NCBI GenBank assembly: GCA_903871875.1
Contig: CAIQIR010000069.1
Coordinates: 1 to 64,000 of the forward strand
DNA from: an uncultured Schlesneria sp.
GTDB lineage: Bacteria > Planctomycetota > Planctomycetia > Planctomycetales > Planctomycetaceae
DNA: 64,000 nucleotides
Direction of reading: 5' to 3'
Part shown: in pieces, positions 1 to 64,000 of the stretch
Layout of the letters: every line of letters starts with the position of its first letter
How positions within the stretch are numbered: the first letter of the stretch is position 1
Made by a program: the position numbers and the translations under genes
The notes under the pieces: model-generated
Told to the model about the DNA's origin: nothing
Database searches by the model: none
The model's input: only the letters and a program-made list of their open reading frames with translations

Positions 1-375
1 GAAATTGATCCCGTTGTAAACATTTCCCTGATCCAGGTAAGGCAGCAGGAATTCGGTCCAAGCATGCATATTGAACGAACTGACGGCCGCGACGTTCGGG
101 GTATTGGCGTCGATTCCGTCGCCAGCACCGCTCGCCCAACCATCGGCGGGGTTCTTGCTGTTGTAGGCACACAGAAACGGTGGTGCGAACATGCCGAAGG
201 TCGACTCGTAGTTGTAGAAGGCCAATCCGATTTGCTTCAGATTGTTCTTGCACTGAGTACGTCGGGCGGCTTCACGCGCTTGCTGGACGGCGGGCAACAG
301 CAGGGCGATCAAGACGGCGATAATGGCGATTACCACCAGCAATTCGATGAGCGTAAATCCCAAACGCTTCTTCAT
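1..375 (-). CDS. DUF1559 pseudopilin-like protein (partial, runs off the window start)
   Basis: The first 125 residues are visible and the rest lies beyond the window. The N-terminus is a textbook type IV/type II prepilin leader: [19 protein letters not shown], with prepilin-peptidase cleavage expected between Gly6 and Phe7 and the conserved Glu at mature position 5. The hydrophobic helix is followed by [20 protein letters not shown], the signature of the planctomycete DUF1559 family (known as H-X9-DG proteins). These are abundant exported pseudopilin-like proteins of unknown exact role, anchored by the N-terminal helix. The ATG is preceded by AGGAG at a spacing of 6, so the start is secure. 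A sigma70-like promoter candidate lies about 110 bases upstream. Family identity is near certain; function is not known. Confidence 0.93.
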
Positions 376-486
376 AAGAAACTCCTCAGACATTGGAAAG
401 GAAAGAGACAATCAAACACCTTGATTGCCAAGAAACACAAGAAATTGAATGCACAACGCGAAATTGACAGGACACATGAAGTAATT

Positions 487-516
487 ATGATAGCAAATCA
501 GTGGTGAACATTTCAA
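487..516 (-). promoter_or_regulatory. Sigma70-like promoter candidate for the DUF1559 gene
   Basis: Read on the minus strand there is TTGAAA, an 18-base spacer, then TATCAT, five of six and five of six matches to the consensus boxes. Transcription would start about 105 bases before the DUF1559 ATG at 375. It is a sequence match only, with no other support. Confidence 0.4.
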
Positions 517-657
517 GGAATAATTGCTAGAAAAAAAACTTTTTTTTGAAACCGATACGTAATCCCCTATGTTTTCAGGGGGTTTTTGATGTTGGTGTCT
601 TAAGTGTAGCGTAAAGTGGATAAAGACGTAGTGATTTAATCTGGTCGTGGTTCGGTC

Positions 658-695
658 AAAAAAAAAGCCGCGATCGAGCCCGGACTGATCGCGGC
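658..695 (-). terminator. Rho-independent terminator for the secretin-like gene
   Basis: A perfect 9-bp stem (GCCGCGATC at 667-675 with GATCGCGGC at 687-695) has an 11-base loop and, read on the minus strand, is followed directly by a run of nine T (plus-strand A at 658-666). It lies about 290 bases beyond the stop of the secretin-like gene and before the next minus-strand gene. Confidence 0.8.
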
Positions 696-932
696 GACCG
701 AGGACTTGCGACAGAGCCTCGGTAATACTCAGGAAATGTCTTAAGTTATTGTTTCTGAAGAGAATAGAGCCTTTCGATGTTTCCAGGGAACCTGGATCTC
801 GGCGTCGTTCGAAATTGGGTAGTTGGAGCTACATTCCCAGAATCACTCAGAGTGTCGATCTGGTTTGAGCTGCGTTCACGTGCACGTACATGTGATCTGG
901 AATGTGTACATATGTTTATTTTTCTCGGTGTT

Positions 933-961
933 TGCAGCCACCGGCGGTGCCGATGGCTGCA
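933..961 (-). terminator. Strong hairpin just after the secretin-like gene
   Basis: TGCAGCCA (933-940) pairs with TGGCTGCA (954-961), and inside it CGGC (942-945) pairs with GCCG (949-952), with one mismatch between the stems. It sits 26 bases past the stop codon of the minus-strand gene. There is no T-run on either side, so it may slow decay or polymerase rather than act as a classic terminator. Confidence 0.45.
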
Positions 962-986
962 TTTAACATAACTTAATCAACCGAAA

Positions 987-3900
987 TCAGTTTCGTGCTT
1001 GACCTAGTAGACCTTCTTCTTCTTCCTGGATGATGATTCGAGGTGTCACCATCATCATCAAGCTCTCCGTTTCACGTCCAACTCCGCTGTTCTTAAACAA
1101 CCGGCTGACGTACGGAATCTTATTGAGAATCGGCACGCCGGACATCGTACGGCCTTCTTTCAATCGTTTGATACCGCCCATCAAGATCGTTCCACCGTCG
1201 GGAACGCTGACCGTTGTCAGGATGGTCACCTGTTCGGTCACGGGTTGCTGCAGGGTTGTTTGAGTGTTTCCACCAGCAGTTCCTCCGCCGGCGACGCCAC
1301 CGGCACCGCCACCACCGCCACCGACACCACCACCGCCGGATGAGGTACCACCACCCGCTCCACCGCCGGTTTGGCCAACCTGCTGAGTGAAGAGCGATTG
1401 CATGATCTGCATGCTGCCGAGGCCACCACCAATACCGAGTTGTCCGCCACCGCCTGCCTGTCCACCACCGGCACCACCACCACCACCACCGCCGCCGAAC
1501 TGACCGCCACCGAATCCGCCTTGGCCCTGGCCTTGGCCGCTCTGGCCACCGCTACCGGCTCCAGTTGCTTGGAACGTGAACACGTCGGTGATGCTGGTGA
1601 AGTTCGGCTGCAGAGTGAGTCGAACAAATCGTCGATCTGCTGAGACCACGGCGGTCACGCTCAGTTGAACACCTTCGCTGACGGGCGTGATCGTCGCCGA
1701 ATATCCCACGGCGGCAATACCCACCGTCGGAACCAGTTGCGTCACGAATGGTCGAACTTTGACATCCCGCACGCTGGCGGATTGACCATTGAACAGTGTG
1801 ACTTTCGGAGCGAACAGCAGATTGGTTCGTTGATCGCCCTGAGCCGCTTGGATGAAGAAGAATGCCTCCAGATCACTCAGGATGGCGATCCCTGTTTGCA
1901 CACCGGCTGCGGGATTGTATCCGCCGAACTGGGGAATACCGACGTTGAAGGATCCTTGAGTAAACGGAATTGTGAGGTCGTTTGTGAATTGCTGGGGGCC
2001 CTTCAATCCGACGACGGTCGTACTTTGTGGATTGTTGACCATGCTGTATTGGGTAAAGGGGGTAAAGAAGCCATTGCTCGTCGTCCCCGACGTACTCGAA
2101 CTTCCTGAAGTACCCGATGACGAACCGCTGGTGCTTGACGAACCGCTGCTACTTGACGACCCACTGGTACTTGACGTCTGGCCTGTCGTTCCCGTGGAAC
2201 TTGATCCCTGGAAGCCAGATTGTGGCAACAGAACCGAGCCAAACGAGGGGATTGGCAGTGCGCTGCTATCGATTTTGGGGTAACCGGTCGACGGCTTGAT
2301 GTTAAAGTCGAAGTCGATACCGATTCGTTCGAAGAATCGATCTGCAACGGTGACGAAGCGTACTTCGACCGTGACCTGAAGGTCCTGCAGTCGACGAAGC
2401 TGTTCGAGCAAATCGTGGATTTCTTCGTGAACCTTTTGCGTTTGACGAATCACAAGACTGAGGGTACCGGGGAATGGTCTGAGACTGGCTTCTCCACCAC
2501 CTTGCTCCCATGATTCAGGAGCAATTGTTGACGTAATGAGTTCCGTCAAAGCAGTGAAGTCTGCGGAGCGATTGGTTTGGATGGGGCGTCCCTCGGCTTC
2601 ACCCAGGCCCAGCCGGACCGGATTGCCCTGTGCCAATCCCGCTCCGTGTGGTCCAACTTGTGCGAAAGCTTGACCTCCAGAACCGGGGTTCGAATAGGCC
2701 TGTGGTCCAAAGCCGTGTGGAGTTGCGGCGGTTGAGCCAAAAATAGGAATGTCACCCGTTGTGGAACCGAAGTTCGGGATGGGAGTGACCAGGTCGGTCA
2801 CAGGATAATTCTCGACTTTCAAATTTCCCTGCTGACGGGTGCGATTGGTAATTCGTAAAACTTCGTTTTCGAACATGTAGCCCAGGTCCAATCCTTGGAG
2901 GATCAGGTTCAAGGCGCTTTTGACGGCGATCGTTTCAACATCGATTGACACCAGGGTGTCGGAAGTCACACCCACATCCTCCAGGGCTGGAGTATCGATC
3001 ACAATGTTGATGTCGGCGACGGACTTGATTTTACGAATGACTTCCCGCAACGGAACATTTTCTTCGTGCAACGAAATCTTCTTTTGCAGGCTTTGCTCCA
3101 TTTGGATCTCGTCCTGGGTACGAACGCGATTGCTGGCGCCGTACTTGTCTTTCCGGCCGTTGATGCGTGCCCAGGTCTTGGCGTCGTATCGCAACGGATG
3201 TTCGTCCGATACGTCGTGGACCAAGCCTCGTTCGATATCGTTGATCGTGTTGAGACGTGTTTCTTCCTTATCCGATTTCAAATCTCGATTAAACTTGTCT
3301 TGAAGGGCGAATTTCCCTTTCCAGAGCATCGAGACCACGGTTGGGTCTTTCGGGCTGAGCAATTCCGCCTTCTTGGCAACGACAACGGCTTCGGCGTAAC
3401 GCTGTTGATGGAACAGGTCGTTGTATTCGTCGACCAGCTTCACCAAGTCTTGATCAATGCGGACGGCATTCTCAATTTCACCTTTGATCCGGTCTTTGAC
3501 GCGTTTGTTTTCTGCTTTCATCGCCAGGTTCGGCTCTTGCCGTTCCATTTCATTTCGCAGAGACGACCGGGTGCGATTCAGTTGTTTCATCAACGGGGCG
3601 ATCGCTTCTGTCGACAACTCGGCACTTTCCACTTTGGCGAGCGTCTGGTCGATCAGCTCGAGCGCTTTTTCGGGATCCGATTCTTTCAGACGTTCGGCTT
3701 TGAAGACCGCGTTCAGGACGTCTTCGCGGATTCGTTCGAACTTGACCAACTGTTCTTGTCGAACGGCGTCCAGCGGGGTCGATTCGGCGGCCGCCTCAAC
3801 TTGATTGCTGGCCTGTTGAATATCGGCGCGGGGGCTCAGTTGACGGAGGTAATCGTTAAGGCGTTGAGTGCGAATGGGATCGAGTCGTTGTCCAGAATCG

Positions 3901-5903
3901 TGAGCGGCTTTGAACGCTTTGTAGGCGATTTCTCGCTTTCCACGTTTCAGCTCCGCCATTCCTCGATTGTAGAGTTCGCTGGCTGACAGTCCCTGACCGA
4001 ATTCGGAATTCTCTTCGACGTCCGTTTCGCGAGTCCCGCTGACACCGATGAGATTTCCACGACGTCCTTTGCGGGAAGCCACTGGAGAATCGGATTCGGT
4101 TTCATTGCTGTTGGCGGTTTGCACTTCGCTGGCAGCCGCGCTCGACTTGGCAACGGAATTCCAGGTGCCTGCGGCCTTGTTCAGGTCGGCCAGGACCAAG
4201 TCTGGGCTATCCGCGGTGATCGGTAATTGCACTCCCCACTCTTGGACCTGCAATGCCTTGAGTCGGGCTTCGTCCAGCTTTCCTTCTTTCATCAATTGCC
4301 GAGCCCGTCGCAAAAGCTCGATGGCTTCCGCCTGGACCACGGTTTCTTTATCCGTGTCGTTGGCTGAGGAAGTCGCTGGCGATCGGCGATCAACTCCCTT
4401 GTTTTCTGCCCGTGCGATTTCATTCAGCACCACTTCGGGGCTGTCTTCAAAGAGTCCGAATGCCACTTTCAATCGATCGGCCTTTGTCGCGAGCTCTCTG
4501 GCGTCTTCGAAGCGGCCTTCTTTCAGAGCTTTTTTCGCCTTGGCGAGCAGAGCTTTTGCTTGAGCTGCGTCTTCATCCCCTTTGGCCTTACTAGGGGCAT
4601 TTCCCTGACGTGCCACGTTTTCGGTAGCGCGTCGGTCTTCAATTTCATTCAAAATGACTTCCGGCACGTCTTCAAACAATTTGAAGGCCACTCGCATTTG
4701 CTGGGCGCGTTCGGCATTCGCTTGTGCGGCGTCCAGATTGCCGGCCTTAAGATCGACGCGGGCTTGCTGCAGCAATTCCAACGCGCGCTGTTTGCGGACG
4801 GCTTCGGGTTCATTGGAATCGCCAGTTTGTTCCAATTGACCTTTCGCATCAGCTCCCGCCGACGAATTTGCAAGCGCGACGTTGGCCGCCTTGGGGCTCG
4901 AGCTGCGTGCGAAAGTCATCGTTTTTGTTTTGCGATCGAGCTCGGCGAGAACCGCTTCAGGTTTGTCGTCGAGGACTTGATAGGTCGCGCCCATTTCGTT
5001 CGCTTCGAGGGCACGACGTCTTGCGTCGTCAAACCGGCCCGCCTTAATATCTTCGCGAGCTTGGACGAGGAGCATCGCCGCACGTTCCTTCAAGGAATTC
5101 GGCAGGCGTGAGGACGTTGAGTTTGTCATCTTTTCCGCGGGAGATGCCTCTTCCAATGGTTCAGCAGATTCGAGCTCGGCGCCAGCCAGTTGAATTCCAC
5201 CGCGTGAGGTTCCAGTTGTACTGACTTGCTTGATCGAGGAGGAGTTGGTGTTTTCGTCGCTGTCGGCCCAATTACTGTTCGACTGACGATTCGATTTCGC
5301 TGTTTCGCCGGATTCCATTTTGAGCGGCGTCACCTTGGCCAGAAATTCGCCAGGCGACAATTCATTTTTGGAGAATTTGAGTTTGGCGCCTTTGGCGAAG
5401 CGATTGGCCAGTTCGGCCAGTTTAATCGCTTCGGACCTGTTGCCATTCTTGTAGGCGGCCTTAGCCTGAATCATGAGTTGACTGACGCGATCACGCGCCG
5501 TCTCTTCCATCGAGGCATCGGTCTCATCATCCGATCCATTGGACTGGCCTCGTACCACCGACTGTTCCTCGGCCGAGGTGTTGGAGTCGGCGTTTGATGC
5601 CACCCCTTGGACCTTCGACCTGGCTCGGTTGAGGCAGTCTTCGGTTTGACGTCGTTCGATCGCCGACAAACCGGAAGAAGACATCGCAGCTTCTTCCAGA
5701 TGGGGCAGTGCATCGAAATACCGGCCACGCAGGTAAAGTTCCTTGCCACGTTTGAAGTGTTCACGCGGGGAAAGCTTCTCCTGAGCCCCAACGCGATCTT
5801 CACCACCTTTGAGGGTGATGGAGTCGTCGTGTGCGAGGTTGGCCAATCGCAGCGCCGCGATGACCAGACAGGTGCAACCGATGAGTCCGATGATCCTACC
5901 CAA
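987..5903 (-). CDS. Giant secretin-domain protein (type II/III secretion-like) with five N-terminal repeats
   Basis: Length is 1638 residues. An N-terminal hydrophobic segment (about 3-18) suggests export. Five repeats of about 48 residues lie near residues 138-190, 276-322, 373-417, 446-495 and 526-574; each has a pattern like LLxxAxxxxKxGxxDxA, four ending in DxPExVLxEL, and resembles a helical hairpin of TPR type. A TPR/coiled-coil stretch follows (650-870), then an STN/N0-like domain (about 945-1015, NVPLREVIRKIKSVADINIV) and a secretin domain ending in VSVPDGGTILMGGIKR (about 1565-1580) and LNKIPYVSRLFKN. Secretins form outer-membrane channels; the family is known in planctomycetes as type II and III secretion system protein. 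A Ser/Thr/Gly insert (1229-1276) and a Gly-rich insert (1449-1547) interrupt the secretin part. The start is TTG, chosen because GGAGGAGGAAG lies just upstream and no in-frame ATG occurs before residue 68. Confidence 0.88.
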   Translation of the reverse strand: MGRIIGLIGCTCLVIAALRLANLAHDDSITLKGGEDRVGAQEKLSPREHFKRGKELYLRGRYFDALPHLEEAAMSSSGLSAIERRQTEDCLNRARSKVQGVASNADSNTSAEEQSVVRGQSNGSDDETDASMEETARDRVSQLMIQAKAAYKNGNRSEAIKLAELANRFAKGAKLKFSKNELSPGEFLAKVTPLKMESGETAKSNRQSNSNWADSDENTNSSSIKQVSTTGTSRGGIQLAGAELESAEPLEEASPAEKMTNSTSSRLPNSLKERAAMLLVQAREDIKAGRFDDARRRALEANEMGATYQVLDDKPEAVLAELDRKTKTMTFARSSSPKAANVALANSSAGADAKGQLEQTGDSNEPEAVRKQRALELLQQARVDLKAGNLDAAQANAERAQQMRVAFKLFEDVPEVILNEIEDRRATENVARQGNAPSKAKGDEDAAQAKALLAKAKKALKEGRFEDARELATKADRLKVAFGLFEDSPEVVLNEIARAENKGVDRRSPATSSANDTDKETVVQAEAIELLRRARQLMKEGKLDEARLKALQVQEWGVQLPITADSPDLVLADLNKAAGTWNSVAKSSAAASEVQTANSNETESDSPVASRKGRRGNLIGVSGTRETDVEENSEFGQGLSASELYNRGMAELKRGKREIAYKAFKAAHDSGQRLDPIRTQRLNDYLRQLSPRADIQQASNQVEAAAESTPLDAVRQEQLVKFERIREDVLNAVFKAERLKESDPEKALELIDQTLAKVESAELSTEAIAPLMKQLNRTRSSLRNEMERQEPNLAMKAENKRVKDRIKGEIENAVRIDQDLVKLVDEYNDLFHQQRYAEAVVVAKKAELLSPKDPTVVSMLWKGKFALQDKFNRDLKSDKEETRLNTINDIERGLVHDVSDEHPLRYDAKTWARINGRKDKYGASNRVRTQDEIQMEQSLQKKISLHEENVPLREVIRKIKSVADINIVIDTPALEDVGVTSDTLVSIDVETIAVKSALNLILQGLDLGYMFENEVLRITNRTRQQGNLKVENYPVTDLVTPIPNFGSTTGDIPIFGSTAATPHGFGPQAYSNPGSGGQAFAQVGPHGAGLAQGNPVRLGLGEAEGRPIQTNRSADFTALTELITSTIAPESWEQGGGEASLRPFPGTLSLVIRQTQKVHEEIHDLLEQLRRLQDLQVTVEVRFVTVADRFFERIGIDFDFNIKPSTGYPKIDSSALPIPSFGSVLLPQSGFQGSSSTGTTGQTSSTSGSSSSSGSSSTSGSSSGTSGSSSTSGTTSNGFFTPFTQYSMVNNPQSTTVVGLKGPQQFTNDLTIPFTQGSFNVGIPQFGGYNPAAGVQTGIAILSDLEAFFFIQAAQGDQRTNLLFAPKVTLFNGQSASVRDVKVRPFVTQLVPTVGIAAVGYSATITPVSEGVQLSVTAVVSADRRFVRLTLQPNFTSITDVFTFQATGAGSGGQSGQGQGQGGFGGGQFGGGGGGGGAGGGQAGGGGQLGIGGGLGSMQIMQSLFTQQVGQTGGGAGGGTSSGGGGVGGGGGGAGGVAGGGTAGGNTQTTLQQPVTEQVTILTTVSVPDGGTILMGGIKRLKEGRTMSGVPILNKIPYVSRLFKNSGVGRETESLMMMVTPRIIIQEEEEGLLGQARN

Positions 5904-6857
5904 GATAACTTCCTCCTCCAGGTCTGACTCTGACGAGGCTCGTCAAAGTTTTTTCCGACAACTGGTTTAGCCGTGAGCGAAAAAACGACCCGGCCGTTTA
6001 AATGGCGAAACTGTAATTGCGGGCGTTGACCGGTACGGTCGAACGTCCTTTTTTGAGATGTGAAAGCACGAGATTTGTGATGGGAACGATCAGAAGCGGG
6101 CGTGTGATAGTCCAACCAGCGGAAGAGGGTCAATATGACTCATTTCGTTTTTGGCAGAAAACAAGTCAGGATTTCTTCAGGAATCGGAGACTTCGGCAGT
6201 CCCTGCCGTGAGCAGCCTGCAAAGCGGAGACTGAATGGCGTTTCCAAGCGATATGGATCAAAAAAACGTTGGTTTATGGGTTGTTGAGCTTTGGGGCTGA
6301 CGTCCGAACCACTCAAGATTTCAATTATTTAAAAGGGAAAAACGACGAAAGAGACGAAATATGTCCGTCGAATTCAACCTTTATCCCTCCAATTCATGAT
6401 GGCTTTGATTTCATTGCCGTTCGCGGAATTGAAACATGTGAAGTGAAGTGGATTTGAGCTACGCAGGTTCGCAGGGCGACGCAGGTTCACAAAAATGCAG
6501 GAAGGCACTCTTCTAAAGGCGGAATGCGTCGGTCTCCAGGGAACCAAACAATCGCTCTCGGTTGATTTTTCGCTGCTTTGTGGACGACAGCGACCTAAGG
6601 AGACGACTTGATGTCCAATAGATGTGCTTATCCGCATGGATAGGCTGATTTGATTCTCGGCGGTGATCCATCGCAGCGGAGTAATCTTGGCCAAGTATCA
6701 CGACTTGCTGCGGTCAGCCGCTCCGAGAACGCCGTCACATTGATGAATCCGTGGTGTAGCTCGCAAAGCCGACTCGGTTTACTCGTTAGAGAATGCCCGG
6801 TATTGTCCCCGCATTGTTGACTGTCAGAGACGTGACAGGTGTTCCTGCGAGAGCTTC
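5904..6857. other. Long divergent intergenic region, no gene recognised
   Basis: These 954 bases lie between the divergent secretin-like and sialidase-like genes and must contain both promoters. Open frames up to 106 codons occur on both strands but none has a family signature, a good ribosome site or a compositional match to neighbours. One of them (6374-6694, minus) owes part of its length to a short repeated GCAGGTTC motif near 6468-6490. Confidence 0.5.
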
Positions 6858-7964
6858 ATGATACGAATGACTTCTGTAGCGGTGTGCCGGATCTTTCTCC
6901 CGTTGGTCGTGATGTATTGCATTTGTGAATCACAGGGATTTGCTCAATCGAGTTCCAAAGCGGTTGTGGGGCCGAAATCACCGTTGTTGTGTTCGGAATA
7001 CATCTACGAATCGGCGCCCTTTCCCTCTTGTCATGCATCGACGATTGTCGAGACCCCAACAGGATTAGTCTCTGCCTGGTTCGGTGGAACCGATGAAAAG
7101 GAACCGGATGTCGGGATCTGGCTCTCACGTTTGGTCGTTGGCAAATGGATCACCCCGGTTGAAGTGGCCAATGGTGTTGAGTCGGCAGAAAAGCGATATC
7201 CCTGTTGGAATCCTGTACTTTTTCAACCGCGAACCGGCCCCTTAATGCTGTTTTATAAGGTGGGGCCGAACCCTGATGCGTGGTGGGGAATGTTGATGAC
7301 CTCGGACGATGCGGGCGTCACATGGTCGAAGCCGTGTCGACTGCCGGACGGCGTATTGGGGCCCATCAAAAATAAACCGATTGAACTGGCCAACGGTGAC
7401 ATCTTGTCCCCGTCGAGCAGTGAACATGCACGCAATCGAGTCCATTTTGAACGATCGAGCGATCTCGGGCGAACTTGGGAAGTCACTGCGGCGGTCAATG
7501 ATGGGCTGACGATCGGAGCGATTCAGCCCAGTATTCTCACCTTGAAAGATGGTCGTCTGCAGGCGCTCGGTCGAACAACCAATCAACGAAAGGTCTTTGA
7601 GGTCTTCTCGTCAGACATGGGACGTACATGGGGGCCGCTGACGTTGACGTCGCTGCCAAATCCTAATTCGGGAACGGATGCGTTGACACTTGCCGACGGA
7701 CGTCACTTAATTGTCTACAATCACACGACGAACGGCCGGTCTCCGCTGAACGTTGCCGTTTCATCTGATGGCCAGCAATGGCAGGCGGCACTGGTGTTGG
7801 AAGATCAGCCCGGTGATGAATACTCATACCCTGCGGTGATCCAGTCCCGAGATGGACTGGTTCAGATTACCTACACGTGGAATCGAAAGCGAATTCGCTA
7901 TGCGGTCGTAGATCCGATCGCTTTGGAACTCAAGCCGATCGTCGATGGAACATGGCCGAATTGA
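6858..7964 (+). CDS. Secreted sialidase/BNR-repeat family protein
   Basis: Length is 368 residues. A hydrophobic N-terminal segment (about 8-30, ending near GFAQ) looks like a Sec signal peptide. Three Asp-box (BNR) motifs are visible: SDDAGVTW (about 148), SSDLGRTW (about 200) and SSDMGRTW (about 255), the hallmark of the six-bladed sialidase propeller (BNR_2 type). YESAPFPSCHAST near residue 50 carries the start of the first blade. Members of this family cleave or bind terminal sugars in the periplasm or outside the cell; true sialidase activity cannot be read from the sequence because the complete Arg triad is not obvious. The start ATG has only a weak upstream GAGAG; the ATG three codons later is possible. 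The stop codon lies inside an 11-bp inverted repeat. Confidence 0.82.
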   Translation: MIRMTSVAVCRIFLPLVVMYCICESQGFAQSSSKAVVGPKSPLLCSEYIYESAPFPSCHASTIVETPTGLVSAWFGGTDEKEPDVGIWLSRLVVGKWITPVEVANGVESAEKRYPCWNPVLFQPRTGPLMLFYKVGPNPDAWWGMLMTSDDAGVTWSKPCRLPDGVLGPIKNKPIELANGDILSPSSSEHARNRVHFERSSDLGRTWEVTAAVNDGLTIGAIQPSILTLKDGRLQALGRTTNQRKVFEVFSSDMGRTWGPLTLTSLPNPNSGTDALTLADGRHLIVYNHTTNGRSPLNVAVSSDGQQWQAALVLEDQPGDEYSYPAVIQSRDGLVQITYTWNRKRIRYAVVDPIALELKPIVDGTWPN

Positions 7965-7974
7965 TGTTCCATCG
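7943..7974 (+). terminator. 11-bp perfect inverted repeat spanning the sialidase stop codon
   Basis: CGATGGAACAT (7943-7953) pairs with ATGTTCCATCG (7964-7974) around a 10-base loop. The TGA stop at 7962-7964 runs across the loop and the 3' arm. No T-run follows, so it is terminator-like at most. Confidence 0.45.
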
Positions 7975-8134
7975 GCATTCTGCCACGTCTGACTCGGGTG
8001 TGTTTGCAGGTCGCAGCGAACTGCGCGTATGATACTTTCCCTCCCGCGATAGGGGCTTGCAATCTCGAAGGCGAGATTCGTCAGCCCGACATTGGGAAAA
8101 CGACGAACTTTTTTGATTCAGGAGAGAGAAGAGA

Positions 8135-9271
8135 ATGGCGAAGCCTCTGAAGATCGGTATGGTCGGATACGGATTTATGGGGCGTACGCATTCGAATGCG
8201 TACCGCAAAGTCAGTCATTTTTTTGATACCGAACATCAGCCGGTGCTTAAGGCTGTCTGTGCTCGTGATTCCGGCAAGGTTAAGGCTTTTGCCGATCGCT
8301 GGGGTTATGAATCGATCGAAACCGATTGGCGAAAATTGGTCGAACGAAAAGATATCGATGCCATCGATATCTGCACACCGAACAATCTGCATCACGACAT
8401 TGCGATTGCCGCCGCGGCGAATGGCAAGATGATCCTGTGCGAAAAGCCGCTCGCGATGGATGCCGCAGAAGGTGAGAAAATGTGCCGTGCCGTCGAGCAG
8501 GCCAAGGTCATCAATACGGTCTGGTACAACTATCGCCGTGTGCCTGCAGTGACGTTTGCGAAGCAATTGATCGATTCGGGAAAATTGGGCCGGATTTTCC
8601 ATTACCGAGCTAACTTCTTGCAGGACTGGACGATCTCTGCGGACCTGCCTCAGGGAGGAGCCGCGCTCTGGCGATTGGATGCCGCGGCCGCGGGCAGCGG
8701 GGTGACGGGTGACCTGCTGGCCCACTGCATCGATACTGCTGTCTGGCTGAACGGCAACGTCCAAAATGTCACGGCGATGACCGAGACCTTCATCAAGGAA
8801 CGCAAGCACAACTTGACGGGCAAGATGGAAAAGGTGGCGATCGACGACGCTTGTGCGTTCCTTTGTCGATTTGGAAATGGTTCACTGGGGCTTTTCGAAT
8901 CCACGCGTTACGCTCGAGGGCATAAAGCGCTTTATACCTTTGAAATCAACGGCGAAAATGCGTCGATCAAGTGGGATTTGCACGACCTGCATCGACTGCA
9001 GTGGTTCGATCACAAGGACGAAGGAAATCTGCGTGGATGGCGGTCGATTCACGTTACCGACGGCGATCACCCCTACATGAGCCATTGGTGGGTTCCGGGG
9101 CTGCAAATCGGCTACGAACATAGCTTTGTGCACCACGTGGCCGATTTCTTGGAAGGGGTAGACAAAGGCGTTTCCGTGGGGCCGACGTTCCGCGACGCGT
9201 TGGAAACTCAAAAGATTTGCGACGCCGTATTGAACAGTGCAAAGTCCGGCAGTTGGACCGAAGTCGGATAG
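8135..9271 (+). CDS. Gfo/Idh/MocA family NAD(P)-dependent oxidoreductase
   Basis: Length is 378 residues, normal for the family. The Rossmann fold starts at once with [17 protein letters not shown] (residues 6-22), the dinucleotide-binding turn. The family signature [12 protein letters not shown] (about 105) carries the Lys that acts in catalysis, preceded by [13 protein letters not shown]. The C-terminal half is the usual alpha/beta substrate domain. Enzymes of this family oxidise or reduce sugars, inositols and related polyols; the substrate cannot be assigned. A strong AGGAGAG lies 8 bases before the ATG. There is no Tat or Sec signal, so it is cytoplasmic, unlike many planctomycete relatives. 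It appears to be a single-gene unit. Confidence 0.92.
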
Positions 9272-9445
9272 CATCTGACAGTGTCGTTGGTATAATCGTA
9301 TGACGATCAAACCGCACGGGCGACTTCGCCGTCGCCCGTGCTTCGTTTTGCCCGTATGTAACTAACCGGAAATGGGCTTGTCCGAATCAACGGCTGTTTT
9401 TTTGTTGGTTCGGGTTTGGTCGAGTTTCGGACTGAGGAAAATGAT

Positions 9446-9925
9446 ATGGAACGGCAGCCAATTTCTCGCGAAGGCTACGAGAAGAAGAAGGAAGAACTTC
9501 GGCTTCTTGAAGATGTCGAAATGCCGAGAATCGCCCAAGCGATTGCCGACGCACGCGCGGAAGGGGATTTGCGTGAGAATGCTGAATATCATGGCCAGCG
9601 CGAAGCCCAAGGCATGTTGCAGGCGAGAATCAATTCGTTGCGGTCCACGCTGGCTGATTGTTTCATCGTCGACAAATCCAGCCTTCCGAAAGGGGTTGTC
9701 ACGTTTGGCACACGCGTGTCAGTGAAGGATCTGGGTGACGGTTCGATTGAGCAGTACGAGTTCGTCGGACCGGGCGAAGAAGATTACATGAGCGACGTGA
9801 TGAAGATCCTGACGACGTCGCCACTAGCGACCGCACTCATGCACAAAAAAGTTGGCGACCACGTCGAATTCCAGGCGCCCCGTGGCACGACGAACTACGA
9901 GATTACTCAGATCGAAGAGACTTGA
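9446..9925 (+). CDS. greA: Transcription elongation factor GreA
   Basis: Length is 159 residues, the standard GreA size. The N-terminal coiled coil contains the acidic tip GDLRENAEYH (about residues 40-49), whose Asp and Glu enter the RNA polymerase secondary channel and stimulate cleavage of backtracked transcripts. The C-terminal FKBP-like domain includes FGTRVSVKDL and the expected TTSPLATALMHKKVGD stretch. The ATG at 9446 follows GAGGAAA at good spacing; an upstream in-frame start at 9416 would add ten unconserved residues. The gene stands alone. Confidence 0.95.
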   Translation: MERQPISREGYEKKKEELRLLEDVEMPRIAQAIADARAEGDLRENAEYHGQREAQGMLQARINSLRSTLADCFIVDKSSLPKGVVTFGTRVSVKDLGDGSIEQYEFVGPGEEDYMSDVMKILTTSPLATALMHKKVGDHVEFQAPRGTTNYEITQIEET

Positions 9926-9965
9926 TAAACGGATTGGTGAGGCGTCGAAAGATGCCGTCAGGCCT

Positions 9966-10580
9966 TCAATCTCGCGTCAGCCGGATATCGATTTCTCGCT
10001 CGACATAGAGCCATTCCTCACTCGACCGCATCGCGGCCACAAGGTCGTCGAATACCGCCGTGTCGCGGGCGCAGAATTCAAACCAGACGACGAAATCGAA
10101 TGGATCACCCAAGTCGCGGCGGAAACACAAGCGTCGAGCAATTGCCGGTAGGAATCGCAATCGAGTTGCGATTTGTTTTGATCTGGCTTCGAGCATTTCG
10201 CGGCGTTGGACTTGATCCAAACTTCTCCAAGCGGCGGATTTGCGAACCAACAACAAAGCGGCGGAGGACGAATCGGTGTTCTGCCAGGCGGATCGAAGTG
10301 ATTCGGAGTGACGAGGTTCCTCGCGCGTGATATAGCGAGTTGTGCTGACGACCGCGCGAAGAGCCCAAGCCGATTTCGCGGGCAGTCGGGTTAGCCGACC
10401 ATTGACGATTTCGACATGGGTCGCTGGTTTCAGGGCTTCTCCGGAATGTGTCACGGCGTTGGTGATGCGCCATGTGCCCGAGTTTCCGCCAATGTAGTGG
10501 ACCAGATTCTCCGTCGCTTGCCCTTTTGAATGCTCAGAAGAAACCTGCGACAGGTGCGACCGGCAGGTGATGATGCTCAT
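9966..10580 (-). CDS. Chlorite-dismutase-like (Cld family) protein
   Basis: Length is 204 residues from the ATG at 10580, chosen because GGAGAGGACG precedes it; the open frame extends 64 codons further upstream without family-like sequence. The protein has HYIGGNSGTWRI (about 28), AWALRAVVSTTRYITREE (about 70-87) and, at the C-terminus, DLGDPFDFVVWFEFCARD and EEWLYVEREIDIRL, all patterns I associate with the ferredoxin-like Cld/DyP superfamily. Family members are haem proteins that include true chlorite dismutases and coproheme decarboxylases, and many have no known role. The segment before DLGDPFDF reads ARRLCFRR; I cannot identify the proximal haem His with confidence, so haem binding is open. 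No haem genes are adjacent. It converges with greA. Confidence 0.6.
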   Translation of the reverse strand: MSIITCRSHLSQVSSEHSKGQATENLVHYIGGNSGTWRITNAVTHSGEALKPATHVEIVNGRLTRLPAKSAWALRAVVSTTRYITREEPRHSESLRSAWQNTDSSSAALLLVRKSAAWRSLDQVQRREMLEARSKQIATRLRFLPAIARRLCFRRDLGDPFDFVVWFEFCARDTAVFDDLVAAMRSSEEWLYVEREIDIRLTRD

Positions 10581-11171
10581 AATTTCGTCCTCTCCAATCC
10601 CCATGAGGCGTTGTGACGAAAGTCGTGATTGCAACCACGATGCCATTCGAATGGGAAGCCGGGGCATTTGATGCCGAGATTTCAATTCGCGGCTATATAC
10701 GAGATCTAAACGTGCGGACTTCATAAAAAATTCGTAATTGCCCCACCCGATGTTTCTGGTCGAATCATCCACGACGGGCCGTCAGACCCCTGGATACCGT
10801 GAGGAAGAGGCAACTTTTGCGGGCATCAGTGTTTGAACAATGAGCAAGCGAACGATTCGCAGCGGCCATAGCGTTGTCACGGTGCGAATTCGGGAAAAAT
10901 GCGGAAAGCTTGCTGAAGGTGCCTTAGTGCTTTTGAGCCGCCTGAGGATCTCAGACGTGCAATGGTCTTCTCGGGAGACGATTTTTCAGAACGGGAGTTA
11001 CTCGCAAGTGCACCGGGTTGGGATTAGTTGAGCGGACTCGGATGTCCGTTGTGGTTTACGTCGTCTCCCATCAGTTCTCGCGTTGCGAGCTTCCTCTCGC
11101 GAAAGGTGGCAGCTATGTTGTCCTTGCAACAGAGGATGACAATTTGATCGGCCATACGAGGATGCTGCGGA
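10581..11171. other. Intergenic region, no gene
   Basis: It lies between the divergent Cld-like and sugar isomerase genes and should hold both promoters. Small open frames (for example 10840-11031, plus) lack ribosome sites and family features. Confidence 0.5.
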
Positions 11172-12011
11172 ATGAAACTGGGACTCATCAATTCAGCGTG
11201 GGCACAGGCGGGACGTGAAACCGCATGGGGCATTCAGAAAACAAAAGAACTGGGTTTTGATTCGATCGATCTCTTCGTGGATCCACTTGAGATCGACGTG
11301 CGTGAACGGCGATTGATCCAGCGCGAGTGCGAACGTGTGGGACTGCCTATCGTATCACTGTGCTGCGTGGCAACGGGCCTGATCGACTTTAATCCCAGCG
11401 TACAGCGGTTTCATCTCGATCGCGTGACGAAGTATCTGGATCTGGCCTATGAGTACTCGGCGAAAAACGTGCTGCTGGTACTGGGGGAATACATCTGGAA
11501 TCGCGAAGTCATTCCACCAGAAGAGCAATGGGGATTTGCCGTCGAGAATTGTGAACGTCTGGGCGAGTACGCGGCGGAGCTCGGAGTTCAAATCGCTCTG
11601 GAACTGGAGCCGTTCCCGCTATCGCTGATCAATAATGTCGAAACGATGGTTCGTTTCATCGACGACGTGAACCATGAGGCGGTGCGTGCGAATATCGATG
11701 TCTCGCACTTGTGCCTGGCGGGTGTTCCCGCGGAAGAATTGCGCAAGCTGAAGGGAAAGGCGATTCACGTCCATTTGTCGGACTGCGATGGTCGGGTTCA
11801 CGGAGATCTTCCTCCCGGGCGTGGCGTCGTGCCGTTTGAACCGTACCTGCGTGAAATCGCCGCATTGGGCATCGACGGTGCCGTCTCGATTGAACTCGAA
11901 TACAGCCCGGAACCCGACAAGATCGAAGAATGGGTGGCGGAGGCCTATCGCGAATCACGTCGGCTGATGCAAGCCACGGGGCTCACCGGTGGCGACAGGC
12001 CGACCCGTTAG
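11172..12011 (+). CDS. Sugar phosphate isomerase/epimerase (AP endonuclease 2 family TIM barrel)
   Basis: Length is 279 residues, usual for the family. It is a xylose-isomerase-like TIM barrel. Metal-ligand positions are visible in order: Glu in IALELEPFPLS (about 139), Asp and His in NIDVSHLCLAG (about 178), His in IHVHLSDCDGRVHGD (about 199-203) and Glu in VSIELEYSPEP (about 244). Such enzymes isomerise or epimerise keto-sugars with a divalent metal; the substrate is not evident. No export signal is present, so it is cytoplasmic. A GAGG lies about 13 bases before the ATG. It converges on the ABC permease gene 59 bases away. Confidence 0.88.
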   Translation: MKLGLINSAWAQAGRETAWGIQKTKELGFDSIDLFVDPLEIDVRERRLIQRECERVGLPIVSLCCVATGLIDFNPSVQRFHLDRVTKYLDLAYEYSAKNVLLVLGEYIWNREVIPPEEQWGFAVENCERLGEYAAELGVQIALELEPFPLSLINNVETMVRFIDDVNHEAVRANIDVSHLCLAGVPAEELRKLKGKAIHVHLSDCDGRVHGDLPPGRGVVPFEPYLREIAALGIDGAVSIELEYSPEPDKIEEWVAEAYRESRRLMQATGLTGGDRPTR

Positions 12012-12064
12012 TCCGTCTGTCAACATCTGAAGGTTGTTGCGGAAATCAGGATTGGTTCCAACGA

Positions 12065-12087
12065 TGACGGTCAACTTTGGGCCGTCA
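12065..12087 (-). terminator. Hairpin around the ABC permease stop codon
   Basis: TGACGG (12065-12070) pairs with CCGTCA (12082-12087) and the permease stop codon (12071-12073) falls in the loop. It lies between convergent genes and has no T-run, so its role as a terminator is tentative. Confidence 0.3.
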
Positions 12088-13291
12088 CGCGGAATCTCCA
12101 CCAACCAGTGGTAAAGCAGGCGACCGCGAATACCAGCAGCATTCCACAGCAGGTCGCTACCAGGAGGGGATCGACGCTGGGTTGCGTCAGCACAGCGTCG
12201 AAGGCTTTGAGCGACCAGGCGTGGGGCGTGAATAGGCTGATTTGCTTCATCATCTTAGGAAAAAACTCGCGGGGGAAGAAACAGCCGCTAATGCTGCTCA
12301 AAACCAGAATCAGCGTGGTTCCGTATGACGAGACTTGTTGATCGGTGTGGACCAGTGTCGACAAGAGCAATCCTAATGATGTGGCCGCAGCAGACGTACA
12401 AAGGATCACGGGAATTAGATAGACCGGCTGGGTTCCCCAAGGCATTCCGAAGACCAATCGGCCGCACAAAAAGAGCAGCGAGCATTGCAAAATCGACGTC
12501 AGATAAAACGGTATGGTTTTTCCGAGCAACACGGGCAGGGTGCCGATCGGAGCCATTAAAAGTCGTCGTAGCGTCCCCTGATCGCGTTCGATAATGAAGG
12601 ATCGCGCCATGATGCTGATCAGAAAAAACGCGAACATGACCGTGAAGCCAGGAACAACCCACAGATAGACGGCATTTTGTTTTGAGCGTGGCGCTGTTGA
12701 AACCGGCGTGACGACGGCGACTCGGTCGGCTTCCTCGTCGGGGTCTCTCGGGCGGGTCCAGGCGCGTGTCATGGGATTCTTTTTCGCAGCGATCGGGGCG
12801 ACGAATCGGATCACCTGCGAATAGAGGACCGCTTCCAGTAGTCGACCCACGCCAGCGGAACTGGGTTTTGTTTCGAATTCGAGATCGAGTGCGGCGGGGC
12901 CTGTCGCCGCCAATCCCTCTTTGGTATTGAAGATATCGCTCACTCGAACGTCGTCGACCAGTTCTTCAAATTTCGGTCCGATGTAAAGCACGAGCGATGC
13001 GTCGCCACGGCGCAAAGCGTCCATGGCTGCGTCTTCCGATTCCACTGGGGTCAACAGCATCTCGGGTCGTTGTTGTAATTCGGTAACCAGGTCTTTTGAT
13101 GTTTGGCTGTTGTTCCGATCGACGACGACGATTTTGAAACGATCGGTGTCGTCGTCGCGGGTTAAAAACTGCCCGGTCGACATACCGACGATGGAAATGA
13201 ACATCAGAGGCAAGACGAGCAGCAAAACGAGTGCTCGCTTGTCCTGCGTCAGTAGCTGCAGATCTTTAAAAGTAATGTGCCAGGCGGACAT
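12071..13291 (-). CDS. ABC-2 type transporter permease
   Basis: Length is 406 residues. The layout is typical of ABC-2 exporters of the DrrB/YhgE type: one N-terminal membrane segment (about 18-38, LVLLLVLPLMFISIVGM), a large periplasmic domain (about 40-215), and a C-terminal block of five hydrophobic segments starting near PGFTVMFAFFLISIMA (about 220). The stretch RDQGTLRRLLMAPIGTLPVL between segments is the ABC-2 coupling region. With the ATPase encoded 16 bases upstream it would form an inner-membrane exporter; the cargo is unknown. Planctomycete genomes often pair such permeases with this kind of ATPase. No clear Shine-Dalgarno precedes the ATG, which fits translational coupling to the ATPase gene. 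Confidence 0.88.
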   Translation of the reverse strand: MSAWHITFKDLQLLTQDKRALVLLLVLPLMFISIVGMSTGQFLTRDDDTDRFKIVVVDRNNSQTSKDLVTELQQRPEMLLTPVESEDAAMDALRRGDASLVLYIGPKFEELVDDVRVSDIFNTKEGLAATGPAALDLEFETKPSSAGVGRLLEAVLYSQVIRFVAPIAAKKNPMTRAWTRPRDPDEEADRVAVVTPVSTAPRSKQNAVYLWVVPGFTVMFAFFLISIMARSFIIERDQGTLRRLLMAPIGTLPVLLGKTIPFYLTSILQCSLLFLCGRLVFGMPWGTQPVYLIPVILCTSAAATSLGLLLSTLVHTDQQVSSYGTTLILVLSSISGCFFPREFFPKMMKQISLFTPHAWSLKAFDAVLTQPSVDPLLVATCCGMLLVFAVACFTTGWWRFRVTAQS

Positions 13292-13307
13292 GGGAGAAAA
13301 CCTGTTT

Positions 13308-14450
13308 TCAATCGCGCAATCGCTTGCCCGTCAGTTTCAAAAACAACCGTTCCAGGTTCGATTGCTGAGTTTCGACCCGGAGAACGCGAATTCCGAGCGT
13401 TCCCAATTTGAATAGGGCTGCTTGCAGTCGCCAGGCCAGCGCGGGCGATTGACACGGATCGGGATCGGCTAAAGATCCCAAACCGTACCGTAGTGGAGTC
13501 GTTTCCGGGCGTTCAACGATGCCAGGCGCATCACCGGTCACAATCACGGCCGGCTCTCCGTCACTGCCGGTGCCTACGCGGCCCAAATCTCCGATTTCGC
13601 TTGCAATCCCCGTTGTCCGGTCGACATACAGATAGAGGTCGGCTGTGAGGCCGGCCAGCAAATGCGGGATCGAATCGTTGGCGAGGACTTCACCGTGATC
13701 GATGATTGCCACACGCTGGCAAATCGACTGGACTTCTTCCATGTAGTGGCTGGCATAGATGATACCGACACCTTCAGCTGCTTGTCGGCGGACACAGTCC
13801 ATTAAATGCGAACGAGACTGGGGGTCGACACCTACGGTTGGTTCATCGAGGATCAAAATCCGGGGTTTGTGCATCAGCGCGACACCGAAATTGAGGCGGC
13901 GTTTCATTCCACCTGAGTAATTTCCCGAGGGGCGATGTGCGCTATCGACCAGTCCAATCTGGTCGAGTACTTCGTCGCAGCGCGATTTGAGCGCCTGACC
14001 TCGAAGTCCATACAACTTGCCAAAAAATAACAAATTGTCGATGGCGTTCAGTTCCTGGTAGATCGCGTACTCTTGCGGAACGACACCCAGAAGCCTTCGC
14101 TGATCATGATTGCGACCGTCGAAACGACATCCATTGAACAGAATGTCGCCACTTGATGGGGCGAGCAACCCCGCCACCATCATCATAGTTGTGCTTTTTC
14201 CGGCGCCGTTGGGCCCAAGCAACCCAAGGACTTCGCCACTCCGTAGCGAAAAACTGACATCTTTCACCGCGAGATGGCTACCGTAGCTTTTGCGCAGGTG
14301 GTGAACGTCGACCAGATTCGTCACTGGCAGGGGCGCGCATTTCGCCTCGTGATCGTCTGTCGTGTGCGTACTTTTTTCGTTCACTCGGCGCATGAACGAA
14401 GGATTATCAGTTTTGATGGACAAACGCGAGAGAGGGATTCCAGTAGCCAT
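13308..14450 (-). CDS. ABC transporter ATP-binding protein
   Basis: Length is 380 residues. The nucleotide-binding domain has Walker A GLLGPNGAGKSTTMMM (about 77-92), Q-loop GVVPQEYAIYQ, signature YSGGMKRRLNF (about 177), Walker B ILILDEPTVGVDPQSR (about 200) and switch His in YASHYMEEVQ. A C-terminal extension of about 100 residues follows, ending in the segment VETQQSNLERLFLKLTGK that is common in ABC-2 drug or export ATPases. It works with the permease encoded directly downstream. The start at 14450 has AGGAAG close by, but ATGs at residue 20 are possible because the first 45 residues are not family-like. The gene follows the kinase-like gene by 100 bases on the same strand. Confidence 0.93.
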   Translation of the reverse strand: MATGIPLSRLSIKTDNPSFMRRVNEKSTHTTDDHEAKCAPLPVTNLVDVHHLRKSYGSHLAVKDVSFSLRSGEVLGLLGPNGAGKSTTMMMVAGLLAPSSGDILFNGCRFDGRNHDQRRLLGVVPQEYAIYQELNAIDNLLFFGKLYGLRGQALKSRCDEVLDQIGLVDSAHRPSGNYSGGMKRRLNFGVALMHKPRILILDEPTVGVDPQSRSHLMDCVRRQAAEGVGIIYASHYMEEVQSICQRVAIIDHGEVLANDSIPHLLAGLTADLYLYVDRTTGIASEIGDLGRVGTGSDGEPAVIVTGDAPGIVERPETTPLRYGLGSLADPDPCQSPALAWRLQAALFKLGTLGIRVLRVETQQSNLERLFLKLTGKRLRD

Positions 14451-14550
14451 TCTTCCTGAACTTCCTGAAACACGCTGTTCTTCGGCGTTCGCATCTTTCG
14501 TTCACGATCTGGTGAGGAATTTGTGCGACCGACCGCTTCGCTCAACGAAG

Positions 14551-15276
14551 TTATGAAACGAGCGCACTCATAGTGATACCGACGATCAACGCAGTTGCTC
14601 CCACTCGGAAATTGTCATTGGAACGCATTGGCAAGGATTCGACGATCGCGGCACAAAGTGCTGCCATGCCGCAGATCGCAAAGGCTGTCGCCACAGGAAT
14701 ACCCGGATGGGCTTCTCCCCAATAACTGTAAGTTGCGGCCAACGATCCAACAATGGCAAAGCAGAATAGACCCGAATAGGTCTTATTTCGATTCCAGGGA
14801 AGTCGTCGACCACCGAGCATGATGCCACCCAGCGTTGCCGAACCGTCACCCAAGGCGAGGATTTGCAGTGTCATCAGGCCCAATTCTGCCCGACCGGGAA
14901 GGAACAATAGTGGTGCCAGAACGGGAATCATGTATCCGAGCACCGCGTGCATCCAGTTTTCTTCGCGGCGGCGTTTCAGCAGATGACCAAGGGAGACAGC
15001 GACGATTAAGGCGACACCCGCCGAAATGACCAGAATGGTCATCAATGTGGGGCCCCACACGTCACGGTGCTGAATGCAAGGAAGACCGATCGGCAACAGG
15101 GCTGGTGACATGTGAAAAAGGCGACGCCGAAATTCAGTCACGCCCAAGCGTTCGACCAAATGTGAAACACCTGGCAATCCCAATAACCAACCCGGCAGCG
15201 GCGGGTTCGCCAGTCCGGCGGAGGGCATTGCGAGGGGCTGTTTCATCAAGTTTTGCGAGGATAACAAACGGCTCAT
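14551..15276 (-). CDS. Dolichol/phytol/diacylglycerol kinase-like CTP-dependent membrane protein
   Basis: Length is 241 residues with about six membrane segments. The pattern FRRRLFHMSPALLPIGL (about 50), LALGDGSATLGGIMLGGRR (about 140), then RNKTYSGLFCFAIVG and AAIVESLPMRSNDNFRVG matches the CTP-transferase/kinase family that includes yeast Dgk1, Sec59 dolichol kinase and plant phytol kinase VTE5, where GD, KT.EGS and ESLP.. DN motifs line the active site. The usual Glu-Gly after KT is replaced by Tyr-Ser here (KTYSG). The likely reaction is CTP-dependent phosphorylation of a lipid alcohol in the inner membrane; the lipid is unknown. GGAG lies about 10 bases before the ATG. Its position upstream of the ABC pair suggests, but does not prove, one transcript. 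Confidence 0.72.
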   Translation of the reverse strand: MSRLLSSQNLMKQPLAMPSAGLANPPLPGWLLGLPGVSHLVERLGVTEFRRRLFHMSPALLPIGLPCIQHRDVWGPTLMTILVISAGVALIVAVSLGHLLKRRREENWMHAVLGYMIPVLAPLLFLPGRAELGLMTLQILALGDGSATLGGIMLGGRRLPWNRNKTYSGLFCFAIVGSLAATYSYWGEAHPGIPVATAFAICGMAALCAAIVESLPMRSNDNFRVGATALIVGITMSALVS

Positions 15277-15657
15277 CAGGGGCGACTCCAGTCCGATGAT
15301 GGATGGTTCTCTACCGCGGCTCGTTGCAATCCCTTAGGCATTGATGCCAAAACAAAAATTTGCCTCACTGTGAAAAAGTCGCAATTAATATGCCACACCA
15401 ATTTTCCCACTCTGGTATGCGGCTATTGAGACTCTTTCCACGACTAACTTAGTGTTAAATCGACGAAAGAAGCCGAGAAGATGCGGGCAATTCGATCTGG
15501 CCGGTCAATCGCCGTTCAGGTATTGGACGGCATAATCGGCAAATTCGGCCGATCCTTGAGTTTGCTGCTGGAGCATTCCGTAACGAGAGATTTGTCACGT
15601 CTGCACGACAAGAGTTCTCCGGATTCAAGTTGAGTCGTCCGGGAGGGATATTGGCCG
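15277..15657. other. Intergenic region, no gene
   Basis: It separates two minus-strand genes and should hold the promoter of the kinase-like gene. I see no open frame with support and no clear hairpin. Confidence 0.5.
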
Positions 15658-16557
15658 CTATTCAACGTGTTTCACGGGGGTGACGAAGTTTTGTGAAGGC
15701 GTGGATTCGAGCGACGCTTCTAATTGCTGGGCGATTTTTTTGGCTTCTTTTGACCCGGGATCGCGTTCCAATGCGCGTTGAAGATCCAGCTGGGCGCCGC
15801 TCAAATCACCGCTTTGCATCCGCGTCCAACTGAGAAGGCACCAATCTTCCGCGGAAGCCGTTCGCTGAGAGATTGCTCGTTCGAGAACTGGAACCGCGAC
15901 TGACCAGCGTTGGCTGCGAGCATAGGCCACTCCAATCTTCCATTCAATTTCGGCGCGTTGATGAATCGATTGTGGGTGCTGCAGGGCCGACCGAAACAAT
16001 GGACAGGCTCGATCAGGATGCCCCCGTTTTAAATGTAAATCTCCCAGTTCGATCAATGTCGTCAGGTCATCCGGAGCAAATTGTGACAGTCGAATGTACG
16101 AAGCCAACGCTTCATCGAGCTGGCCTGCTTCCGTTTCATTTCTGGCTTTGATAAGCCAGGCGTCCTTGGATTGAGGGTCCAGTTCCAGCACCGACATGGC
16201 TGCAATCGCCGCTTCGGCGTGCTGGTCGTTTTCCCAGAGCATGAGTGTCAGACGGGCGGAGAGTTTGGGATCTTTGGGTTGTTGTTCACAAAGTGATTTA
16301 TAGATGGTCACGGCCTCGGTCCGCCGACCGGTAGTCCACATCGTTTCCGCCAATTGTCGCCGTGTTTCGACGTCACTGGGTTTCTGACGCAAGGCTTCGT
16401 TGATGTACTGGTTCGCTTGGTCAGAGTTTCCTTGCTCGCGGGCTTCACGCGCCCGAGTACACAGAGCACCACAACTCGCCGATTCTTGCGACGTTCGTTT
16501 CTGAAGTGATTGGCAGCCGGTTACCAGCAACGCGAAAACCATCAACAAACGGAGCAT
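15658..16557 (-). CDS. TPR-repeat lipoprotein
   Basis: Length is 299 residues from the ATG at 16557. The N-terminus MLRLLMVFALLVTGCQS is a short lipoprotein signal with lipobox LVTG and Cys15 as the lipidated residue, so the mature protein is membrane-anchored in the periplasm. At least six tetratricopeptide repeats follow; examples are AREAREQGNSDQANQYINEA, IYKSLCEQQPKDPKLSARL, and LIELGDLHLKRGHPDRACPL. TPR solenoids mediate protein contacts; a partner is not evident. The open frame extends 54 codons upstream to 16719, with another ATG at 16635, but starting there would bury the lipoprotein signal. No strong ribosome site marks any of these. It lies 180 bases after gmhB on the same strand. 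Confidence 0.8.
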   Translation of the reverse strand: MLRLLMVFALLVTGCQSLQKRTSQESASCGALCTRAREAREQGNSDQANQYINEALRQKPSDVETRRQLAETMWTTGRRTEAVTIYKSLCEQQPKDPKLSARLTLMLWENDQHAEAAIAAMSVLELDPQSKDAWLIKARNETEAGQLDEALASYIRLSQFAPDDLTTLIELGDLHLKRGHPDRACPLFRSALQHPQSIHQRAEIEWKIGVAYARSQRWSVAVPVLERAISQRTASAEDWCLLSWTRMQSGDLSGAQLDLQRALERDPGSKEAKKIAQQLEASLESTPSQNFVTPVKHVE

Positions 16558-16739
16558 CTCGGTCCGCAGCGGGTCGCGCCGGTGGATTTCGTGGATGAAC
16601 GATCTCGAGATCGCGCCGTCATGGTTCGGTGACATCACTGCGCCTTCGGCAGCAATAGAGTCGAAAAGGCGAAAGGGGCGGGAAAGTACCAATTCTGCGA
16701 AAAAAGGGAAAGACGACATTTTCGGTGCGGATCGTCGGT

Positions 16740-17306
16740 CTAAGACTGTTTTAGCCAGGCCCGTACGGCGTCCGCTACTGTCGGAAAGATCCCAATTCCG
16801 TGGACCTTATGAAGGTTGATCGCCGCACTTGTTTCCTGGCCGTAGCCAGTTAAGACCAGCCCGGTTTGGCAGCCTGCGTTCGCTCCCGCTTGCAAATCCG
16901 AATCGCGATCTCCGATCATCAATGATCGAGTCAGGTCCAAGTTCAGATCACGGGCGGCGGCCATCAGCATGCCGGGCGATGGCTTACGACATTCGCAGGC
17001 TTTTCGATAGGCTCCCAGTCCGGCCGTGGGATGGTGCGGACAATAATAAACGCCATCGAGTTTCGCGTTTTCTTCCGCGAGCAGCTCATGCAACCGCAGA
17101 TGGACCGCCTCCAGACGATGTTCGGGAAAATAGCCGCGGGCAATTCCGGCCTGGTTGGTAACGACGACGGCGGCAATTCCTTGCGAGTTCAGCATCGTGA
17201 TCGTCTGTGCAACCGTTGGCAACAACTCGAGTTGCTCTGGCCGTGAAAGATAGTGGACCTCGACGTTCACTGTTCCATCACGATCGAAAAACACGGCGGG
17301 ACGCAT
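16740..17306 (-). CDS. gmhB: D-glycero-beta-D-manno-heptose 1,7-bisphosphate 7-phosphatase (HAD family)
   Basis: Length is 188 residues, as expected. HAD motif I is FFDRDGTVN (residues 6-14) with nucleophile Asp8 and acid/base Asp10; motif II is VVTNQAGIARG; motif III/IV is CECRKPSPGML with Lys and GDRDSDLQAG. The zinc site typical of GmhB is present: CPHHP (about 89) and CECRK (about 107). The enzyme removes the 7-phosphate in ADP-heptose synthesis for the lipopolysaccharide core, though relatives act on other sugar bisphosphates and no other heptose gene is nearby. An AGGATC lies upstream of the ATG. It may be co-transcribed with the TPR lipoprotein. Confidence 0.88.
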   Translation of the reverse strand: MRPAVFFDRDGTVNVEVHYLSRPEQLELLPTVAQTITMLNSQGIAAVVVTNQAGIARGYFPEHRLEAVHLRLHELLAEENAKLDGVYYCPHHPTAGLGAYRKACECRKPSPGMLMAAARDLNLDLTRSLMIGDRDSDLQAGANAGCQTGLVLTGYGQETSAAINLHKVHGIGIFPTVADAVRAWLKQS

Positions 17307-17789
17307 AGTCTGATTGATCCTGTTATCGGCCCAGCTTTGTCAGGAGTCACTGCGATCCTGGTGGAGCGGTTCGTCCGGATGGGGCGGTTTCGCTACGGCC
17401 AACGGGTGGTGACGGCTGATTTTCCTGCCTTGACGGAAGAGTTTCCCAGTTCGAATCGGTCGTGCCAAGAGAGATGTCAATCATTTGTCAGTGCTGGAAT
17501 AGCAGACTTTTTCGCGTTTGGTGATTCTGCTATGCTGCGTTCTCGGCCATTTTGGCTTGTTGGGGACTTGTGTGTCCGACAAGGCTTGGTGCCGTTTCAA
17601 TTCTGAATTGACACGTGGTTCGCGTTCGCTCAACGCCCCTCACGACTCGGTTTGAACTGTCAAAACTGGATCGATTCGACACTGGCCCCCGATAAAGAGC
17701 ATGACGGCAGGCCCTTTTCTGTCGTTTTTCCCGTCGAAATCGCCGGTTGGAATGCGATGACACGATCTTGCCTTCAGGTGAACATTTGA
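17307..17789. other. Intergenic region, no gene
   Basis: It lies between the divergent gmhB and SDR genes and should hold both promoters. Open frames on both strands are short and show no family signature. Confidence 0.5.
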
Positions 17790-18671
17790 GTGTTGTCGTT
17801 GTTAATGGGCCCTTCTCATTTGCATACGGACATCGCAAGATGCGGGAATCGTAGCGTGTGGAAGCAATTGGCGGATCAGTGGGCGCTTGTCACCGGAGCC
17901 TCATCGGGCTTGGGGGCCGAATTCGCGCGCCAACTGGCGTCGCGTGGGATGCATCTGGTGCTGACGGCGCGCCGACGTGAACTGATGGAAGTCCTGGCTC
18001 AAGAACTTCACACCAAGCATGGGACACGCTGCGAAATCATCGCCGCTGACCTTTCTGATCCCAGCGAACCCGAGCGGATTCTGAACGAGATCGTGGCAAA
18101 AGGCATCGCGATCGAATTATTGGTCAACAACGCAGGATTTGGTGTAGTGGGAGAAGTCAGTCAGGCGGACGTGAATCGCCTGCTGCAATTGATCCACGTG
18201 AACGTCTCCGCACTAACGGAGCTGACCTATCGGCTGCTTCCGGGGATGCTGGAGCGGGGGCATGGGGCAATTCTCAATGTGTCTTCATTGTCCGCCTTTC
18301 AACCCGTGGCCTATATGGGTGTATATGCTGCCAGCAAATCCTACGTGCTTCATCTGAGTGAAGCGCTGCACTGCGAGTTGAAAGATCGCGGCATCACTGT
18401 GACCGCCGTTTGTCCGGGTGTGACTCGGACGAGCTTTTTTGACGTCGCAGGAGCCCCTGGTTGGTTACAAAAGCATTCGTCACTGACCGTGGAAACTGTT
18501 GTCAAAGCGGGGCTGAAAGCGATGGTCCGTCGGCATCAGTATATTGTTCCTGGCTGGCGAAATTTCTTATTGACCTTGCTGGTTCGAATCGCCTCGCGTC
18601 GTCGAGTGGTCAAAGAATCAACGCGATTCTTTCGGCCGCGTCGCAATGGTGACGGCAATAAGCCACGCTAA
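17790..18671 (+). CDS. Short-chain dehydrogenase/reductase (SDR) family oxidoreductase
   Basis: Length is 293 residues with a GTG start. The NAD(P) turn is [19 protein letters not shown] (about 35-53), the structural motif is [10 protein letters not shown] (about 111), and the catalytic Ser-Tyr-Lys set is seen in NVSSLSAFQ and YAASKSYV (about 177-190). The C-terminal half carries hydrophobic and Arg-rich sequence like the DltE/YqjQ type of SDR. The substrate is unknown. The start is uncertain: the GTG at 17790 has AGGTGA nine bases upstream, but the Rossmann fold would fit better with the in-frame GTG at 17856, which lacks a ribosome site. It is followed 21 bases later by folC and probably shares its transcript. 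Confidence 0.88.
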
Positions 18672-18692
18672 GTACAGCTTTCGGATGCCAAT

Positions 18693-20096
18693 ATGCCGGA
18701 CCGCCTTGAAACTTACGAACAGGCGATTGATTTCCTGTTTGGACGGATCAATTACGAACGCATTCAGGCCGAGGCGTATTCGACCAGCGACTTTAAGCTG
18801 GACCGGATGCGTCGATTGCTGGAATTGATGGGGAACCCACAAGAGCGGATTCCCGTGATTCACGTCGCAGGTACCAAGGGAAAAGGTTCCACCTGTTCGA
18901 TGCTCGCATCAATTCTCCAAGCTTCCGGGCGAAAATGCGGGCTGTACATTTCTCCGCATATCACGGAATTTGAAGAGCGATTTACCGTGAATGGAGTTCA
19001 ACCGTCGAAAGCGGAACTCGTTGGTCTGGTTAACCGACTGATGCCGATCATTGCTCACATGGACAATTTGCCTGGGCGGATGCAACCAACCTATTTCGAA
19101 CTCGCGACGGCATTGGCATGGCAACACTTTGTCGAATGTGACGTGGACATCGCGGTGTTGGAGGTCGGGCTGGGAGGGCGGCTGGATTCGACGAATTTGT
19201 GTCGACCGCTGGTTACGGTGATTACGAATATCAGTCGGGATCATACGCATGTTCTCGGTAGTACAGTGCACCAGATTGCGTACGAAAAGGCGGGGATTAT
19301 CAAAGCCGCAGTACCGATCATTTCTGGCGTGACTCACGTCAATGCGCTGGAGATGATCGCGCAGACATCCCAAGAGCGTGGTGCTCCGTTGAAACGCATC
19401 GGTTGGGATTTCGATCTGGTCAATCGACGCATCGACGAGCGAGGTTGTGTCGAGATTGACGTGAAAACCTCGACCTCAGTCTGGACAAGGATGCCGGTCG
19501 TCCTGCGTGGACCACACCAAGCATTGAATTCGACACTGGCTTTGGCGGTCATCGACGAGCTTCGACAACAAAATTGGTTTGTATCGGATGAGGCTGCGAG
19601 AAAGGGCCTTGGCAACGTCGTCTGGCCGGGCCGGGTTGAAGTGATCTCGCAACATCCGATGGTCATCATCGATGCCGCTCACAACTGGGAATCGGCACGA
19701 GCTTTAGTCGATTCACTGAAGGAAGATTTGTCTCCTCGCAAACGGATTCTGATCTTTGCGGCGACCAAAGACAAAGATGTTGCGGGGATCCTCAGGCAGC
19801 TACTCGTCCACTTCGACACGCTGATTCTGACGCGATACGTCGACAATCCGCGAGGAGTTCCACTGGAGGAATTGAGTAGTCTGGTTGACGCGATCACGAC
19901 TCACCCGGCTCATCTGGTACTCGAACCGATTGCAGCCTGGCGTCTGGCCAAGCGACTGGCAGCGGACAACGATTTGATCGTCGTGACAGGTTCGTTCTTT
20001 CTGATCGCGGAATTGCGATCGATCATCGCCAGCGAACGGAATTCGTCGACTAGCGTTGCCCAAGAGGACAAGGATGCTGCGCACGGAACGAGATAA
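18693..20096 (+). CDS. folC: Bifunctional folylpolyglutamate synthase/dihydrofolate synthase
   Basis: Length is 467 residues, slightly long because of a C-terminal tail. The Mur-ligase-type P-loop is HVAGTKGKGSTCSML (about 57-71); the family signature LYISPHITEFEERFTVNG follows (about 86), then DIAVLEVGLGGRLDSTN (about 151), SRDHTHVLG and DAAHNWESA (about 328). The enzyme adds glutamate to dihydropteroate and then to folates in the cytoplasm, using ATP. It is encoded 21 bases after the SDR gene on the same strand and converges on the ferredoxin gene, 10 bases from its stop. There is no clear Shine-Dalgarno, fitting translation coupled to the SDR gene. Confidence 0.95.
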   Translation: MPDRLETYEQAIDFLFGRINYERIQAEAYSTSDFKLDRMRRLLELMGNPQERIPVIHVAGTKGKGSTCSMLASILQASGRKCGLYISPHITEFEERFTVNGVQPSKAELVGLVNRLMPIIAHMDNLPGRMQPTYFELATALAWQHFVECDVDIAVLEVGLGGRLDSTNLCRPLVTVITNISRDHTHVLGSTVHQIAYEKAGIIKAAVPIISGVTHVNALEMIAQTSQERGAPLKRIGWDFDLVNRRIDERGCVEIDVKTSTSVWTRMPVVLRGPHQALNSTLALAVIDELRQQNWFVSDEAARKGLGNVVWPGRVEVISQHPMVIIDAAHNWESARALVDSLKEDLSPRKRILIFAATKDKDVAGILRQLLVHFDTLILTRYVDNPRGVPLEELSSLVDAITTHPAHLVLEPIAAWRLAKRLAADNDLIVVTGSFFLIAELRSIIASERNSSTSVAQEDKDAAHGTR

Positions 20097-20101
20097 TATC
20101 G

Positions 20102-20121
20102 GCCAGTTACTTGGAACTGGC
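20102..20121. terminator. Hairpin at the convergent ends of folC and the ferredoxin gene
   Basis: GCCAGTT (20102-20108) pairs with AACTGGC (20115-20121) around a 6-base loop; an outer CGGAAC/GTTCCG pairing flanks it. The ferredoxin stop codon (20107-20109) lies at the arm-loop border. It could end transcription from both sides but has no T-run. Confidence 0.4.
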
Positions 20122-20508
20122 TTGTTCCGCGGCAAGTTCCGCCATTCGCTGCGCGGGGACGACCAGACGGTCCCAATTTTTCAACATGTAGTCAGGAGGA
20201 CCACCCTTGCTGGCCACAACCTGAGCCACCTGAATCGTGGGGATCATGACGATTGCGTCCCAAGGGCACACAGTCAATTCATAGGGGTCTGTTTTCTTCG
20301 TCGGGATGTGTACGCAGACTTCGCAGCCGACACAGCGTTCAACATCGATCTCGCACCATGACTGCAGCACCGAGATCGAGTCGCCCGGCACCTTATAAAT
20401 GCAGTCGACAGGACAGACTTCCAGACAGGCCTCACAGCCGGTGCAGTTATCGGCGTTGATGACTGCGACTTCCTTCGGCAGTTTTTTTCGCGAACCCGCT
20501 TTGGCCAT
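20107..20508 (-). CDS. Ferredoxin with two 4Fe-4S-type cysteine sets
   Basis: Length is 133 residues. The first set is CTGCEACLEVCPVDCIY (about 22-38), a full CxxCxxCxxxCP motif. The second is CEIDVERCVGCEVCVHIP, continuing to TVCPWDAI (about 80), where an insertion of about 14 residues separates the third Cys from the final Cys-Pro. It is a small cytoplasmic electron carrier of the bacterial 7Fe/8Fe ferredoxin type; the unusual spacing in the second set leaves open whether that cluster is 3Fe or 4Fe. Its redox partner is unknown. The ATG follows a weak GGTAGGGA. A perfect 9-bp hairpin lies 24 bases upstream of the ATG. Confidence 0.87.
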   Translation of the reverse strand: MAKAGSRKKLPKEVAVINADNCTGCEACLEVCPVDCIYKVPGDSISVLQSWCEIDVERCVGCEVCVHIPTKKTDPYELTVCPWDAIVMIPTIQVAQVVASKGGPPDYMLKNWDRLVVPAQRMAELAAEQASSK

Positions 20509-20812
20509 GAATCCCTACCTTGCACAGAGAGTTTCCGTTGTTGCAGCAACGGAAAGTCAAACTCACTCAGACGACCACGCCCGAATGTTCGGATCGACTT
20601 TGCCAGACAGGAACTTGTCGGATTTTTTCCCAGTCGGTGCAAACCCAATCAGGACAAGCAAATTATAGCGGCTTTAAAGGTCCTCGCGAGTCGAACCCCT
20701 AGAGATTCTCGACTTTGGAAATGGGAAAACCTTTGGGAGTCGTTGTGATTACCGAGGATTTTTACCATTTTGCCAAGTCGGCAGCGACCGATTGCCGCAG
20801 CATTTGTAATTC
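20509..20812. other. Intergenic region between ferredoxin and HEAT-repeat genes
   Basis: Apart from the hairpin at 20532-20555 I see no supported gene or clear promoter. Confidence 0.5.
20532..20555 (-). promoter_or_regulatory. Perfect 9-bp hairpin in the ferredoxin 5' leader
   Basis: TTTCCGTTG (20532-20540) pairs with CAACGGAAA (20547-20555) around a 6-base loop. On the minus strand it ends 24 bases before the ferredoxin ATG and leaves the ribosome site free, so it could be an mRNA stabiliser, an operator palindrome or a protein-binding leader element. Confidence 0.35.
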
Positions 20813-22663
20813 TTATGGCGTTTGATTCAACGCCTTTTCAGCCGCTTTCCGAACGCCTTCGTCAGGATCTTTAATCGCTCGTTTCAAGGCGTCTTTCGCG
20901 ATGGATGAGTTCCCGCCAATCTTTCCAAGCGTTTCGGCGATTTCAACGCGTGCTTCAGGGTTTCCGGCATCGACGAGGGCTGCCGCCAGTAACGGGATGG
21001 CCGTTTCCCTACTTTCACCACTGGGTGCCACCTTGACCAGTGCCCAAGCCGCCACCGTCTTTTCATGCAGATTGCTGCTGGCCAGGACTTTCCGCAATGG
21101 GGGAATCGCTGACGAGGCGGCCGGACCGATCCGTCCTAGGGCGTAGCAGGCAATTGGACGAAATGCCGGGGGGCCCTCTTCCAAAATCTGCCCGATATCG
21201 CCCACTGCCGGGGCACTGTCGGGCCCAATTTCTGCCAAGGCGATCAATGACTCGCGACGAACTGCCAAATTCGGATCGCTCAAGTTTTTCTGTAAGGCCG
21301 TCACTGCATTTTTGGATCGCACTCCAATTCGGCCCAAAGCTTTGGCCGCTTCACGGCGAACTTCTGGTTTTTCATCCGCCAGCGCCGTCGTGAGCTGTGG
21401 CACTCCCACGGTGACATATTCTTCATTGGAGGGGTCCAGTTGCAGTAACGCCCAAATGCTGGCCAGATGCAGCAGTGTGTTATGCGGTACTTCTAAAGCC
21501 TCCTTCAGTGCTGGAATCGCGTCTTTGTCTCCGATGCTGCCCAGAGCAAACGCTGCGGAAGGGCGATAGCGAAAGTGTTTATCTGCCAGCAATTTGATTA
21601 ACTCGGGGCCCGTGGACTTGGCTTTTGGCCCGATTGAGGCGAGCGCCAGAATTGCTTCGCGGCGGATCTCCACTTCGTTTGACTGGAGAAGTTCCGTCAA
21701 TGCGGGAACAGCTTCGCTTGCCTCAGGGCCGATTTCGGCAATTGTCTTGGCAGCAGGCTGTTGTAAACGTTCTACCTTAAGGCTTTCGATCAGAGCCGGT
21801 ACGGCGGCCCGGCCGATCTTGTGCAACGACTTTTCCGCACCGAAGCGGATATGCGAATCGTGATCAGCCATCGCATCAATAAGTGTCGGTACTGCCACTA
21901 TTGCCGAGGGGCCGATATCTCCCAATGCGACGATCGCGTGCCAACGCAGTTTGTTTTTGGACGACTTCGCGGCAGTCAGCAACCTGTCGGCGGCCGGTGC
22001 CGCACTCGATCCCATCGCGGCCAACGCGTCGCACGCGTTCAAGCTGACCTTGGAATCGGAGTCATCAATCAGATCTTGGATGGCGGGAACCGCCGACTGG
22101 CCAATGATGGCCAAACCATGGATGGCCTCCACGGAGATTTCGTGACGCTCGCTTTTTAGGCCTGAAATCAATACAGGAATGACCTGAGTGACATCGGTGC
22201 CTTTGCCCGATTCGATTTCGACGATGGCCCGCGCCGCACTGACGCTGATCAACGGTTCCGCATCGGTCAGCAGTGTTTTCATTTGGGGAAGTGAGGCATG
22301 AGCGTCGGGACCGAATCGAATTAACGCGTCAATTGCACTGTGTCGCACCAGGGGAATCGGGTCGGCAAGAAGCATGCTCAATGCCGGTACCACTTGTTTT
22401 GCATCTGAATTGATCCGTCCCAGGGCGACAATGGCCTCGTGTCGCAAGCCGAGGTCTTTGTTGTCGAGTGCTTTGAGTAGAGCAGGAACCGAATTGGCGG
22501 CAGCCGGTCCAATTTCACCCAACATTCGCGCTGCTTTTGTTTTTTCGTGAACGTTGCTTGCATCAAGCTGCCGAGTCAACGAAGGGATATCCTGATCCTC
22601 AGCGATCAAAGTGGATGTCGTGCAACACACTGCCGTCATTGCCAACATTCGAATCAGTCGCAT
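20813..22663 (-). CDS. Exported HEAT-repeat protein
   Basis: Length is 616 residues. The N-terminus MRLIRMLAMTAVCC up to about residue 21 is a signal peptide, so the protein is exported. The remainder is built almost entirely from about 15 HEAT/PBS-lyase-type repeats of 36-39 residues, each with a pattern such as IGPAAANSVPALLKALDNKD and VRREAAKALGRIG. Such alpha solenoids are scaffolds that bind proteins or, in PBS lyases, pigments; no catalytic residues can be recognised. AGGAG lies 8 bases before the ATG. It has no obvious operon partner. HEAT-repeat proteins of this design are frequent in planctomycetes. Confidence 0.88.
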   Translation of the reverse strand: MRLIRMLAMTAVCCTTSTLIAEDQDIPSLTRQLDASNVHEKTKAARMLGEIGPAAANSVPALLKALDNKDLGLRHEAIVALGRINSDAKQVVPALSMLLADPIPLVRHSAIDALIRFGPDAHASLPQMKTLLTDAEPLISVSAARAIVEIESGKGTDVTQVIPVLISGLKSERHEISVEAIHGLAIIGQSAVPAIQDLIDDSDSKVSLNACDALAAMGSSAAPAADRLLTAAKSSKNKLRWHAIVALGDIGPSAIVAVPTLIDAMADHDSHIRFGAEKSLHKIGRAAVPALIESLKVERLQQPAAKTIAEIGPEASEAVPALTELLQSNEVEIRREAILALASIGPKAKSTGPELIKLLADKHFRYRPSAAFALGSIGDKDAIPALKEALEVPHNTLLHLASIWALLQLDPSNEEYVTVGVPQLTTALADEKPEVRREAAKALGRIGVRSKNAVTALQKNLSDPNLAVRRESLIALAEIGPDSAPAVGDIGQILEEGPPAFRPIACYALGRIGPAASSAIPPLRKVLASSNLHEKTVAAWALVKVAPSGESRETAIPLLAAALVDAGNPEARVEIAETLGKIGGNSSIAKDALKRAIKDPDEGVRKAAEKALNQTP

Positions 22664-23215
22664 TCCTGTGTCTCCTCTACTATCCGACTCTCTCTGGAGG
22701 CGTATTGCTGACCTTCCGTTTACGAAACCATCGCCGCTGAAGCGTTGTTGGTTTTTGACTATAAGGATCCGAGCGCGATTAGGCGACCAATTTCGGGGGG
22801 GCGAGGCTGCAGAGTCCCCGACTGCGTCAACACTTTCCGGGCTCGTTTTTCTTTCTCCATCATTGTGCGGAAGATTCTTTCCGCGATGAAGATTTTCTCT
22901 GATGGCAGGGCATTACCTGGCACATAATCGACCAATCAATGGACTGTGTGGCTTCGCAGTGCTTGTCGTTCGGAAGACCTTTTCAAGGAAATTGCACTGC
23001 CACTTAGTTCTTTGCCATTTGCGAATACCGTGCCGGCCGAGCGATCGGTTTGGATTGTCAAATTCGTTTGATGGTAGCCTGTTGGAGGTCAGATGCGGAA
23101 ATGGAAGTGAAGATCCGATAGAATCGTCCAAACTGGTTCCGTGGTAAGGTTGCGTCGTCGATTATGATTGTCGAATCCGCATCGACAAATGACTCCAATT
23201 TCCAAGGCGAAAATA
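22664..23215. other. Intergenic region, no gene
   Basis: It lies between the divergent HEAT-repeat and formylglycine-generating enzyme genes. Possible upstream starts for the latter (TTG 23168, ATG 23189) fall inside its right end. No other gene has support. Confidence 0.5.
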
Positions 23216-24358
23216 ATGTCTCGGCTTCGTCGGCAAAAGCAGCCGAACTCATCTGATGCAGCAGTCATCAATTCCAACGACTCGCCGCGTTTGTCGGGTT
23301 CTCGTTGGTTCTCGATTCTGCGGCTGGGCATGCTGGGATTCGTCGCCTTTGCGAGTGCATATGCGGTGACCTCGAAGAATCCAACGCGGGTTGCCGTGCC
23401 GGCTTCCGCACGGCCGGGGATGGTCTGGGTGCCGGACGGTGAATATGTGATGGGAACGGCGGGTTCGGCGGGGCTCAAGAACGAGCAACCGGCGCATTCG
23501 GTCAAGCTCGATGGATTCTGGATCGATGCGAGCGAAGTGACGAATGCACAATTTCGCGAATTCGTCGATGCAACTGGATACGTGACCACGGCGGAAAAGA
23601 AGCCGGAATGGGAAGAACTGAAAAAGAGCGTTCCGCCGGGCACACCGAAGCCTCCGGATGACGTGCTGGTGCCGGGATCCCTGGTTTTCGTTTCTCCACC
23701 GGGCCCCGTACCGACCGATGATGTTTCGCGATGGTGGGTCTGGACGCCCGGCGCTTGTTGGAAGCACCCTGAAGGTCCTGATTCGTCCATCTCTGATCGG
23801 GATGATCATCCGGTGGTCCAAGTTTCGTGGGAAGATGCGATGGCCTACGCCAAATGGGCGGGGAAACGGCTGCCGACCGAAGCTGAATGGGAATATGCAT
23901 CACGAGGTCAACTGGTTGGCAAGCGATTCACGTGGGGCGACAATCCGCCCACCGACGACAGCCAATTAGCCAATATCTGGCAGGGGGGCTTCCCGAATCA
24001 AAATGACAAACGTGATGGTTGGGAACGAACGTCGCCGGTGAAGACCTATCCACCTAACGGCTATGGCCTGTATGACATGAGTGGAAATGTCTGGGAATGG
24101 TGCTCCGACTGGTATCGAGCCGATGCGTATGCGCAGCGGTCGGGACAGGAAAAGGTCGTCAATCCAGTCGGTCCTCGGGAAAGTTGGGATCCGAATGAGC
24201 CCAATGCTCAGAAACGCGTGACCCGAGGCGGTTCATTCTTATGCCATATCACCTATTGCGAAAGTTACCGCACAGCCGCCCGCCGCGGTACCACCCCGGA
24301 TACGGGGATGTCGCACTTAGGTTTTCGCTGCGTCGTGTCCGGCACCAAAAGTCCGTGA
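23216..24358 (+). CDS. Formylglycine-generating enzyme (sulfatase-activating, SUMF1/FGE family)
   Basis: Length is 380 residues from ATG 23216 (preceded by AAGGCGA); ATG 23189 or TTG 23168 would add 9 or 16 residues. One membrane segment near residues 35-50 anchors it, catalytic part outside. The FGE fold begins with PGMVWVPDGEYVMGT, then DASEVTNAQFREFV, SWEDAMAYAKWAGKRLPTEA, YDMSGNVWEWCSDWY and ends GFRCV. The stretch RGGSFLCHITYCESYR contains a Cys-x4-Cys pair that aligns with the two copper-binding cysteines of human FGE, and TPDTGMSHLGFRC follows. This marks a real FGE rather than a generic FGE-fold protein. It converts a sulfatase Cys to formylglycine using oxygen and copper; no sulfatase is encoded in this window. 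It ends 3 bases from the convergent alcohol dehydrogenase gene. Confidence 0.9.
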   Translation: MSRLRRQKQPNSSDAAVINSNDSPRLSGSRWFSILRLGMLGFVAFASAYAVTSKNPTRVAVPASARPGMVWVPDGEYVMGTAGSAGLKNEQPAHSVKLDGFWIDASEVTNAQFREFVDATGYVTTAEKKPEWEELKKSVPPGTPKPPDDVLVPGSLVFVSPPGPVPTDDVSRWWVWTPGACWKHPEGPDSSISDRDDHPVVQVSWEDAMAYAKWAGKRLPTEAEWEYASRGQLVGKRFTWGDNPPTDDSQLANIWQGGFPNQNDKRDGWERTSPVKTYPPNGYGLYDMSGNVWEWCSDWYRADAYAQRSGQEKVVNPVGPRESWDPNEPNAQKRVTRGGSFLCHITYCESYRTAARRGTTPDTGMSHLGFRCVVSGTKSP

Positions 24359-24361
24359 TGC

Positions 24362-25528
24362 CTACCACAGCTGTTGCAAGATCGAAAGGAGTTCATCGTC
24401 ACTGACGTCGCGGGGGTTTCCGCTCATGCTATTTCCACGCGAACTTCCGATCAGGGCCGGAATCTGGTTGGAGGTCACTCCGATATCTCGAAGTCGCCTT
24501 GGGATACCAATCTCTTCGCACAGAATTTCGATGCGCCGGACAAATGCCGCGGCGGAATCGGCATCGCTATGTGATTGGTGATCGAAAAGACGTTCGAGTT
24601 GCGCGAGTTCTTTTGCTCGCACCTGCTGATTGACACGCAATGCGGTTGGCAGCATGGTCGCACAGGCCAGCCCATGAGCGACTCGGCAGTGAACGCCGAG
24701 GGCGGCGGCGACGCCATGTGCCAATCCCAGTCCAGAATTTGCCAATGCCAGTCCCGAGAGAAGAGCTGCGTGTGACATTGCTTCTCGGCTGGTTTGAGAT
24801 GTCCCATCGCGGACCGCGATCGGTAACGCAGGCAGTGCCAGCTTCAATCCCGAGAGTGCAAGTGCCTGCGGGATTGGTGCGGCCCGTTTCGAGATAAAAC
24901 TTTCGATCAACTGAGTGATCGCGTCCATGCCGGTGAAAGCGGTGGTTTCACTTGGCAGACTAACGGTCAATTCGGGATCGACCAGAACGACCTTGGGTAT
25001 CATCCAATCACTGCGGAGGCTTTTTTTGAAGGCCGGATCATACGACGAAATGACAGCATTTTTTGTCACTTCGGTGCCAGTACCTGCGGTTGTCGGGACG
25101 GCAATGAGGTTCAACGGTCGTTCCGTAATCTGTCGTCCCGTGCCGACGCCTTCGAGGAATTCGACGACCGAATTCCCGTGGCGATTGCGGACCAGCGCTG
25201 CGGCCGCTTTGGCCAGATCAATCGTCGAACCTCCTCCGATCGCCACGACCACATCGCGGGTTGTCGGCTGGAAGCGAAGAAATTCTGTCACCAGCGAATC
25301 AACGTCCGCGACCTCGGGCTCGTGAGAGGCGGGCGAGAACCGCTGCAGCGTCAGCCCTAGTTGTTCAATTCTGCGAGTTACGTCGTCGATGACGCCCCGC
25401 TGTTCCAAGGTGCGACTGCCGGAAACGAGAAAGACTCGCTCGCCATTTTCCGCGGCCAGTCTCCCCAGTTCGGTGCGGCGTCCCCAACCGAAAACAATTT
25501 GCGTTGGTCCAAAGAATTGATAGTCCAT
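24362..25528 (-). CDS. Iron-containing alcohol dehydrogenase (group III)
   Basis: Length is 388 residues from ATG 25528; the frame runs 26 codons further but MDYQFFGPTQIVFGWG is where the family begins. The NAD site is VVAIGGGSTIDLAKAAA (about 86) and NLIAVPTTAGTGTEVT (about 124). Of the four usual Fe ligands, Asp is present in GMDAITQLIESF (about 183), and two His follow in GLAHGVAAALGVHCRVAHG (about 250-268), but the position that is His in most members (DALTHAIE) is Gln here. Relatives with DALTQLIE are known to me, so this may be a natural subgroup. Substrate could be an alcohol, diol or maleylacetate-like compound. No neighbours point to a pathway. Confidence 0.87.
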   Translation of the reverse strand: MDYQFFGPTQIVFGWGRRTELGRLAAENGERVFLVSGSRTLEQRGVIDDVTRRIEQLGLTLQRFSPASHEPEVADVDSLVTEFLRFQPTTRDVVVAIGGGSTIDLAKAAAALVRNRHGNSVVEFLEGVGTGRQITERPLNLIAVPTTAGTGTEVTKNAVISSYDPAFKKSLRSDWMIPKVVLVDPELTVSLPSETTAFTGMDAITQLIESFISKRAAPIPQALALSGLKLALPALPIAVRDGTSQTSREAMSHAALLSGLALANSGLGLAHGVAAALGVHCRVAHGLACATMLPTALRVNQQVRAKELAQLERLFDHQSHSDADSAAAFVRRIEILCEEIGIPRRLRDIGVTSNQIPALIGSSRGNSMSGNPRDVSDDELLSILQQLW

Positions 25529-25689
25529 GATACGAGCAAGAATACCCGAGTCGGGTTGGATGTTCACTCGTCCGTCAGGCGAATTGTACGAGTTTTCCAG
25601 GTCCATCTGGACGCCTGGGCGATTGGCTGCGAGAGTATGGAAGTCTTTCTGAAGTTGCCCTCAGTTTCACGATCTGGCGGAATGACGCG

Positions 25690-26514
25690 ATGTCCAAGAA
25701 TGCCACCTCGTCTTCAAGCGCGAAGACTCGTCGATCTTTCTGGCTGCTCATGCTGGCTTTGCTCGTCAGTAGCGTAGTTGGGTTGAGCGCGTTTGCTCAG
25801 ATGAAGCGAGCGACGAAGCCGGAAACGTGGAGCTACAAAGTGGTGGCCAACTATCCGCACGACCGCACTGCGTTTACACAGGGGCTCGTTTTTACTGATG
25901 GGCACTTGTTCGAAGGCACGGGTAAGAAGGGTAACTCGTCATTGCGATTGGTGGATTTGGCGACCGGAAAGATCGAGAAGATTGCTCCATTAGACAATCA
26001 CTATTTCGGCGAAGGGATTACGATTCTGAAAAATCGAATCTATCAGCTGACATGGCAAAATCGACTTGGCATTATTTACGACGAGAAAACGTTCGACATC
26101 GTCAAGACGTTTCAATACACGGGCGAAGGTTGGGGATTGACCAACGATGGTCAGCATCTGGTCATGAGCGATGGCTCGGCAATGGTCCGGTTTCTGAATC
26201 CTGAAAACTTTGAAGTCGTCAAGCGAATTACAGCTCACACCCCGCAAGGGAAAGTGGATCGCTTAAACGAGCTAGAATATGTCAAAGGCGAGATCTGGGC
26301 CAACGTTTGGTACGAGGACAAGATCGTGCGGATTTCGCCCGAAAACGGCGACGTACTGGGGTGGATCGACCTCGGCACTCTCTATCCTCGGAATCGTCGA
26401 ACCAGTAATGAAGATGTCCTGAACGGAATTGCTTACGATTCAGAAGGCGATCGTCTGTTTGTCACAGGCAAAAACTGGCCTCAATTATATGAAATTAAAG
26501 TCGGACGGCAGTAA
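25690..26514 (+). CDS. Glutaminyl-peptide cyclotransferase (bacterial/plant beta-propeller type)
   Basis: Length is 274 residues. A membrane or signal segment (about 17-37, SFWLLMLALLVSSVVGLSAFA) exports it. The rest matches the five-bladed glutamine cyclotransferase propeller: YPHDRTAFTQGLVF (about 56), LFEGTGKKGNSSLR, YFGEGITIL, LTWQNRLGIIYD, GEGWGLTNDGQHLVMSDGS and NELEYVKGEIWANVW, ending DVLNGIAYD with FVTGKNWPQLYEIK. The conserved Glu of LFEGTG and the Trp residues line the active site. The enzyme cyclises N-terminal Gln to pyroglutamate on exported peptides. It is followed by the serine hydrolase gene 61 bases later on the same strand. Confidence 0.93.
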   Translation: MSKNATSSSSAKTRRSFWLLMLALLVSSVVGLSAFAQMKRATKPETWSYKVVANYPHDRTAFTQGLVFTDGHLFEGTGKKGNSSLRLVDLATGKIEKIAPLDNHYFGEGITILKNRIYQLTWQNRLGIIYDEKTFDIVKTFQYTGEGWGLTNDGQHLVMSDGSAMVRFLNPENFEVVKRITAHTPQGKVDRLNELEYVKGEIWANVWYEDKIVRISPENGDVLGWIDLGTLYPRNRRTSNEDVLNGIAYDSEGDRLFVTGKNWPQLYEIKVGRQ

Positions 26515-26575
26515 AGTGACGTTTGAGTGAGGATAGAAAACTCAAACGACATTGCCAATCTGCTGGAGACGACTG

Positions 26576-27493
26576 ATGTCCATTCGATCCGCTCTTGTTG
26601 GATGGCCACGTCATTATCTTCTGACATTGCAAATCTTGTGGGCGACATTGCTATTCCTTGAGCCTCCATCTCTATCTGCCGACGAGATTGTCTTTCCCCA
26701 TGAACTGTGGCAGCAGAAAAATGCTGCGGAGATGGGACTTGATGATTCGAAGTTGGAAGCGGTGGCAACTGCGCAGCGTTCGCGCGGATGTGTGATCAAA
26801 AAAGGGTACGTTGTTAAGACGTGGGGCTCTCAGTCGGAAAAGGGTGATTTGGCGTCATCGGCCAAGACGGCTCTGTCGACGTTACTGATGTTCGCCCACA
26901 AACAAGGTAGGATCAAAAGCTTTGATCAACCGATCGTCGATTTCGGTTGGGAATTGTCGTCCAACGATCAGACGATGACCTTTCGGCAACTGGCCAGCAT
27001 GACCGGCGGGTATGCGCGTCCAGAGGAATCAGGCAAGGCGTGGGCCCACAACGACTACGCCATTCAGCTCTATCAAAAGAGATTGTTCGACAAAGTCTTT
27101 CATGTACCTGAGCGATTTGGTGCCCTGCAATTGCAAGATGGATTCAACTTTCGAGACACGAACCGGAGGATGCGGGCGTCGGTTCGTGATTTCGCTCGCG
27201 TGGCCTGGTTCCGGATGAATCGAGGTCAATGGAACCGTGTGCAACTGCTGCCTCGTTCCTTCTTCGATGACAACATGCGACCGCAGGTTCCGATTGATCT
27301 GCCGCTGAGTGTTCCGGCGGCGACCGATGACTATCTTAAAATAGGAACCTACGGTGGCGAATCAAATCATTTCTCAAGTGCAGGGCCGGGCATCTACGGA
27401 TTCAACTGGTGGTTCAATAAGACGGGGCGAACTCATTCCGATGAGCTGTCGTGGGCGGATGCCCCCGGATACCGTGATGTTGCTGGGAGTTAG
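26576..27493 (+). CDS. Beta-lactamase-fold serine hydrolase, truncated by a frameshift
   Basis: The intact frame gives 305 residues from ATG 26576 (CTGGAGA upstream; an earlier in-frame start at 26552 is less likely). A signal peptide covers about residues 1-36. SSAKTALSTLL (about 100) is the SxxK nucleophile motif of class C beta-lactamase relatives; MTGGYARPEE, ASVRDFARVAWFRMNRG and GIYGFNWWFNKTGR follow the family order. The frame then ends at TAG 27491-27493, but the missing C-terminal portion of the family continues in another frame from about 27464. The switch is at the five-C run 27459-27463. Such enzymes hydrolyse esters or peptides outside the cytoplasm. It may be a pseudogene or a sequencing error. 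It stands just upstream of two pectinase-like genes. Confidence 0.85.
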   Translation: MSIRSALVGWPRHYLLTLQILWATLLFLEPPSLSADEIVFPHELWQQKNAAEMGLDDSKLEAVATAQRSRGCVIKKGYVVKTWGSQSEKGDLASSAKTALSTLLMFAHKQGRIKSFDQPIVDFGWELSSNDQTMTFRQLASMTGGYARPEESGKAWAHNDYAIQLYQKRLFDKVFHVPERFGALQLQDGFNFRDTNRRMRASVRDFARVAWFRMNRGQWNRVQLLPRSFFDDNMRPQVPIDLPLSVPAATDDYLKIGTYGGESNHFSSAGPGIYGFNWWFNKTGRTHSDELSWADAPGYRDVAGS

Positions 27494-27653
27494 AGGAAAT
27501 TGTACGGCCATGATTCCGAGTTTAAATTTGCTGGTTGTCGCGGCCAATGCTGATTGGGGCCAATTCGAGCCAGATCAGCCCGATTCCAAATTGAATCAGT
27601 GTCTGAAGCTCATCGCTGAAGCGGGGCAATTTCGTCTGGTCTCGGGTCGTTGA
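27462..27653 (+). pseudogene. Out-of-frame 3' remainder of the serine hydrolase
   Basis: The alternate frame reads PDTVMLLGVRGNCTAMIPSL then NLLVVAANADWGQFEP and SKLNQCLKLIAEAG, exactly the C-terminal part expected of this serine hydrolase family (final strand-helix with NLVV..A..WG). No ribosome site or start precedes it, so it is not a gene of its own. Removing one C from the run at 27459-27463, or adding two, joins it to the upstream frame and yields a protein of about 358 residues. Confidence 0.8.
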
Positions 27654-27685
27654 TTTCGATCGTTTGCAAAACCGAGGAATTCTGT

Positions 27686-30598
27686 ATGTGGAAGATTTTC
27701 GTCGCCTCGAACCTGCTGTTGCTGTGCGCAACTCAATTGTCAGCCGAGACAACGATTGAGGGTACGAAGCAGGTTTGGTATCCCCTGACAATCACTTTTC
27801 AGGGGCCAGAGGCGTCCGCGACACAGAACTCGCCGAACCCGTTTTTGGATTTTCGTCTGCAAGTACGATTCATTGGGCCCGATAAGAAGTCGTATCTTGT
27901 TCCCGGCTATTTCGACGGAGACGGAACGGGTGGACTAATAGGTCGCGCCTGGCGAGTTCGTTTTTCTCCTGATCAGGCCGGAGAATGGACCTATGAAGCG
28001 ACGTTACGCTCGGGGGCCGAGGTGGCTATTCAGCTGGAATCCGACGCCGGAGCATCCGTCTCGATTGACGATTCGTCGGGCAAGTTTGACGTCTTACCAC
28101 GGGATCCCAATGCTGTCGGATTTCTCAAGTGGGGCCAATTGAAATATGTCGGCAAACAGTATCTCAAGTTTCAAGATGGTCCATACTGGCTGCGTGGAGG
28201 AACCGACGAACCAGAAGATTTTCTGGGATATGTCGGCTTCGTACGAACATCTGGCAAGCACCGGTATGCCGTACATGCTCCTGATTGGCGAGAAGGCGAC
28301 CCGGATTGGGGAAAGGGGGACGGACGTGCAATCATCGGGACGCTGAATTACCTGGCAGAGCAGCATGTCAACAGCATCTATTTCCTGACAATGAACATTG
28401 GTGGCGACGGAAAGAACGTCTGGCCCTGGATAGGGGCGATCAATTCCAAGGGGGACGAGTCCGACGATAATGTGCACTTTGACATCGAGAAACTACGGCA
28501 ATGGGAGATCGTCCTCGACCACGCTCAAAGAAAGGGAATCTTTTTGCATGTGGTGTTCAACGAAGCCGAGGACGCTAACAAGCGGGAACTCGACAACGGC
28601 GAATTGGGAGTGGAACGAAAGCTGTACTATCGGGAGATGATTTCCCGATTCGCTCATCACCCCGCGCTGCAGTGGAACCTTTGTGAAGAATTCGACCTGA
28701 ACTTCGATCTCGGCGCCGAGCGGGTCCGTGCGTTTGCCGACTATGTTCACGCTCTAGATCCTTATGGCCATCCGATCACGGTGCATAGCGCTGGTGATCC
28801 GGTTGAGAAATTGCGATTTACCTATGGTGATTCACGATTCAGTATGACGTCGATTCAGCTAAATCAACGTCCGATTCACGAAGTTACGGAGGCAGTTCGT
28901 CGAGAGACAATCAAGGCGGGAAGACCACTGCCGATCAGTTTGGACGAATTTACCTTGGATCGCGGACAACGAGCCTCTCATATTCCAATAGACGATGCCG
29001 ACGGACATCGCCGCGAAAAAATCTGGCCGACCTATTTTTCCGGTGGAATGCTCGAATTCATCCTGGACGATTTGTTGAAAACAGACAATTTCAAAACAAC
29101 GCAGCGGGAACTGCTATGGAAATACATGTGGTACGCACGGAAGTTCATGGAAGCGGAATTGCCGTTTTGGGAGATGGAGCCTGCCGACGAACTCTCGGCG
29201 AACGGCGGAACGATTTCGATCGGGATCGGGAAGGGAAAAGCCGTTCCCATGGGGCCGCAGGTCTTTGCCCAATCAGGCGAGGTCTATGCGGTTTATTTTC
29301 CAATTACGGAATCGACCGGGACCTTAGACATCACTCCGTTAAAGGGGGCCGCGACGAAGCGCTGGTACAACCCGCGAACGGGAGAGTTTTCCGGAGAGGC
29401 GATTCAAATCTCCGGCGGTGCAATTCATGACGTGGGCAAACCACCTGTCGAACCAGGTCTTGATTGGGTGCTGTTGATTCGCAAAGGAATTCCTCCGAAA
29501 AAAAATGCGATTGAGACTTCGGGCTTTCGAGATGGAGCCGGTCACTGGCGGGGGATTCGTGACGATTCTCGAGTCATCCAGGCGGAGCCCGATCAACCAG
29601 CTTACTCGCCCGAACAGGTCGCCGACATTGTCGAAAATATCCTGTTGTTTCAGCGGGCGAATGGCGGCTGGCCAAAGGACTATGACATGCTGGCTATCCT
29701 GACCGAATCACAAAAAGAAGCAATCCGATCAACGCACGAGACATTCGATTCTTCGTTCGATAATCACAACATTCATTCTCAAGTCGATTATCTGGCCAAG
29801 GCCTACACGCAACTTGGATCGACGGCCTGTCGCGACGCCTGTCTGCGAGGCTTCGATTTTATGTTGCAGGCGCAATCAGCCAACGGAGGTTTCCCTCAGC
29901 GTTTTCCAGATCCCAAGGGTTATTACGCTCATATCACATTCAATGACGGCGTAATGATTGGAGTTCTGAACGTCTTTCACGACGTCGTTGATGGCGCTCC
30001 ACATTGGAAATGGCTTGATGAAGAGCGCATTCAGCAGGCCCGGATGGCCATCAATTTGGGTGTCGAATGCATTCTGAAATGCCAAATTCGAGTGGCCGAC
30101 GTTCGGACAGGTTGGTGCCAACAGCACGACAATCAGACTTATGAAGCGGCATCGGCTCGAACATTCGAATTGGCTTCGGTTTGTCCACAGGAAACGACCG
30201 AGATTGCTCGGTTGTTGATGCGGCAATGTCATCCAGAACCGGCGGTTGTTACCGCCGTGGATGACGCCGTGATATGGTTGAAACGTGTCGTGATTGAAGG
30301 GATCCGTACCGAGAAGATTCCGGCTCCCGACATTGAGTTTTTGCGGCATCGAGCCAATTTTGATGTGGTGGTTCAACAGGACTCCAAGGCCAAACCGATT
30401 TGGGCCAGACACTATGAAATCGGAACAGACCGGCCTATTTTCGCCGGTCGAGATGCCGTGAAGCGATATGCTCTTAGCGAGATCGAACGCGAGCGACGCA
30501 CTGGAACCCGCTGGTACGGATCGTGGCCGGCCCGGCTGCTGGAAAAAGAATATCCGCAGTGGCGCGGATCGTTAAATCCGAATGTCGGCCATCGCTGA
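27686..30598 (+). CDS. Secreted fusion: DUF5060 and glycosidase-like TIM barrel joined to PL10 pectate lyase
   Basis: Length is 970 residues from ATG 27686 (GAGGAA upstream; the frame opens at a TTG 12 codons earlier). Residues 1-18 form a signal peptide. Residues about 22-140 are a DUF5060 beta-sandwich, 146-500 a TIM barrel of the DUF4038/GH-like type with QWNLCEEFDLN (possible acid/base Glu) and PISLDEFTLD (possible nucleophile), and 524-600 a collagen-binding-like C-terminal sandwich (KRWYNPRTGEFSGEA, then LDWVLLIRK). Residues about 612-970 match polysaccharide lyase family 10: FQRANGGWPKDYD, QSANGGFPQRFPDPKGYYAH, TGWCQQHDNQTYEAASAR and TRWYGSWPARLLEKEYPQW. The lyase breaks polygalacturonan by beta-elimination with calcium; the barrel may act on a side chain. 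Both parts are usually separate proteins. It follows the serine hydrolase and precedes a pectate lyase gene. Confidence 0.85.
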   Translation: MWKIFVASNLLLLCATQLSAETTIEGTKQVWYPLTITFQGPEASATQNSPNPFLDFRLQVRFIGPDKKSYLVPGYFDGDGTGGLIGRAWRVRFSPDQAGEWTYEATLRSGAEVAIQLESDAGASVSIDDSSGKFDVLPRDPNAVGFLKWGQLKYVGKQYLKFQDGPYWLRGGTDEPEDFLGYVGFVRTSGKHRYAVHAPDWREGDPDWGKGDGRAIIGTLNYLAEQHVNSIYFLTMNIGGDGKNVWPWIGAINSKGDESDDNVHFDIEKLRQWEIVLDHAQRKGIFLHVVFNEAEDANKRELDNGELGVERKLYYREMISRFAHHPALQWNLCEEFDLNFDLGAERVRAFADYVHALDPYGHPITVHSAGDPVEKLRFTYGDSRFSMTSIQLNQRPIHEVTEAVRRETIKAGRPLPISLDEFTLDRGQRASHIPIDDADGHRREKIWPTYFSGGMLEFILDDLLKTDNFKTTQRELLWKYMWYARKFMEAELPFWEMEPADELSANGGTISIGIGKGKAVPMGPQVFAQSGEVYAVYFPITESTGTLDITPLKGAATKRWYNPRTGEFSGEAIQISGGAIHDVGKPPVEPGLDWVLLIRKGIPPKKNAIETSGFRDGAGHWRGIRDDSRVIQAEPDQPAYSPEQVADIVENILLFQRANGGWPKDYDMLAILTESQKEAIRSTHETFDSSFDNHNIHSQVDYLAKAYTQLGSTACRDACLRGFDFMLQAQSANGGFPQRFPDPKGYYAHITFNDGVMIGVLNVFHDVVDGAPHWKWLDEERIQQARMAINLGVECILKCQIRVADVRTGWCQQHDNQTYEAASARTFELASVCPQETTEIARLLMRQCHPEPAVVTAVDDAVIWLKRVVIEGIRTEKIPAPDIEFLRHRANFDVVVQQDSKAKPIWARHYEIGTDRPIFAGRDAVKRYALSEIERERRTGTRWYGSWPARLLEKEYPQWRGSLNPNVGHR

Positions 30599-30849
30599 AT
30601 TACATCGAACGATTGCTCGAGGTAAGTTAGACGCAGCACGAATAGAACAACGTCGAGAGACCTTTCAGCCGTTGAAGCGGTGATCGGTGGTCGATTGTCT
30701 AGGGTGAGCACAAACGGATCCGGTGAAAAACTGCAGGAAATGTTTGCTCATACAATGTTCTTGGGTGCGTCTCGATGGTTACAGTCTTCGCTGCGACGTT
30801 TGATTGTACTTTCATGAGCGTTGGTTACCACGCTGGAGAAACTTCCCTG

Positions 30850-32208
30850 ATGAAAAACGGCAGTCCGTGGGTGGTTATGTTTGTTGCTTGTATCACTCTT
30901 CTTAATATGAGCGGGGCACGTGGCGACGACAGTCAGCAAATAGCCTTTCCTGGTGCTGAGGGCTACGGTCGATTTGCTCGGGGAGGACGTGGTGGCGACG
31001 TCTACCATGTCACGACCCTCGAAGATGATGGTTCTGGGTCGCTGCGCGAAGGGCTGCGTACTGCTAACGGTCCCCGCACGATTGTTTTTAATCTGTCGGG
31101 AACAATCGAGTTGAAATCGCCGCTGACGGTCGACAAATCGTTCCTGACGATTGCAGGTCAATCGGCGCCAGGCGACGGGATTTGTCTGAAAGATCAGACT
31201 TTCAAGATCAAGAATGCGTCTCATGTGATCATGAGATACATCCGAATTCGGCTGGGTGATAAGAACAAACCCGCCAATTCAGGACCCGACGGGATGACGA
31301 CCGACGACATTGATCACGTGATTTTCGATCATATTACTGCGACGTGGGGGATTGATGGAAATCACGATTTGCGACGCGGAGGGCATTTTACCTTGCAGTG
31401 GTCTATCTACGCTGAAGCACTCAATAAGAGCCTGCATGAAAAGGGCGAACATGCGATGCTGGCGTCGTTTCGCGATCTGACCAATGGCATTTCCCTGCAT
31501 CACAATCTGTTTGCGAGCAGTCGTGATCGGCATCCCACGATTGGGGGGAGCCCACGAACCAAGCCCGAAGCGATCGCCGACTTCCGCAATAACCTGGTCT
31601 ACAATCTCAGCGGGGCCACGAATCTGGGCAATTGCCGCATTAACGTGATCAACAACTACTACCGACCGGGGCCAAACACACCTGAGGGGAATCGGCCGTT
31701 GGCAACAAAGACGGAACAACCTGAGGCCCTGAAAGTGTTTCTCACGGGCAATCTGTTTGAGAACAATCCCCTGTTCACCAGCGACAACTGGAAAGCCGTT
31801 GATTTTGACCGCTGGTCTAAAGGCAACTATCAGATGACGTCTCTGGAACAGGTGCGAGTCGACAAGGAGTTCGACATCGGAGCAGCGAAGCCCAAAACCG
31901 ACGTTGCTGCGGCGGCGTATGAGCGGATCTTGCTAACGGCCGGGGCATCGCATCGACGTGATGCGGCAGATCAGCGCATCGTGGATGGCGTTCGGTTGCG
32001 ATCAAATCGCCTGATTGATTCTCAAGACGAAGTCGGAGCCTGGCCCGCATTGAACAGCGAACCTGCTCCGCTTGATACGGATGGTGACGGAATTCCCGAT
32101 GAATGGGAAAAGAAACAGGGGCTTAGTCCGAACGATGCCAGCGATCGGAATGGTGACCTTAACAAAGATGGCTTCACCAATCTGGAAGACTATCTTAACG
32201 CTCTTTAA
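30850..32208 (+). CDS. Secreted pectate lyase-like beta-helix protein with a C-terminal calcium motif tail
   Basis: Length is 452 residues. ATG 30850 is chosen because GGAGA precedes it and MKNGSPWVVMFVACITLLNM is a signal peptide; the open frame starts 25 codons earlier. The protein begins AFPGAEGYGRFARGGRGGDV, the typical start of planctomycete PL1-type pectate lyases, followed by TIVFNLSGTIEL, FLTIAGQSAPGDGI and IRIRLGDKN of a right-handed parallel beta-helix. SSRDRHPTIGGSPR (about 222) resembles the catalytic Arg region. The tail DTDGDGIPDEWEKKQGLSP and DRNGDLNKDGFTNLEDYLN is a pair of calcium-binding dockerin/thrombospondin-3-like loops, perhaps for anchoring or stability. With the preceding PL10 fusion it points to pectin or polygalacturonate breakdown outside the cell. 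Confidence 0.88.
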   Translation: MKNGSPWVVMFVACITLLNMSGARGDDSQQIAFPGAEGYGRFARGGRGGDVYHVTTLEDDGSGSLREGLRTANGPRTIVFNLSGTIELKSPLTVDKSFLTIAGQSAPGDGICLKDQTFKIKNASHVIMRYIRIRLGDKNKPANSGPDGMTTDDIDHVIFDHITATWGIDGNHDLRRGGHFTLQWSIYAEALNKSLHEKGEHAMLASFRDLTNGISLHHNLFASSRDRHPTIGGSPRTKPEAIADFRNNLVYNLSGATNLGNCRINVINNYYRPGPNTPEGNRPLATKTEQPEALKVFLTGNLFENNPLFTSDNWKAVDFDRWSKGNYQMTSLEQVRVDKEFDIGAAKPKTDVAAAAYERILLTAGASHRRDAADQRIVDGVRLRSNRLIDSQDEVGAWPALNSEPAPLDTDGDGIPDEWEKKQGLSPNDASDRNGDLNKDGFTNLEDYLNAL

Positions 32209-32302
32209 ACCGGACGACCGGTAAGTCACTCACTTTCAAGCTGCGTGGCGTCTGCATCTGGATTCTTTGCGAGGGAAGTCCGGGTGTTTACGACGGCTGC
32301 GC

Positions 32303-33685
32303 TTAGGAGAGGATCTGTTTCACCACATTTCCTGCGACATCGGTTAGCCGGAAGTCGCGGCCGGCATAGCGATAGGTCAGCCGTTCGTGATCGAGTCCCA
32401 TCAAGTGCAGAATGGTGGCGTGATAGTCGTGAACGTGACAGGGATTCTCGGCAATATGAATTCCGTACTCGTCGGTCATGCCATAAGTCATTCCACCGCG
32501 AATGCCTGCACCCGTCAATAAGCACGAGAATGCACGATGCCAATGGTTGCGGCCGGGGCCGTCGTCAAACGGCGTCCGTCCGAATTCGGTGCAAATCGCG
32601 ACCAAAGTGTCGTCGAACAGTCCTCGTTGTTTAAGGTCTTTTAACAGCGCGGCGATGGGTTGATCGATCCGTTGGGCTTTGGGCCGATGATGCTGCATAT
32701 CGCTGTGGGCATCCCAATTATTACTGGCGCCGCTATCGATAATTTCAACGGCGCGGACACCCCGTTCGGCTAATCGACGAGCTGCGAGGCATTGCCAGGC
32801 AAAGCTACTGCGATCGCCGCGTTCGAGGCCATACAGTTGATGTGTGACATCGGTCTCGTCGGAAAAATCGAGCACTTGCGGAGCGACTTCCATCATGCCA
32901 CGGGCCGTCTGAAAACTATGGCTGCGGGCTGCCAGAGCCAGATCGCCCGGACGGGCTTCTGCAAAACGCGTATTCAAGTCGTCCAGCATTCGTGCTTCCA
33001 GCGAGCGAAGGGTGGTGTCTTCCACGACCGGTCGTAAATTGGGGATTGGATCTTTCCCCGGAATGATGCGCGTGCCCTGATGCACGGGTGGCAGAAAATT
33101 TGAATCCCACAATTGTGAACCGCCATACGGCAAATGTTCGCAAAGCACGACGTAGGGTGGAAGGTTGGGATTGTCGCTACCCAGCGCATATCCCAGCCAA
33201 GCGCCGATGCTGGGCAGGGGGACCGTCGCTGAACCGGTATGCATCGCTAGGGAGGCCTGGAAATGCTCGACGATGTCCGTGTTCATCGAGCGAATCACAC
33301 AGAGATCATCGGCCAGATCGCCCAATTGGGGAAAGATCTCGCTGATCATCAAGCCGCTTTCGCCACGTGGCCTGAATTGGAACGGTGACGGTTGCAGCGG
33401 CTGTCGTGCCACGGCGCGTAAGCTGGGACCGTCGACGATTCTGCCTCGATCTCGTAGAAGTGCCGGTTTTGGATCGAACGTGTCCACGTGCGACACACCG
33501 CCAGTCAGAAAGAGCACGATTAATCGTTTGGCTTTCGGCGTGAAATGGGGGCCGGACGGCATCACCGAACGCATCTCGCCTGCGACGGCAGCCGATTGAA
33601 GCTGGGCTCGAAGTGCCAGCGATCCCACACCGGCGGCGGCACAGGAGTGCAGGAAGCGACGACGAGAAAGGGGCGGGGTGGTCAT
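32303..33685 (-). CDS. DUF1501 protein with Tat signal
   Basis: Length is 460 residues from ATG 33685. The open frame goes back to 33745 but that would overlap the upstream gene. SRRRFLHSCAAAGVGSLAL (about 7-25) is a twin-arginine signal, so the protein is exported folded. The core shows DUF1501 marks: LIVLFLTGGVSHVDTFDPKP, MISEIFPQLGDLADDLCVIR, HTGSATVPLPSIGAWLGYAL, and at the C-terminus TEFGRTPFDDGPGRNHWHRA and DYHATILHLMGLDHERLTYR. DUF1501 belongs to the alkaline-phosphatase/sulfatase-like fold; its substrate is not known. The ATG is 15 bases after the stop of the DUF1553 part, so the two are almost certainly one operon, the standard planctomycete pairing. Confidence 0.92.
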   Translation of the reverse strand: MTTPPLSRRRFLHSCAAAGVGSLALRAQLQSAAVAGEMRSVMPSGPHFTPKAKRLIVLFLTGGVSHVDTFDPKPALLRDRGRIVDGPSLRAVARQPLQPSPFQFRPRGESGLMISEIFPQLGDLADDLCVIRSMNTDIVEHFQASLAMHTGSATVPLPSIGAWLGYALGSDNPNLPPYVVLCEHLPYGGSQLWDSNFLPPVHQGTRIIPGKDPIPNLRPVVEDTTLRSLEARMLDDLNTRFAEARPGDLALAARSHSFQTARGMMEVAPQVLDFSDETDVTHQLYGLERGDRSSFAWQCLAARRLAERGVRAVEIIDSGASNNWDAHSDMQHHRPKAQRIDQPIAALLKDLKQRGLFDDTLVAICTEFGRTPFDDGPGRNHWHRAFSCLLTGAGIRGGMTYGMTDEYGIHIAENPCHVHDYHATILHLMGLDHERLTYRYAGRDFRLTDVAGNVVKQILS

Positions 33686-33699
33686 GGCGGGATTCCGGA

Positions 33700-34731
33700 T
33701 CAGTCGACGTAAAAAAACTCGTGGGAAGTCAACAGCGATCGGCACAAGGCGGTCCAGGCAATCGCCTCGTCGGCTTGCCGGGTATAGGCAGTCAGAAATT
33801 CTGTGGCGCGCCCGATCTCGGCAGGATTCGGCTGGCGTTGAAAGGCGAACCCGTACGCCGCAGCGATCCGTGCCTCGAGAGGCATGCCCGCGACGCGTTT
33901 GGCAAAGGCTTCCGCTTCCACTTTCACATCGTTGCTATTCATGAGATAGAGTGCTTGAGCAGGCACGATGGAACTGGTCCGGGAACCGGTAGTGGTGTTC
34001 GTGTCCGATCCGTCGAACAACGACAGGAACGGATGTCGCTGTAAACGCGGAGTCATCAAATAAATACTGCGGTGCCGGCTGGGATAGAAATCTTTGAACT
34101 GACTATGTTGGGTGTATGTCCAATTGGTAATCGGCGGGAAGGGGTGAGTTCCGGGCTTTGCCAGATCGAGCTGTCCGCTCGCCGCTAACATTGCATCGCG
34201 GATGGCTTCGGCATCGAGACGTAGACGGTCATGTCGCCAGAGGAACGTGTTGCCGGGGTCGCGAGTAGCGTTGTCAGTGTGCTGAGAACTGCCGAGCCGC
34301 CAGACCTGTGAATTCAAGATCAAGCGATGCATCGTTTTTATCCTCCAGCCTTTTTCAATAAAGGTCCGGGCGAGCCAGTCGAGCAATTCAGGATGGGTTG
34401 GAGGGACACCACGCGTTCCAAAGTTTGAATGGCTCGATACGAGTCCGCGACCAAAGTGATGTTGCCAGATCCGATTCACCATCACACGAGCGGTGAGCGG
34501 ATGATCGGGGCGAGTCAACCATTCGCCCAGTTGCCGCCGTCCGCTTTCTGTCTCAGGAATATTCACCGACTCGATACCGGTCAGGAACGAAGGGATACCG
34601 CGACCGACGATCGGACCTGGTTGCGTCGGCTCACCGCTGCGATGGAGGAACGTCGAGCGAGGCGTGCCCTCGCGAACGGCATAAGAGACGGGAACGGTCT
34701 CGGGGAATCCGCGACGACGAACGGCCTCCAT
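33700..34731 (-). CDS. DUF1553 (PSD1) C-terminal part of a split planctomycete-cytochrome protein
   Basis: The frame from ATG 34731 gives 343 residues with DUF1553: ESGRRQLGEWLTRPDHPLTA, RVMVNRIWQHHFGRGLV, HPELLDWLARTF, HRLILNSQVWRL, then SIYLMTPRLQRHPFLSLFDG and the conserved end LCRSLLTSHEFFYVD. It is in the same reading frame as the upstream DUF1549 gene; only one TAA (34849-34851) separates them, and 39 sense codons between that stop and this ATG continue a coiled coil (for example AQIDHDQTKKKFEAAKSE). No ribosome site precedes the ATG, so it is probably not an independent start. In relatives both parts form one exported protein. It may be a dead fragment, a re-initiated half, or a readthrough product. 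Confidence 0.85.
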   Translation of the reverse strand: MEAVRRRGFPETVPVSYAVREGTPRSTFLHRSGEPTQPGPIVGRGIPSFLTGIESVNIPETESGRRQLGEWLTRPDHPLTARVMVNRIWQHHFGRGLVSSHSNFGTRGVPPTHPELLDWLARTFIEKGWRIKTMHRLILNSQVWRLGSSQHTDNATRDPGNTFLWRHDRLRLDAEAIRDAMLAASGQLDLAKPGTHPFPPITNWTYTQHSQFKDFYPSRHRSIYLMTPRLQRHPFLSLFDGSDTNTTTGSRTSSIVPAQALYLMNSNDVKVEAEAFAKRVAGMPLEARIAAAYGFAFQRQPNPAEIGRATEFLTAYTRQADEAIAWTALCRSLLTSHEFFYVD

Positions 34732-34848
34732 GGGAGCCCGCAGTTCGGATTTGGCCGCTTCGAATTTCTTTTTTGTTTGGTCGTGATCGATCTGTGCTGT
34801 CGCAATTTCTGCTGTCGAGGCGGATGTGGCTTTTAACGTCGCGACCTT

Positions 34849-37008
34849 TTAGGCCAGCGATGGCAACGACTTCGCAAGTGGACTCTCAAGTTCGAGTTGA
34901 GTGATTCGCTCGGTCAGTTCTTTCTCCCGCTTGGCGTGGGCAGCCATCAAAGGCTCGACTTCACCAGGAGGAATGAGAGGCACGAAGTTGACTCGCGGAA
35001 ATTTCTTGGATTGGAATTCTTCCCCGCCCGCCCAAGGGAACTGGGTACTCTCGAATATTCCGTAGAGCGCGTAATATTCGTGTTGGGTCACCGGATCAAA
35101 CTTGTGGTCGTGACAGCGGGCGCACCTCAGCGTGAGGCCCATAAATGCTTGTCCGACCGTGTCGATCGTGTCTTCCAGAGTGAGGTGCCACAACTCATAC
35201 GGAGCCGTGGCATAGCGGCGGCTGAGGGCTAGCATGCCGGTTGCAGCGATTCGTTCGGCATATTGTTCGCGAGGACCTTCCGAAGCCAGGATGTCGCCCG
35301 CCAATTGTTCCTGTACGAACTGGTCATAGGGCTTGTCGGTGTTGAACGAATCGACAACGTAGTCTCGATAGTATCTGGCCTCGGGGACGGGATAGTCGGC
35401 GTTGTCTCCGGCCGTATCGGCATAACGTACGACATCCAGCCAATGTCGGCCCCAACGCTCGCCATAGTGTGGCGAATCCAAAAGCCGATCAATCAGTGTG
35501 GACCAGGCCGATTCGTTCCAGGGAGTCAGCTGAGTGACCGCTTGCTCCATCTCATCTGGTGAGGGAGGCAAGCCGATCAGATCAAAATAAAGCCGTCTGA
35601 TCAGAGTCCGTGCATCTGCCGTCTCGACAGGTTTTAGGTTTTGTTCGGTCCATTTCGCAGCGACGAATCGGTCGATGGGATGAATCGAATTTGACTGAGA
35701 TGCGTCGGGCGGCCCAGTTGTTTTCATAGGCTCGAAGGCCCAGTGTTTTGGATAGAAAGCTGGATCACCCGTGTCAACTACTTCCTCACGCGGCGCAGCC
35801 GTCAACGGAATCCGATATTTCGTGGACAGGTAGGATTCCAGTGAATTGCGTTCTTCGGAATCGAGAGACCGGTTGTAAAGCAGTACTTCCGCGACGTCAC
35901 CAGCGAAGCCGTGTGCCCAGGACTGAGCATGACCGATGAAGAATCCCTGATCGTCGCGTCGGCCCCAGTCGGGGACTTCGTTGCTCCCGCTGAGCGATGC
36001 GGTTTCCCGGCCATTGATGACAAATTGGGACGTCGATGCAAGAGGTCCTGAATACTTCGTGAGGGCCAGAATGATTGGTGGTCCATCCAATAATGCCGGA
36101 CCGGGAGGGCTTACCGGCGTCGCGTCATTGCCCCAGCCTCCGATCAATACGGGGCGCCCCGTACCACCGGGTTGGAAGCCAATCCCAGCACACCGCGCCC
36201 GACCGGGGTTTGCGGGGCTGCTGGGATCGCCAAACCCGGCGACTAGTCCGACTCGTTTTTCGGGATCGGCGAGTACCCGCAGTACAATCATCAGGGTGAA
36301 TTCCGTGTCGCCTGAGATCTCTGGTGCGTTGGCGGCATTGCCCGCGAAACCACTTTGCCGATCAAATCGCACTGCGGGAAATCTGGCGATATCGCTCTGT
36401 GAGACGAATTTCGCCGGACCGCCAGTCCCATTTTGTCGTGCACCGGTCGTAGCCGCTAGGTCGTGTCCTCGTCCGCTGGCGTCCTCCCAGAGATGGACTG
36501 TCTGGCCATCCTGCCAAGGATGGCCGTCAGCCCTGAGCCAAAGCTGCAGGGCCGATTTCAAGGTGGGGTCATCGGGACTGCGGGAGGGTACTTGTTTGAT
36601 CGAAGCGATACGTTGGGATTTAACCGGTTCGAATGCTGGCCAAGGGGCACCGTGATTGATCCAGTTCACAAAATCTTCTACTACCGGCATGGGCAGCGGC
36701 TGCTTGGGCGGCATTTGCAGATTCTCGTCCGTGTGCCGGATCGCCTGGACCAACAGACTGGTTTCCGCATTGCCTGGTGTGATGGCGGTTCCGGAGTCGC
36801 CGCCTCTGACGAGTGCATCCCTCGAATCGATTCGCAGCCCACTCTTCGCGTGGTCTCGACTATGACATTCAGAGCAGCGTGCCACCAGCACCGGGCGAAT
36901 TTTTGTTTCGAAGAAGGTCTCGTCGAGTTCCGTCGCACCTAACTGAAATGCCGTGGCGGAAATGCAAAGAACACCACCGCAAACGATCGTCATACTACGC
37001 AATGTCAT
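34849..37008 (-). CDS. Planctomycete cytochrome C/DUF1549 N-terminal part, ended by an in-frame TAA
   Basis: Length is 719 residues from ATG 37008 (GAAGAGG upstream; the frame runs to 37143). An N-terminal hydrophobic segment exports it. Residues about 30-110 are the PSCyt1 domain with haem motif VARCSECHSRDHAKSGLR; 155-390 a concanavalin/LamG-like domain (LQLWLRADG, VAEVLLYNRSLDSEE); 430-650 DUF1549 (RRLYFDLIGLPPSPDEM, HYGERWGRHWLDVVRYADT, YDQFVQEQLAGD) with a second haem motif LRCARCHDHKFDP. The protein ends in a short coiled coil at TAA 34849-34851, after which the same frame continues into DUF1553. Haem-bearing exported proteins of this kind are hallmarks of planctomycetes; substrate is unknown. 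The gene is followed by DUF1501. Confidence 0.9.
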   Translation of the reverse strand: MTLRSMTIVCGGVLCISATAFQLGATELDETFFETKIRPVLVARCSECHSRDHAKSGLRIDSRDALVRGGDSGTAITPGNAETSLLVQAIRHTDENLQMPPKQPLPMPVVEDFVNWINHGAPWPAFEPVKSQRIASIKQVPSRSPDDPTLKSALQLWLRADGHPWQDGQTVHLWEDASGRGHDLAATTGARQNGTGGPAKFVSQSDIARFPAVRFDRQSGFAGNAANAPEISGDTEFTLMIVLRVLADPEKRVGLVAGFGDPSSPANPGRARCAGIGFQPGGTGRPVLIGGWGNDATPVSPPGPALLDGPPIILALTKYSGPLASTSQFVINGRETASLSGSNEVPDWGRRDDQGFFIGHAQSWAHGFAGDVAEVLLYNRSLDSEERNSLESYLSTKYRIPLTAAPREEVVDTGDPAFYPKHWAFEPMKTTGPPDASQSNSIHPIDRFVAAKWTEQNLKPVETADARTLIRRLYFDLIGLPPSPDEMEQAVTQLTPWNESAWSTLIDRLLDSPHYGERWGRHWLDVVRYADTAGDNADYPVPEARYYRDYVVDSFNTDKPYDQFVQEQLAGDILASEGPREQYAERIAATGMLALSRRYATAPYELWHLTLEDTIDTVGQAFMGLTLRCARCHDHKFDPVTQHEYYALYGIFESTQFPWAGGEEFQSKKFPRVNFVPLIPPGEVEPLMAAHAKREKELTERITQLELESPLAKSLPSLA

Positions 37009-37184
37009 TCTCGGGGCCTCTTCCACCTCGGATTCGCGATGGCCAATTGTAACAGATTCCTCGGTGCAGATTGAAGTGCCAAATTGATGGTACCTTGGCA
37101 TCCAAGGCCCCCAACCCGCTATACTCTGACGGTTACATTTCACAAGCTACCGCGACAATTTTCGCCTCAACTTTGAAGGCATTT

Positions 37185-38234
37185 ATGGATACACCAATTG
37201 AAGATCTGTCTTACGTCGTGCGCTATGGCGTCACTCGTATTTTGGGCGAATTCACGTCCCGTGGATTCACTCCTTTGCCTCGTGGGACCGAGGTCATTGT
37301 CCGTAGCGAACGCGGGCATGAATGGGGAACTGTCTTAAGCACGGCAACCGAGCAAACTCGAACGTACTTGGGGACAACCGAAGGACATGGTCGAATTGTC
37401 CGATTGCCAACGTTGGAAGACGAAGCGGAACGCACGCGTGCGGGACTCTCTGAGAAGGCGGCCTTTGACAGTTGTCTCGAGTTGATCCGCGAACGCAACA
37501 TGCAGATGCAATTGATCGACGTCGAGCAAGTTGTTGGTGGCGAACGACTGATTTTTTATTACGTCTCTGAACAGCGTGTTGATTTTCGCGATCTCGTCAA
37601 AGGATTGGCGAAGCTGTTTCATGTTCGCATTGAGATGCGGCAAATCGGTATTCGGGACGAAGCCAAGCTTTTGGCAGATTACGGCGACTGTGGACAACCG
37701 GTTTGTTGCAACACATTTCTACGTGAAATGCCGCCCGTTTCGATGAAGATGGCGAAGCTTCAGAAAGCGACACTTGATCCTTCGAAGATTTCGGGACGCT
37801 GTGGTCGTCTAAAATGTTGCCTCCGGTATGAGTACGACACTTACGAGGAACATCGTAAGGAAATGCCGCCGGTTGGCGCTACGGTCGTGACCAAGCAGGG
37901 CACTGGCCGCGTTGTGGGTGTCGAGTTGCTGGCACAGAAGCTGATCATTTCCTATGAAGGCCAGCGTCAAGTGATGACGGATTCCAAAGACGTCCTGACC
38001 GTGATCAGTGCCAAATCTCAGAAACCAGCGCCGCCTCCGCGTGAAGAATCCGCGAATGAAGGACGTTCCCGCGATCAAACGTCGAAAGATCGGCCGCGAC
38101 GCGAACAGAAGCCACGTAGTGATGGCCGTCCCAATCCGCGTCCACGCAAAGAGTCGGAGTTCAACGAACATCCTGATCGACACAACCGCGAAGACTCGGG
38201 CGAAGCAGACTCACCTGATCCCCAAGATTCCTGA
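37185..38234 (+). CDS. ricT: PSP1-domain protein, RicT (YaaT)-like
   Basis: Length is 349 residues from ATG 37185 (GAAGG upstream; the frame opens 38 codons earlier at TTG). The PSP1 domain has YVVRYGVTRILGEFT (about 8), RGTEVIVRSERGHEWGTVL (about 33) and the cysteine-rich core YGDCGQPVCCNTFLREMPPV (about 165) followed by GRCGRLKCCLRYEYDTYEE (about 203). In Bacillus the RicT/A/F complex carries iron-sulfur clusters and helps RNase Y; here the conserved Cys set is intact but RicA and RicF are not nearby. A 70-residue tail rich in Arg, Pro, Glu and Lys (about 280-349) looks disordered and may bind RNA. It is the first of a plus-strand run with vanZ-like and NYN genes. Confidence 0.87.
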   Translation: MDTPIEDLSYVVRYGVTRILGEFTSRGFTPLPRGTEVIVRSERGHEWGTVLSTATEQTRTYLGTTEGHGRIVRLPTLEDEAERTRAGLSEKAAFDSCLELIRERNMQMQLIDVEQVVGGERLIFYYVSEQRVDFRDLVKGLAKLFHVRIEMRQIGIRDEAKLLADYGDCGQPVCCNTFLREMPPVSMKMAKLQKATLDPSKISGRCGRLKCCLRYEYDTYEEHRKEMPPVGATVVTKQGTGRVVGVELLAQKLIISYEGQRQVMTDSKDVLTVISAKSQKPAPPPREESANEGRSRDQTSKDRPRREQKPRSDGRPNPRPRKESEFNEHPDRHNREDSGEADSPDPQDS

Positions 38235-38364
38235 CGAGTGAGTCCTGGTTGTGCGATAGACGCTCGGCAAAGAGCACTCGTTGGACAGCGTATCGGCGGG
38301 CTTTTCAAGGAAGGAATGACTTTGTTTCGAGACAAATTCAAAGCAAATCTCAAGAAAGCCTCCA

Positions 38365-38823
38365 ATGACTGGTGGTAGTACTCTGGGATCTCGATCGGCA
38401 AGGTGTCGACTGAACGTAACAACATTCGTTGTTGCCACCGCACTGGTCGTCTATTGGATCTCGCTTTTTTATGGCACTCATATGCCATTACCGCCTGGGT
38501 TGCTGCCGGGGCATTCGGACAAGGTGATTCACTTTACGTCCTACGCCGGCCTCGCCGCTCTGTTGATGTCGTTGCGTGCGACACGCGGGATCTATCCGTG
38601 GTCGAGCGTCCTCGCTCGCGGATTTATTTTGGCGGTCTATGGAGTGTTCGACGAGTTAACCCAATTGTTCGTCAATCGATCCGCGGATTTCTACGACTGG
38701 TGTGCCGATCTGGTGGGTTCGACCGCAGGTCTGGCTTCGGTCACGTTCGTACTTTGGTGCTTACGTCGCTCGGACAGGTCGGCAGAGTTTCATGCGACGA
38801 TTTCCGACGGCGCCTCGAGTTGA
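38365..38823 (+). CDS. VanZ-like family membrane protein
   Basis: Length is 152 residues with four hydrophobic segments (about 19-38, 50-67, 82-101, 115-135). The conserved VanZ/phosphotransbutyrylase-like motifs are visible: SDKVIHFTSYAGLAALLM (about 51) and YGVFDELTQLFVNRSADFYD (about 92-111), where the Glu and Asp of the family lie. It is an inner-membrane protein; the family is named after the teicoplanin-resistance accessory VanZ, yet most members have no known role. It stands alone on the plus strand between ricT and the NYN gene. Confidence 0.85.
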   Translation: MTGGSTLGSRSARCRLNVTTFVVATALVVYWISLFYGTHMPLPPGLLPGHSDKVIHFTSYAGLAALLMSLRATRGIYPWSSVLARGFILAVYGVFDELTQLFVNRSADFYDWCADLVGSTAGLASVTFVLWCLRRSDRSAEFHATISDGASS

Positions 38824-38970
38824 TCGCCATGAAATTGCCGTGGCAATGGTCGGGATTCGACGTACGGGGTTGTCGCAGGCTGGCGAAATTACACCCGGCG
38901 GCTATCCTTGCTTTCACGAGTTAACATTTCCGCTGCTTTGATTCGCCAAGAGATGGAAGGTGGACCCTTT

Positions 38971-39750
38971 ATGTCTGATGAGCCCCTGATTGCCGTCTTC
39001 GTTGATTTTGAGAACTTGGCAATCGGTGTCAGGCATATGAAATCTGGTGGGTTCCAGATTCAGTTAATTCTCAAACGATTGCTCGAAAAAGGACGCATCG
39101 TTCACAAGCGAGCCTATTGTGATTGGAGTAACTATCGCGATGCGGTTCGTGAATTTCATGCGCAGGGAATTGAGCTGATCGACATTCCGCAAAGCAAAAT
39201 GAGTGGCAAGAATAGCGCTGACATTCGGATGGTCGTCGATGCCATCGATCTTTGTTACGCCAAACAGCATATTGACGTGTTCGCGTTGATTTCCGGTGAC
39301 AGCGATTTTTCGCCCCTCGTTTCCAAGCTCAAAGAAAACAACAAACGAGTTCTCGGGTGTGGCGTGAAAAGTTCGACCTCTGATCTGTTGATCGCTAACT
39401 GTGACGAATTCATCTATTACGACGATCTAATTCGAGTGGCACAAAAGCCGGCAGTTGTCGCCAAACCCGGAACCAAAAAAGAAGACAAGAAGCAGGAAGC
39501 GTCAGATCGATTGCTGGAAGTTTTGAATTCGCTGGAACAGGACTACGATCCACCGATCTGGGGCTCGATGCTGAAGCAGGCGATTAAACGGGTACATCCG
39601 GGGTTCAACGAAGGCTACTACGGTTACGGAACATTTTCCGATTTGCTTCACGACATCGAAGACGCGGGTTTGATCGAACTCGAATTCGACAAGAATCGAG
39701 GCAACTATCAGATTCGCACCAAGAAAGCGGTGAAAAAGAAAGTCCCATGA
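38971..39750 (+). CDS. NYN-domain nuclease with C-terminal OST-HTH/LOTUS domain
   Basis: Length is 259 residues from ATG 38971, which follows GGAAGGTGG; the frame extends 21 codons upstream. The NYN (PIN-like) domain has the metal-binding Asp in IAVFVDFENLAIGV (about 8-20), then YCDWSNYRD, KNSADIRMVVDAIDL (about 80) and SGDSDFSPLVSKLKEN (about 108), the acidic set needed for RNA cleavage. A Lys/Glu linker leads to a LOTUS winged helix (about 180-255) with PPIWGSMLKQAIKRVHPGFN and YGTFSDLLHDIEDAGLI. Similar proteins, including LabA-like and Limkain-type, are predicted RNA-processing enzymes; LOTUS domains bind RNA. No toxin or antitoxin partner is seen. It is followed 37 bases later by ltaE. 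Confidence 0.88.
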   Translation: MSDEPLIAVFVDFENLAIGVRHMKSGGFQIQLILKRLLEKGRIVHKRAYCDWSNYRDAVREFHAQGIELIDIPQSKMSGKNSADIRMVVDAIDLCYAKQHIDVFALISGDSDFSPLVSKLKENNKRVLGCGVKSSTSDLLIANCDEFIYYDDLIRVAQKPAVVAKPGTKKEDKKQEASDRLLEVLNSLEQDYDPPIWGSMLKQAIKRVHPGFNEGYYGYGTFSDLLHDIEDAGLIELEFDKNRGNYQIRTKKAVKKKVP

Positions 39751-39787
39751 GCCAACGCGAGATGAGCGATTGCAGGATTTCCTACCG

Positions 39788-40876
39788 ATGACGGCGAATG
39801 CGATTGACCTTCGAAGCGATACAGTCACGAAGCCGACCGCGGCGATGCGCCAGGCGATTGCCGAAGCCGAAGTCGGTGATGATATGTTCGGCGAAGATCC
39901 GACAGTCAAACGACTGGAACGGATTGTTGCCGACATGCTGGGGAAAGAGGCCGCCGTCTATAACTGTTCGGGAACACAATCCAACCAGATGGCCTTGCGG
40001 GCACATTGTCAGCAAGGTGATGAAATTCTCATTGACGAATCGGGACATATTGTCAACTACGAAGCGGGCGGGGCGGCGGCGCTCAGCGGCGTTTCGGCCC
40101 GATTGATTCGCGGGCGAGGCGGCCTGTTCGATGTCGATGATCTGGAAGGCAAAATCCGTCCGGACAATCAACATTACTGCATCACGCGGGTGGTCTGTGT
40201 CGAGAATACGACGAACCACGGAGGTGGTCGAATTTGGCCATTGGCTCAAATGGAGCGTGTGGGTAACTGGGCTCATGAACATGGATTGAAGGTACACCTT
40301 GATGGTGCTCGACTTTTCAATGCCGTCGTCGCGGCGGGTTACTGTGCTCGAGATTTCGCAGAGTATGCCGACACGGTTTCGATTTGTTTTTCAAAAGGGC
40401 TGGGATGTCCGATGGGATCGATCCTGGTCGGCGACACCCCGACGATCGCTCGCGCACGTCGAGCAAGAAAACTGTTCGGTGGGGCGCTGCGTCAGGCGGG
40501 GATGATGGCTGCCGCGGCGATCTATGCTCTCGACAACCATATCCAGCGATTAAAAGAAGACCACGACAACGCTCACGTTTTTGCTGAGGTGATTGCGGCA
40601 ATTGATGGTATTCGGCTGAGCGTGGCTGATGTGGAATCGAATCTGGTGTTTTTTGAAATCGCACCGGAACTGGGAACTTCGGCCCAGCTTTCCGCGAAAC
40701 TGCTGCAATGGGGCGTAAAGATCAATCCCAGCGGGCCGCAGCGTCTGCGAGCCTGCACTCATTTGGATGTCACGCGAGCGGATATATTTCGTGCTGCGGA
40801 CATGGTTCGGGAGTGCGTTGCGACCGGGTTTACCGAGATCGATGGAACCGATTGTGCGGCATACGCCGCTCGTTGA
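39788..40876 (+). CDS. ltaE: Low-specificity L-threonine aldolase
   Basis: Length is 362 residues from ATG 39788 (a TTG 6 codons upstream is possible). It is a fold-type I PLP enzyme: IDLRSDTVTKPTAAMRQA (about 6), EVGDDMFGEDPTVKRLE (about 28), CVENTTNHGGGRIWPLA (about 140), HLDGARLFNAVVA (about 170) with the PLP-binding Asp, and SICFSKGLGCPMGS (about 199) with the Schiff-base Lys. The end TRADIFRAADMVREC is also typical. The enzyme splits L-threonine or allo-threonine into glycine and acetaldehyde. It sits after the NYN gene, with no sign of functional linkage. Confidence 0.94.
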   Translation: MTANAIDLRSDTVTKPTAAMRQAIAEAEVGDDMFGEDPTVKRLERIVADMLGKEAAVYNCSGTQSNQMALRAHCQQGDEILIDESGHIVNYEAGGAAALSGVSARLIRGRGGLFDVDDLEGKIRPDNQHYCITRVVCVENTTNHGGGRIWPLAQMERVGNWAHEHGLKVHLDGARLFNAVVAAGYCARDFAEYADTVSICFSKGLGCPMGSILVGDTPTIARARRARKLFGGALRQAGMMAAAAIYALDNHIQRLKEDHDNAHVFAEVIAAIDGIRLSVADVESNLVFFEIAPELGTSAQLSAKLLQWGVKINPSGPQRLRACTHLDVTRADIFRAADMVRECVATGFTEIDGTDCAAYAAR

Positions 40877-41031
40877 AACACTCTTCGGTCAATGGCCTCT
40901 GATTTCCAGGAGACGACAAGTAAATCTGGTTGCCGATCAAGTAACTTCGTATGGGGCGGATCACCTTATTCCCCTTTGACCGGTCCGATTCTCCGTACCT
41001 TCGATCGCCAGAGAAGGCCGCGGTGATGCGG

Positions 41032-42420
41032 CTACGACTTCTGCTTTCGCTGTTGATACAGCTCGCGGAAGCTTTGTTTCGGCATCGGCGGAAGTTCGCG
41101 TTGTTTGCCCCAGGCGTTAAATCGATTGTAGATCATAAACCGCGGCAATTTTGGCAGCATCCAACGACCAATCCTGCCGGCCGTGGTGAAGATCCAGGTA
41201 TTGCCCAGCACCACGCGAGCGAACTTCATCGAGAGTCGTTTGGTCCAGGGCAAATATCCCCGTACGGCAATTTCACGTCGCCACGTCAGCAACTGGGTGT
41301 GCAGGTCAATTTTGACTGGGCAGACGTCGCTGCATGAGCCACACAAGCTACAGGCAAAGGGCAAACTATGGTGCGCGGCGACATCCCGCGCAGGTGCCAG
41401 AATCGAACCGATCGGTCCGGGAATCGTTGCTTCATAGCTGTGGCCACCGCTACGTCGATACACTGGGCAAGTATTCATGCAGGCGCCACAGCGAATGCAA
41501 TTGAGTGATCGGCGGAACTCAGGCGAACCGAGAATATCGCTACGACCGTTGTCCACCAGGACGATATGCAATTCGCCGCCGTTCATGGGGCCATGAAAGT
41601 GGGATGAATAGGTCGTGATCGGCTGACCAGTTGCGGAACGAGCCAGCAAGCGAAGGAAGACGCCCAGATCATTGGCGCGGGGGATCAATTTCTCGATTCC
41701 CATGCAGGCGATATGAACCTTGGGCAACGAAACACCCAGATCCGCGTTGCCTTCATTCGTGCATACGACAAATCCACCGGTCTCGGCGATGGCAAAATTC
41801 ACTCCGGTGATGCCTACGCCCGCATTCAAGAACTTACGACGCAATTCGTCGCGTGCGGCGTTGACCAGGTAGGGGGGATCGGTCGCACCTTTCTCGGTAC
41901 CTAAATGCTTGTTGAATAACTCGCCAATTTCTTCTCGTTTGATGTGGATTGCGGGCATCACGATATGCGAAGGCGGCTCATTTCGCAGTTGCACAATCCA
42001 TTCACCCAAGTCCGTATCGACGACCTCGATTCCATTTCGTTCGAGAAACGGATTGAGATGGCATTCTTCGGTGAGCATCGATTTGCTCTTCACGACCTTC
42101 TTCGTCTGATGTCGTTGAATAATGTCGAGCACGATTTGATTGTGTTGGGCCGGCGTACGCGCCCAATGGACCACAGCACCGCGTTTTGTGGCGTTTCGCT
42201 CGAATTCTTCCAGGAAATCGGCCAACCGAGACATCGTGTGTTGCTTGATCTCACCCGCCCGCTCGCGAAGCAGTTCCCATTCGGGCAGAGTTGCCGCTGC
42301 TTTGTCTCGCTTTGAGCGGACAAACCACAGCGATTGGTCGTGCCAATGAGCGCGGGCGTCGTCGGCGACAAATGCCGTCGCGTTTTCCGGATGGTCGTGA
42401 TGAACGGTCGTGTGGGACAT
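41032..42420 (-). CDS. lutB: LutB-like iron-sulfur lactate utilisation protein
   Basis: Length is 462 residues from ATG 42420; the frame runs 59 codons further without family sequence. It has the LutB/LldF/YkgF fold: KSKSMLTEECHLNPFLERNG (about 110), HIVMPAIHIKREEIGELF, GVNFAIAETGGFVVCTNEGN (about 210) and two 4Fe-4S cysteine sets, CIRCGACMNTCPVYRRSGG (about 312) and CSLCGSCSDVCPV (about 360), each CxxCxxCxxxCP. In Bacillus LutABC oxidises L-lactate; LutB carries the clusters. LutA and LutC are not adjacent here. There is no good ribosome site; it lies 34 bases after the DUF1080 gene, with which it may be co-transcribed. Confidence 0.9.
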   Translation of the reverse strand: MSHTTVHHDHPENATAFVADDARAHWHDQSLWFVRSKRDKAAATLPEWELLRERAGEIKQHTMSRLADFLEEFERNATKRGAVVHWARTPAQHNQIVLDIIQRHQTKKVVKSKSMLTEECHLNPFLERNGIEVVDTDLGEWIVQLRNEPPSHIVMPAIHIKREEIGELFNKHLGTEKGATDPPYLVNAARDELRRKFLNAGVGITGVNFAIAETGGFVVCTNEGNADLGVSLPKVHIACMGIEKLIPRANDLGVFLRLLARSATGQPITTYSSHFHGPMNGGELHIVLVDNGRSDILGSPEFRRSLNCIRCGACMNTCPVYRRSGGHSYEATIPGPIGSILAPARDVAAHHSLPFACSLCGSCSDVCPVKIDLHTQLLTWRREIAVRGYLPWTKRLSMKFARVVLGNTWIFTTAGRIGRWMLPKLPRFMIYNRFNAWGKQRELPPMPKQSFRELYQQRKQKS

Positions 42421-42454
42421 AAATACAGCGTGGCGCGTAGAGGAAGGAAAAGAA

Positions 42455-43765
42455 TTACTGCGGAGTTTCGACAACACGCAACTGGCGGAAGGCGATGTCC
42501 GTCGTCGGGTCATGGCCTTGCAAGCTGAAATGCCCTGCGGAGACACGTCGGCCTTCACGAGGGTTTTCATTTTCGGGACGTTCGTCTGTCCAATCAACTA
42601 CCTGAATGCCATCGATCCAGGTCGAAATGTGAGGACCATCGGCAATCAGAGTTCCCGTCAGCCAAGCTCGATCATTGGAGACAACTCGGCGAGCCGAAAC
42701 ACGTTTGAAGATGGCGCCCGTTCCATGATCAAGCGGATGATTGCGATTTCCATCTTTGATGCCGTTGTGCAGTTGAAATTCATAACCGTGCGAGGGAGTT
42801 GCTTCGGTTCCAGTCATGGCTCGAAAGAAAATTCCGCTATTCAGATTGTCGCCGTTGGCGATGGAGTCAAACTGAAACACGAAGTTTCCAGCCGTTACTT
42901 CTGTTTCCAGGAATCCACGGCCATTGGTGGCATGAATCGTTCCGTCTTTCACTTCAAATTTGCTTTTGGAACCAGGAACTTCGCGCCATCCCGTCAACGA
43001 CTGTCCGTCAAACAGGGATTTCATTCCCAATGGCTTCAGGAAAATGTTACGGAACTCGATTTTTCCACCGTTCATTTGCAGTCCAATGGAACCGGTCGTG
43101 AGCGGCATTTCAGTTGTGTCCGTGTATTCCAATACTTTTTCGCCGTCGAATTTCACGGTAATCACGGGACCTTCTAGCCGGACATGAAATGAATGCCATT
43201 GCCCATCCCCTGTCAAGGGGCGGTCGGGTTTAATTCGTTTCACGAGACTAGCAGTACCGAATGTCTCATGAGTATCACACATGTTCAGCTCGTAACAATC
43301 GACCGCCGGGTCAGTGGGATTAAAGAGCGTCCGCAGAAAAATTCCACTGTTTCCACCAGGTGCGACTTTGTAATCGTACCGCAATTCGTAGTCCGCAAAG
43401 CGAGTCGTCGAGACGAGCAAACCCTTGTCTTCGGGGCGGTCACCGTCGGCTGTAATGATTCCATCGCGTACTGACCAGCCGAGTTTGCTATTGGATTTCC
43501 AACCGAACAGGGTGTACCCGTCAAACAATTTGATCCACCCGGCTTCGATCTCTTCACGTGACAGATTGTTTTGGCCGTCGGATGAAGGAGCTTCCAATGC
43601 AACGTCAATTGCCTCTTGGGACTTCGTTGCAGGTGATTCGGGGTCGACCGACTTCGCGTTGGGCGTCGCATTTGCCGACGGAGAGGGTGAACGGGCTTCC
43701 GAACAACCAATGAAGAACGCGGGAACCATCAACGACAGGCACATCGCGCAGCACAATCGAGACAT
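42455..43765 (-). CDS. Lipoprotein with two DUF1080 (3-keto-disaccharide hydrolase-like) domains
   Basis: Length is 436 residues from ATG 43765 (TTG 43768 is one codon earlier; GGAG fits both). A lipoprotein signal ends at lipobox FFIGC (Cys about 21), then a 60-residue Ser/Pro/Asn linker. Two DUF1080 jelly-roll domains follow: the first at about 75-245 (IKLFDGYTLFGWKSNSKLGW, YKVAPGGNSGIFLRT, VTVKFDGEKVLEYTD-like stretch) and the second at about 250-430 (KSLFDGQSLTGWREVPGS, GDNLNSGIFFRAMTG, GRRVSAGHFSLQGHDPTTDI). These families bind or hydrolyse sugars outside the cell. Both domains keep the FDG..L.GW start and NSGIF motif. The gene lies just upstream of lutB on the same strand. Confidence 0.88.
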   Translation of the reverse strand: MSRLCCAMCLSLMVPAFFIGCSEARSPSPSANATPNAKSVDPESPATKSQEAIDVALEAPSSDGQNNLSREEIEAGWIKLFDGYTLFGWKSNSKLGWSVRDGIITADGDRPEDKGLLVSTTRFADYELRYDYKVAPGGNSGIFLRTLFNPTDPAVDCYELNMCDTHETFGTASLVKRIKPDRPLTGDGQWHSFHVRLEGPVITVKFDGEKVLEYTDTTEMPLTTGSIGLQMNGGKIEFRNIFLKPLGMKSLFDGQSLTGWREVPGSKSKFEVKDGTIHATNGRGFLETEVTAGNFVFQFDSIANGDNLNSGIFFRAMTGTEATPSHGYEFQLHNGIKDGNRNHPLDHGTGAIFKRVSARRVVSNDRAWLTGTLIADGPHISTWIDGIQVVDWTDERPENENPREGRRVSAGHFSLQGHDPTTDIAFRQLRVVETPQ

Positions 43766-43899
43766 CAACGAAACTCCACAAGAGTCGGCCTCAGAGAATC
43801 AATTTCGTAAGCATGCAACTGACGACCATGAGTTTAGCAGCCTTCGTCGGAGCATGCCTGCTTGGCTGTGATGAATGTCAGGAACGGTTCAGCTGACCG

Positions 43900-45546
43900 T
43901 TAGTTTCCGCTTAACACTCTGCCAACGATTTCTCGCGCTGCCGAAACGACCTGTTCCAAATGGACATCATTGCGAAAGCTTTCCGCGTACAGTTTGTAGA
44001 TGGCTTCCGTTCCCGAGGGGCGGGCTGCGAACCAGCCTGATTCGGTCATGACTTTGACGCCGCCGATCGGCTTATGATTTCCAGGTGCGTCGCTGAATTT
44101 GTCGGTAATCGGATCGCCAGCCAAGGTCGTGGATTTGATTGCGACCGGTGTCAGATTTTTGAAACGATCTTTTTCTTCGGCCGTGATCGGCTGGTCGATC
44201 CGCATATAGCGACGTTCGCCGAATTGAGTGACCAGTTTTTGATAGTGTTCGCCGGGGTCACGTCCGGTTTTCGCCGTGATCTCGGCAGACAACAGTGCTA
44301 GAATGATCCCATCCTTGTCGGTGGACCACGCGGTTCCGTCCATTCGCAGGAAACTGGCTCCCGCACTTTCTTCGCCGCCGAATCCGAGGGTGCCGTTGAA
44401 AAGTCCATCGACAAACCATTTGAAGCCGACGGGAACTTCGACCAGCGGTCGTCCAATTGATTTAGCGACGCAATCGATCATCTGGCTGCTGACACAGGTC
44501 TTTCCAACACCTGCTTTGGCTGGCCAATGAGGTCGGTTCTGAAACAGATATTGAATGGCCACTGCCAAGTAATGATTGGGGTTCATCAATCCCGCGGACT
44601 TGGTGACAATTCCATGCCGATCGGTATCGGGATCATTACCAAATGCGATATCGAACTGGTCCTTGAGGCGGACCAAGCTGGCCATCGCATAGGGACTGGA
44701 GCAATCCATACGGATTTTTCCGTCGTGGTCGACGGTCATGAACGCAAATCGGGGATCAACCTGTTTGTTGACCACGGTGATGTTCAGGCCGTAAGTCTCG
44801 GCAATTGGTTCCCAATATCCGACGCCGGCACCACCCAGCGGATCAACGCCCAGTCGTAATCCAGTAGTGCGGATTGCGTCCATGTCCACGACATTTTTGA
44901 GATCGTCAATGTAAGCGCGAGCGAAGTCTTGAGAATGGGTCGACGTTGCTTTCAGGGCGGATTCGTAGGCCACCCGTTTCGCTCCTGAATTGCTACTTCG
45001 CAAAAGTTCATTGGCACGGTTCTGGACCCAGCCCGTGATATCTGTGTCGGCAGGACCTCCGTTAGGTGGATTGTATTTGAAGCCCCCGTCCTCCGGTGGG
45101 TTATGCGACGGTGTAATGACGATCCCATCGGCCAGACGTTCCGTCCGACTGCGATTGTGACAAAGAATGGCTCGCGAAATCGTCGGAGTCGGTGTGAAGC
45201 CGTTTCCATTCTGGATGACGGTTTCGATGCCATTGGCGGCCAGAACTTCGAGCGCTGTGCGTTCGGCAGGAGCCGACAGGACGTGCGTATCTTTTCCCAG
45301 GAAGATCGGGCCGGTGATTTTGTGAGCGTGACGATATTCGACCAACGCCTGAGTAATCGCAACAATATGGGATTCGGTGAAGGTCCCATTTGCGGAAGTG
45401 CCGCGATGCCCACTGGTACCAAAACTCACCAGCTGCGATTTATTGGCAGGATCGGGGCGTTTTTCGAAGTAGTCGGCAACGAGTTGTTCGGAATTGATCA
45501 ACATTTCCGGGGGGGCGGGTTTCCCAGCCAACGGATGAACGGCCAT
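43900..45546 (-). CDS. pgm: Phosphoglucomutase (alpha-D-glucose phosphate-specific)
   Basis: Length is 548 residues, normal for the Pgm type. ATG 45546 has AGGA six bases away; the TTG two codons earlier lies too near it. Motifs in order: [12 protein letters not shown] (about 42), the phosphoserine loop [19 protein letters not shown] (about 144), metal loop [13 protein letters not shown] (about 303), sugar-binding [12 protein letters not shown] (about 390) and phosphate-binding [17 protein letters not shown] (about 517). It interconverts glucose 1- and 6-phosphate in the cytoplasm. It stands alone between the DUF1080 gene and the divergent DUF4159 gene. Confidence 0.96.
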
Positions 45547-45771
45547 CTGCAATCCTCAGGAGAAATTGAATCGTCTGGTTCAAAAAGCCTGTCAGACGCT
45601 ATAGTAACTGTTCGGTGACGGGCTGGGCAGGGTTTTGTGGCGCGAGGAGCTTCGAATTCGTTTCCCGAAGTATCTTAGACCGATTTGGGATCGCGAATTG
45701 AGTAGGCTGGGTGGTTCGCAAATTCTTCGGCTTGTGGTTGAAACGCTCAAGACCACTTCATCATTAACAGG

Positions 45772-48312
45772 ATGTTCAGGATGAACAGAATGTGCACGTT
45801 GTGTACTGGCCCAAGTCCGTGCCACGACATCGCCACTCCGTTAAGTTCAGATCCTGGCCTCGCTGCACCGGCGATCAAGACGCCGCAAAAAAAACTCTTT
45901 ATCTTCGTGACACTGCTTGCCACGCTGATTTGCTCTTTTTGTCCGCCCGGTTTCGCGGCCGACCTGTCAGAACTCGATGTGAAAATGGCCATCGATCGTG
46001 GCAAGAAATACATCGTCGATCAACAGCATCGGGACGGGTCATGGTCGATCGATAGCGCGATCGATGTTCGCGTCGGCGTCACCAGTTTATGCGTTCTCGC
46101 CCTGCTCAATTCGGGAATGTCGCCACAGGATTCCCATGCGAGCAAAGCGCTCCAGTACTTGCGTTCGCGTTCAGTCGAGGATCTTTCGGGGCCGTTTGAA
46201 ACCTATCAGAACGCCTTGTTGATCATGGCTTTGGTGGCTGGAAAGGAAAAGTCGGACTTCGCCAAGATTTCAGCCTTTGCCGAGCGTTTAGAGGGTGGTC
46301 AGCTGACTCACGGAAATATCGGCGGGTGGGCTTATGGGCTGCGAAGTGGCGAACAATTAGGTGGTGGTGATCAAAGCAATTCGCAATTTGCGATATTGGG
46401 ACTGCGCGAGGCAGTCGACGCGGGATATGCCGTAAATCGCCAAACGTGGGAACGAGCCCGTGAATACTGGGAAAAACGCCAGAATCCCGATGGAGGATGG
46501 GGATACCAATCGGGTGGCAGCAAGGGCAGTATGACCGTTGCTGGCGTCGCTTCGCTGTCGATCATTCAGCAAATGTTGCAATCCGATGTTGGCGTGGCAG
46601 CCGATGGGACACCGCCCTGCTGTGACGTACCGGCTCCCAATGAACATTTGCAGAATGGTATTAATTGGCTGGGGCGTAGTTTCAGTGTTCATCAGAATCC
46701 GGGAGCTGGGGGAGCGACCTGGTACCTGTATTACATTTACGGTGTCGAACGAGCGGGGCGACTTTCGGGCCAGCGATTCTTCGGCGAACATGACTGGTAT
46801 CGCGAAGGAACGGCGTATTTGCTGCAAACGCAAGTCGCTGTTGACGGGCATTGGGAAGGAACCGGTTCACAAGAGATGCAGCTTGTGGTCGGCACTAGCT
46901 TCGCTCTGTTGTTTTTATCGAAGGGACTTGCTCCTGTCCTCGTGAACAAGCTCAAGCATGGACCGCGGCAACCCAATCATCCAAACCAATTGACCGGCAA
47001 TGATTGGAATCGACATCCGCGCGACGTCCGAAACCTGACGGAGTTGATCTGCAGTATGCCGAAATGGCCCAAGCTGCTGACGACACAAGAGCTTGATATT
47101 TCCCGTGCCGTCAAGTCCGGAGGCGTGAATGCCCTATTGCAGGCGCAAGTACTCTTTATCACCGGATCGGAACGGCTGTCCTTCACCGCTGAAGAAATCA
47201 AACTGCTGAAAGACTATCTTGAGGAAGGCGGTTTTATTTTTGCGTGTCCGTCCTGTCAGAGCGATGATTTTGAGGCAAGTTTTCGTGAACTGGTGGCGAA
47301 GTTGATGCCACCTGGTGAAGGTGACCTGAAGCTGCTTCCACCAGAACATCCCGTCTATCGCAGCGAACATCCGTTGCAGCCAGAGGGAATTAAATTGCTG
47401 GGCGTGGACTTCGGCTGTCGAACGTCAATCATTTATTCGCCGGAAGATTTGGCCTGTTTGTGGGACTATTGGGCCAAGGTCGATCCGCCGAAGCGAAATG
47501 TCCAACTCAAGACCAAAATCATTCGTGCGACTCAGATTGGCGTGAACGTGATGGCATACGCCACCGGACGGGAGCCACCTGATAAATTGCAGGTTCGCGA
47601 GGTTCTGGCGAGTACCGGTGCGCTGGATAATGTGGAGCGAGGTTTGCTGCAGATCGCTCAAATCAAGCACGAGGGTGCGTGGAACGCGGCGCCGCGGGCG
47701 TTACGCAACCTGCTGATTTCTTTGAACGAGACCGTCGGGCTGTCCGCGTCAACGAAGATGCGAGATCTGTCACTCTCGGACAAAAATATCTTTCGATACT
47801 CAGTGCTCTACATGCATGGTCGAAATCGATTTTCGATTCCCGCCGAAGAGCAGCAGCAATTGAGACTGTTTCTCGATCGAGGGGGAGTGTTGGTGGCCGA
47901 TTCTTGCTGCGGCGCAAAACCGTTCGACAAAAGCTTTCGTGAATTCATGGCTCAACTTTATCCCGACAAGAAATTCGAGCGAATTCCTGTCTCACACGAG
48001 ATCTTCTCGGAGAAAATCGGCGCCGACATCAAGCAACTCAGGCGTCGAACAGTTGAAGGCGGTGAAAACGCGGCCGGAGGAAATTTTTCGGTTCGTGCCG
48101 CCGAGCCGATTTTAGAAGGGATTGAACTCGATGGTCGTTTTGCGGTGGTTTATAGCAAATACGACATCAGCTGTGCCTTGGAGCGACAAAACTCCGGAAA
48201 TTGTGAAGGCTATTTGCCCGAGGACGCGGTCAAGTTGGGGACCAATATCATCCGATACGCCATGCTGCAAAGCTTGCGGCTGAAGACCGCCGAGGGGATT
48301 CCGGCTCGATAA
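45772..48312 (+). CDS. Exported toroid (squalene cyclase-like) plus tandem DUF4159 protein
   Basis: Length is 846 residues. After a cytosolic-looking stretch a hydrophobic segment (about 42-62) exports or anchors it. Residues about 65-400 are a terpenoid-cyclase-like alpha/alpha toroid with repeats such as YIVDQQHRDGSWSIDSAI, KRQNPDGGWGYQSGGSKG and LLQTQVAVDGHWEGTG; QxxDGxW motifs without a catalytic DxDD. Two DUF4159 domains follow: about 430-610 (ALLQAQVLFITGSERLSFTA, LKDYLEEGGFIFACPSCQ) and about 640-846 (FRYSVLYMHGRNRFSIPAEE, LRLFLDRGGVLVADSCCG), each ending in a WxY/YSK..D strand. The role is unknown; similar proteins sit in planctomycete and other genomes with MoxR/DUF58 groups, which are not present here. 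Start choice is uncertain among ATGs at 45772, 45781 and 45790. Confidence 0.87.
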   Translation: MFRMNRMCTLCTGPSPCHDIATPLSSDPGLAAPAIKTPQKKLFIFVTLLATLICSFCPPGFAADLSELDVKMAIDRGKKYIVDQQHRDGSWSIDSAIDVRVGVTSLCVLALLNSGMSPQDSHASKALQYLRSRSVEDLSGPFETYQNALLIMALVAGKEKSDFAKISAFAERLEGGQLTHGNIGGWAYGLRSGEQLGGGDQSNSQFAILGLREAVDAGYAVNRQTWERAREYWEKRQNPDGGWGYQSGGSKGSMTVAGVASLSIIQQMLQSDVGVAADGTPPCCDVPAPNEHLQNGINWLGRSFSVHQNPGAGGATWYLYYIYGVERAGRLSGQRFFGEHDWYREGTAYLLQTQVAVDGHWEGTGSQEMQLVVGTSFALLFLSKGLAPVLVNKLKHGPRQPNHPNQLTGNDWNRHPRDVRNLTELICSMPKWPKLLTTQELDISRAVKSGGVNALLQAQVLFITGSERLSFTAEEIKLLKDYLEEGGFIFACPSCQSDDFEASFRELVAKLMPPGEGDLKLLPPEHPVYRSEHPLQPEGIKLLGVDFGCRTSIIYSPEDLACLWDYWAKVDPPKRNVQLKTKIIRATQIGVNVMAYATGREPPDKLQVREVLASTGALDNVERGLLQIAQIKHEGAWNAAPRALRNLLISLNETVGLSASTKMRDLSLSDKNIFRYSVLYMHGRNRFSIPAEEQQQLRLFLDRGGVLVADSCCGAKPFDKSFREFMAQLYPDKKFERIPVSHEIFSEKIGADIKQLRRRTVEGGENAAGGNFSVRAAEPILEGIELDGRFAVVYSKYDISCALERQNSGNCEGYLPEDAVKLGTNIIRYAMLQSLRLKTAEGIPAR

Positions 48313-48360
48313 TAGAGGGGTTGTGTACCAACTGAGCGCGAAAAAACTATGGACTCGGGT

Positions 48361-48388
48361 TTGGCAAATGGCAAGGGGCCAGTATACT
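48361..48388 (+). promoter_or_regulatory. Sigma70-like promoter for tRNA-Gln
   Basis: TTGGCA (48361-48366), a 16-base spacer, and TATACT (48383-48388). The likely start is near 48395, about 32 bases before the mature tRNA. Position and spacing make this the best promoter match I see in the window. Confidence 0.6.
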
Positions 48389-48426
48389 TCGGCGACGACT
48401 GCGGAAAGCTCCTGCGTGGGGCGCTC

Positions 48427-48497
48427 TGCCTGATGGTGTAATGGTAGCACGAGTGACTCTGGATCACTTGGTCGAGGTTCGAATCCTCGTCGGGCAA
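48427..48497 (+). tRNA. tRNA-Gln (anticodon CTG)
   Basis: All arms fold: acceptor TGCCTGA with TCGGGCA (one G-U pair), D stem GTGT/GCAC, anticodon stem AGTGA/TCACT with loop CTCTGGA so the anticodon is CTG (48460s), variable loop TGGT, and T arm CGAGG-TTCGAAT-CCTCG. The discriminator base is A and CCA is not encoded. It reads CAG codons. Confidence 0.95.
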
Positions 48498-48537
48498 TTT
48501 GGGCCGATCGAATCGTGATCGGTTTACTTCGTATCTC

Positions 48538-48759
48538 ATGATTCCACAACATGTTCTGGTCGGTGGTGTGATTATCGTGCTGTGCGCGGTGCTCTTGGCC
48601 AGAGAACGCTGGTTTTTGGAGACGACTTCCAAAGGTCAGCGGCTGATTCGTTGGTTTGGTGGTGATTTGGCGCTGTGGGTGCTTAGAGGTCTAATTCTCA
48701 GCGCAATCGCCTTCGGGGCGCTGCTGGCGGCGGGAATCATCCGTCCCATTCAGTGGTAG
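48538..48759 (+). CDS. Small membrane protein, unknown
   Basis: Length is 73 residues from ATG 48538, 41 bases after the tRNA. Two hydrophobic segments (about 6-20 and 46-66) are separated by a basic stretch (RERWFLETTSKGQRLIRWFG), which suggests an inner-membrane hairpin. I do not recognise the family. The frame has no strong ribosome site but the amino acid pattern and codon use look coding. It lies between the tRNA and ilvN. Confidence 0.55.
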   Translation: MIPQHVLVGGVIIVLCAVLLARERWFLETTSKGQRLIRWFGGDLALWVLRGLILSAIAFGALLAAGIIRPIQW

Positions 48760-49038
48760 GGCTGAACAAATCTGAGGATTCGGTGTCCGTTATCGGGCGT
48801 GGCATCACAAGTTACAGATTTGCGTTGCCTTGTGAATCCACCGAACTTGTTTCCACCGGGATGGCTGCTTACGATGTTAGGCCTTCTGCGTTGCGGGAAC
48901 GAAGTTTTGGGCTTCTTTTCGGATGCATGAAGGTCGGAACAACCGCTGGAAGGCGGTGGGTCGGGGCGACTGTCTCGACAATGACGAGTTCGTTTTGCAG
49001 ATCCGTCCCGGTTGCGTCTCTTGGAAAGTCTTCGTTCG

Positions 49039-49578
49039 ATGAAGCATGTGTTGTCTGCGATGGTGATGAACCAGCCAGGTGTGCTGGCTCACATCTCTGG
49101 AATGCTCGCATCGCGCGCGTTCAATATTGAAAGTTTGGCCGTCGGAGAGACCGAGCGGCCCGAATTCTCTCGCATCACTTTTGTGGTTGCGGGCGATGAC
49201 AAGGTCGTTGACCAGGTCCGCAAGCAGCTTGAAAAGATCATCACGGTCGTAAAGGTCGTCGACTATTTGAACCAGGATCTGGTCGAACGCGACTTGATGC
49301 TGATCAAAGTTTCCACGGAAGGTGGCCGACTTTCGGACGTTCGTGAGTTGGTGGAAATTTTCCGTGGTCAAGTCGTCGACGTCGGAACGCATCACGTGAT
49401 GATTGAGATTTCGGGTTCCGAAGGCAAGCTGACTGCGTTCATCGACCTGATGCGTTCGTTTGGCATTATCGAAATGGTTCGTACTGGACGGATTGCCCTG
49501 TCGCGACAAAAGTCTCTATCGATCGAAGATGCGCTTCAGCCGCCGCCTACCTATGAAGACGCCGCACTAAACGGTTGA
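49039..49578 (+). CDS. ilvN: Acetolactate synthase small subunit
   Basis: Length is 179 residues from ATG 49039 (GGAAAG upstream; a TTG nine codons earlier opens the frame). The N-terminal ACT domain shows MNQPGVLAHISGMLASRAFN (about 11-30) and IESLAVGETERPEFSRITFV, with the Gly and Asn of the valine-binding site; the C-terminal domain includes VDVGTHHVMIEISG and FIDLMRSFGIIEMVRTGRIA. It regulates the catalytic subunit IlvB/IlvI in branched-chain amino acid synthesis. The large subunit is not in the window. It is followed 64 bases later by ilvC, and both are likely one transcript ended by the terminator at 50712. Confidence 0.95.
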   Translation: MKHVLSAMVMNQPGVLAHISGMLASRAFNIESLAVGETERPEFSRITFVVAGDDKVVDQVRKQLEKIITVVKVVDYLNQDLVERDLMLIKVSTEGGRLSDVRELVEIFRGQVVDVGTHHVMIEISGSEGKLTAFIDLMRSFGIIEMVRTGRIALSRQKSLSIEDALQPPPTYEDAALNG

Positions 49579-49642
49579 TTGTGGAAATTTCGATTTCCGT
49601 TTGAAGTTGATGTCCCTTTTTCCTCCTGATTGAGAAGCAACG

Positions 49643-50647
49643 ATGGTCGCCAAGGTTTACTACGACGATGACGCTGATTTGTCCCTGCTCAAGGGTAAAA
49701 CCATTGCCATTCTGGGCTACGGCAGCCAAGGGCATGCACAAGCCCAGAACCTGCGCGATAGCGGCTGTACCGTCGTCATCGGTCAACGGCCCGGCAGCAA
49801 AAACTACGAATTGGCCGTGAGTCATGGCTTCAAACCGGTTTCGATCGCCGAAGCCACGAAGCAGGCCGACTTGGTCAACATTCTGTTGCCCGACGAGGTT
49901 CAGGGTGATCTCTATCGCACCGAAATCAAGCCGAACCTCAAGCCGGGTGCACTGCTGATGTGCTCGCACGGTTTCAACATGCACTTCGGACAGGTCGTTC
50001 CTCCGGCAGGTATCGATGCCGCGCTGGTCGCGCCCAAGGGGCCCGGACATCTGGTTCGTAGTGAATATGAAAAGGGCGGGGGCGTTCCCAGCTTGATCGC
50101 CTTGTCGCCGGGCGCATCCGATACCAGCCGCAAGTTGGCTTTGGCTTATGCGAAAGGGATCGGTGGCACGCGCGGCGGTGTGATCGAAACGACGATCGCC
50201 GAAGAAACTGAAACAGATTTGTTCGGTGAACAAGTCGTGCTGTGCGGCGGAGTCAGCGCCTTGATCAAGGCGGCGTTCGAAACATTGGTCGAAGCTGGTT
50301 ATCAGCCAGAAATGGCCTATTTCGAGTGTATGCACGAATTGAAATTGATCGTCGACCTGTTCTATCAGGGTGGCCTCAACTACATGCGCTATAGCGTCTC
50401 GAACACGGCCGAATTTGGTGATTACACCCGTGGTCCTCGAATCGTTACTGAACAGACCAAGGCTGAGATGAAGAAGATCCTGCACGAAATCCAGACGGGC
50501 CAGTTCGCCCTCGAATGGATTCTGGAAAATAAAGCCAACCAGCCGACTTTCCAGGCCATCAAGCGGCGCGAGCGAACGCACCAGATCGAAGAGACTGGCA
50601 AGCAATTGCGTCGGATGATGAAGTGGATCAATGCGAAAGAATATTAA
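49643..50647 (+). CDS. ilvC: Ketol-acid reductoisomerase (class I)
   Basis: Length is 334 residues, the short class I size. The NADP-binding turn is [19 protein letters not shown] (about 23-41), with GQRPGSKNY after beta-2. Active-site metal ligands are visible in [16 protein letters not shown] (about 188-203) and [18 protein letters not shown] (about 228). The enzyme reduces and rearranges acetolactate and acetohydroxybutyrate with magnesium and NADPH for valine and isoleucine synthesis. A GAGAAG lies before the ATG. It shares a likely transcript with ilvN, and a strong terminator follows. Confidence 0.97.
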
Positions 50648-50711
50648 TAGTTGAGTCTCGGTTTCGTGAAGAACGCCTGTGAGTTCTTTTCGAGACGAGA
50701 TCTCATCCGAC

Positions 50712-50763
50712 AAAAAAACGAGCCGATGGATTCGCGATTTGCGACCATCGGCTCGTCCTTTTT
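50712..50763. terminator. Bidirectional intrinsic terminator after ilvC
   Basis: CGAGCCGATGG (50719-50729) pairs perfectly with CCATCGGCTCG (50745-50755) around 15 bases. TCCTTTTT follows on the plus strand and the minus strand reads seven T after it (A-run 50712-50718). It can end ilvC and the convergent HAD gene. Confidence 0.88.
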
Positions 50764-50804
50764 GGAAGCCCCTCAGATTGAGCGTTACATCAGGGATCTG
50801 CGGA

Positions 50805-51638
50805 TTACCGAGAATCGTGTTGTTCGAACAGTTGACGTAGTTCTGGCAAGTCGGTGGCGATAATGTGAGGCGGTTGCACAGCCGATTCGAAGTCGTGGCG
50901 TGTGCTGACACCGGTCAAGACGCCCGTTGTCGACAGGCCAAATGAAAGTGCTCCGGAAATATCCGTGTCATAGCGATCACCGACCATCATCACTTCGTGA
51001 GGTTGTAAGCCGATGCGGCGAATGGCTTGGTCGTACATGCCTGCGTTTGGTTTGCCGATCACGGTCGGCTCGACACCGGTCGCGGTCGCCAAGAGGGCCA
51101 GAATGCTTCCAGCACCCGGCAGCAATCCTCTTTCGCTGGGATAGCTGGGATCGGAATTGGTACCAATGAAACGGGCTCCGTGTCGGATGGCCAATGCCAC
51201 GCCGGCTAACTCTTCATAGGTCAATTCAAAGTTGATTCCGGCGATCGCGTAGGTGGCTTCCGCTGGTGTGGTCGTCAACTCGAAGTGATGTTGCTTCAGA
51301 GCGGCACGCAGTCCATCCTGACCGACAATGATCACTTTGCCGCGTGGCCATCCTTGTTCCTCAATCTGCTCGGCCAGCCAGCCGGCGGTGGCTTCGGCGC
51401 TTCCCAAGATCTGTTCGGGACGGGCTCGAACGCCCATCGAAGTCAGCTTTTCAACGAACTGAGCGGGAGTCCGGCTCGCATTGTTAGTGACACATAGCCA
51501 CTTACGTCCCGTGCTCTCAAGATAGTCGAACATCTCTTGGACGCCGGGCAAAAGGTTCGAACCGACATAAACGACACCGTCCATATCGAACAAGACTCCG
51601 CGGATACGCTGAAAATCCACCGGCGGGGATAACGTCAC
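50805..51638 (-). CDS. HAD-IIA family phosphatase (NagD/phosphoglycolate phosphatase-like)
   Basis: Length is 277 residues from a GTG start at 51638, chosen because GAGGAG lies just before it; the open frame runs 59 codons further. HAD motif I is [18 protein letters not shown] (about 14-31) with Asp nucleophile and acid/base; motif II is [17 protein letters not shown] (about 50), the TNN form typical of the NagD group; motif III/IV Lys is in [18 protein letters not shown] and [19 protein letters not shown] (about 216). Such enzymes dephosphorylate nitrophenyl-, UMP- or phosphoglycolate-type compounds; the natural substrate is not evident. It ends at the shared terminator. Confidence 0.91.
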
Positions 51639-52109
51639 AAAAAACTCCTCTTTCAGAATGACTTGAAACCAGCAGGGAAAATTCACGGAATCAGGTAAAT
51701 GAGTCAAGCGAGTCACGAAATTCGTTGGATTCGATATGTTGTGACAAGCTGACGGATGTCTCTGGCGCTGATCTGCCATCGTGTTGTCATAAAGTATCGA
51801 CGACTGAAGTGGCATCGGTGAAGCGTCTCAAAAAGGACGCTGCCGTATCGAACGTCGGCCAGCACTGTTTCGGAAGGCTTTCAGACTCACCTTTGACGAC
51901 TTTTGCCGTACTGCTCGAACTGAAATCGAACGTGATAATTTGACTTCCAGTCCAACCGCCTGATTTTTTCCGAAACCTTTCTGGGTTTCGACCGTTTGAA
52001 GTACTATCGGCTTGTCGGTCGCCAGTTCCCAAAGGCTCTCTGAAATGCCGATGTTGAGTGGTTCTAAATCACAATAGCACAAGACGTTCTGCTTCAGATC
52101 GAAGGGGAG
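51639..52109. other. Intergenic region between divergent HAD and DUF1549 genes
   Basis: It should hold both promoters. Open frames on both strands are short and I recognise none of them. Confidence 0.5.
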
Positions 52110-54065
52110 ATGATGCCTCCGCGAGAAATTCTTGTCGGAACGCTTCCAGCGTTATTCGCCTTGATCGCGTCGGCGATATTCGCCGGAGAGAGTGGAGCAA
52201 CGGAAGCTTCGAAGTTGCCGTCGTCGCAAGCGGTGGCTGCTGAGATCGACAAGATGATTCTGGCTGATCTTGATAAGTCCGGTACTCGAGCGGCTGAACG
52301 CTGTAACGACGAAGATTTTTTGCGACGAGCGTCGCTTGACCTGACCGGGAAATTGCCTGCACCCAGTGAAGTTCTCGCTTTTCGGTCGGCTGCGGAAGCG
52401 GACAAACGAGCCAAGCTGATCGATAAGCTGATCGCATCCCCCGAATTTGGTACGAATTGGGCTCGATATTGGCGAGACGTCATCTATATCCGTGCCACGG
52501 AAGCTCGATCGAGACTCAATCAAGAAGAGTTCACGACCTGGATGGCGGATCAATGGAACAAGGGTGTTGGCTGGAACTCGACCGTTTCATCAATGTTGAC
52601 GGCGATTGGAAATGTGGAAGAACATCCTGAAACGGCGTTGATCTTCGCTCAAGGGGCGACAACCGAGGATGTTGCGGCGGAGGCCTGTCGCGTGTTTCTA
52701 GGAATTCAACTGCAATGCGCCAACTGCCATGACCATCCGTCGGACATCTGGAAACGCGAACAGTTTCATCAATTGGCTGCCTATTTTCCGCGGGTCAGTG
52801 AGCGGCGAATGGGTGCGGCGACTCCTCCGCAGTTCGAAATTGTCTCGGTGAATACGGAAAACAAACGGGGGGAGTTCATGCATGAGCATCCTGATCTATT
52901 CGTCCGTCTATTTGATCGAAACCGAGATCACAAACTTTCCAAGGATGAGTTGTCCAGTGGGCCGAAGAAGGTCAATGCCAAGAAATTGTCGGGGATGAAA
53001 TCCGCCGAAATGGAGCCGTCGGAGATGAATTCCGATGGGATGAAAGCGGCGAAGCTTGGTTCCAAACAAATCGATCGACTGTTTGAAATGGGGGACGTCA
53101 ACAAGGACGAGTTGTTGACGGTGGAAGAGATCAAAGCCGTTCCCCAGCCAGGAAATAGGCGTCGCGGGCATCCCGAACATCATATGGTTGATCTGAAGAA
53201 TCCCGATTCCGCTGGAACTTTGATCGATCCCGCTTTCTTCGTGGATGGATCGAAGTTAGCCCACGGTCAATCGGATGAAGATCGCCGTAAGGCCGTCGCG
53301 AAAGCCTTCACCTCACCCGACAACCCATGGTTCGCACGAGCGATCGTCAATCGTGTCTGGGCGGAAATGCTTGGTGAAGGATTTTATATGCCAATTGATG
53401 ACCTCGGCCCGACCCGTACTGCTCGGTATCCCGAGGCGATGGAGTTGATCTGCACGAATTTTGTGGCGAATGGCTATGACCCCAAATGGTTGGTTCGCAC
53501 GGTTGCCAACACCGAGGCCTATCAACGGAAAATTGAATCGAGACCGGCTGCAGAAAATGCCCTTCCCTTTGCTTCGGCGGTCCCTGTTCCTTTGCGTTCA
53601 GACATCGTTTTCAGTTCGTTGGTGCAAGTGTTTGGTGTGACTGAAGACGCGATGGGTGGTCGAGGCGGCAAGGGCAAAAATGCGAAAGAGATGAAAGACA
53701 AGCCCCGCGCGTTTCTGCAAAGTCCTCGGTTCCTGTTTGATGCACTATTTGGAATCGATCCTTCGGTTCCCAAAGACGAAATCACCGGAAATATCCCACA
53801 GGCGCTCATGATGATGAATTCGCGAATTTTTCGAGCGGGGATGTCATCCAAGGGAGACACACAACTCAGCAAGATTCTGAACGAACATAAAGACAATCGT
53901 GACGCACTTCGCGAGTTGTATTTGCTGGTTCTGGCCCGAGAGCCTTCGCCCAAAGAGCTGGAGATTTGTCTTGAGTACATCGCTGACGTAAAGAGCCGTC
54001 CCGAATCGTTTGAAGACCTGATGTGGAGCCTGCTGAATTCCAGCGAGTTTATTTCGCGACGGTAG
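52110..54065 (+). CDS. DUF1549/DUF1553 protein with an inserted EF-hand segment
   Basis: Length is 651 residues; the second Met (52113) has the better distance from GAAGGGG. A signal peptide covers about residues 1-30. DUF1549 has NDEDFLRRASLDLTGKLP, EFGTNWARYWRDVIYIRATE and haem motif GIQLQCANCHDHPSDIWK (about 201). Then a segment (about 265-350) carries two EF-hand-like loops, DRNRDHKLSKDEL and DVNKDELLTVEEI, joined by a Met/Lys/Glu-rich linker. DUF1553 follows with NPWFARAIVNRVWAEMLGEG, DLGPTRTARYPEAMEL, and RELYLLVLAREPSPKELE. It lacks the N-terminal PSCyt1 domain of the other copy. The exported haem protein is paired with the DUF1501 gene 143 bases later. The role of the pair is unknown. 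Confidence 0.9.
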   Translation: MMPPREILVGTLPALFALIASAIFAGESGATEASKLPSSQAVAAEIDKMILADLDKSGTRAAERCNDEDFLRRASLDLTGKLPAPSEVLAFRSAAEADKRAKLIDKLIASPEFGTNWARYWRDVIYIRATEARSRLNQEEFTTWMADQWNKGVGWNSTVSSMLTAIGNVEEHPETALIFAQGATTEDVAAEACRVFLGIQLQCANCHDHPSDIWKREQFHQLAAYFPRVSERRMGAATPPQFEIVSVNTENKRGEFMHEHPDLFVRLFDRNRDHKLSKDELSSGPKKVNAKKLSGMKSAEMEPSEMNSDGMKAAKLGSKQIDRLFEMGDVNKDELLTVEEIKAVPQPGNRRRGHPEHHMVDLKNPDSAGTLIDPAFFVDGSKLAHGQSDEDRRKAVAKAFTSPDNPWFARAIVNRVWAEMLGEGFYMPIDDLGPTRTARYPEAMELICTNFVANGYDPKWLVRTVANTEAYQRKIESRPAAENALPFASAVPVPLRSDIVFSSLVQVFGVTEDAMGGRGGKGKNAKEMKDKPRAFLQSPRFLFDALFGIDPSVPKDEITGNIPQALMMMNSRIFRAGMSSKGDTQLSKILNEHKDNRDALRELYLLVLAREPSPKELEICLEYIADVKSRPESFEDLMWSLLNSSEFISRR

Positions 54066-54208
54066 GCAGCTGGTTGGAACTCACCTGATCTGACGAACCT
54101 TATCGATTACGCGAATCAGCCTGATCGGCGGCGGAAGCTTGGCATGGCTTTGTCCGCCGAGTCCCAACACCATATCTCTGAATACAGCTCGAAGAAGGAG
54201 TTAAAGTG

Positions 54209-55507
54209 ATGGCCGAATTTTCCTGGCATGAAAACGTGGCATTGTCCCGACATTCAATGTCGCGTCGCCGATTTCTATACGGTGCATCGGCAATGGCGGC
54301 GGCAACTGGCCTGAATTTTCGCGATCTGATGTCGCTTCGAGCAGAAGAACTTCGTCATCAGGGCCGCGCGATGATTCTATTGTTTATGCAGGGCGGCCCC
54401 TCGCAGATGGAAACGTTCGATCCCAAGCCGGGGACAGAGAATGGTGGCCCAACAACAGCAATCAGCACTGCTGTGTCTGGGATTCAAATCGCGGAAGGAT
54501 GGGAGCAGACTGCGAAGCAGATGCAGGACATTGCAATTATCCGTTCGATGACCACTAAGGAGGGCGAACATCAACGAGCCGTTTATCAGATGCACACCGG
54601 CTACATCCCGTCCGGTTCGGTCAAACATCCCTCGTTGGGGGCCTGTATCGCTAAGGAACTCGCTCCAACAGGGCGCGAGTTGCCGGCTGTCGTTTCGATT
54701 GGTGACCGTGCTACGAATGGGGTGGGTGCCGGTTTTCTAGGCGTCGACTATGAGCCATTCCTCGTCTCAGGTCGAAATGTCGGGACGGTACCCGAAAACG
54801 TGGCTCCCATCGTTGGAGAAAAGCGGTTCAACCGACGCCTGGGTGTGCTTGATCGACTGGAGCTCGAATTCGCGAGTCGGGGCGGAGAAACGGTCGTCAA
54901 CAATCATCGACAGATCTACGACAAGTCGGCGAAGCTGGTACTTTCGCCGTTGACGAAGACGTTTGATCTCAGCGGCGAGTCGCCAGAAACCAAAGCCCGT
55001 TATGGCGACACCGAATTTGGCAAAGGATGTCTGCTTGCCCGGCGGCTCGTTGAAGCAGGTGTCACGTTCGTCGAAGTGAGGCTGAACGGTTGGGATACCC
55101 ACCAGGATGTGTTCGATGGTGTGAAGGGACTGGCAAGTAAATGTGACCCTGCGCTGGCGGCTTTGATTGCAGATCTGAAGGATCGCGGTATGTTGGAGAA
55201 GACGCTGATCGTGTGGACGGGAGAATTCGGGCGAACGCCGAAGGTGAATCCTCGCACTGGACGCGATCACTGGCCTCGAAATTTCAACACACTGATCGCG
55301 GGTGGTGGTATTAAGGGCGGGCAGGTGATCGGTGAAAGCGCCAAGGATGGAGTGGGAATTCTGAAAGATCCGGTCTCGGTATCCGATCTCTTCAGCTCGA
55401 TCTGTAAGTCTTTGGAAGTGAATCCGACGAAGGAAAACATGAGTCCGATTGGCCGACCGCTGAAGATCGTCGATGGCGGAAAACCGATCGCGTCCTTGTT
55501 TGGTTAA
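54209..55507 (+). CDS. DUF1501 protein with Tat signal, second copy
   Basis: Length is 432 residues from ATG 54209 with AGGAG at good spacing. The twin-arginine signal SRRRFLYGASAMAAATGLNF (about 18-37) exports it. DUF1501 marks: AMILLFMQGGPSQMETFDPK (about 53), MQDIAIIRSMTTKEGEHQRA, HTGYIPSGSVKHPSLGACIA, GVTFVEVRLNGWDTHQDVFD (about 287), VWTGEFGRTPKVNPRTGRDH (about 334) and DPVSVSDLFSSICKSLEVNP. The fold is alkaline phosphatase-like; no substrate is known. It follows the EF-hand-bearing DUF1549 gene and likely shares its transcript. It is diverged from the copy at 32303-33685. Confidence 0.93.
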   Translation: MAEFSWHENVALSRHSMSRRRFLYGASAMAAATGLNFRDLMSLRAEELRHQGRAMILLFMQGGPSQMETFDPKPGTENGGPTTAISTAVSGIQIAEGWEQTAKQMQDIAIIRSMTTKEGEHQRAVYQMHTGYIPSGSVKHPSLGACIAKELAPTGRELPAVVSIGDRATNGVGAGFLGVDYEPFLVSGRNVGTVPENVAPIVGEKRFNRRLGVLDRLELEFASRGGETVVNNHRQIYDKSAKLVLSPLTKTFDLSGESPETKARYGDTEFGKGCLLARRLVEAGVTFVEVRLNGWDTHQDVFDGVKGLASKCDPALAALIADLKDRGMLEKTLIVWTGEFGRTPKVNPRTGRDHWPRNFNTLIAGGGIKGGQVIGESAKDGVGILKDPVSVSDLFSSICKSLEVNPTKENMSPIGRPLKIVDGGKPIASLFG

Positions 55508-55523
55508 GGTACGGCTCCGACCG

Positions 55524-57143
55524 TCACCGCGGAGATTCCAATAACAGATAAAGTACGTTGTCAGTGAACGCGGGATCCTTCGTCATTCCGAGGTGGTCGG
55601 TAAACAGGAAGGTAACACTTTCCCATTTCACTGGGCTACGCAAACGCGGAGCCCAGTTGGTTCGGTCGGCGAGCCGTTCGTCCATCAAGGCGCTGTGGCG
55701 CGTGACGATTCCGTCCCCCGCCACACGCGCCGTCGGAGTCAATATACCGCGGCCATCGACCGAGTATTGAAGCAATGTAGGGTGGGCATCGCTGGCAATC
55801 AGGTGAATTGATGTTCCTTCGGGAGGTGTCGCTTTGACATCGATCGCCGCATGGAAGAGTTCGGCTCGATAAAGACACTTCGACAAATGATCGTAGGCGA
55901 TCTGCAATCTCTTCTGGGGATCGGGCTCATCGGGAAGCAACTGTTGTAACAGTTCCGCTTGAGTTGGGTTGAAGAATCCCCACCGTGCCTTGGTCCATGT
56001 TTTCGGATCGTACAGATCAATGGCCACTTTTTGTTGGCCAGCGACCACGGGGCGATGTCGGGTTCGCGGAAGCAGTTGATAGATTGAGGGCATTGTTCCG
56101 AGCAGTGCGGGTTCATATTTCGAGAAGAACCGCGAGAATTGTACGCCTTGGGTCAAGTATTCGATGGCCTGCACCGAACCCGCGTTCGGTGGAGCCACCA
56201 TTACTAGCCGATCAACATACTTAGCACCTGCCCAGGTGACTTGTGGTGGTGATTCGGTCTCGGACAGCGGTGCGTTACCGTATTGTAAATAGTACCGGGC
56301 CATTACGCCGCCCATCGAGTGGGCGACGATGTCAAAGCGGACGGGTTCGGCGTCGTCGCCGTATCGTTTACGGCGTTCTTCCTCGACATAAGCCTTCTTT
56401 TCGAGAATGAACTCGTGCAAGAGTGCCGCGGTCTCGACGTTATCTTGCCGCCAGTCGTAGGCGAATTGGAAGCAGTTATCGTACTGGCCGGACTTGTTCA
56501 GCCCGCTCATGTTGGACGTCGAGTCTCGATAGCCACCGAAGCCGAGTGCGGTCAGAATGTCCCGGTAAGCGGCGATTTGGAATGGAACGCCGAACACTCG
56601 AACGTTGAGGGTGTCGAGCGGCCCTGCGACTTTGACCGTATCGGCCAGTTCCTGATGTGATGCTCCCCTGCCAATGGGCAAGGCGAGCAGACGTGCTCCA
56701 TCTTTGGTGGAGGGATCGATTCCATTGCCGCCAAATTCGCCCCAGACGACGCGATGTCCAACGTCCTCGACGAGTTTGGAGCCGAGAATGCCTGGGATGA
56801 CGATGATGGGATTTCTCTGGCGGTCGTCGACTTGGGCTGTTCGTCGGTAGATGCTGCCAAGATCTGGCCGCCCTAACGGAGTTCGCGGTTCGTTTGAGGC
56901 CGAAGGCCCGCTTTCACCGACATCATTTCCGCCGATTGCGGATGCTTGGTGGACCCCCGAGTCAGACGACTTCCAGACCCCTTCGCGCTGGTCCGCTGAC
57001 GCGTCGATCTGATTTGTCGAACTGGATGACGCTAGGGGGGCTGGTTCGGACAAAACCGTGGCGCGACCGGCCGGTGACAATGAACGGCAGCCCGCCGCAC
57101 ACGCCCAGAGGCAGACCGAAATCCACAATGTCGACCGAAACAT
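55524..57143 (-). CDS. Lipoprotein LCAT-like alpha/beta hydrolase (lipase/acyltransferase)
   Basis: Length is 539 residues. The N-terminus MFRSTLWISVCLWACAAGCR is a lipoprotein signal with Cys19 as the likely lipid site, followed by an 80-residue Ser/Ala-rich linker. The hydrolase domain starts IIVIPGILGSKLVED (about 112), the oxyanion-hole region of lecithin:cholesterol acyltransferase relatives. FAYDWRQDN (about 228) is also typical. The nucleophile elbow is AHSMGGVMARYYLQYG (about 272) with its Ser; the acid may be in VAGDGIVTRHSA (about 478) and the His in FTDHLGMTKDP (about 519). It should cleave or transfer acyl chains at a membrane surface; the substrate is not known. It converges on the DUF1501 gene 16 bases away. 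Confidence 0.88.
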   Translation of the reverse strand: MFRSTLWISVCLWACAAGCRSLSPAGRATVLSEPAPLASSSSTNQIDASADQREGVWKSSDSGVHQASAIGGNDVGESGPSASNEPRTPLGRPDLGSIYRRTAQVDDRQRNPIIVIPGILGSKLVEDVGHRVVWGEFGGNGIDPSTKDGARLLALPIGRGASHQELADTVKVAGPLDTLNVRVFGVPFQIAAYRDILTALGFGGYRDSTSNMSGLNKSGQYDNCFQFAYDWRQDNVETAALLHEFILEKKAYVEEERRKRYGDDAEPVRFDIVAHSMGGVMARYYLQYGNAPLSETESPPQVTWAGAKYVDRLVMVAPPNAGSVQAIEYLTQGVQFSRFFSKYEPALLGTMPSIYQLLPRTRHRPVVAGQQKVAIDLYDPKTWTKARWGFFNPTQAELLQQLLPDEPDPQKRLQIAYDHLSKCLYRAELFHAAIDVKATPPEGTSIHLIASDAHPTLLQYSVDGRGILTPTARVAGDGIVTRHSALMDERLADRTNWAPRLRSPVKWESVTFLFTDHLGMTKDPAFTDNVLYLLLESPR

Positions 57144-57316
57144 GACGGGCCCATCCCTGGATCTGTCAGAAAGGACGGGGATAGTAGAGAAAAATGTGGA
57201 TCGTGGACAGAGGTTTTTTGAATGTTAGTACGTTCGGGGAGGCCGTTGAAAAACGTTCATTTTCTTGATCCGTTTGGCACTTCTTTGGGAATGACAATCG
57301 GTTTTCCGCAAACAGT

Positions 57317-57350
57317 AAGCCCTGGCGGGGATATTTCCTCGCCAGGGCTT
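57317..57350 (-). terminator. Strong hairpin after the sugar isomerase gene
   Basis: AAGCCCTGGCG (57317-57327) pairs perfectly with CGCCAGGGCTT (57340-57350) around 12 bases. It lies 59 bases past the stop of the minus-strand gene at 57410. The minus strand continues ACTGTTTGC, so the T-tract is poor. Confidence 0.6.
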
Positions 57351-57409
57351 CGTTGTTTCAGCCGGTCATTTTCGCCAAGTCCGGTCGGTGTTCGCAAGCA
57401 GAGGCGGTG

Positions 57410-58261
57410 CTAGGCCACCTTTGCGGCGCATTCGCGGACATGCTTCAGGCAGGCCTCAATATCGGGCATCGGATTGTCTGCGTTTTCTTCGTATTCAATC
57501 GCCACGCAATAGTCGTAGTCCATTGCTTTCAACGTTTTCAATAATTCAGTGACTTTCAGATCGCCTTCGCCAGCAATCTTGAACTGCTTTTCACCAGTCG
57601 GAAGCGTCTTCACATCCTTCAGATGAACGCCGAAAACTCGTTTACCCAGGCGTTGAACAGCTTCGACGGGGTCTTCGTTGCTACGAAGATAATGGCCGGT
57701 ATCGACACAGGCGCCAATTTTTGGATGACGATTTTTCACTACCTTTTCCACGTCGCTGATCTTGTCGTAACGAGCTCCGGGGCCGTGATTGTGAATTGCG
57801 ATAGCCACGTCATATTCGGCAACGAGTTTGTCGAGCAGATCAAATGTGGCGTTGTCGACCTTCGGATCGGCGCTCAGCGATTTGATTCCCATGGCTTTGG
57901 CAAATTCGAAAATTGCTCGGGCTTTGCTCTCGTTCGCGTCAAAACCGACGACGCCGTACGAAAACAGGGTGATCCCCGCTTTGGACAGCATTTCTTTGTC
58001 GGATTCGATTTGCTTTGGCAGGGTGCCCATGGGGATGTGGCCGGGGAACGATTCCCAGTATTTCAACCCCAGTTGTTTGGTCATATCGAGCGCCACTTCA
58101 GGCTTTTTGAATGCTCGCAACGAATAACTTTGCAGTCCCATTTTCAGACCGAGGTACGGATCTTTCGTATCGGCAGCCAGGATTCCACGCGGCAGCGATG
58201 CGGCAGCGATTCCAGCGGCACTAGCGAGCAGAAAATCACGTCGATTGAAACATTCCGGCAT
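57410..58261 (-). CDS. Exported sugar phosphate isomerase/epimerase with Tat signal
   Basis: Length is 283 residues from ATG 58261, which has AGGAG seven bases upstream; the open frame runs 41 codons further. The N-terminus CFNRRDFLLASAAGIAAASL is a Tat signal. The body is a xylose-isomerase-like TIM barrel: MGLQSYSLRAFKKPEVALDM (about 40), KYWESFPGHIP, AIAIHNHGPGARYDK (about 155) and IGACVDTGHYLRSNEDPVEA (about 185), GVHLKDVKTLPTGEKQFK, ending VAIEYEENADNPMPD. His, Asp and Glu residues of the metal site are in their usual places. It is likely a periplasmic sugar-converting enzyme with unknown substrate, a frequent kind in planctomycetes. Confidence 0.92.
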   Translation of the reverse strand: MPECFNRRDFLLASAAGIAAASLPRGILAADTKDPYLGLKMGLQSYSLRAFKKPEVALDMTKQLGLKYWESFPGHIPMGTLPKQIESDKEMLSKAGITLFSYGVVGFDANESKARAIFEFAKAMGIKSLSADPKVDNATFDLLDKLVAEYDVAIAIHNHGPGARYDKISDVEKVVKNRHPKIGACVDTGHYLRSNEDPVEAVQRLGKRVFGVHLKDVKTLPTGEKQFKIAGEGDLKVTELLKTLKAMDYDYCVAIEYEENADNPMPDIEACLKHVRECAAKVA

Positions 58262-58775
58262 GGTGTGGCTCCTGGCAAGTAAGAAATCCCGCGGGTCGTC
58301 AACGGACGAGTCCCCGTAAAATACCGCCCCTGCCCTCGAAGTGCGATTCAACTGGACCTGGAACGAACGAGATTCCGTGGCCAATCACCGTCCGAATACC
58401 TTTTCTTGATAGGCGTTGCTAGACAACATCGGCGGCAACATTCGCCGGCATCATTCCTCAACGTTCTATTGTGTTTAGGGTTGCGTCGTTTTTTATTGAT
58501 TGGGTTCTGGAATGATGTTGCCAACCATCAACAAGACGGCATCGTCGAATAGAAGATTGATGATCACTGTTTTAAGTTCTTGGCAAAAGCCGTAAGTGAT
58601 TTTTGAGTAGCTGTTTGCGTTCGCGTTTACGCCGTTTCTGTCAATGAAATCTGACAAAGTTGTGGGAATGGCATTCAGTCTGCTTTACAGGTCAACCATG
58701 CTGCGAAACATCAGACAACTCAACAACGACACTGAGATCGCAGTTATTCAAAAATCCACTGAAAGGTTCGCCACG
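58262..58775. other. Intergenic region between the divergent isomerase and pilin-like genes
   Basis: It should hold both promoters. The open frame of the pilin-like gene extends back to 58644, but without a family-like start. A small CGGCG/CGCCG hairpin at 58430-58447 is the only structure I note. Confidence 0.5.
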
Positions 58776-59072
58776 ATGAATGCTCTGTTCACAAACCTGA
58801 TGAATGACGAAGCCGGTTTCATTGTGTCGGCCGAACTCGTGATGATCGCGACTTTGGGAGTTCTTGCAATGACTGTCGGACTCTCGGAAGTGGCCTGGAA
58901 CGTCAACAACGAACTGCAAGATGTCGGACGTGCGTTCGGTTCGATGAACCAAAGCTTTAACGCCCAAGGCCAAAATGGCTACCAAGGCAACAATGGTGGT
59001 AGCTCGTTCAACAACATGAACAACAACGGTGGTTCCGACATCTTCTCGGGCGGCTCGACCGGCGAGCAGTGA
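58776..59072 (+). CDS. Flp-pilin-like small membrane protein, first of a pair
   Basis: Length is 98 residues from ATG 58776 (GAAAGG upstream); the frame opens 44 codons earlier. The core is LMNDEAGFIVSAELVMIATL then GVLAMTVGLSEVAWNVNNEL (about 8-47), one long hydrophobic helix with an acidic residue at its start, as in Flp/TadE pilins. Yet the conserved Glu is at position 6 after the Gly, not the usual 5, so prepilin cleavage is unproven. The rest is an Asn/Gly/Ser-rich tail (QGQNGYQGNNGG and similar) without Cys. It shares about half its N-terminal 55 residues with the gene at 59284. Similar small proteins are widespread in planctomycetes; their role is unknown. Confidence 0.78.
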   Translation: MNALFTNLMNDEAGFIVSAELVMIATLGVLAMTVGLSEVAWNVNNELQDVGRAFGSMNQSFNAQGQNGYQGNNGGSSFNNMNNNGGSDIFSGGSTGEQ

Positions 59073-59283
59073 TCACCGCAATGTTATCCGGCCTGGCGAA
59101 TCACTTCTTCACCGGTCGCTTCCGACGAAACCCCGACACTCACAAAACATTCAGAGACGCACCTCGGCCGCATTCGGGTCGCACCAACCAGAACGCAGCC
59201 GACTCTGACAACCTGTGACTTAAGTCTGACCGCACTCTCGTAAATCGTACCTCACTCTCTCAACACACTGAAGGAAACGCACC

Positions 59284-59595
59284 ATGAAGAACATCGCCTT
59301 AAACCTGTGGAATGAAGAAGCCGGGTTTGTTGTTTCGGCCGAATTGATTCTGATCAGCACGATTGCTGTGCTGTCGATGGTCGTTGGTCTGTCGGAAGTT
59401 GCCTATGGCGTTGTTCAGGAACTGGAAGATACGGGTTCAGCGTTCGGCTCCGTCAATCAGACTTTCCGGTACACCGGTCTGGTGGGGCACGCTGGAAGCA
59501 TCTCCGGAACTTGTTTCACCGATCTGGTCGACTTCTGTGATCACACGGGCGATGTTGTCGGTACCCAACCGACGTGCGAAGGTTTCCTCAACTGA
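59284..59595 (+). CDS. Flp-pilin-like small membrane protein, second of a pair
   Basis: Length is 103 residues; AAGGAA precedes the ATG. The N-terminal half LWNEEAGFVVSAELILIST and the following IAVLSMVVGLSEVAYGVVQE copy the layout of the gene at 58776, including FGSVNQTF against FGSMNQSF after the helix. The tail differs: it has GLVGHAGSISGTCFTDLVDF and three Cys, which could form a disulfide outside the membrane. The gene is closed by an intrinsic terminator at 59664, and with 58776 probably forms one unit 211 bases apart. Location is likely the cell envelope. Function is unknown. Confidence 0.8.
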   Translation: MKNIALNLWNEEAGFVVSAELILISTIAVLSMVVGLSEVAYGVVQELEDTGSAFGSVNQTFRYTGLVGHAGSISGTCFTDLVDFCDHTGDVVGTQPTCEGFLN

Positions 59596-59663
59596 TTCGA
59601 TTTCGCCGAGTATTTACTAGATTCTATGAGGGTGTTGTGCCTCACGCGAATCCTTTCTGGCAA

Positions 59664-59707
59664 ACGGCCTCTGCGTCTCACGATGCAGGGGCCGTCTGTT
59701 TTCTTTG
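59664..59707 (+). terminator. Rho-independent terminator for the pilin-like pair
   Basis: ACGGCCTCTGC (59664-59674) pairs with GCAGGGGCCGT (59685-59695), one G-U pair, with a 10-base loop, followed by CTGTTTTCTTTG. Confidence 0.85.
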
Positions 59708-59717
59708 TTGAGGAATT

Positions 59718-59746
59718 GCGTGAATGGGCCTGCGTCCCATTCACGC
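59718..59746 (-). terminator. 11-bp perfect inverted repeat spanning the glycosyltransferase stop codon
   Basis: GCGTGAATGGG (59718-59728) pairs with CCCATTCACGC (59736-59746) around 7 bases. On the minus strand the TGA stop (59741-59743) is inside the first arm. No T-run follows. Confidence 0.5.
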
Positions 59747-60709
59747 GTCATCTTTGGCAGTCCCAACTTCATCAGCCACGTAATAAGTGTCGCTGTCGCG
59801 GCTGGTGTAATGAACGATCAGTTCCGCCAGCAGCCCCAACGACATTGCTTGAGCTCCCAAAAGCATCAGAGCAATTGAGTACGGTAAGAGGGGGCGGGAA
59901 CCAATTGGCACTGCTTTCCAAATCGGAATCACGTGCATCATGATCCAAGCCGTGGCGAGGTAACTCAGTCCGAGCAGACCGATACCGAACGACACCACTC
60001 CCGCGGCTCCCAACATATGCTGCGGTCGTTGGCCGTACCCCGTCAGAAACGTCACCGTGATCAAATCGAGAAATCCACGCAAAAATCGGCGCATTCCATA
60101 TTTCGATTCGCCGTGCTTTCGAACGCGATGATTCACTGCCACCTCGGTGACTCGGAATCCGCGGGCATTGGCGAGTACAGGAATGAAGCGGTGCAGTTCA
60201 CCATACAAACGGATTTCGCGGCCAACTTCGGCTTTGAATAGTTTCAAACCGCAGTTGTGATCGTGCAGTTCCAGTCCGGTTAAGCGTGCGACGAGCCAAT
60301 TGAAAACGATGCTGGGATAGACCTTGTGCCACGGGTCAAGTCGCCGGACTTTCCAGCCATTGACGACATCGAATCCTTCGCCCAATTTCGCAAGGAAGTT
60401 GGGGATCTCGGCCGGGTCGTCTTGCAAATCGGCATCCATCATGAAGATGAGATCGCCCCGTGCGGCACGGATTCCCGCCGTAAGACCAGCCGCTTTGCCG
60501 AAATTTCGACGAAATCGAAGGCCGCGGACGCGTGGATCTTTTTTGGCGAGTTGCCGGATTTCTTTCCACGATCGGTCCCGCGATCCATCGTCGACAAAGA
60601 TGATTTCCAGGTCCAACGAATGCTCCTTCGCGACCTGATCGATCTGACCATGTAGTTCTGCCAAGCTGTCTGCCTCGTTCAAAACCGGAATCACTATCGA
60701 CAATTTCAT
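59741..60709 (-). CDS. Family 2 glycosyltransferase, polyprenyl-phosphate (DPM1/ArnC-like) type
   Basis: Length is 322 residues. The GT-A domain has [20 protein letters not shown] (about 3-22), [20 protein letters not shown] (about 36), [19 protein letters not shown] (about 67) and the metal-binding [20 protein letters not shown] (about 89). [14 protein letters not shown] (about 150) and [13 protein letters not shown] (about 194) complete the family pattern. Two C-terminal membrane helices (about 230-255, 268-292) place it in the inner membrane. Relatives transfer a sugar from a nucleotide to polyprenyl phosphate for glycolipid or lipopolysaccharide modification; the sugar is not known. There is no clear ribosome site. 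It stands alone on the minus strand. Confidence 0.92.
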
Positions 60710-60794
60710 GAAAGGCTCGCTGTGGTCGTAGGTTCAATCAGTCAAAGAGACTGAGAATACCACGCGAATCTTCAGGATTCATCATTTGCCAGGC

Positions 60795-60826
60795 GGATCT
60801 TCTGGGTTTGTCCGTTTAGAAGATCC
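60795..60826. repeat. 9-bp perfect inverted repeat upstream of the glycosyltransferase
   Basis: GGATCTTCT (60795-60803) and AGAAGATCC (60818-60826) are separated by 14 bases. It lies 86 bases before the glycosyltransferase ATG and 160 after the stop of the coiled-coil gene. It may be an operator or a transcript-end hairpin. Confidence 0.35.
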
Positions 60827-60987
60827 CACGACTCGTTATGAGAAGTGTCATGGAGAAGAATTTGCCGAACGCTGTCCAGCCAACAAATGCGTGACAACTC
60901 AACGGGGACTTCACCATTAAAAGTCAATTCCCGTGATCCCGGAACTCGTTTTTTCGTTCCGACAGAGCGCTGATGCAGTCAACTTCG

Positions 60988-61341
60988 CTATGGTTTCGAC
61001 TTGGTCGCGTTTGTTGAGTCCTTCGTGGTGGCATCGGCTTTGCGTTTAGCGATTGTCTCGTCGCGAATACGCGCCTCTTTTTCGAACCGAGCCCGGCGGG
61101 CCTTAGAGATTTTTTCCAGTTCCTTCTGCTGGACGATCGCTTCCTTGGCCATCACTTTCTTTTGTTCATCTTCCAGAGCCTTCTGTTGTTGGGCCTGTTG
61201 ATTCATCTGCTGCTGGTACATGCGCTGATACTGAGAAATGCCAGCACCGTAATAGCGCCCAAATGCAAAGGTGTGAGCAGGGTTTCCAGACACAACGGCC
61301 CCCACGATTACCAACGCAATTCCACGAGACCAACGTGGCAT
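60988..61341 (-). CDS. Small exported coiled-coil protein, unknown
   Basis: Length is 117 residues from ATG 61341, which follows AGGAGA; the frame opens 17 codons earlier. Residues 1-27 form a signal peptide (MPRWSRGIALVIVGAVVSG then NPAHTFAFG). The mature part starts RYYGAGISQYQRMYQQQMNQ and continues as a Gln/Lys/Glu-rich helix (about 45-105) that should form a coiled coil, ending in a Thr/Lys-rich tail. I do not recognise a family. It is likely periplasmic or envelope-associated. No operon partner is clear. Confidence 0.72.
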   Translation of the reverse strand: MPRWSRGIALVIVGAVVSGNPAHTFAFGRYYGAGISQYQRMYQQQMNQQAQQQKALEDEQKKVMAKEAIVQQKELEKISKARRARFEKEARIRDETIAKRKADATTKDSTNATKSKP

Positions 61342-61707
61342 AATCTTTCTCCTGACAAACTGCCAAGGTCCGCGTTCCAGCCGGCTTCCCAAGTATTTTA
61401 AATCGTCAACAAACAGGAATGCGAACTTATTCCGATAACAAACCCTTCATTTGCTGAATGGAAATTCGGCAAATCGGCTTCATCCCTTGCACTTCCCATT
61501 CGCACGGTCATAAATGTGGTGTTGATCAACCAAATGACATTGATTCAGCAGGGCGGAAACAAAGACGTTGCAGAAACAGACTTTCGATCAGAGACATCAT
61601 CAAGATCGCAAGTTGTCGATTTCAATTCGGCGTCTTCTGGTGTGAAATATCCAGGCCGAAATCAGGATTCGGCGGACTTTTTTGATCTGATGGGAGCGTG
61701 GAGATTC
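61342..61707. other. Intergenic region between divergent coiled-coil and nucleoside hydrolase genes
   Basis: It holds no supported gene. The nucleoside hydrolase frame reaches back to 61516, but the extra 64 residues look non-coding. Promoters of both genes must be here. Confidence 0.5.
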
Positions 61708-62733
61708 ATGGTGGTTCGACGGATTGCAATTGGCCTGCTGTCATTGACGTTTCTGGTCACAAATCTGACTTTCGTGGCAGCGGCTGACCCTGTCCGACTG
61801 ATTTTTGACACCGACATCGGCAATGATGTGGATGATGTCCTGGCGTTGGGCATGATTCATTCATTGCAGGCGAAGAAGGCTTGTCGTTTGTTGGGGGTGA
61901 CGATTACCAAAGACAGCGATTTGGCCGGCCCGTTTGTCGATGCGATCAATACGTTTTACCTGCGAGGAGAAACGCCGATTGGTGTTGTCCGTCCTGGGAA
62001 AACGCCCGAACCCGGTAAGTTCTTGCCGATGGCTGCCGAGAAAGTGAATGGATCATTTCGCTATCCACACGATCTGATCAGTAACAAAGACGCCGTTGAG
62101 GCAGTGACGCTATTACGGAAATTGTTGGCGGTCCAGCCAGATGGTTCGGTGAGTATCGCCCAGGTGGGATTCTCGACGAACCTGGCCCGCCTGCTGGATT
62201 CGAAACCGGATGACGTGTCCGCCTTGACGGGGCGTGCCTTGGTTCAGGCGAAAGTCAAATTGCTCTCGGTCATGGCCGGAGCGTTTCAAACAATCGACGG
62301 CAACGCTCACTATTGTGAGTACAACGTTGTCCAGGACATTGTCAATTGTCGTCGATTGGCAGAGGAATGGCCGACACCTGTGGTGTGGAGTGGTTTCGAG
62401 ATTGGCATCGCTCTTCCGTACCCGGCCGAGAGCATCGATAAGGACTACGGATATGTTGCCGATCACCCGGTTGCCGAATCGTACCGCCGGTATGTGCCAC
62501 CACCACAAGATCGTCCGACGTGGGATCTGACGAGCGTTCTTTACGCAGTTTATCCCGATCGGAATTACTTCGATCTTTCGCCTGCTGGGCGGATTGTTGT
62601 CGAAGATGATGGTTTCACCAAGTTCGAGCCTGCGACTGAGGGTCGGCATCGCTATTTGAAGCTGTCTGACCAACAGCGGCCGCGCGTACTTGAGGCTCTG
62701 GTGCAATTATCGAGTCAACCGCCATCGAAATAA
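61708..62733 (+). CDS. Exported nucleoside hydrolase family protein
   Basis: Length is 341 residues from ATG 61708 (GGAG upstream; ATG 61690 lacks a ribosome site). A signal peptide covers about residues 1-27 (MVVRRIAIGLLSLTFLVTNL then TFVAAA). The calcium-binding signature of inosine-uridine nucleoside hydrolases is complete: LIFDTDIGNDVDDVLALGM (about 33-51). VQPDGSVSIAQVGFSTNLAR (about 147) and GFEIGIALPYP (about 230) fit the fold. The usual C-terminal catalytic His-Asp is not obvious; DLTSVLYAVYPDRNYF (about 273) is in that region. It should release a base from ribosides outside the cytoplasm or act on another glycoside. It is a stand-alone gene. Confidence 0.87.
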   Translation: MVVRRIAIGLLSLTFLVTNLTFVAAADPVRLIFDTDIGNDVDDVLALGMIHSLQAKKACRLLGVTITKDSDLAGPFVDAINTFYLRGETPIGVVRPGKTPEPGKFLPMAAEKVNGSFRYPHDLISNKDAVEAVTLLRKLLAVQPDGSVSIAQVGFSTNLARLLDSKPDDVSALTGRALVQAKVKLLSVMAGAFQTIDGNAHYCEYNVVQDIVNCRRLAEEWPTPVVWSGFEIGIALPYPAESIDKDYGYVADHPVAESYRRYVPPPQDRPTWDLTSVLYAVYPDRNYFDLSPAGRIVVEDDGFTKFEPATEGRHRYLKLSDQQRPRVLEALVQLSSQPPSK

Positions 62734-62892
62734 TGGGCGGAATAAATTCAGACGACGCATTGTTCCGTTTGCGATCTCGAAAATGATTCGATGGAAAAAT
62801 TGCTCGTGGCCGGTTTTCGACAGCCTCGGTCAAGCTCTCTTCATCGTATGATTACCTCATCGATTGTTTCACATTGACCCAGGAGACGCTTC

Positions 62893-63999
62893 ATGCCCTC
62901 GCCATCTGACCCTGTATCGCGTCGTCAATTTATTGCTCAGGCTGCCGTGGGAACGGCAACGATCATCGGGGCGCCGATGGTGCTGACCGCAGCCAAGACT
63001 GACAAGCCGCTGATCGTGGGCGAAGGTGAGCACCAATTTGAAGTTCAACATGAATGGCCGCAACTTCCCGATAAATTCACCTGGCAGACCACGCATAACG
63101 TGGCTGTCGACAAATCGGGGAATCTGTACGTCATTCATGAAGGACGTGCCGACCTGAAGGATCATCCCTCGATTTTTGTGTTTGATCCAGAAGGAAAATA
63201 CATCCGATCCTTCGGAGCCCAATTCCAAGGCGGTGGTCATGGAATCGAGATCCGGGAAGAAGGAAGCCAGGAATTTCTGTATGTTTGCGCCTATCAACAC
63301 TTGAAGACGTTCGCCAAGATGGATCTGAAGGGCGGAATCGTCTGGCAGCAGTATGCGCCGATGGAATCGGGCGTGTATGCCGAAGGCGAGAATACTCGAC
63401 CCGAGGATCGACCCGAACCCAGCAAAGTCTGGGGAAGTAATCGATTTCTGCCCACAAATTTTGCATTTCTGGACGATGGCGGATTTCTGCTAATCGATGG
63501 CTATGGAGCGTCGTACGTCCATAAATACAACAAAGATGGGAAGTGGATCAGTTGCTTCGGCGGTGTGGGAAACGGCGAAGGCAAATTCAGTACGCCACAC
63601 GGTGTTTGGGTGGACAAACGCGAAGGACGCGTCCCGTCAATCGTCGTTTGTGATCGGGCTCATCATACGCTGCAGTATTTCACGATGGATGGAAAGTACA
63701 TCGAGACGTTGACGGGATATGGCTTGCCTGCCAATGTCGAAACGTGGAAGAACCTGCTGGTCGTCCCGGAACTACATGCTCGCGTAACACTGCTGAACGA
63801 GAAGAACGAAGTTGTGGCGAGATTGGGAGACGATGTGGCGCGAGTAACGACCGAAAAGGGAATCCGTGACGACAAGTCGAAATGGCAGAACGGAAAGTTT
63901 GTGCATCCCCATGATGCCTGTTTTGCACAGGATGGCAGTATTTTCGTTGCTGAGTGGGTAGGGACCGGTCGAATCTCGAAACTGAAGAAGCTCAGCTGA
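62893..63999 (+). CDS. Exported NHL-repeat beta-propeller protein with Tat signal
   Basis: Length is 368 residues; AGGAG lies seven bases before the ATG. VSRRQFIAQAAVGTATIIGA (about 8-27) is a Tat signal. The rest is a six-bladed NHL-type propeller: TTHNVAVDKSGNLYVIHEGR (about 56), SIFVFDPEGKYIRSFGAQFQ (about 80), FLPTNFAFLDDGGFLLIDGY (about 182), YVHKYNKDGKWISCFGGVGN (about 206), KFSTPHGVWVDKREGRVPSI and FVHPHDACFAQDGSIFVAEW (about 335). These domains bind proteins or small ligands; no catalytic residue set is evident. Its function is unknown. The stop codon is one base before the window end. Confidence 0.9.
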   Translation: MPSPSDPVSRRQFIAQAAVGTATIIGAPMVLTAAKTDKPLIVGEGEHQFEVQHEWPQLPDKFTWQTTHNVAVDKSGNLYVIHEGRADLKDHPSIFVFDPEGKYIRSFGAQFQGGGHGIEIREEGSQEFLYVCAYQHLKTFAKMDLKGGIVWQQYAPMESGVYAEGENTRPEDRPEPSKVWGSNRFLPTNFAFLDDGGFLLIDGYGASYVHKYNKDGKWISCFGGVGNGEGKFSTPHGVWVDKREGRVPSIVVCDRAHHTLQYFTMDGKYIETLTGYGLPANVETWKNLLVVPELHARVTLLNEKNEVVARLGDDVARVTTEKGIRDDKSKWQNGKFVHPHDACFAQDGSIFVAEWVGTGRISKLKKLS

Positions 64000-64000
64000 T

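Follow-up and report, generated by a model that had tools for sequence, protein, structure and literature searches.

A DUF5060/glycosidase-like barrel fused to a PL10 pectate lyase in an uncultured Schlesneria species and its proposed role in pectin degradation

GH140 apiosidases are enzymes of pectic polymers, and apiose decorates polygalacturonate. In clan GH-A, an Asn usually stands directly before the acid/base Glu, while the PL10 lyase Pel10A carries D389, D451, R524, and R610, which we take to be its catalytic and calcium positions. For PF13204 (GH140), the first catalytic position has been described as Asp in 82% and Glu in 17% of cases, and the beta-sandwich PF12904 as a GH-associated domain rather than a collagen binder (PMC4032388). 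The lyase PfPL1 acts on apiogalacturonan (PMC11229556). DUF5060 barrels occur widely in Planctomycetota, Bacteroidota, and Verrucomicrobiota, but they are labelled as a "domain of unknown function," and no tested substrate was found for them apart from that of the distantly similar mannanase ManDH5. In the literature searched, "DUF5060" was found only in an unrelated context, and no paper was found combining pectate lyase, PL10, CE8, and "fused." Here, we describe a chain in which such a barrel and a PL10 lyase are joined, encoded within the window, that is, the whole 64,000-nucleotide stretch of DNA analyzed (contig CAIQIR010000069.1 of an uncultured Schlesneria species). Its parts are known enzyme kinds, and their combination is new.

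Domain architecture of the fused protein

Positions 27686-30598 of the window (+ strand) form a single ORF of 970 codons, with an ATG at 27686, a stop ending at 30598, and no internal stops. A sequence-only reading had proposed a secreted 970-residue chain composed of a DUF5060 sandwich, a barrel, a collagen-binding-like sandwich, and PL10; these domains and the signal peptide were borne out, and the domain reading proved nearly exact. The locus comprises the following features.

26552..27493, +, upstream serine hydrolase, beta-lactamase fold, SxxK retained; 3' end shifted to another frame in this assembly
27686..27748, +, signal peptide, residues 1-21, MWKIFVASNLLLLCATQLSAE (read from the sequence; helix predicted at 2-15)
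27770..28003, +, DUF5060 beta-sandwich, residues 29-106 (PF16586, E 8.9e-21)
28133..29155, +, TIM barrel, residues about 150-490 (AlphaFold, GH140/GH5 structural matches, conservation)
28688-28690, +, codon of candidate acid/base E335 (barrel, after strand 4)
28946-28948, +, codon of candidate nucleophile E421 (barrel, end of strand 7)
29258..29479, +, PF12904 "Collagen_bind_2," C-terminal GH-associated beta-sandwich, residues 525-598 (Pfam E 7.7e-6; GH140 structures have the same domain order)
29480..29650, +, joint, residues 599-655 (comparison with the barrel-less L070 PL10 and the fused G415 protein; low pLDDT at 603-638)
29651..30538, +, PL10 pectate lyase domain, residues 656-951 (Pfam, NCBIfam, 1gxm alignment)
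30775..32208, +, downstream PL1 (subfamily-2-like) pectate lyase (PelZ model; structure match 9buj)

The PF16586 match reaches 74.4 bits against a cut-off of 27.2 and is the sole DUF5060 in its genome. In the AlphaFold model, built with 50 aligned sequences, most blocks of residues 21-600 have a pLDDT of 85-98, while the PL10 half is of low confidence (mostly 26-70) because just two aligned rows cover it; this half was therefore judged from sequence homology and not from the model. PF09492 (Pec_lyase) matches residues 656-951 with an E-value of 7.9e-85 (285.1 bits, cut-off 22), and the NCBIfam pectate lyase model TIGR02474 scores 271.7 bits (cut-off 189.8). PL10 homology begins near residue 609, within the joint and with the N-terminal lead IETSGFRDGAGHWRG, and spans about 609-961; a lack of PL10 in residues 612-970, which would have refuted the earlier reading, was thus not observed. 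Alignment to 1gxm places D692, D754, R825, and R922 at Pel10A D389, D451, R524, and R610. Nothing in the sequence suggests an inactive lyase, and family membership together with the kept catalytic residues indicates that the domain would beta-eliminate de-esterified polygalacturonate.

The region between the two sandwiches has no Pfam match. E335 lies after strand 4 and E421 at the end of strand 7 (strand segments 328-331 and 417-422), so that a Glu stands at the C-terminal end of each of these two strands, as in clan GH-A; E334, rather than the Asn usual in that clan, precedes E335 (49/50 rows). The proposal of two candidate Glu residues in the barrel was strengthened by the alignment, in which E421 occurs in all 50 rows and E334/E335 in 49. 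More broadly, E334, E335, D420, E421, R321, W330, and H367 are near invariant over very distant homologs and are kept both here and in a second fused protein (G415).

Structural comparison of the barrel model with VIA-align placed four structures at or near the top: the GH140 apiosidase 8t9w (Z 31.2, 383 residues, 3.0 A), BT_1012 (Z 30.6), 4n0r (Z 28.9), and ManDH5, a GH5 mannanase (Z 27.6, 465 residues including a DUF5060-like domain). More GH5 mannanases followed. The profile of the 50 aligned sequences likewise matched 8t9w (E 2.7e-12) and 4n0r (E 2.2e-11), and hhalign against four PF13204 proteins gave a probability of 97.9. The two highest Z scores and the PF12904 match (E 7.7e-6) agree with a GH140-type arrangement of barrel and PF12904 sandwich. 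Membership of GH140 by Pfam was rejected, as PF13204 has no match in the fusion protein at E<=1; among the 50 aligned barrel members, one matches PF13204 (E 5.6e-5) and 49 match PF16586. BT_1012 has the catalytic pair Asp187 and Glu284; the candidates here are E335 and E421, and Glu is the minority state in PF13204. In the confident model, the barrel has a clan GH-A-type fold, closest to the GH140 apiosidases and to the GH5 mannanase ManDH5.

Conservation and rarity of the fusion

The same joined ORF is present in a second species of the genus (G415), with 71% identity over residues 15-963, and the gene order of serine hydrolase, barrel-PL10, and PL1 lyase is common to both. Consequently, an assembly or frame artefact joining two genes was rejected; the gene-prediction error that the sequence-only reading had itself raised did not materialize, and the comparison of the two sequences makes a frame error very unlikely. 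Between the two species, pS is about 0.77-0.92, near saturation, and pN is 0.11-0.30 (0.108 in the barrel, 0.196 in PL10, and 0.25 across the joint). Near-saturated synonymous sites combined with low nonsynonymous change indicate that the fusion is not recent and that both halves are under purifying selection.

Among 294 planctomycete genomes, barrel and PL10 matches fall in one frame only in the window's own genome, and 170 genomes of the same family added G415 alone. Two other phyla, together 584 genomes, were also searched: in the 296 genomes from the phylum of the Maribacter locus (G449), no listed match spans barrel and PL10, and in the 288 from the phylum of the Opitutaceae locus (G448), the listed matches cover the barrel or the PL10 half, never both. 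The barrel unit (residues about 24-600) occurs, by itself or joined to different partners, in Planctomycetota, Bacteroidota, Verrucomicrobiota, Chloroflexota, Pseudomonadota, Acidobacteriota, and Myxococcota, and most genomes having both barrel and PL10 keep them as separate genes. The earlier statement that the two units normally occur apart is supported, the halves being separate elsewhere in the genomes searched, and the barrel-PL10 fusion is rare, so far being found in two species of one genus.

Flanking genes and alternative fusions

Upstream of the fusion, the copy of the serine hydrolase gene in G415 is an intact ORF of 370 codons, and the out-of-frame 3' end in the window may reflect either an incipient pseudogene or an assembly error. 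When the serine hydrolases of the window and its relatives are aligned, SxxK is kept as SSAK or SAAK, and the class C YxN motif appears as YND, with HND in the window copy. Downstream, the true start of the PL1 gene is likely near 30850, where it would yield the signal peptide MKNGSPWVVMFVACITLLNMSGARG. Its product scores 128.7 bits against the PelZ equivalog model NF041900, below the cut-off of 840, and its best solved relative is 9buj, PfPL1 (PL1_2), with an E-value of 2.1e-47. The window genome has no GH28 gene and no CE8 esterase gene; the host's pectin use may be limited by their absence, which also fits, without proving, a de-esterifying role of the upstream hydrolase.

The same modules were found in other pairings. 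Fusions with the serine hydrolase ahead of the barrel occur in 13 distinct places, and the barrel-hydrolase order in two (L063, G345). In L063 (7812-10733) and L155 (1480-4389), the serine hydrolase follows the barrel instead of preceding it, as it more commonly does, and close relatives show both orders. The barrel protein L109 (131-2104) has a short N-terminal stretch resembling the beginning of a serine hydrolase, which may be left over from a hydrolase-barrel fusion. Three congeneric species (G422, G424, and G425) carry PL10-PL1 fusions (L070 7938-10334, L149 6375-8813, and L151 6587-9118), in which the two lyases, although of different folds, share one secreted chain of ~800 aa; that of G425 matches the uncultured Schlesneria contig CAIULL010000243.1. 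Other PL10 fusions in the phylum involve an RGL11-like domain (G414) and GDSL esterases (L005, L008). In the former (L156 4616-7960), an FG-GAP/RGL11-like region (rhamnogalacturonan lyase family 11) precedes PL10, and in L166 (4152-7388, G351), PL10 lies behind an N-terminal region of ~700 residues that has no Pfam match at E<=0.01.

The barrel is also found beside PL10 as a separate gene. A PL10 gene directly adjoins a hydrolase-barrel gene in G105, while G402 has the two as divergent neighbors. The barrels of G105 and G402 fall in a clade of the barrel tree far from that of the window, so barrel and PL10 became linked on at least two occasions. The recurrence of alternative fusions, considered together with this PL10 neighborhood, connects the barrel with pectin as far as this lineage is concerned. 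Several of the closest barrels (L062, L064) have no link to PL10, and the neighbors of L062 look unrelated to carbohydrates. Pectin specificity of the barrel family as a whole was rejected, given that Bacteroidota relatives lie in porphyran/agar loci, beside porphyranase, GH16, GH3, and GH43 genes (L094, L096), and in rhamnose/sulfate loci, beside sulfatase, GH78, and GH106 genes (L103). Family membership alone therefore does not give the substrate.

Proposed function, rival readings, and comparison with known systems

On balance, we favor the reading that the fusion is a secreted bifunctional pectin-degrading enzyme, in which the barrel trims a side group and PL10 cuts polygalacturonate. In such an enzyme, the unit of DUF5060, GH-A barrel, and PF12904 would act as a retaining glycosidase-type hydrolase via E335 and E421, stripping a side group from, or trimming, the pectic polymer on which the tethered lyase acts; the lyase would then meet a cleared backbone and cut the de-esterified polygalacturonate by beta-elimination. 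The upstream SxxK serine hydrolase, a possible esterase, may de-esterify pectin, and the fusion would form the center of a small pectin cluster with this hydrolase upstream and the PL1-type lyase downstream. The analysis establishes the fusion, its presence in a second species, the folds, the kept residues, and the recurrent linkage, and from these we infer that each half is catalytic, that the barrel acts on a side group, and that the two cooperate. Coupled side-group removal and backbone cleavage, as the sequence-only reading had put it, is plausible: the pectin link gained ground from the PL1-like neighbor, from the PL10-PL1 fusions in congeners, and from the barrel lying beside PL10 in two other genera, the alternative fusions lending independent support. 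The removal of a side group by the barrel itself is plausible in view of the nearest structures, but weakened by the failed GH140 Pfam match, by a nearly equal resemblance to a GH5 mannanase, and by the agar/porphyran and rhamnose/sulfate contexts of its relatives. For the barrel, apiose is a sensible starting guess, as this sugar decorates polygalacturonate and both top structural matches are apiosidases.

The main rival to the apiose reading is a ManDH5-like mannanase activity. A barrel acting as a GH5-like beta-mannanase, or as another endo- or exo-acting beta-glycanase, on hemicellulose would have the fusion cut two adjacent polymers and not one polymer twice. Over residues about 19-601, it is ManDH5 and 4n0r that align the most residues (465-471, Z 27-29), with GH5 mannanases next, and barrel relatives serve several polysaccharide loci; however, the highest Z scores belong to GH140 structures, the profile match is to the apiosidase, Glu334-Glu335 replaces the Asn-Glu dyad, and in this lineage the barrel is paired with pectin enzymes, which leaves this reading rather doubtful. 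It is unlikely, though to a degree not far removed, that adjacent cluster genes became one frame without functional coupling, the halves working independently and sharing one export signal. Such fusing would be easy, as barrel and PL10 are neighbors in G105 and G402, and the PL10 signal peptide is simply absent at the joint; yet G415 still carries the fusion although synonymous divergence is close to saturation, and the joining of the same modules in several other pairings suggests that tethering is favored. That the barrel has lost catalysis and now works as a large module for carbohydrate binding or docking that keeps PL10 on its substrate appears highly improbable. DUF5060 and PF12904 are indeed accessory sandwiches, but the near-invariant barrel residues, from R321 to E421, are retained in both fused proteins, and the barrel changes more slowly than PL10.

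A debranching and cutting pectinase in one chain, if our preferred reading is true, would be the outcome, and being covalently joined to a lyase whose substrate is known provides a concrete, testable substrate hypothesis for one clade of DUF5060 barrels, whose partner enzymes are pointed to by the hydrolase-barrel and PL10-PL1 fusions. More tentatively, DUF5060/Glu-Glu barrels could constitute a GH family of their own, neither GH5 nor GH140, of which one member in this planctomycete genus acts as a pectin side-chain hydrolase coupled to PL10, with serine hydrolase, barrel, PL10, and PL1 forming a swap-and-fuse pectinase kit whose pairings vary by species; we consider this broader proposal possible but less than probable.

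Compared with the GH140 apiosidases BT_1012 (3kzs/5msy) and the mangrove-metagenome 8t9w, the fusion protein has the same barrel and PF12904 sandwich (Z about 31 over 383-388 residues), but at 14-16% identity, without a PF13204 match and with an extra DUF5060; Glu335 stands where PF13204 mostly has Asp (PMC4032388). ManDH5, a GH5 beta-mannanase of Dictyoglomus thermophilum (9gpa etc.), and BVU_0362 (4n0r) match the fusion protein across residues 19-602 (Z 27-29) in fold and in the order of the three domains, while identity is 15-20% and Glu-Glu in the window faces Asn-Glu at the acid/base position (4n0r alignment). Pel10A of Cellvibrio japonicus (1gxm/1gxo; 1r76) has the same full-length domain with the Asp/Asp/Arg/Arg positions, whereas the PL10 of the window sits C-terminal to a DUF5060/GH-A-type unit and lacks its own signal peptide. 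PfPL1 (PL1_2, 9buj) of Pseudoalteromonas fuliginea, the closest solved structure to the downstream gene product, is stand-alone and belongs to a different locus. The PL10-PL1 fusions of the three congeners (G422, G424, G425) come closer, their PL10 being 69-70% identical to that of the window and their PL1 part 77% identical to the downstream gene, and in these barrel-less proteins, PL10 is joined to a lyase on its other side.
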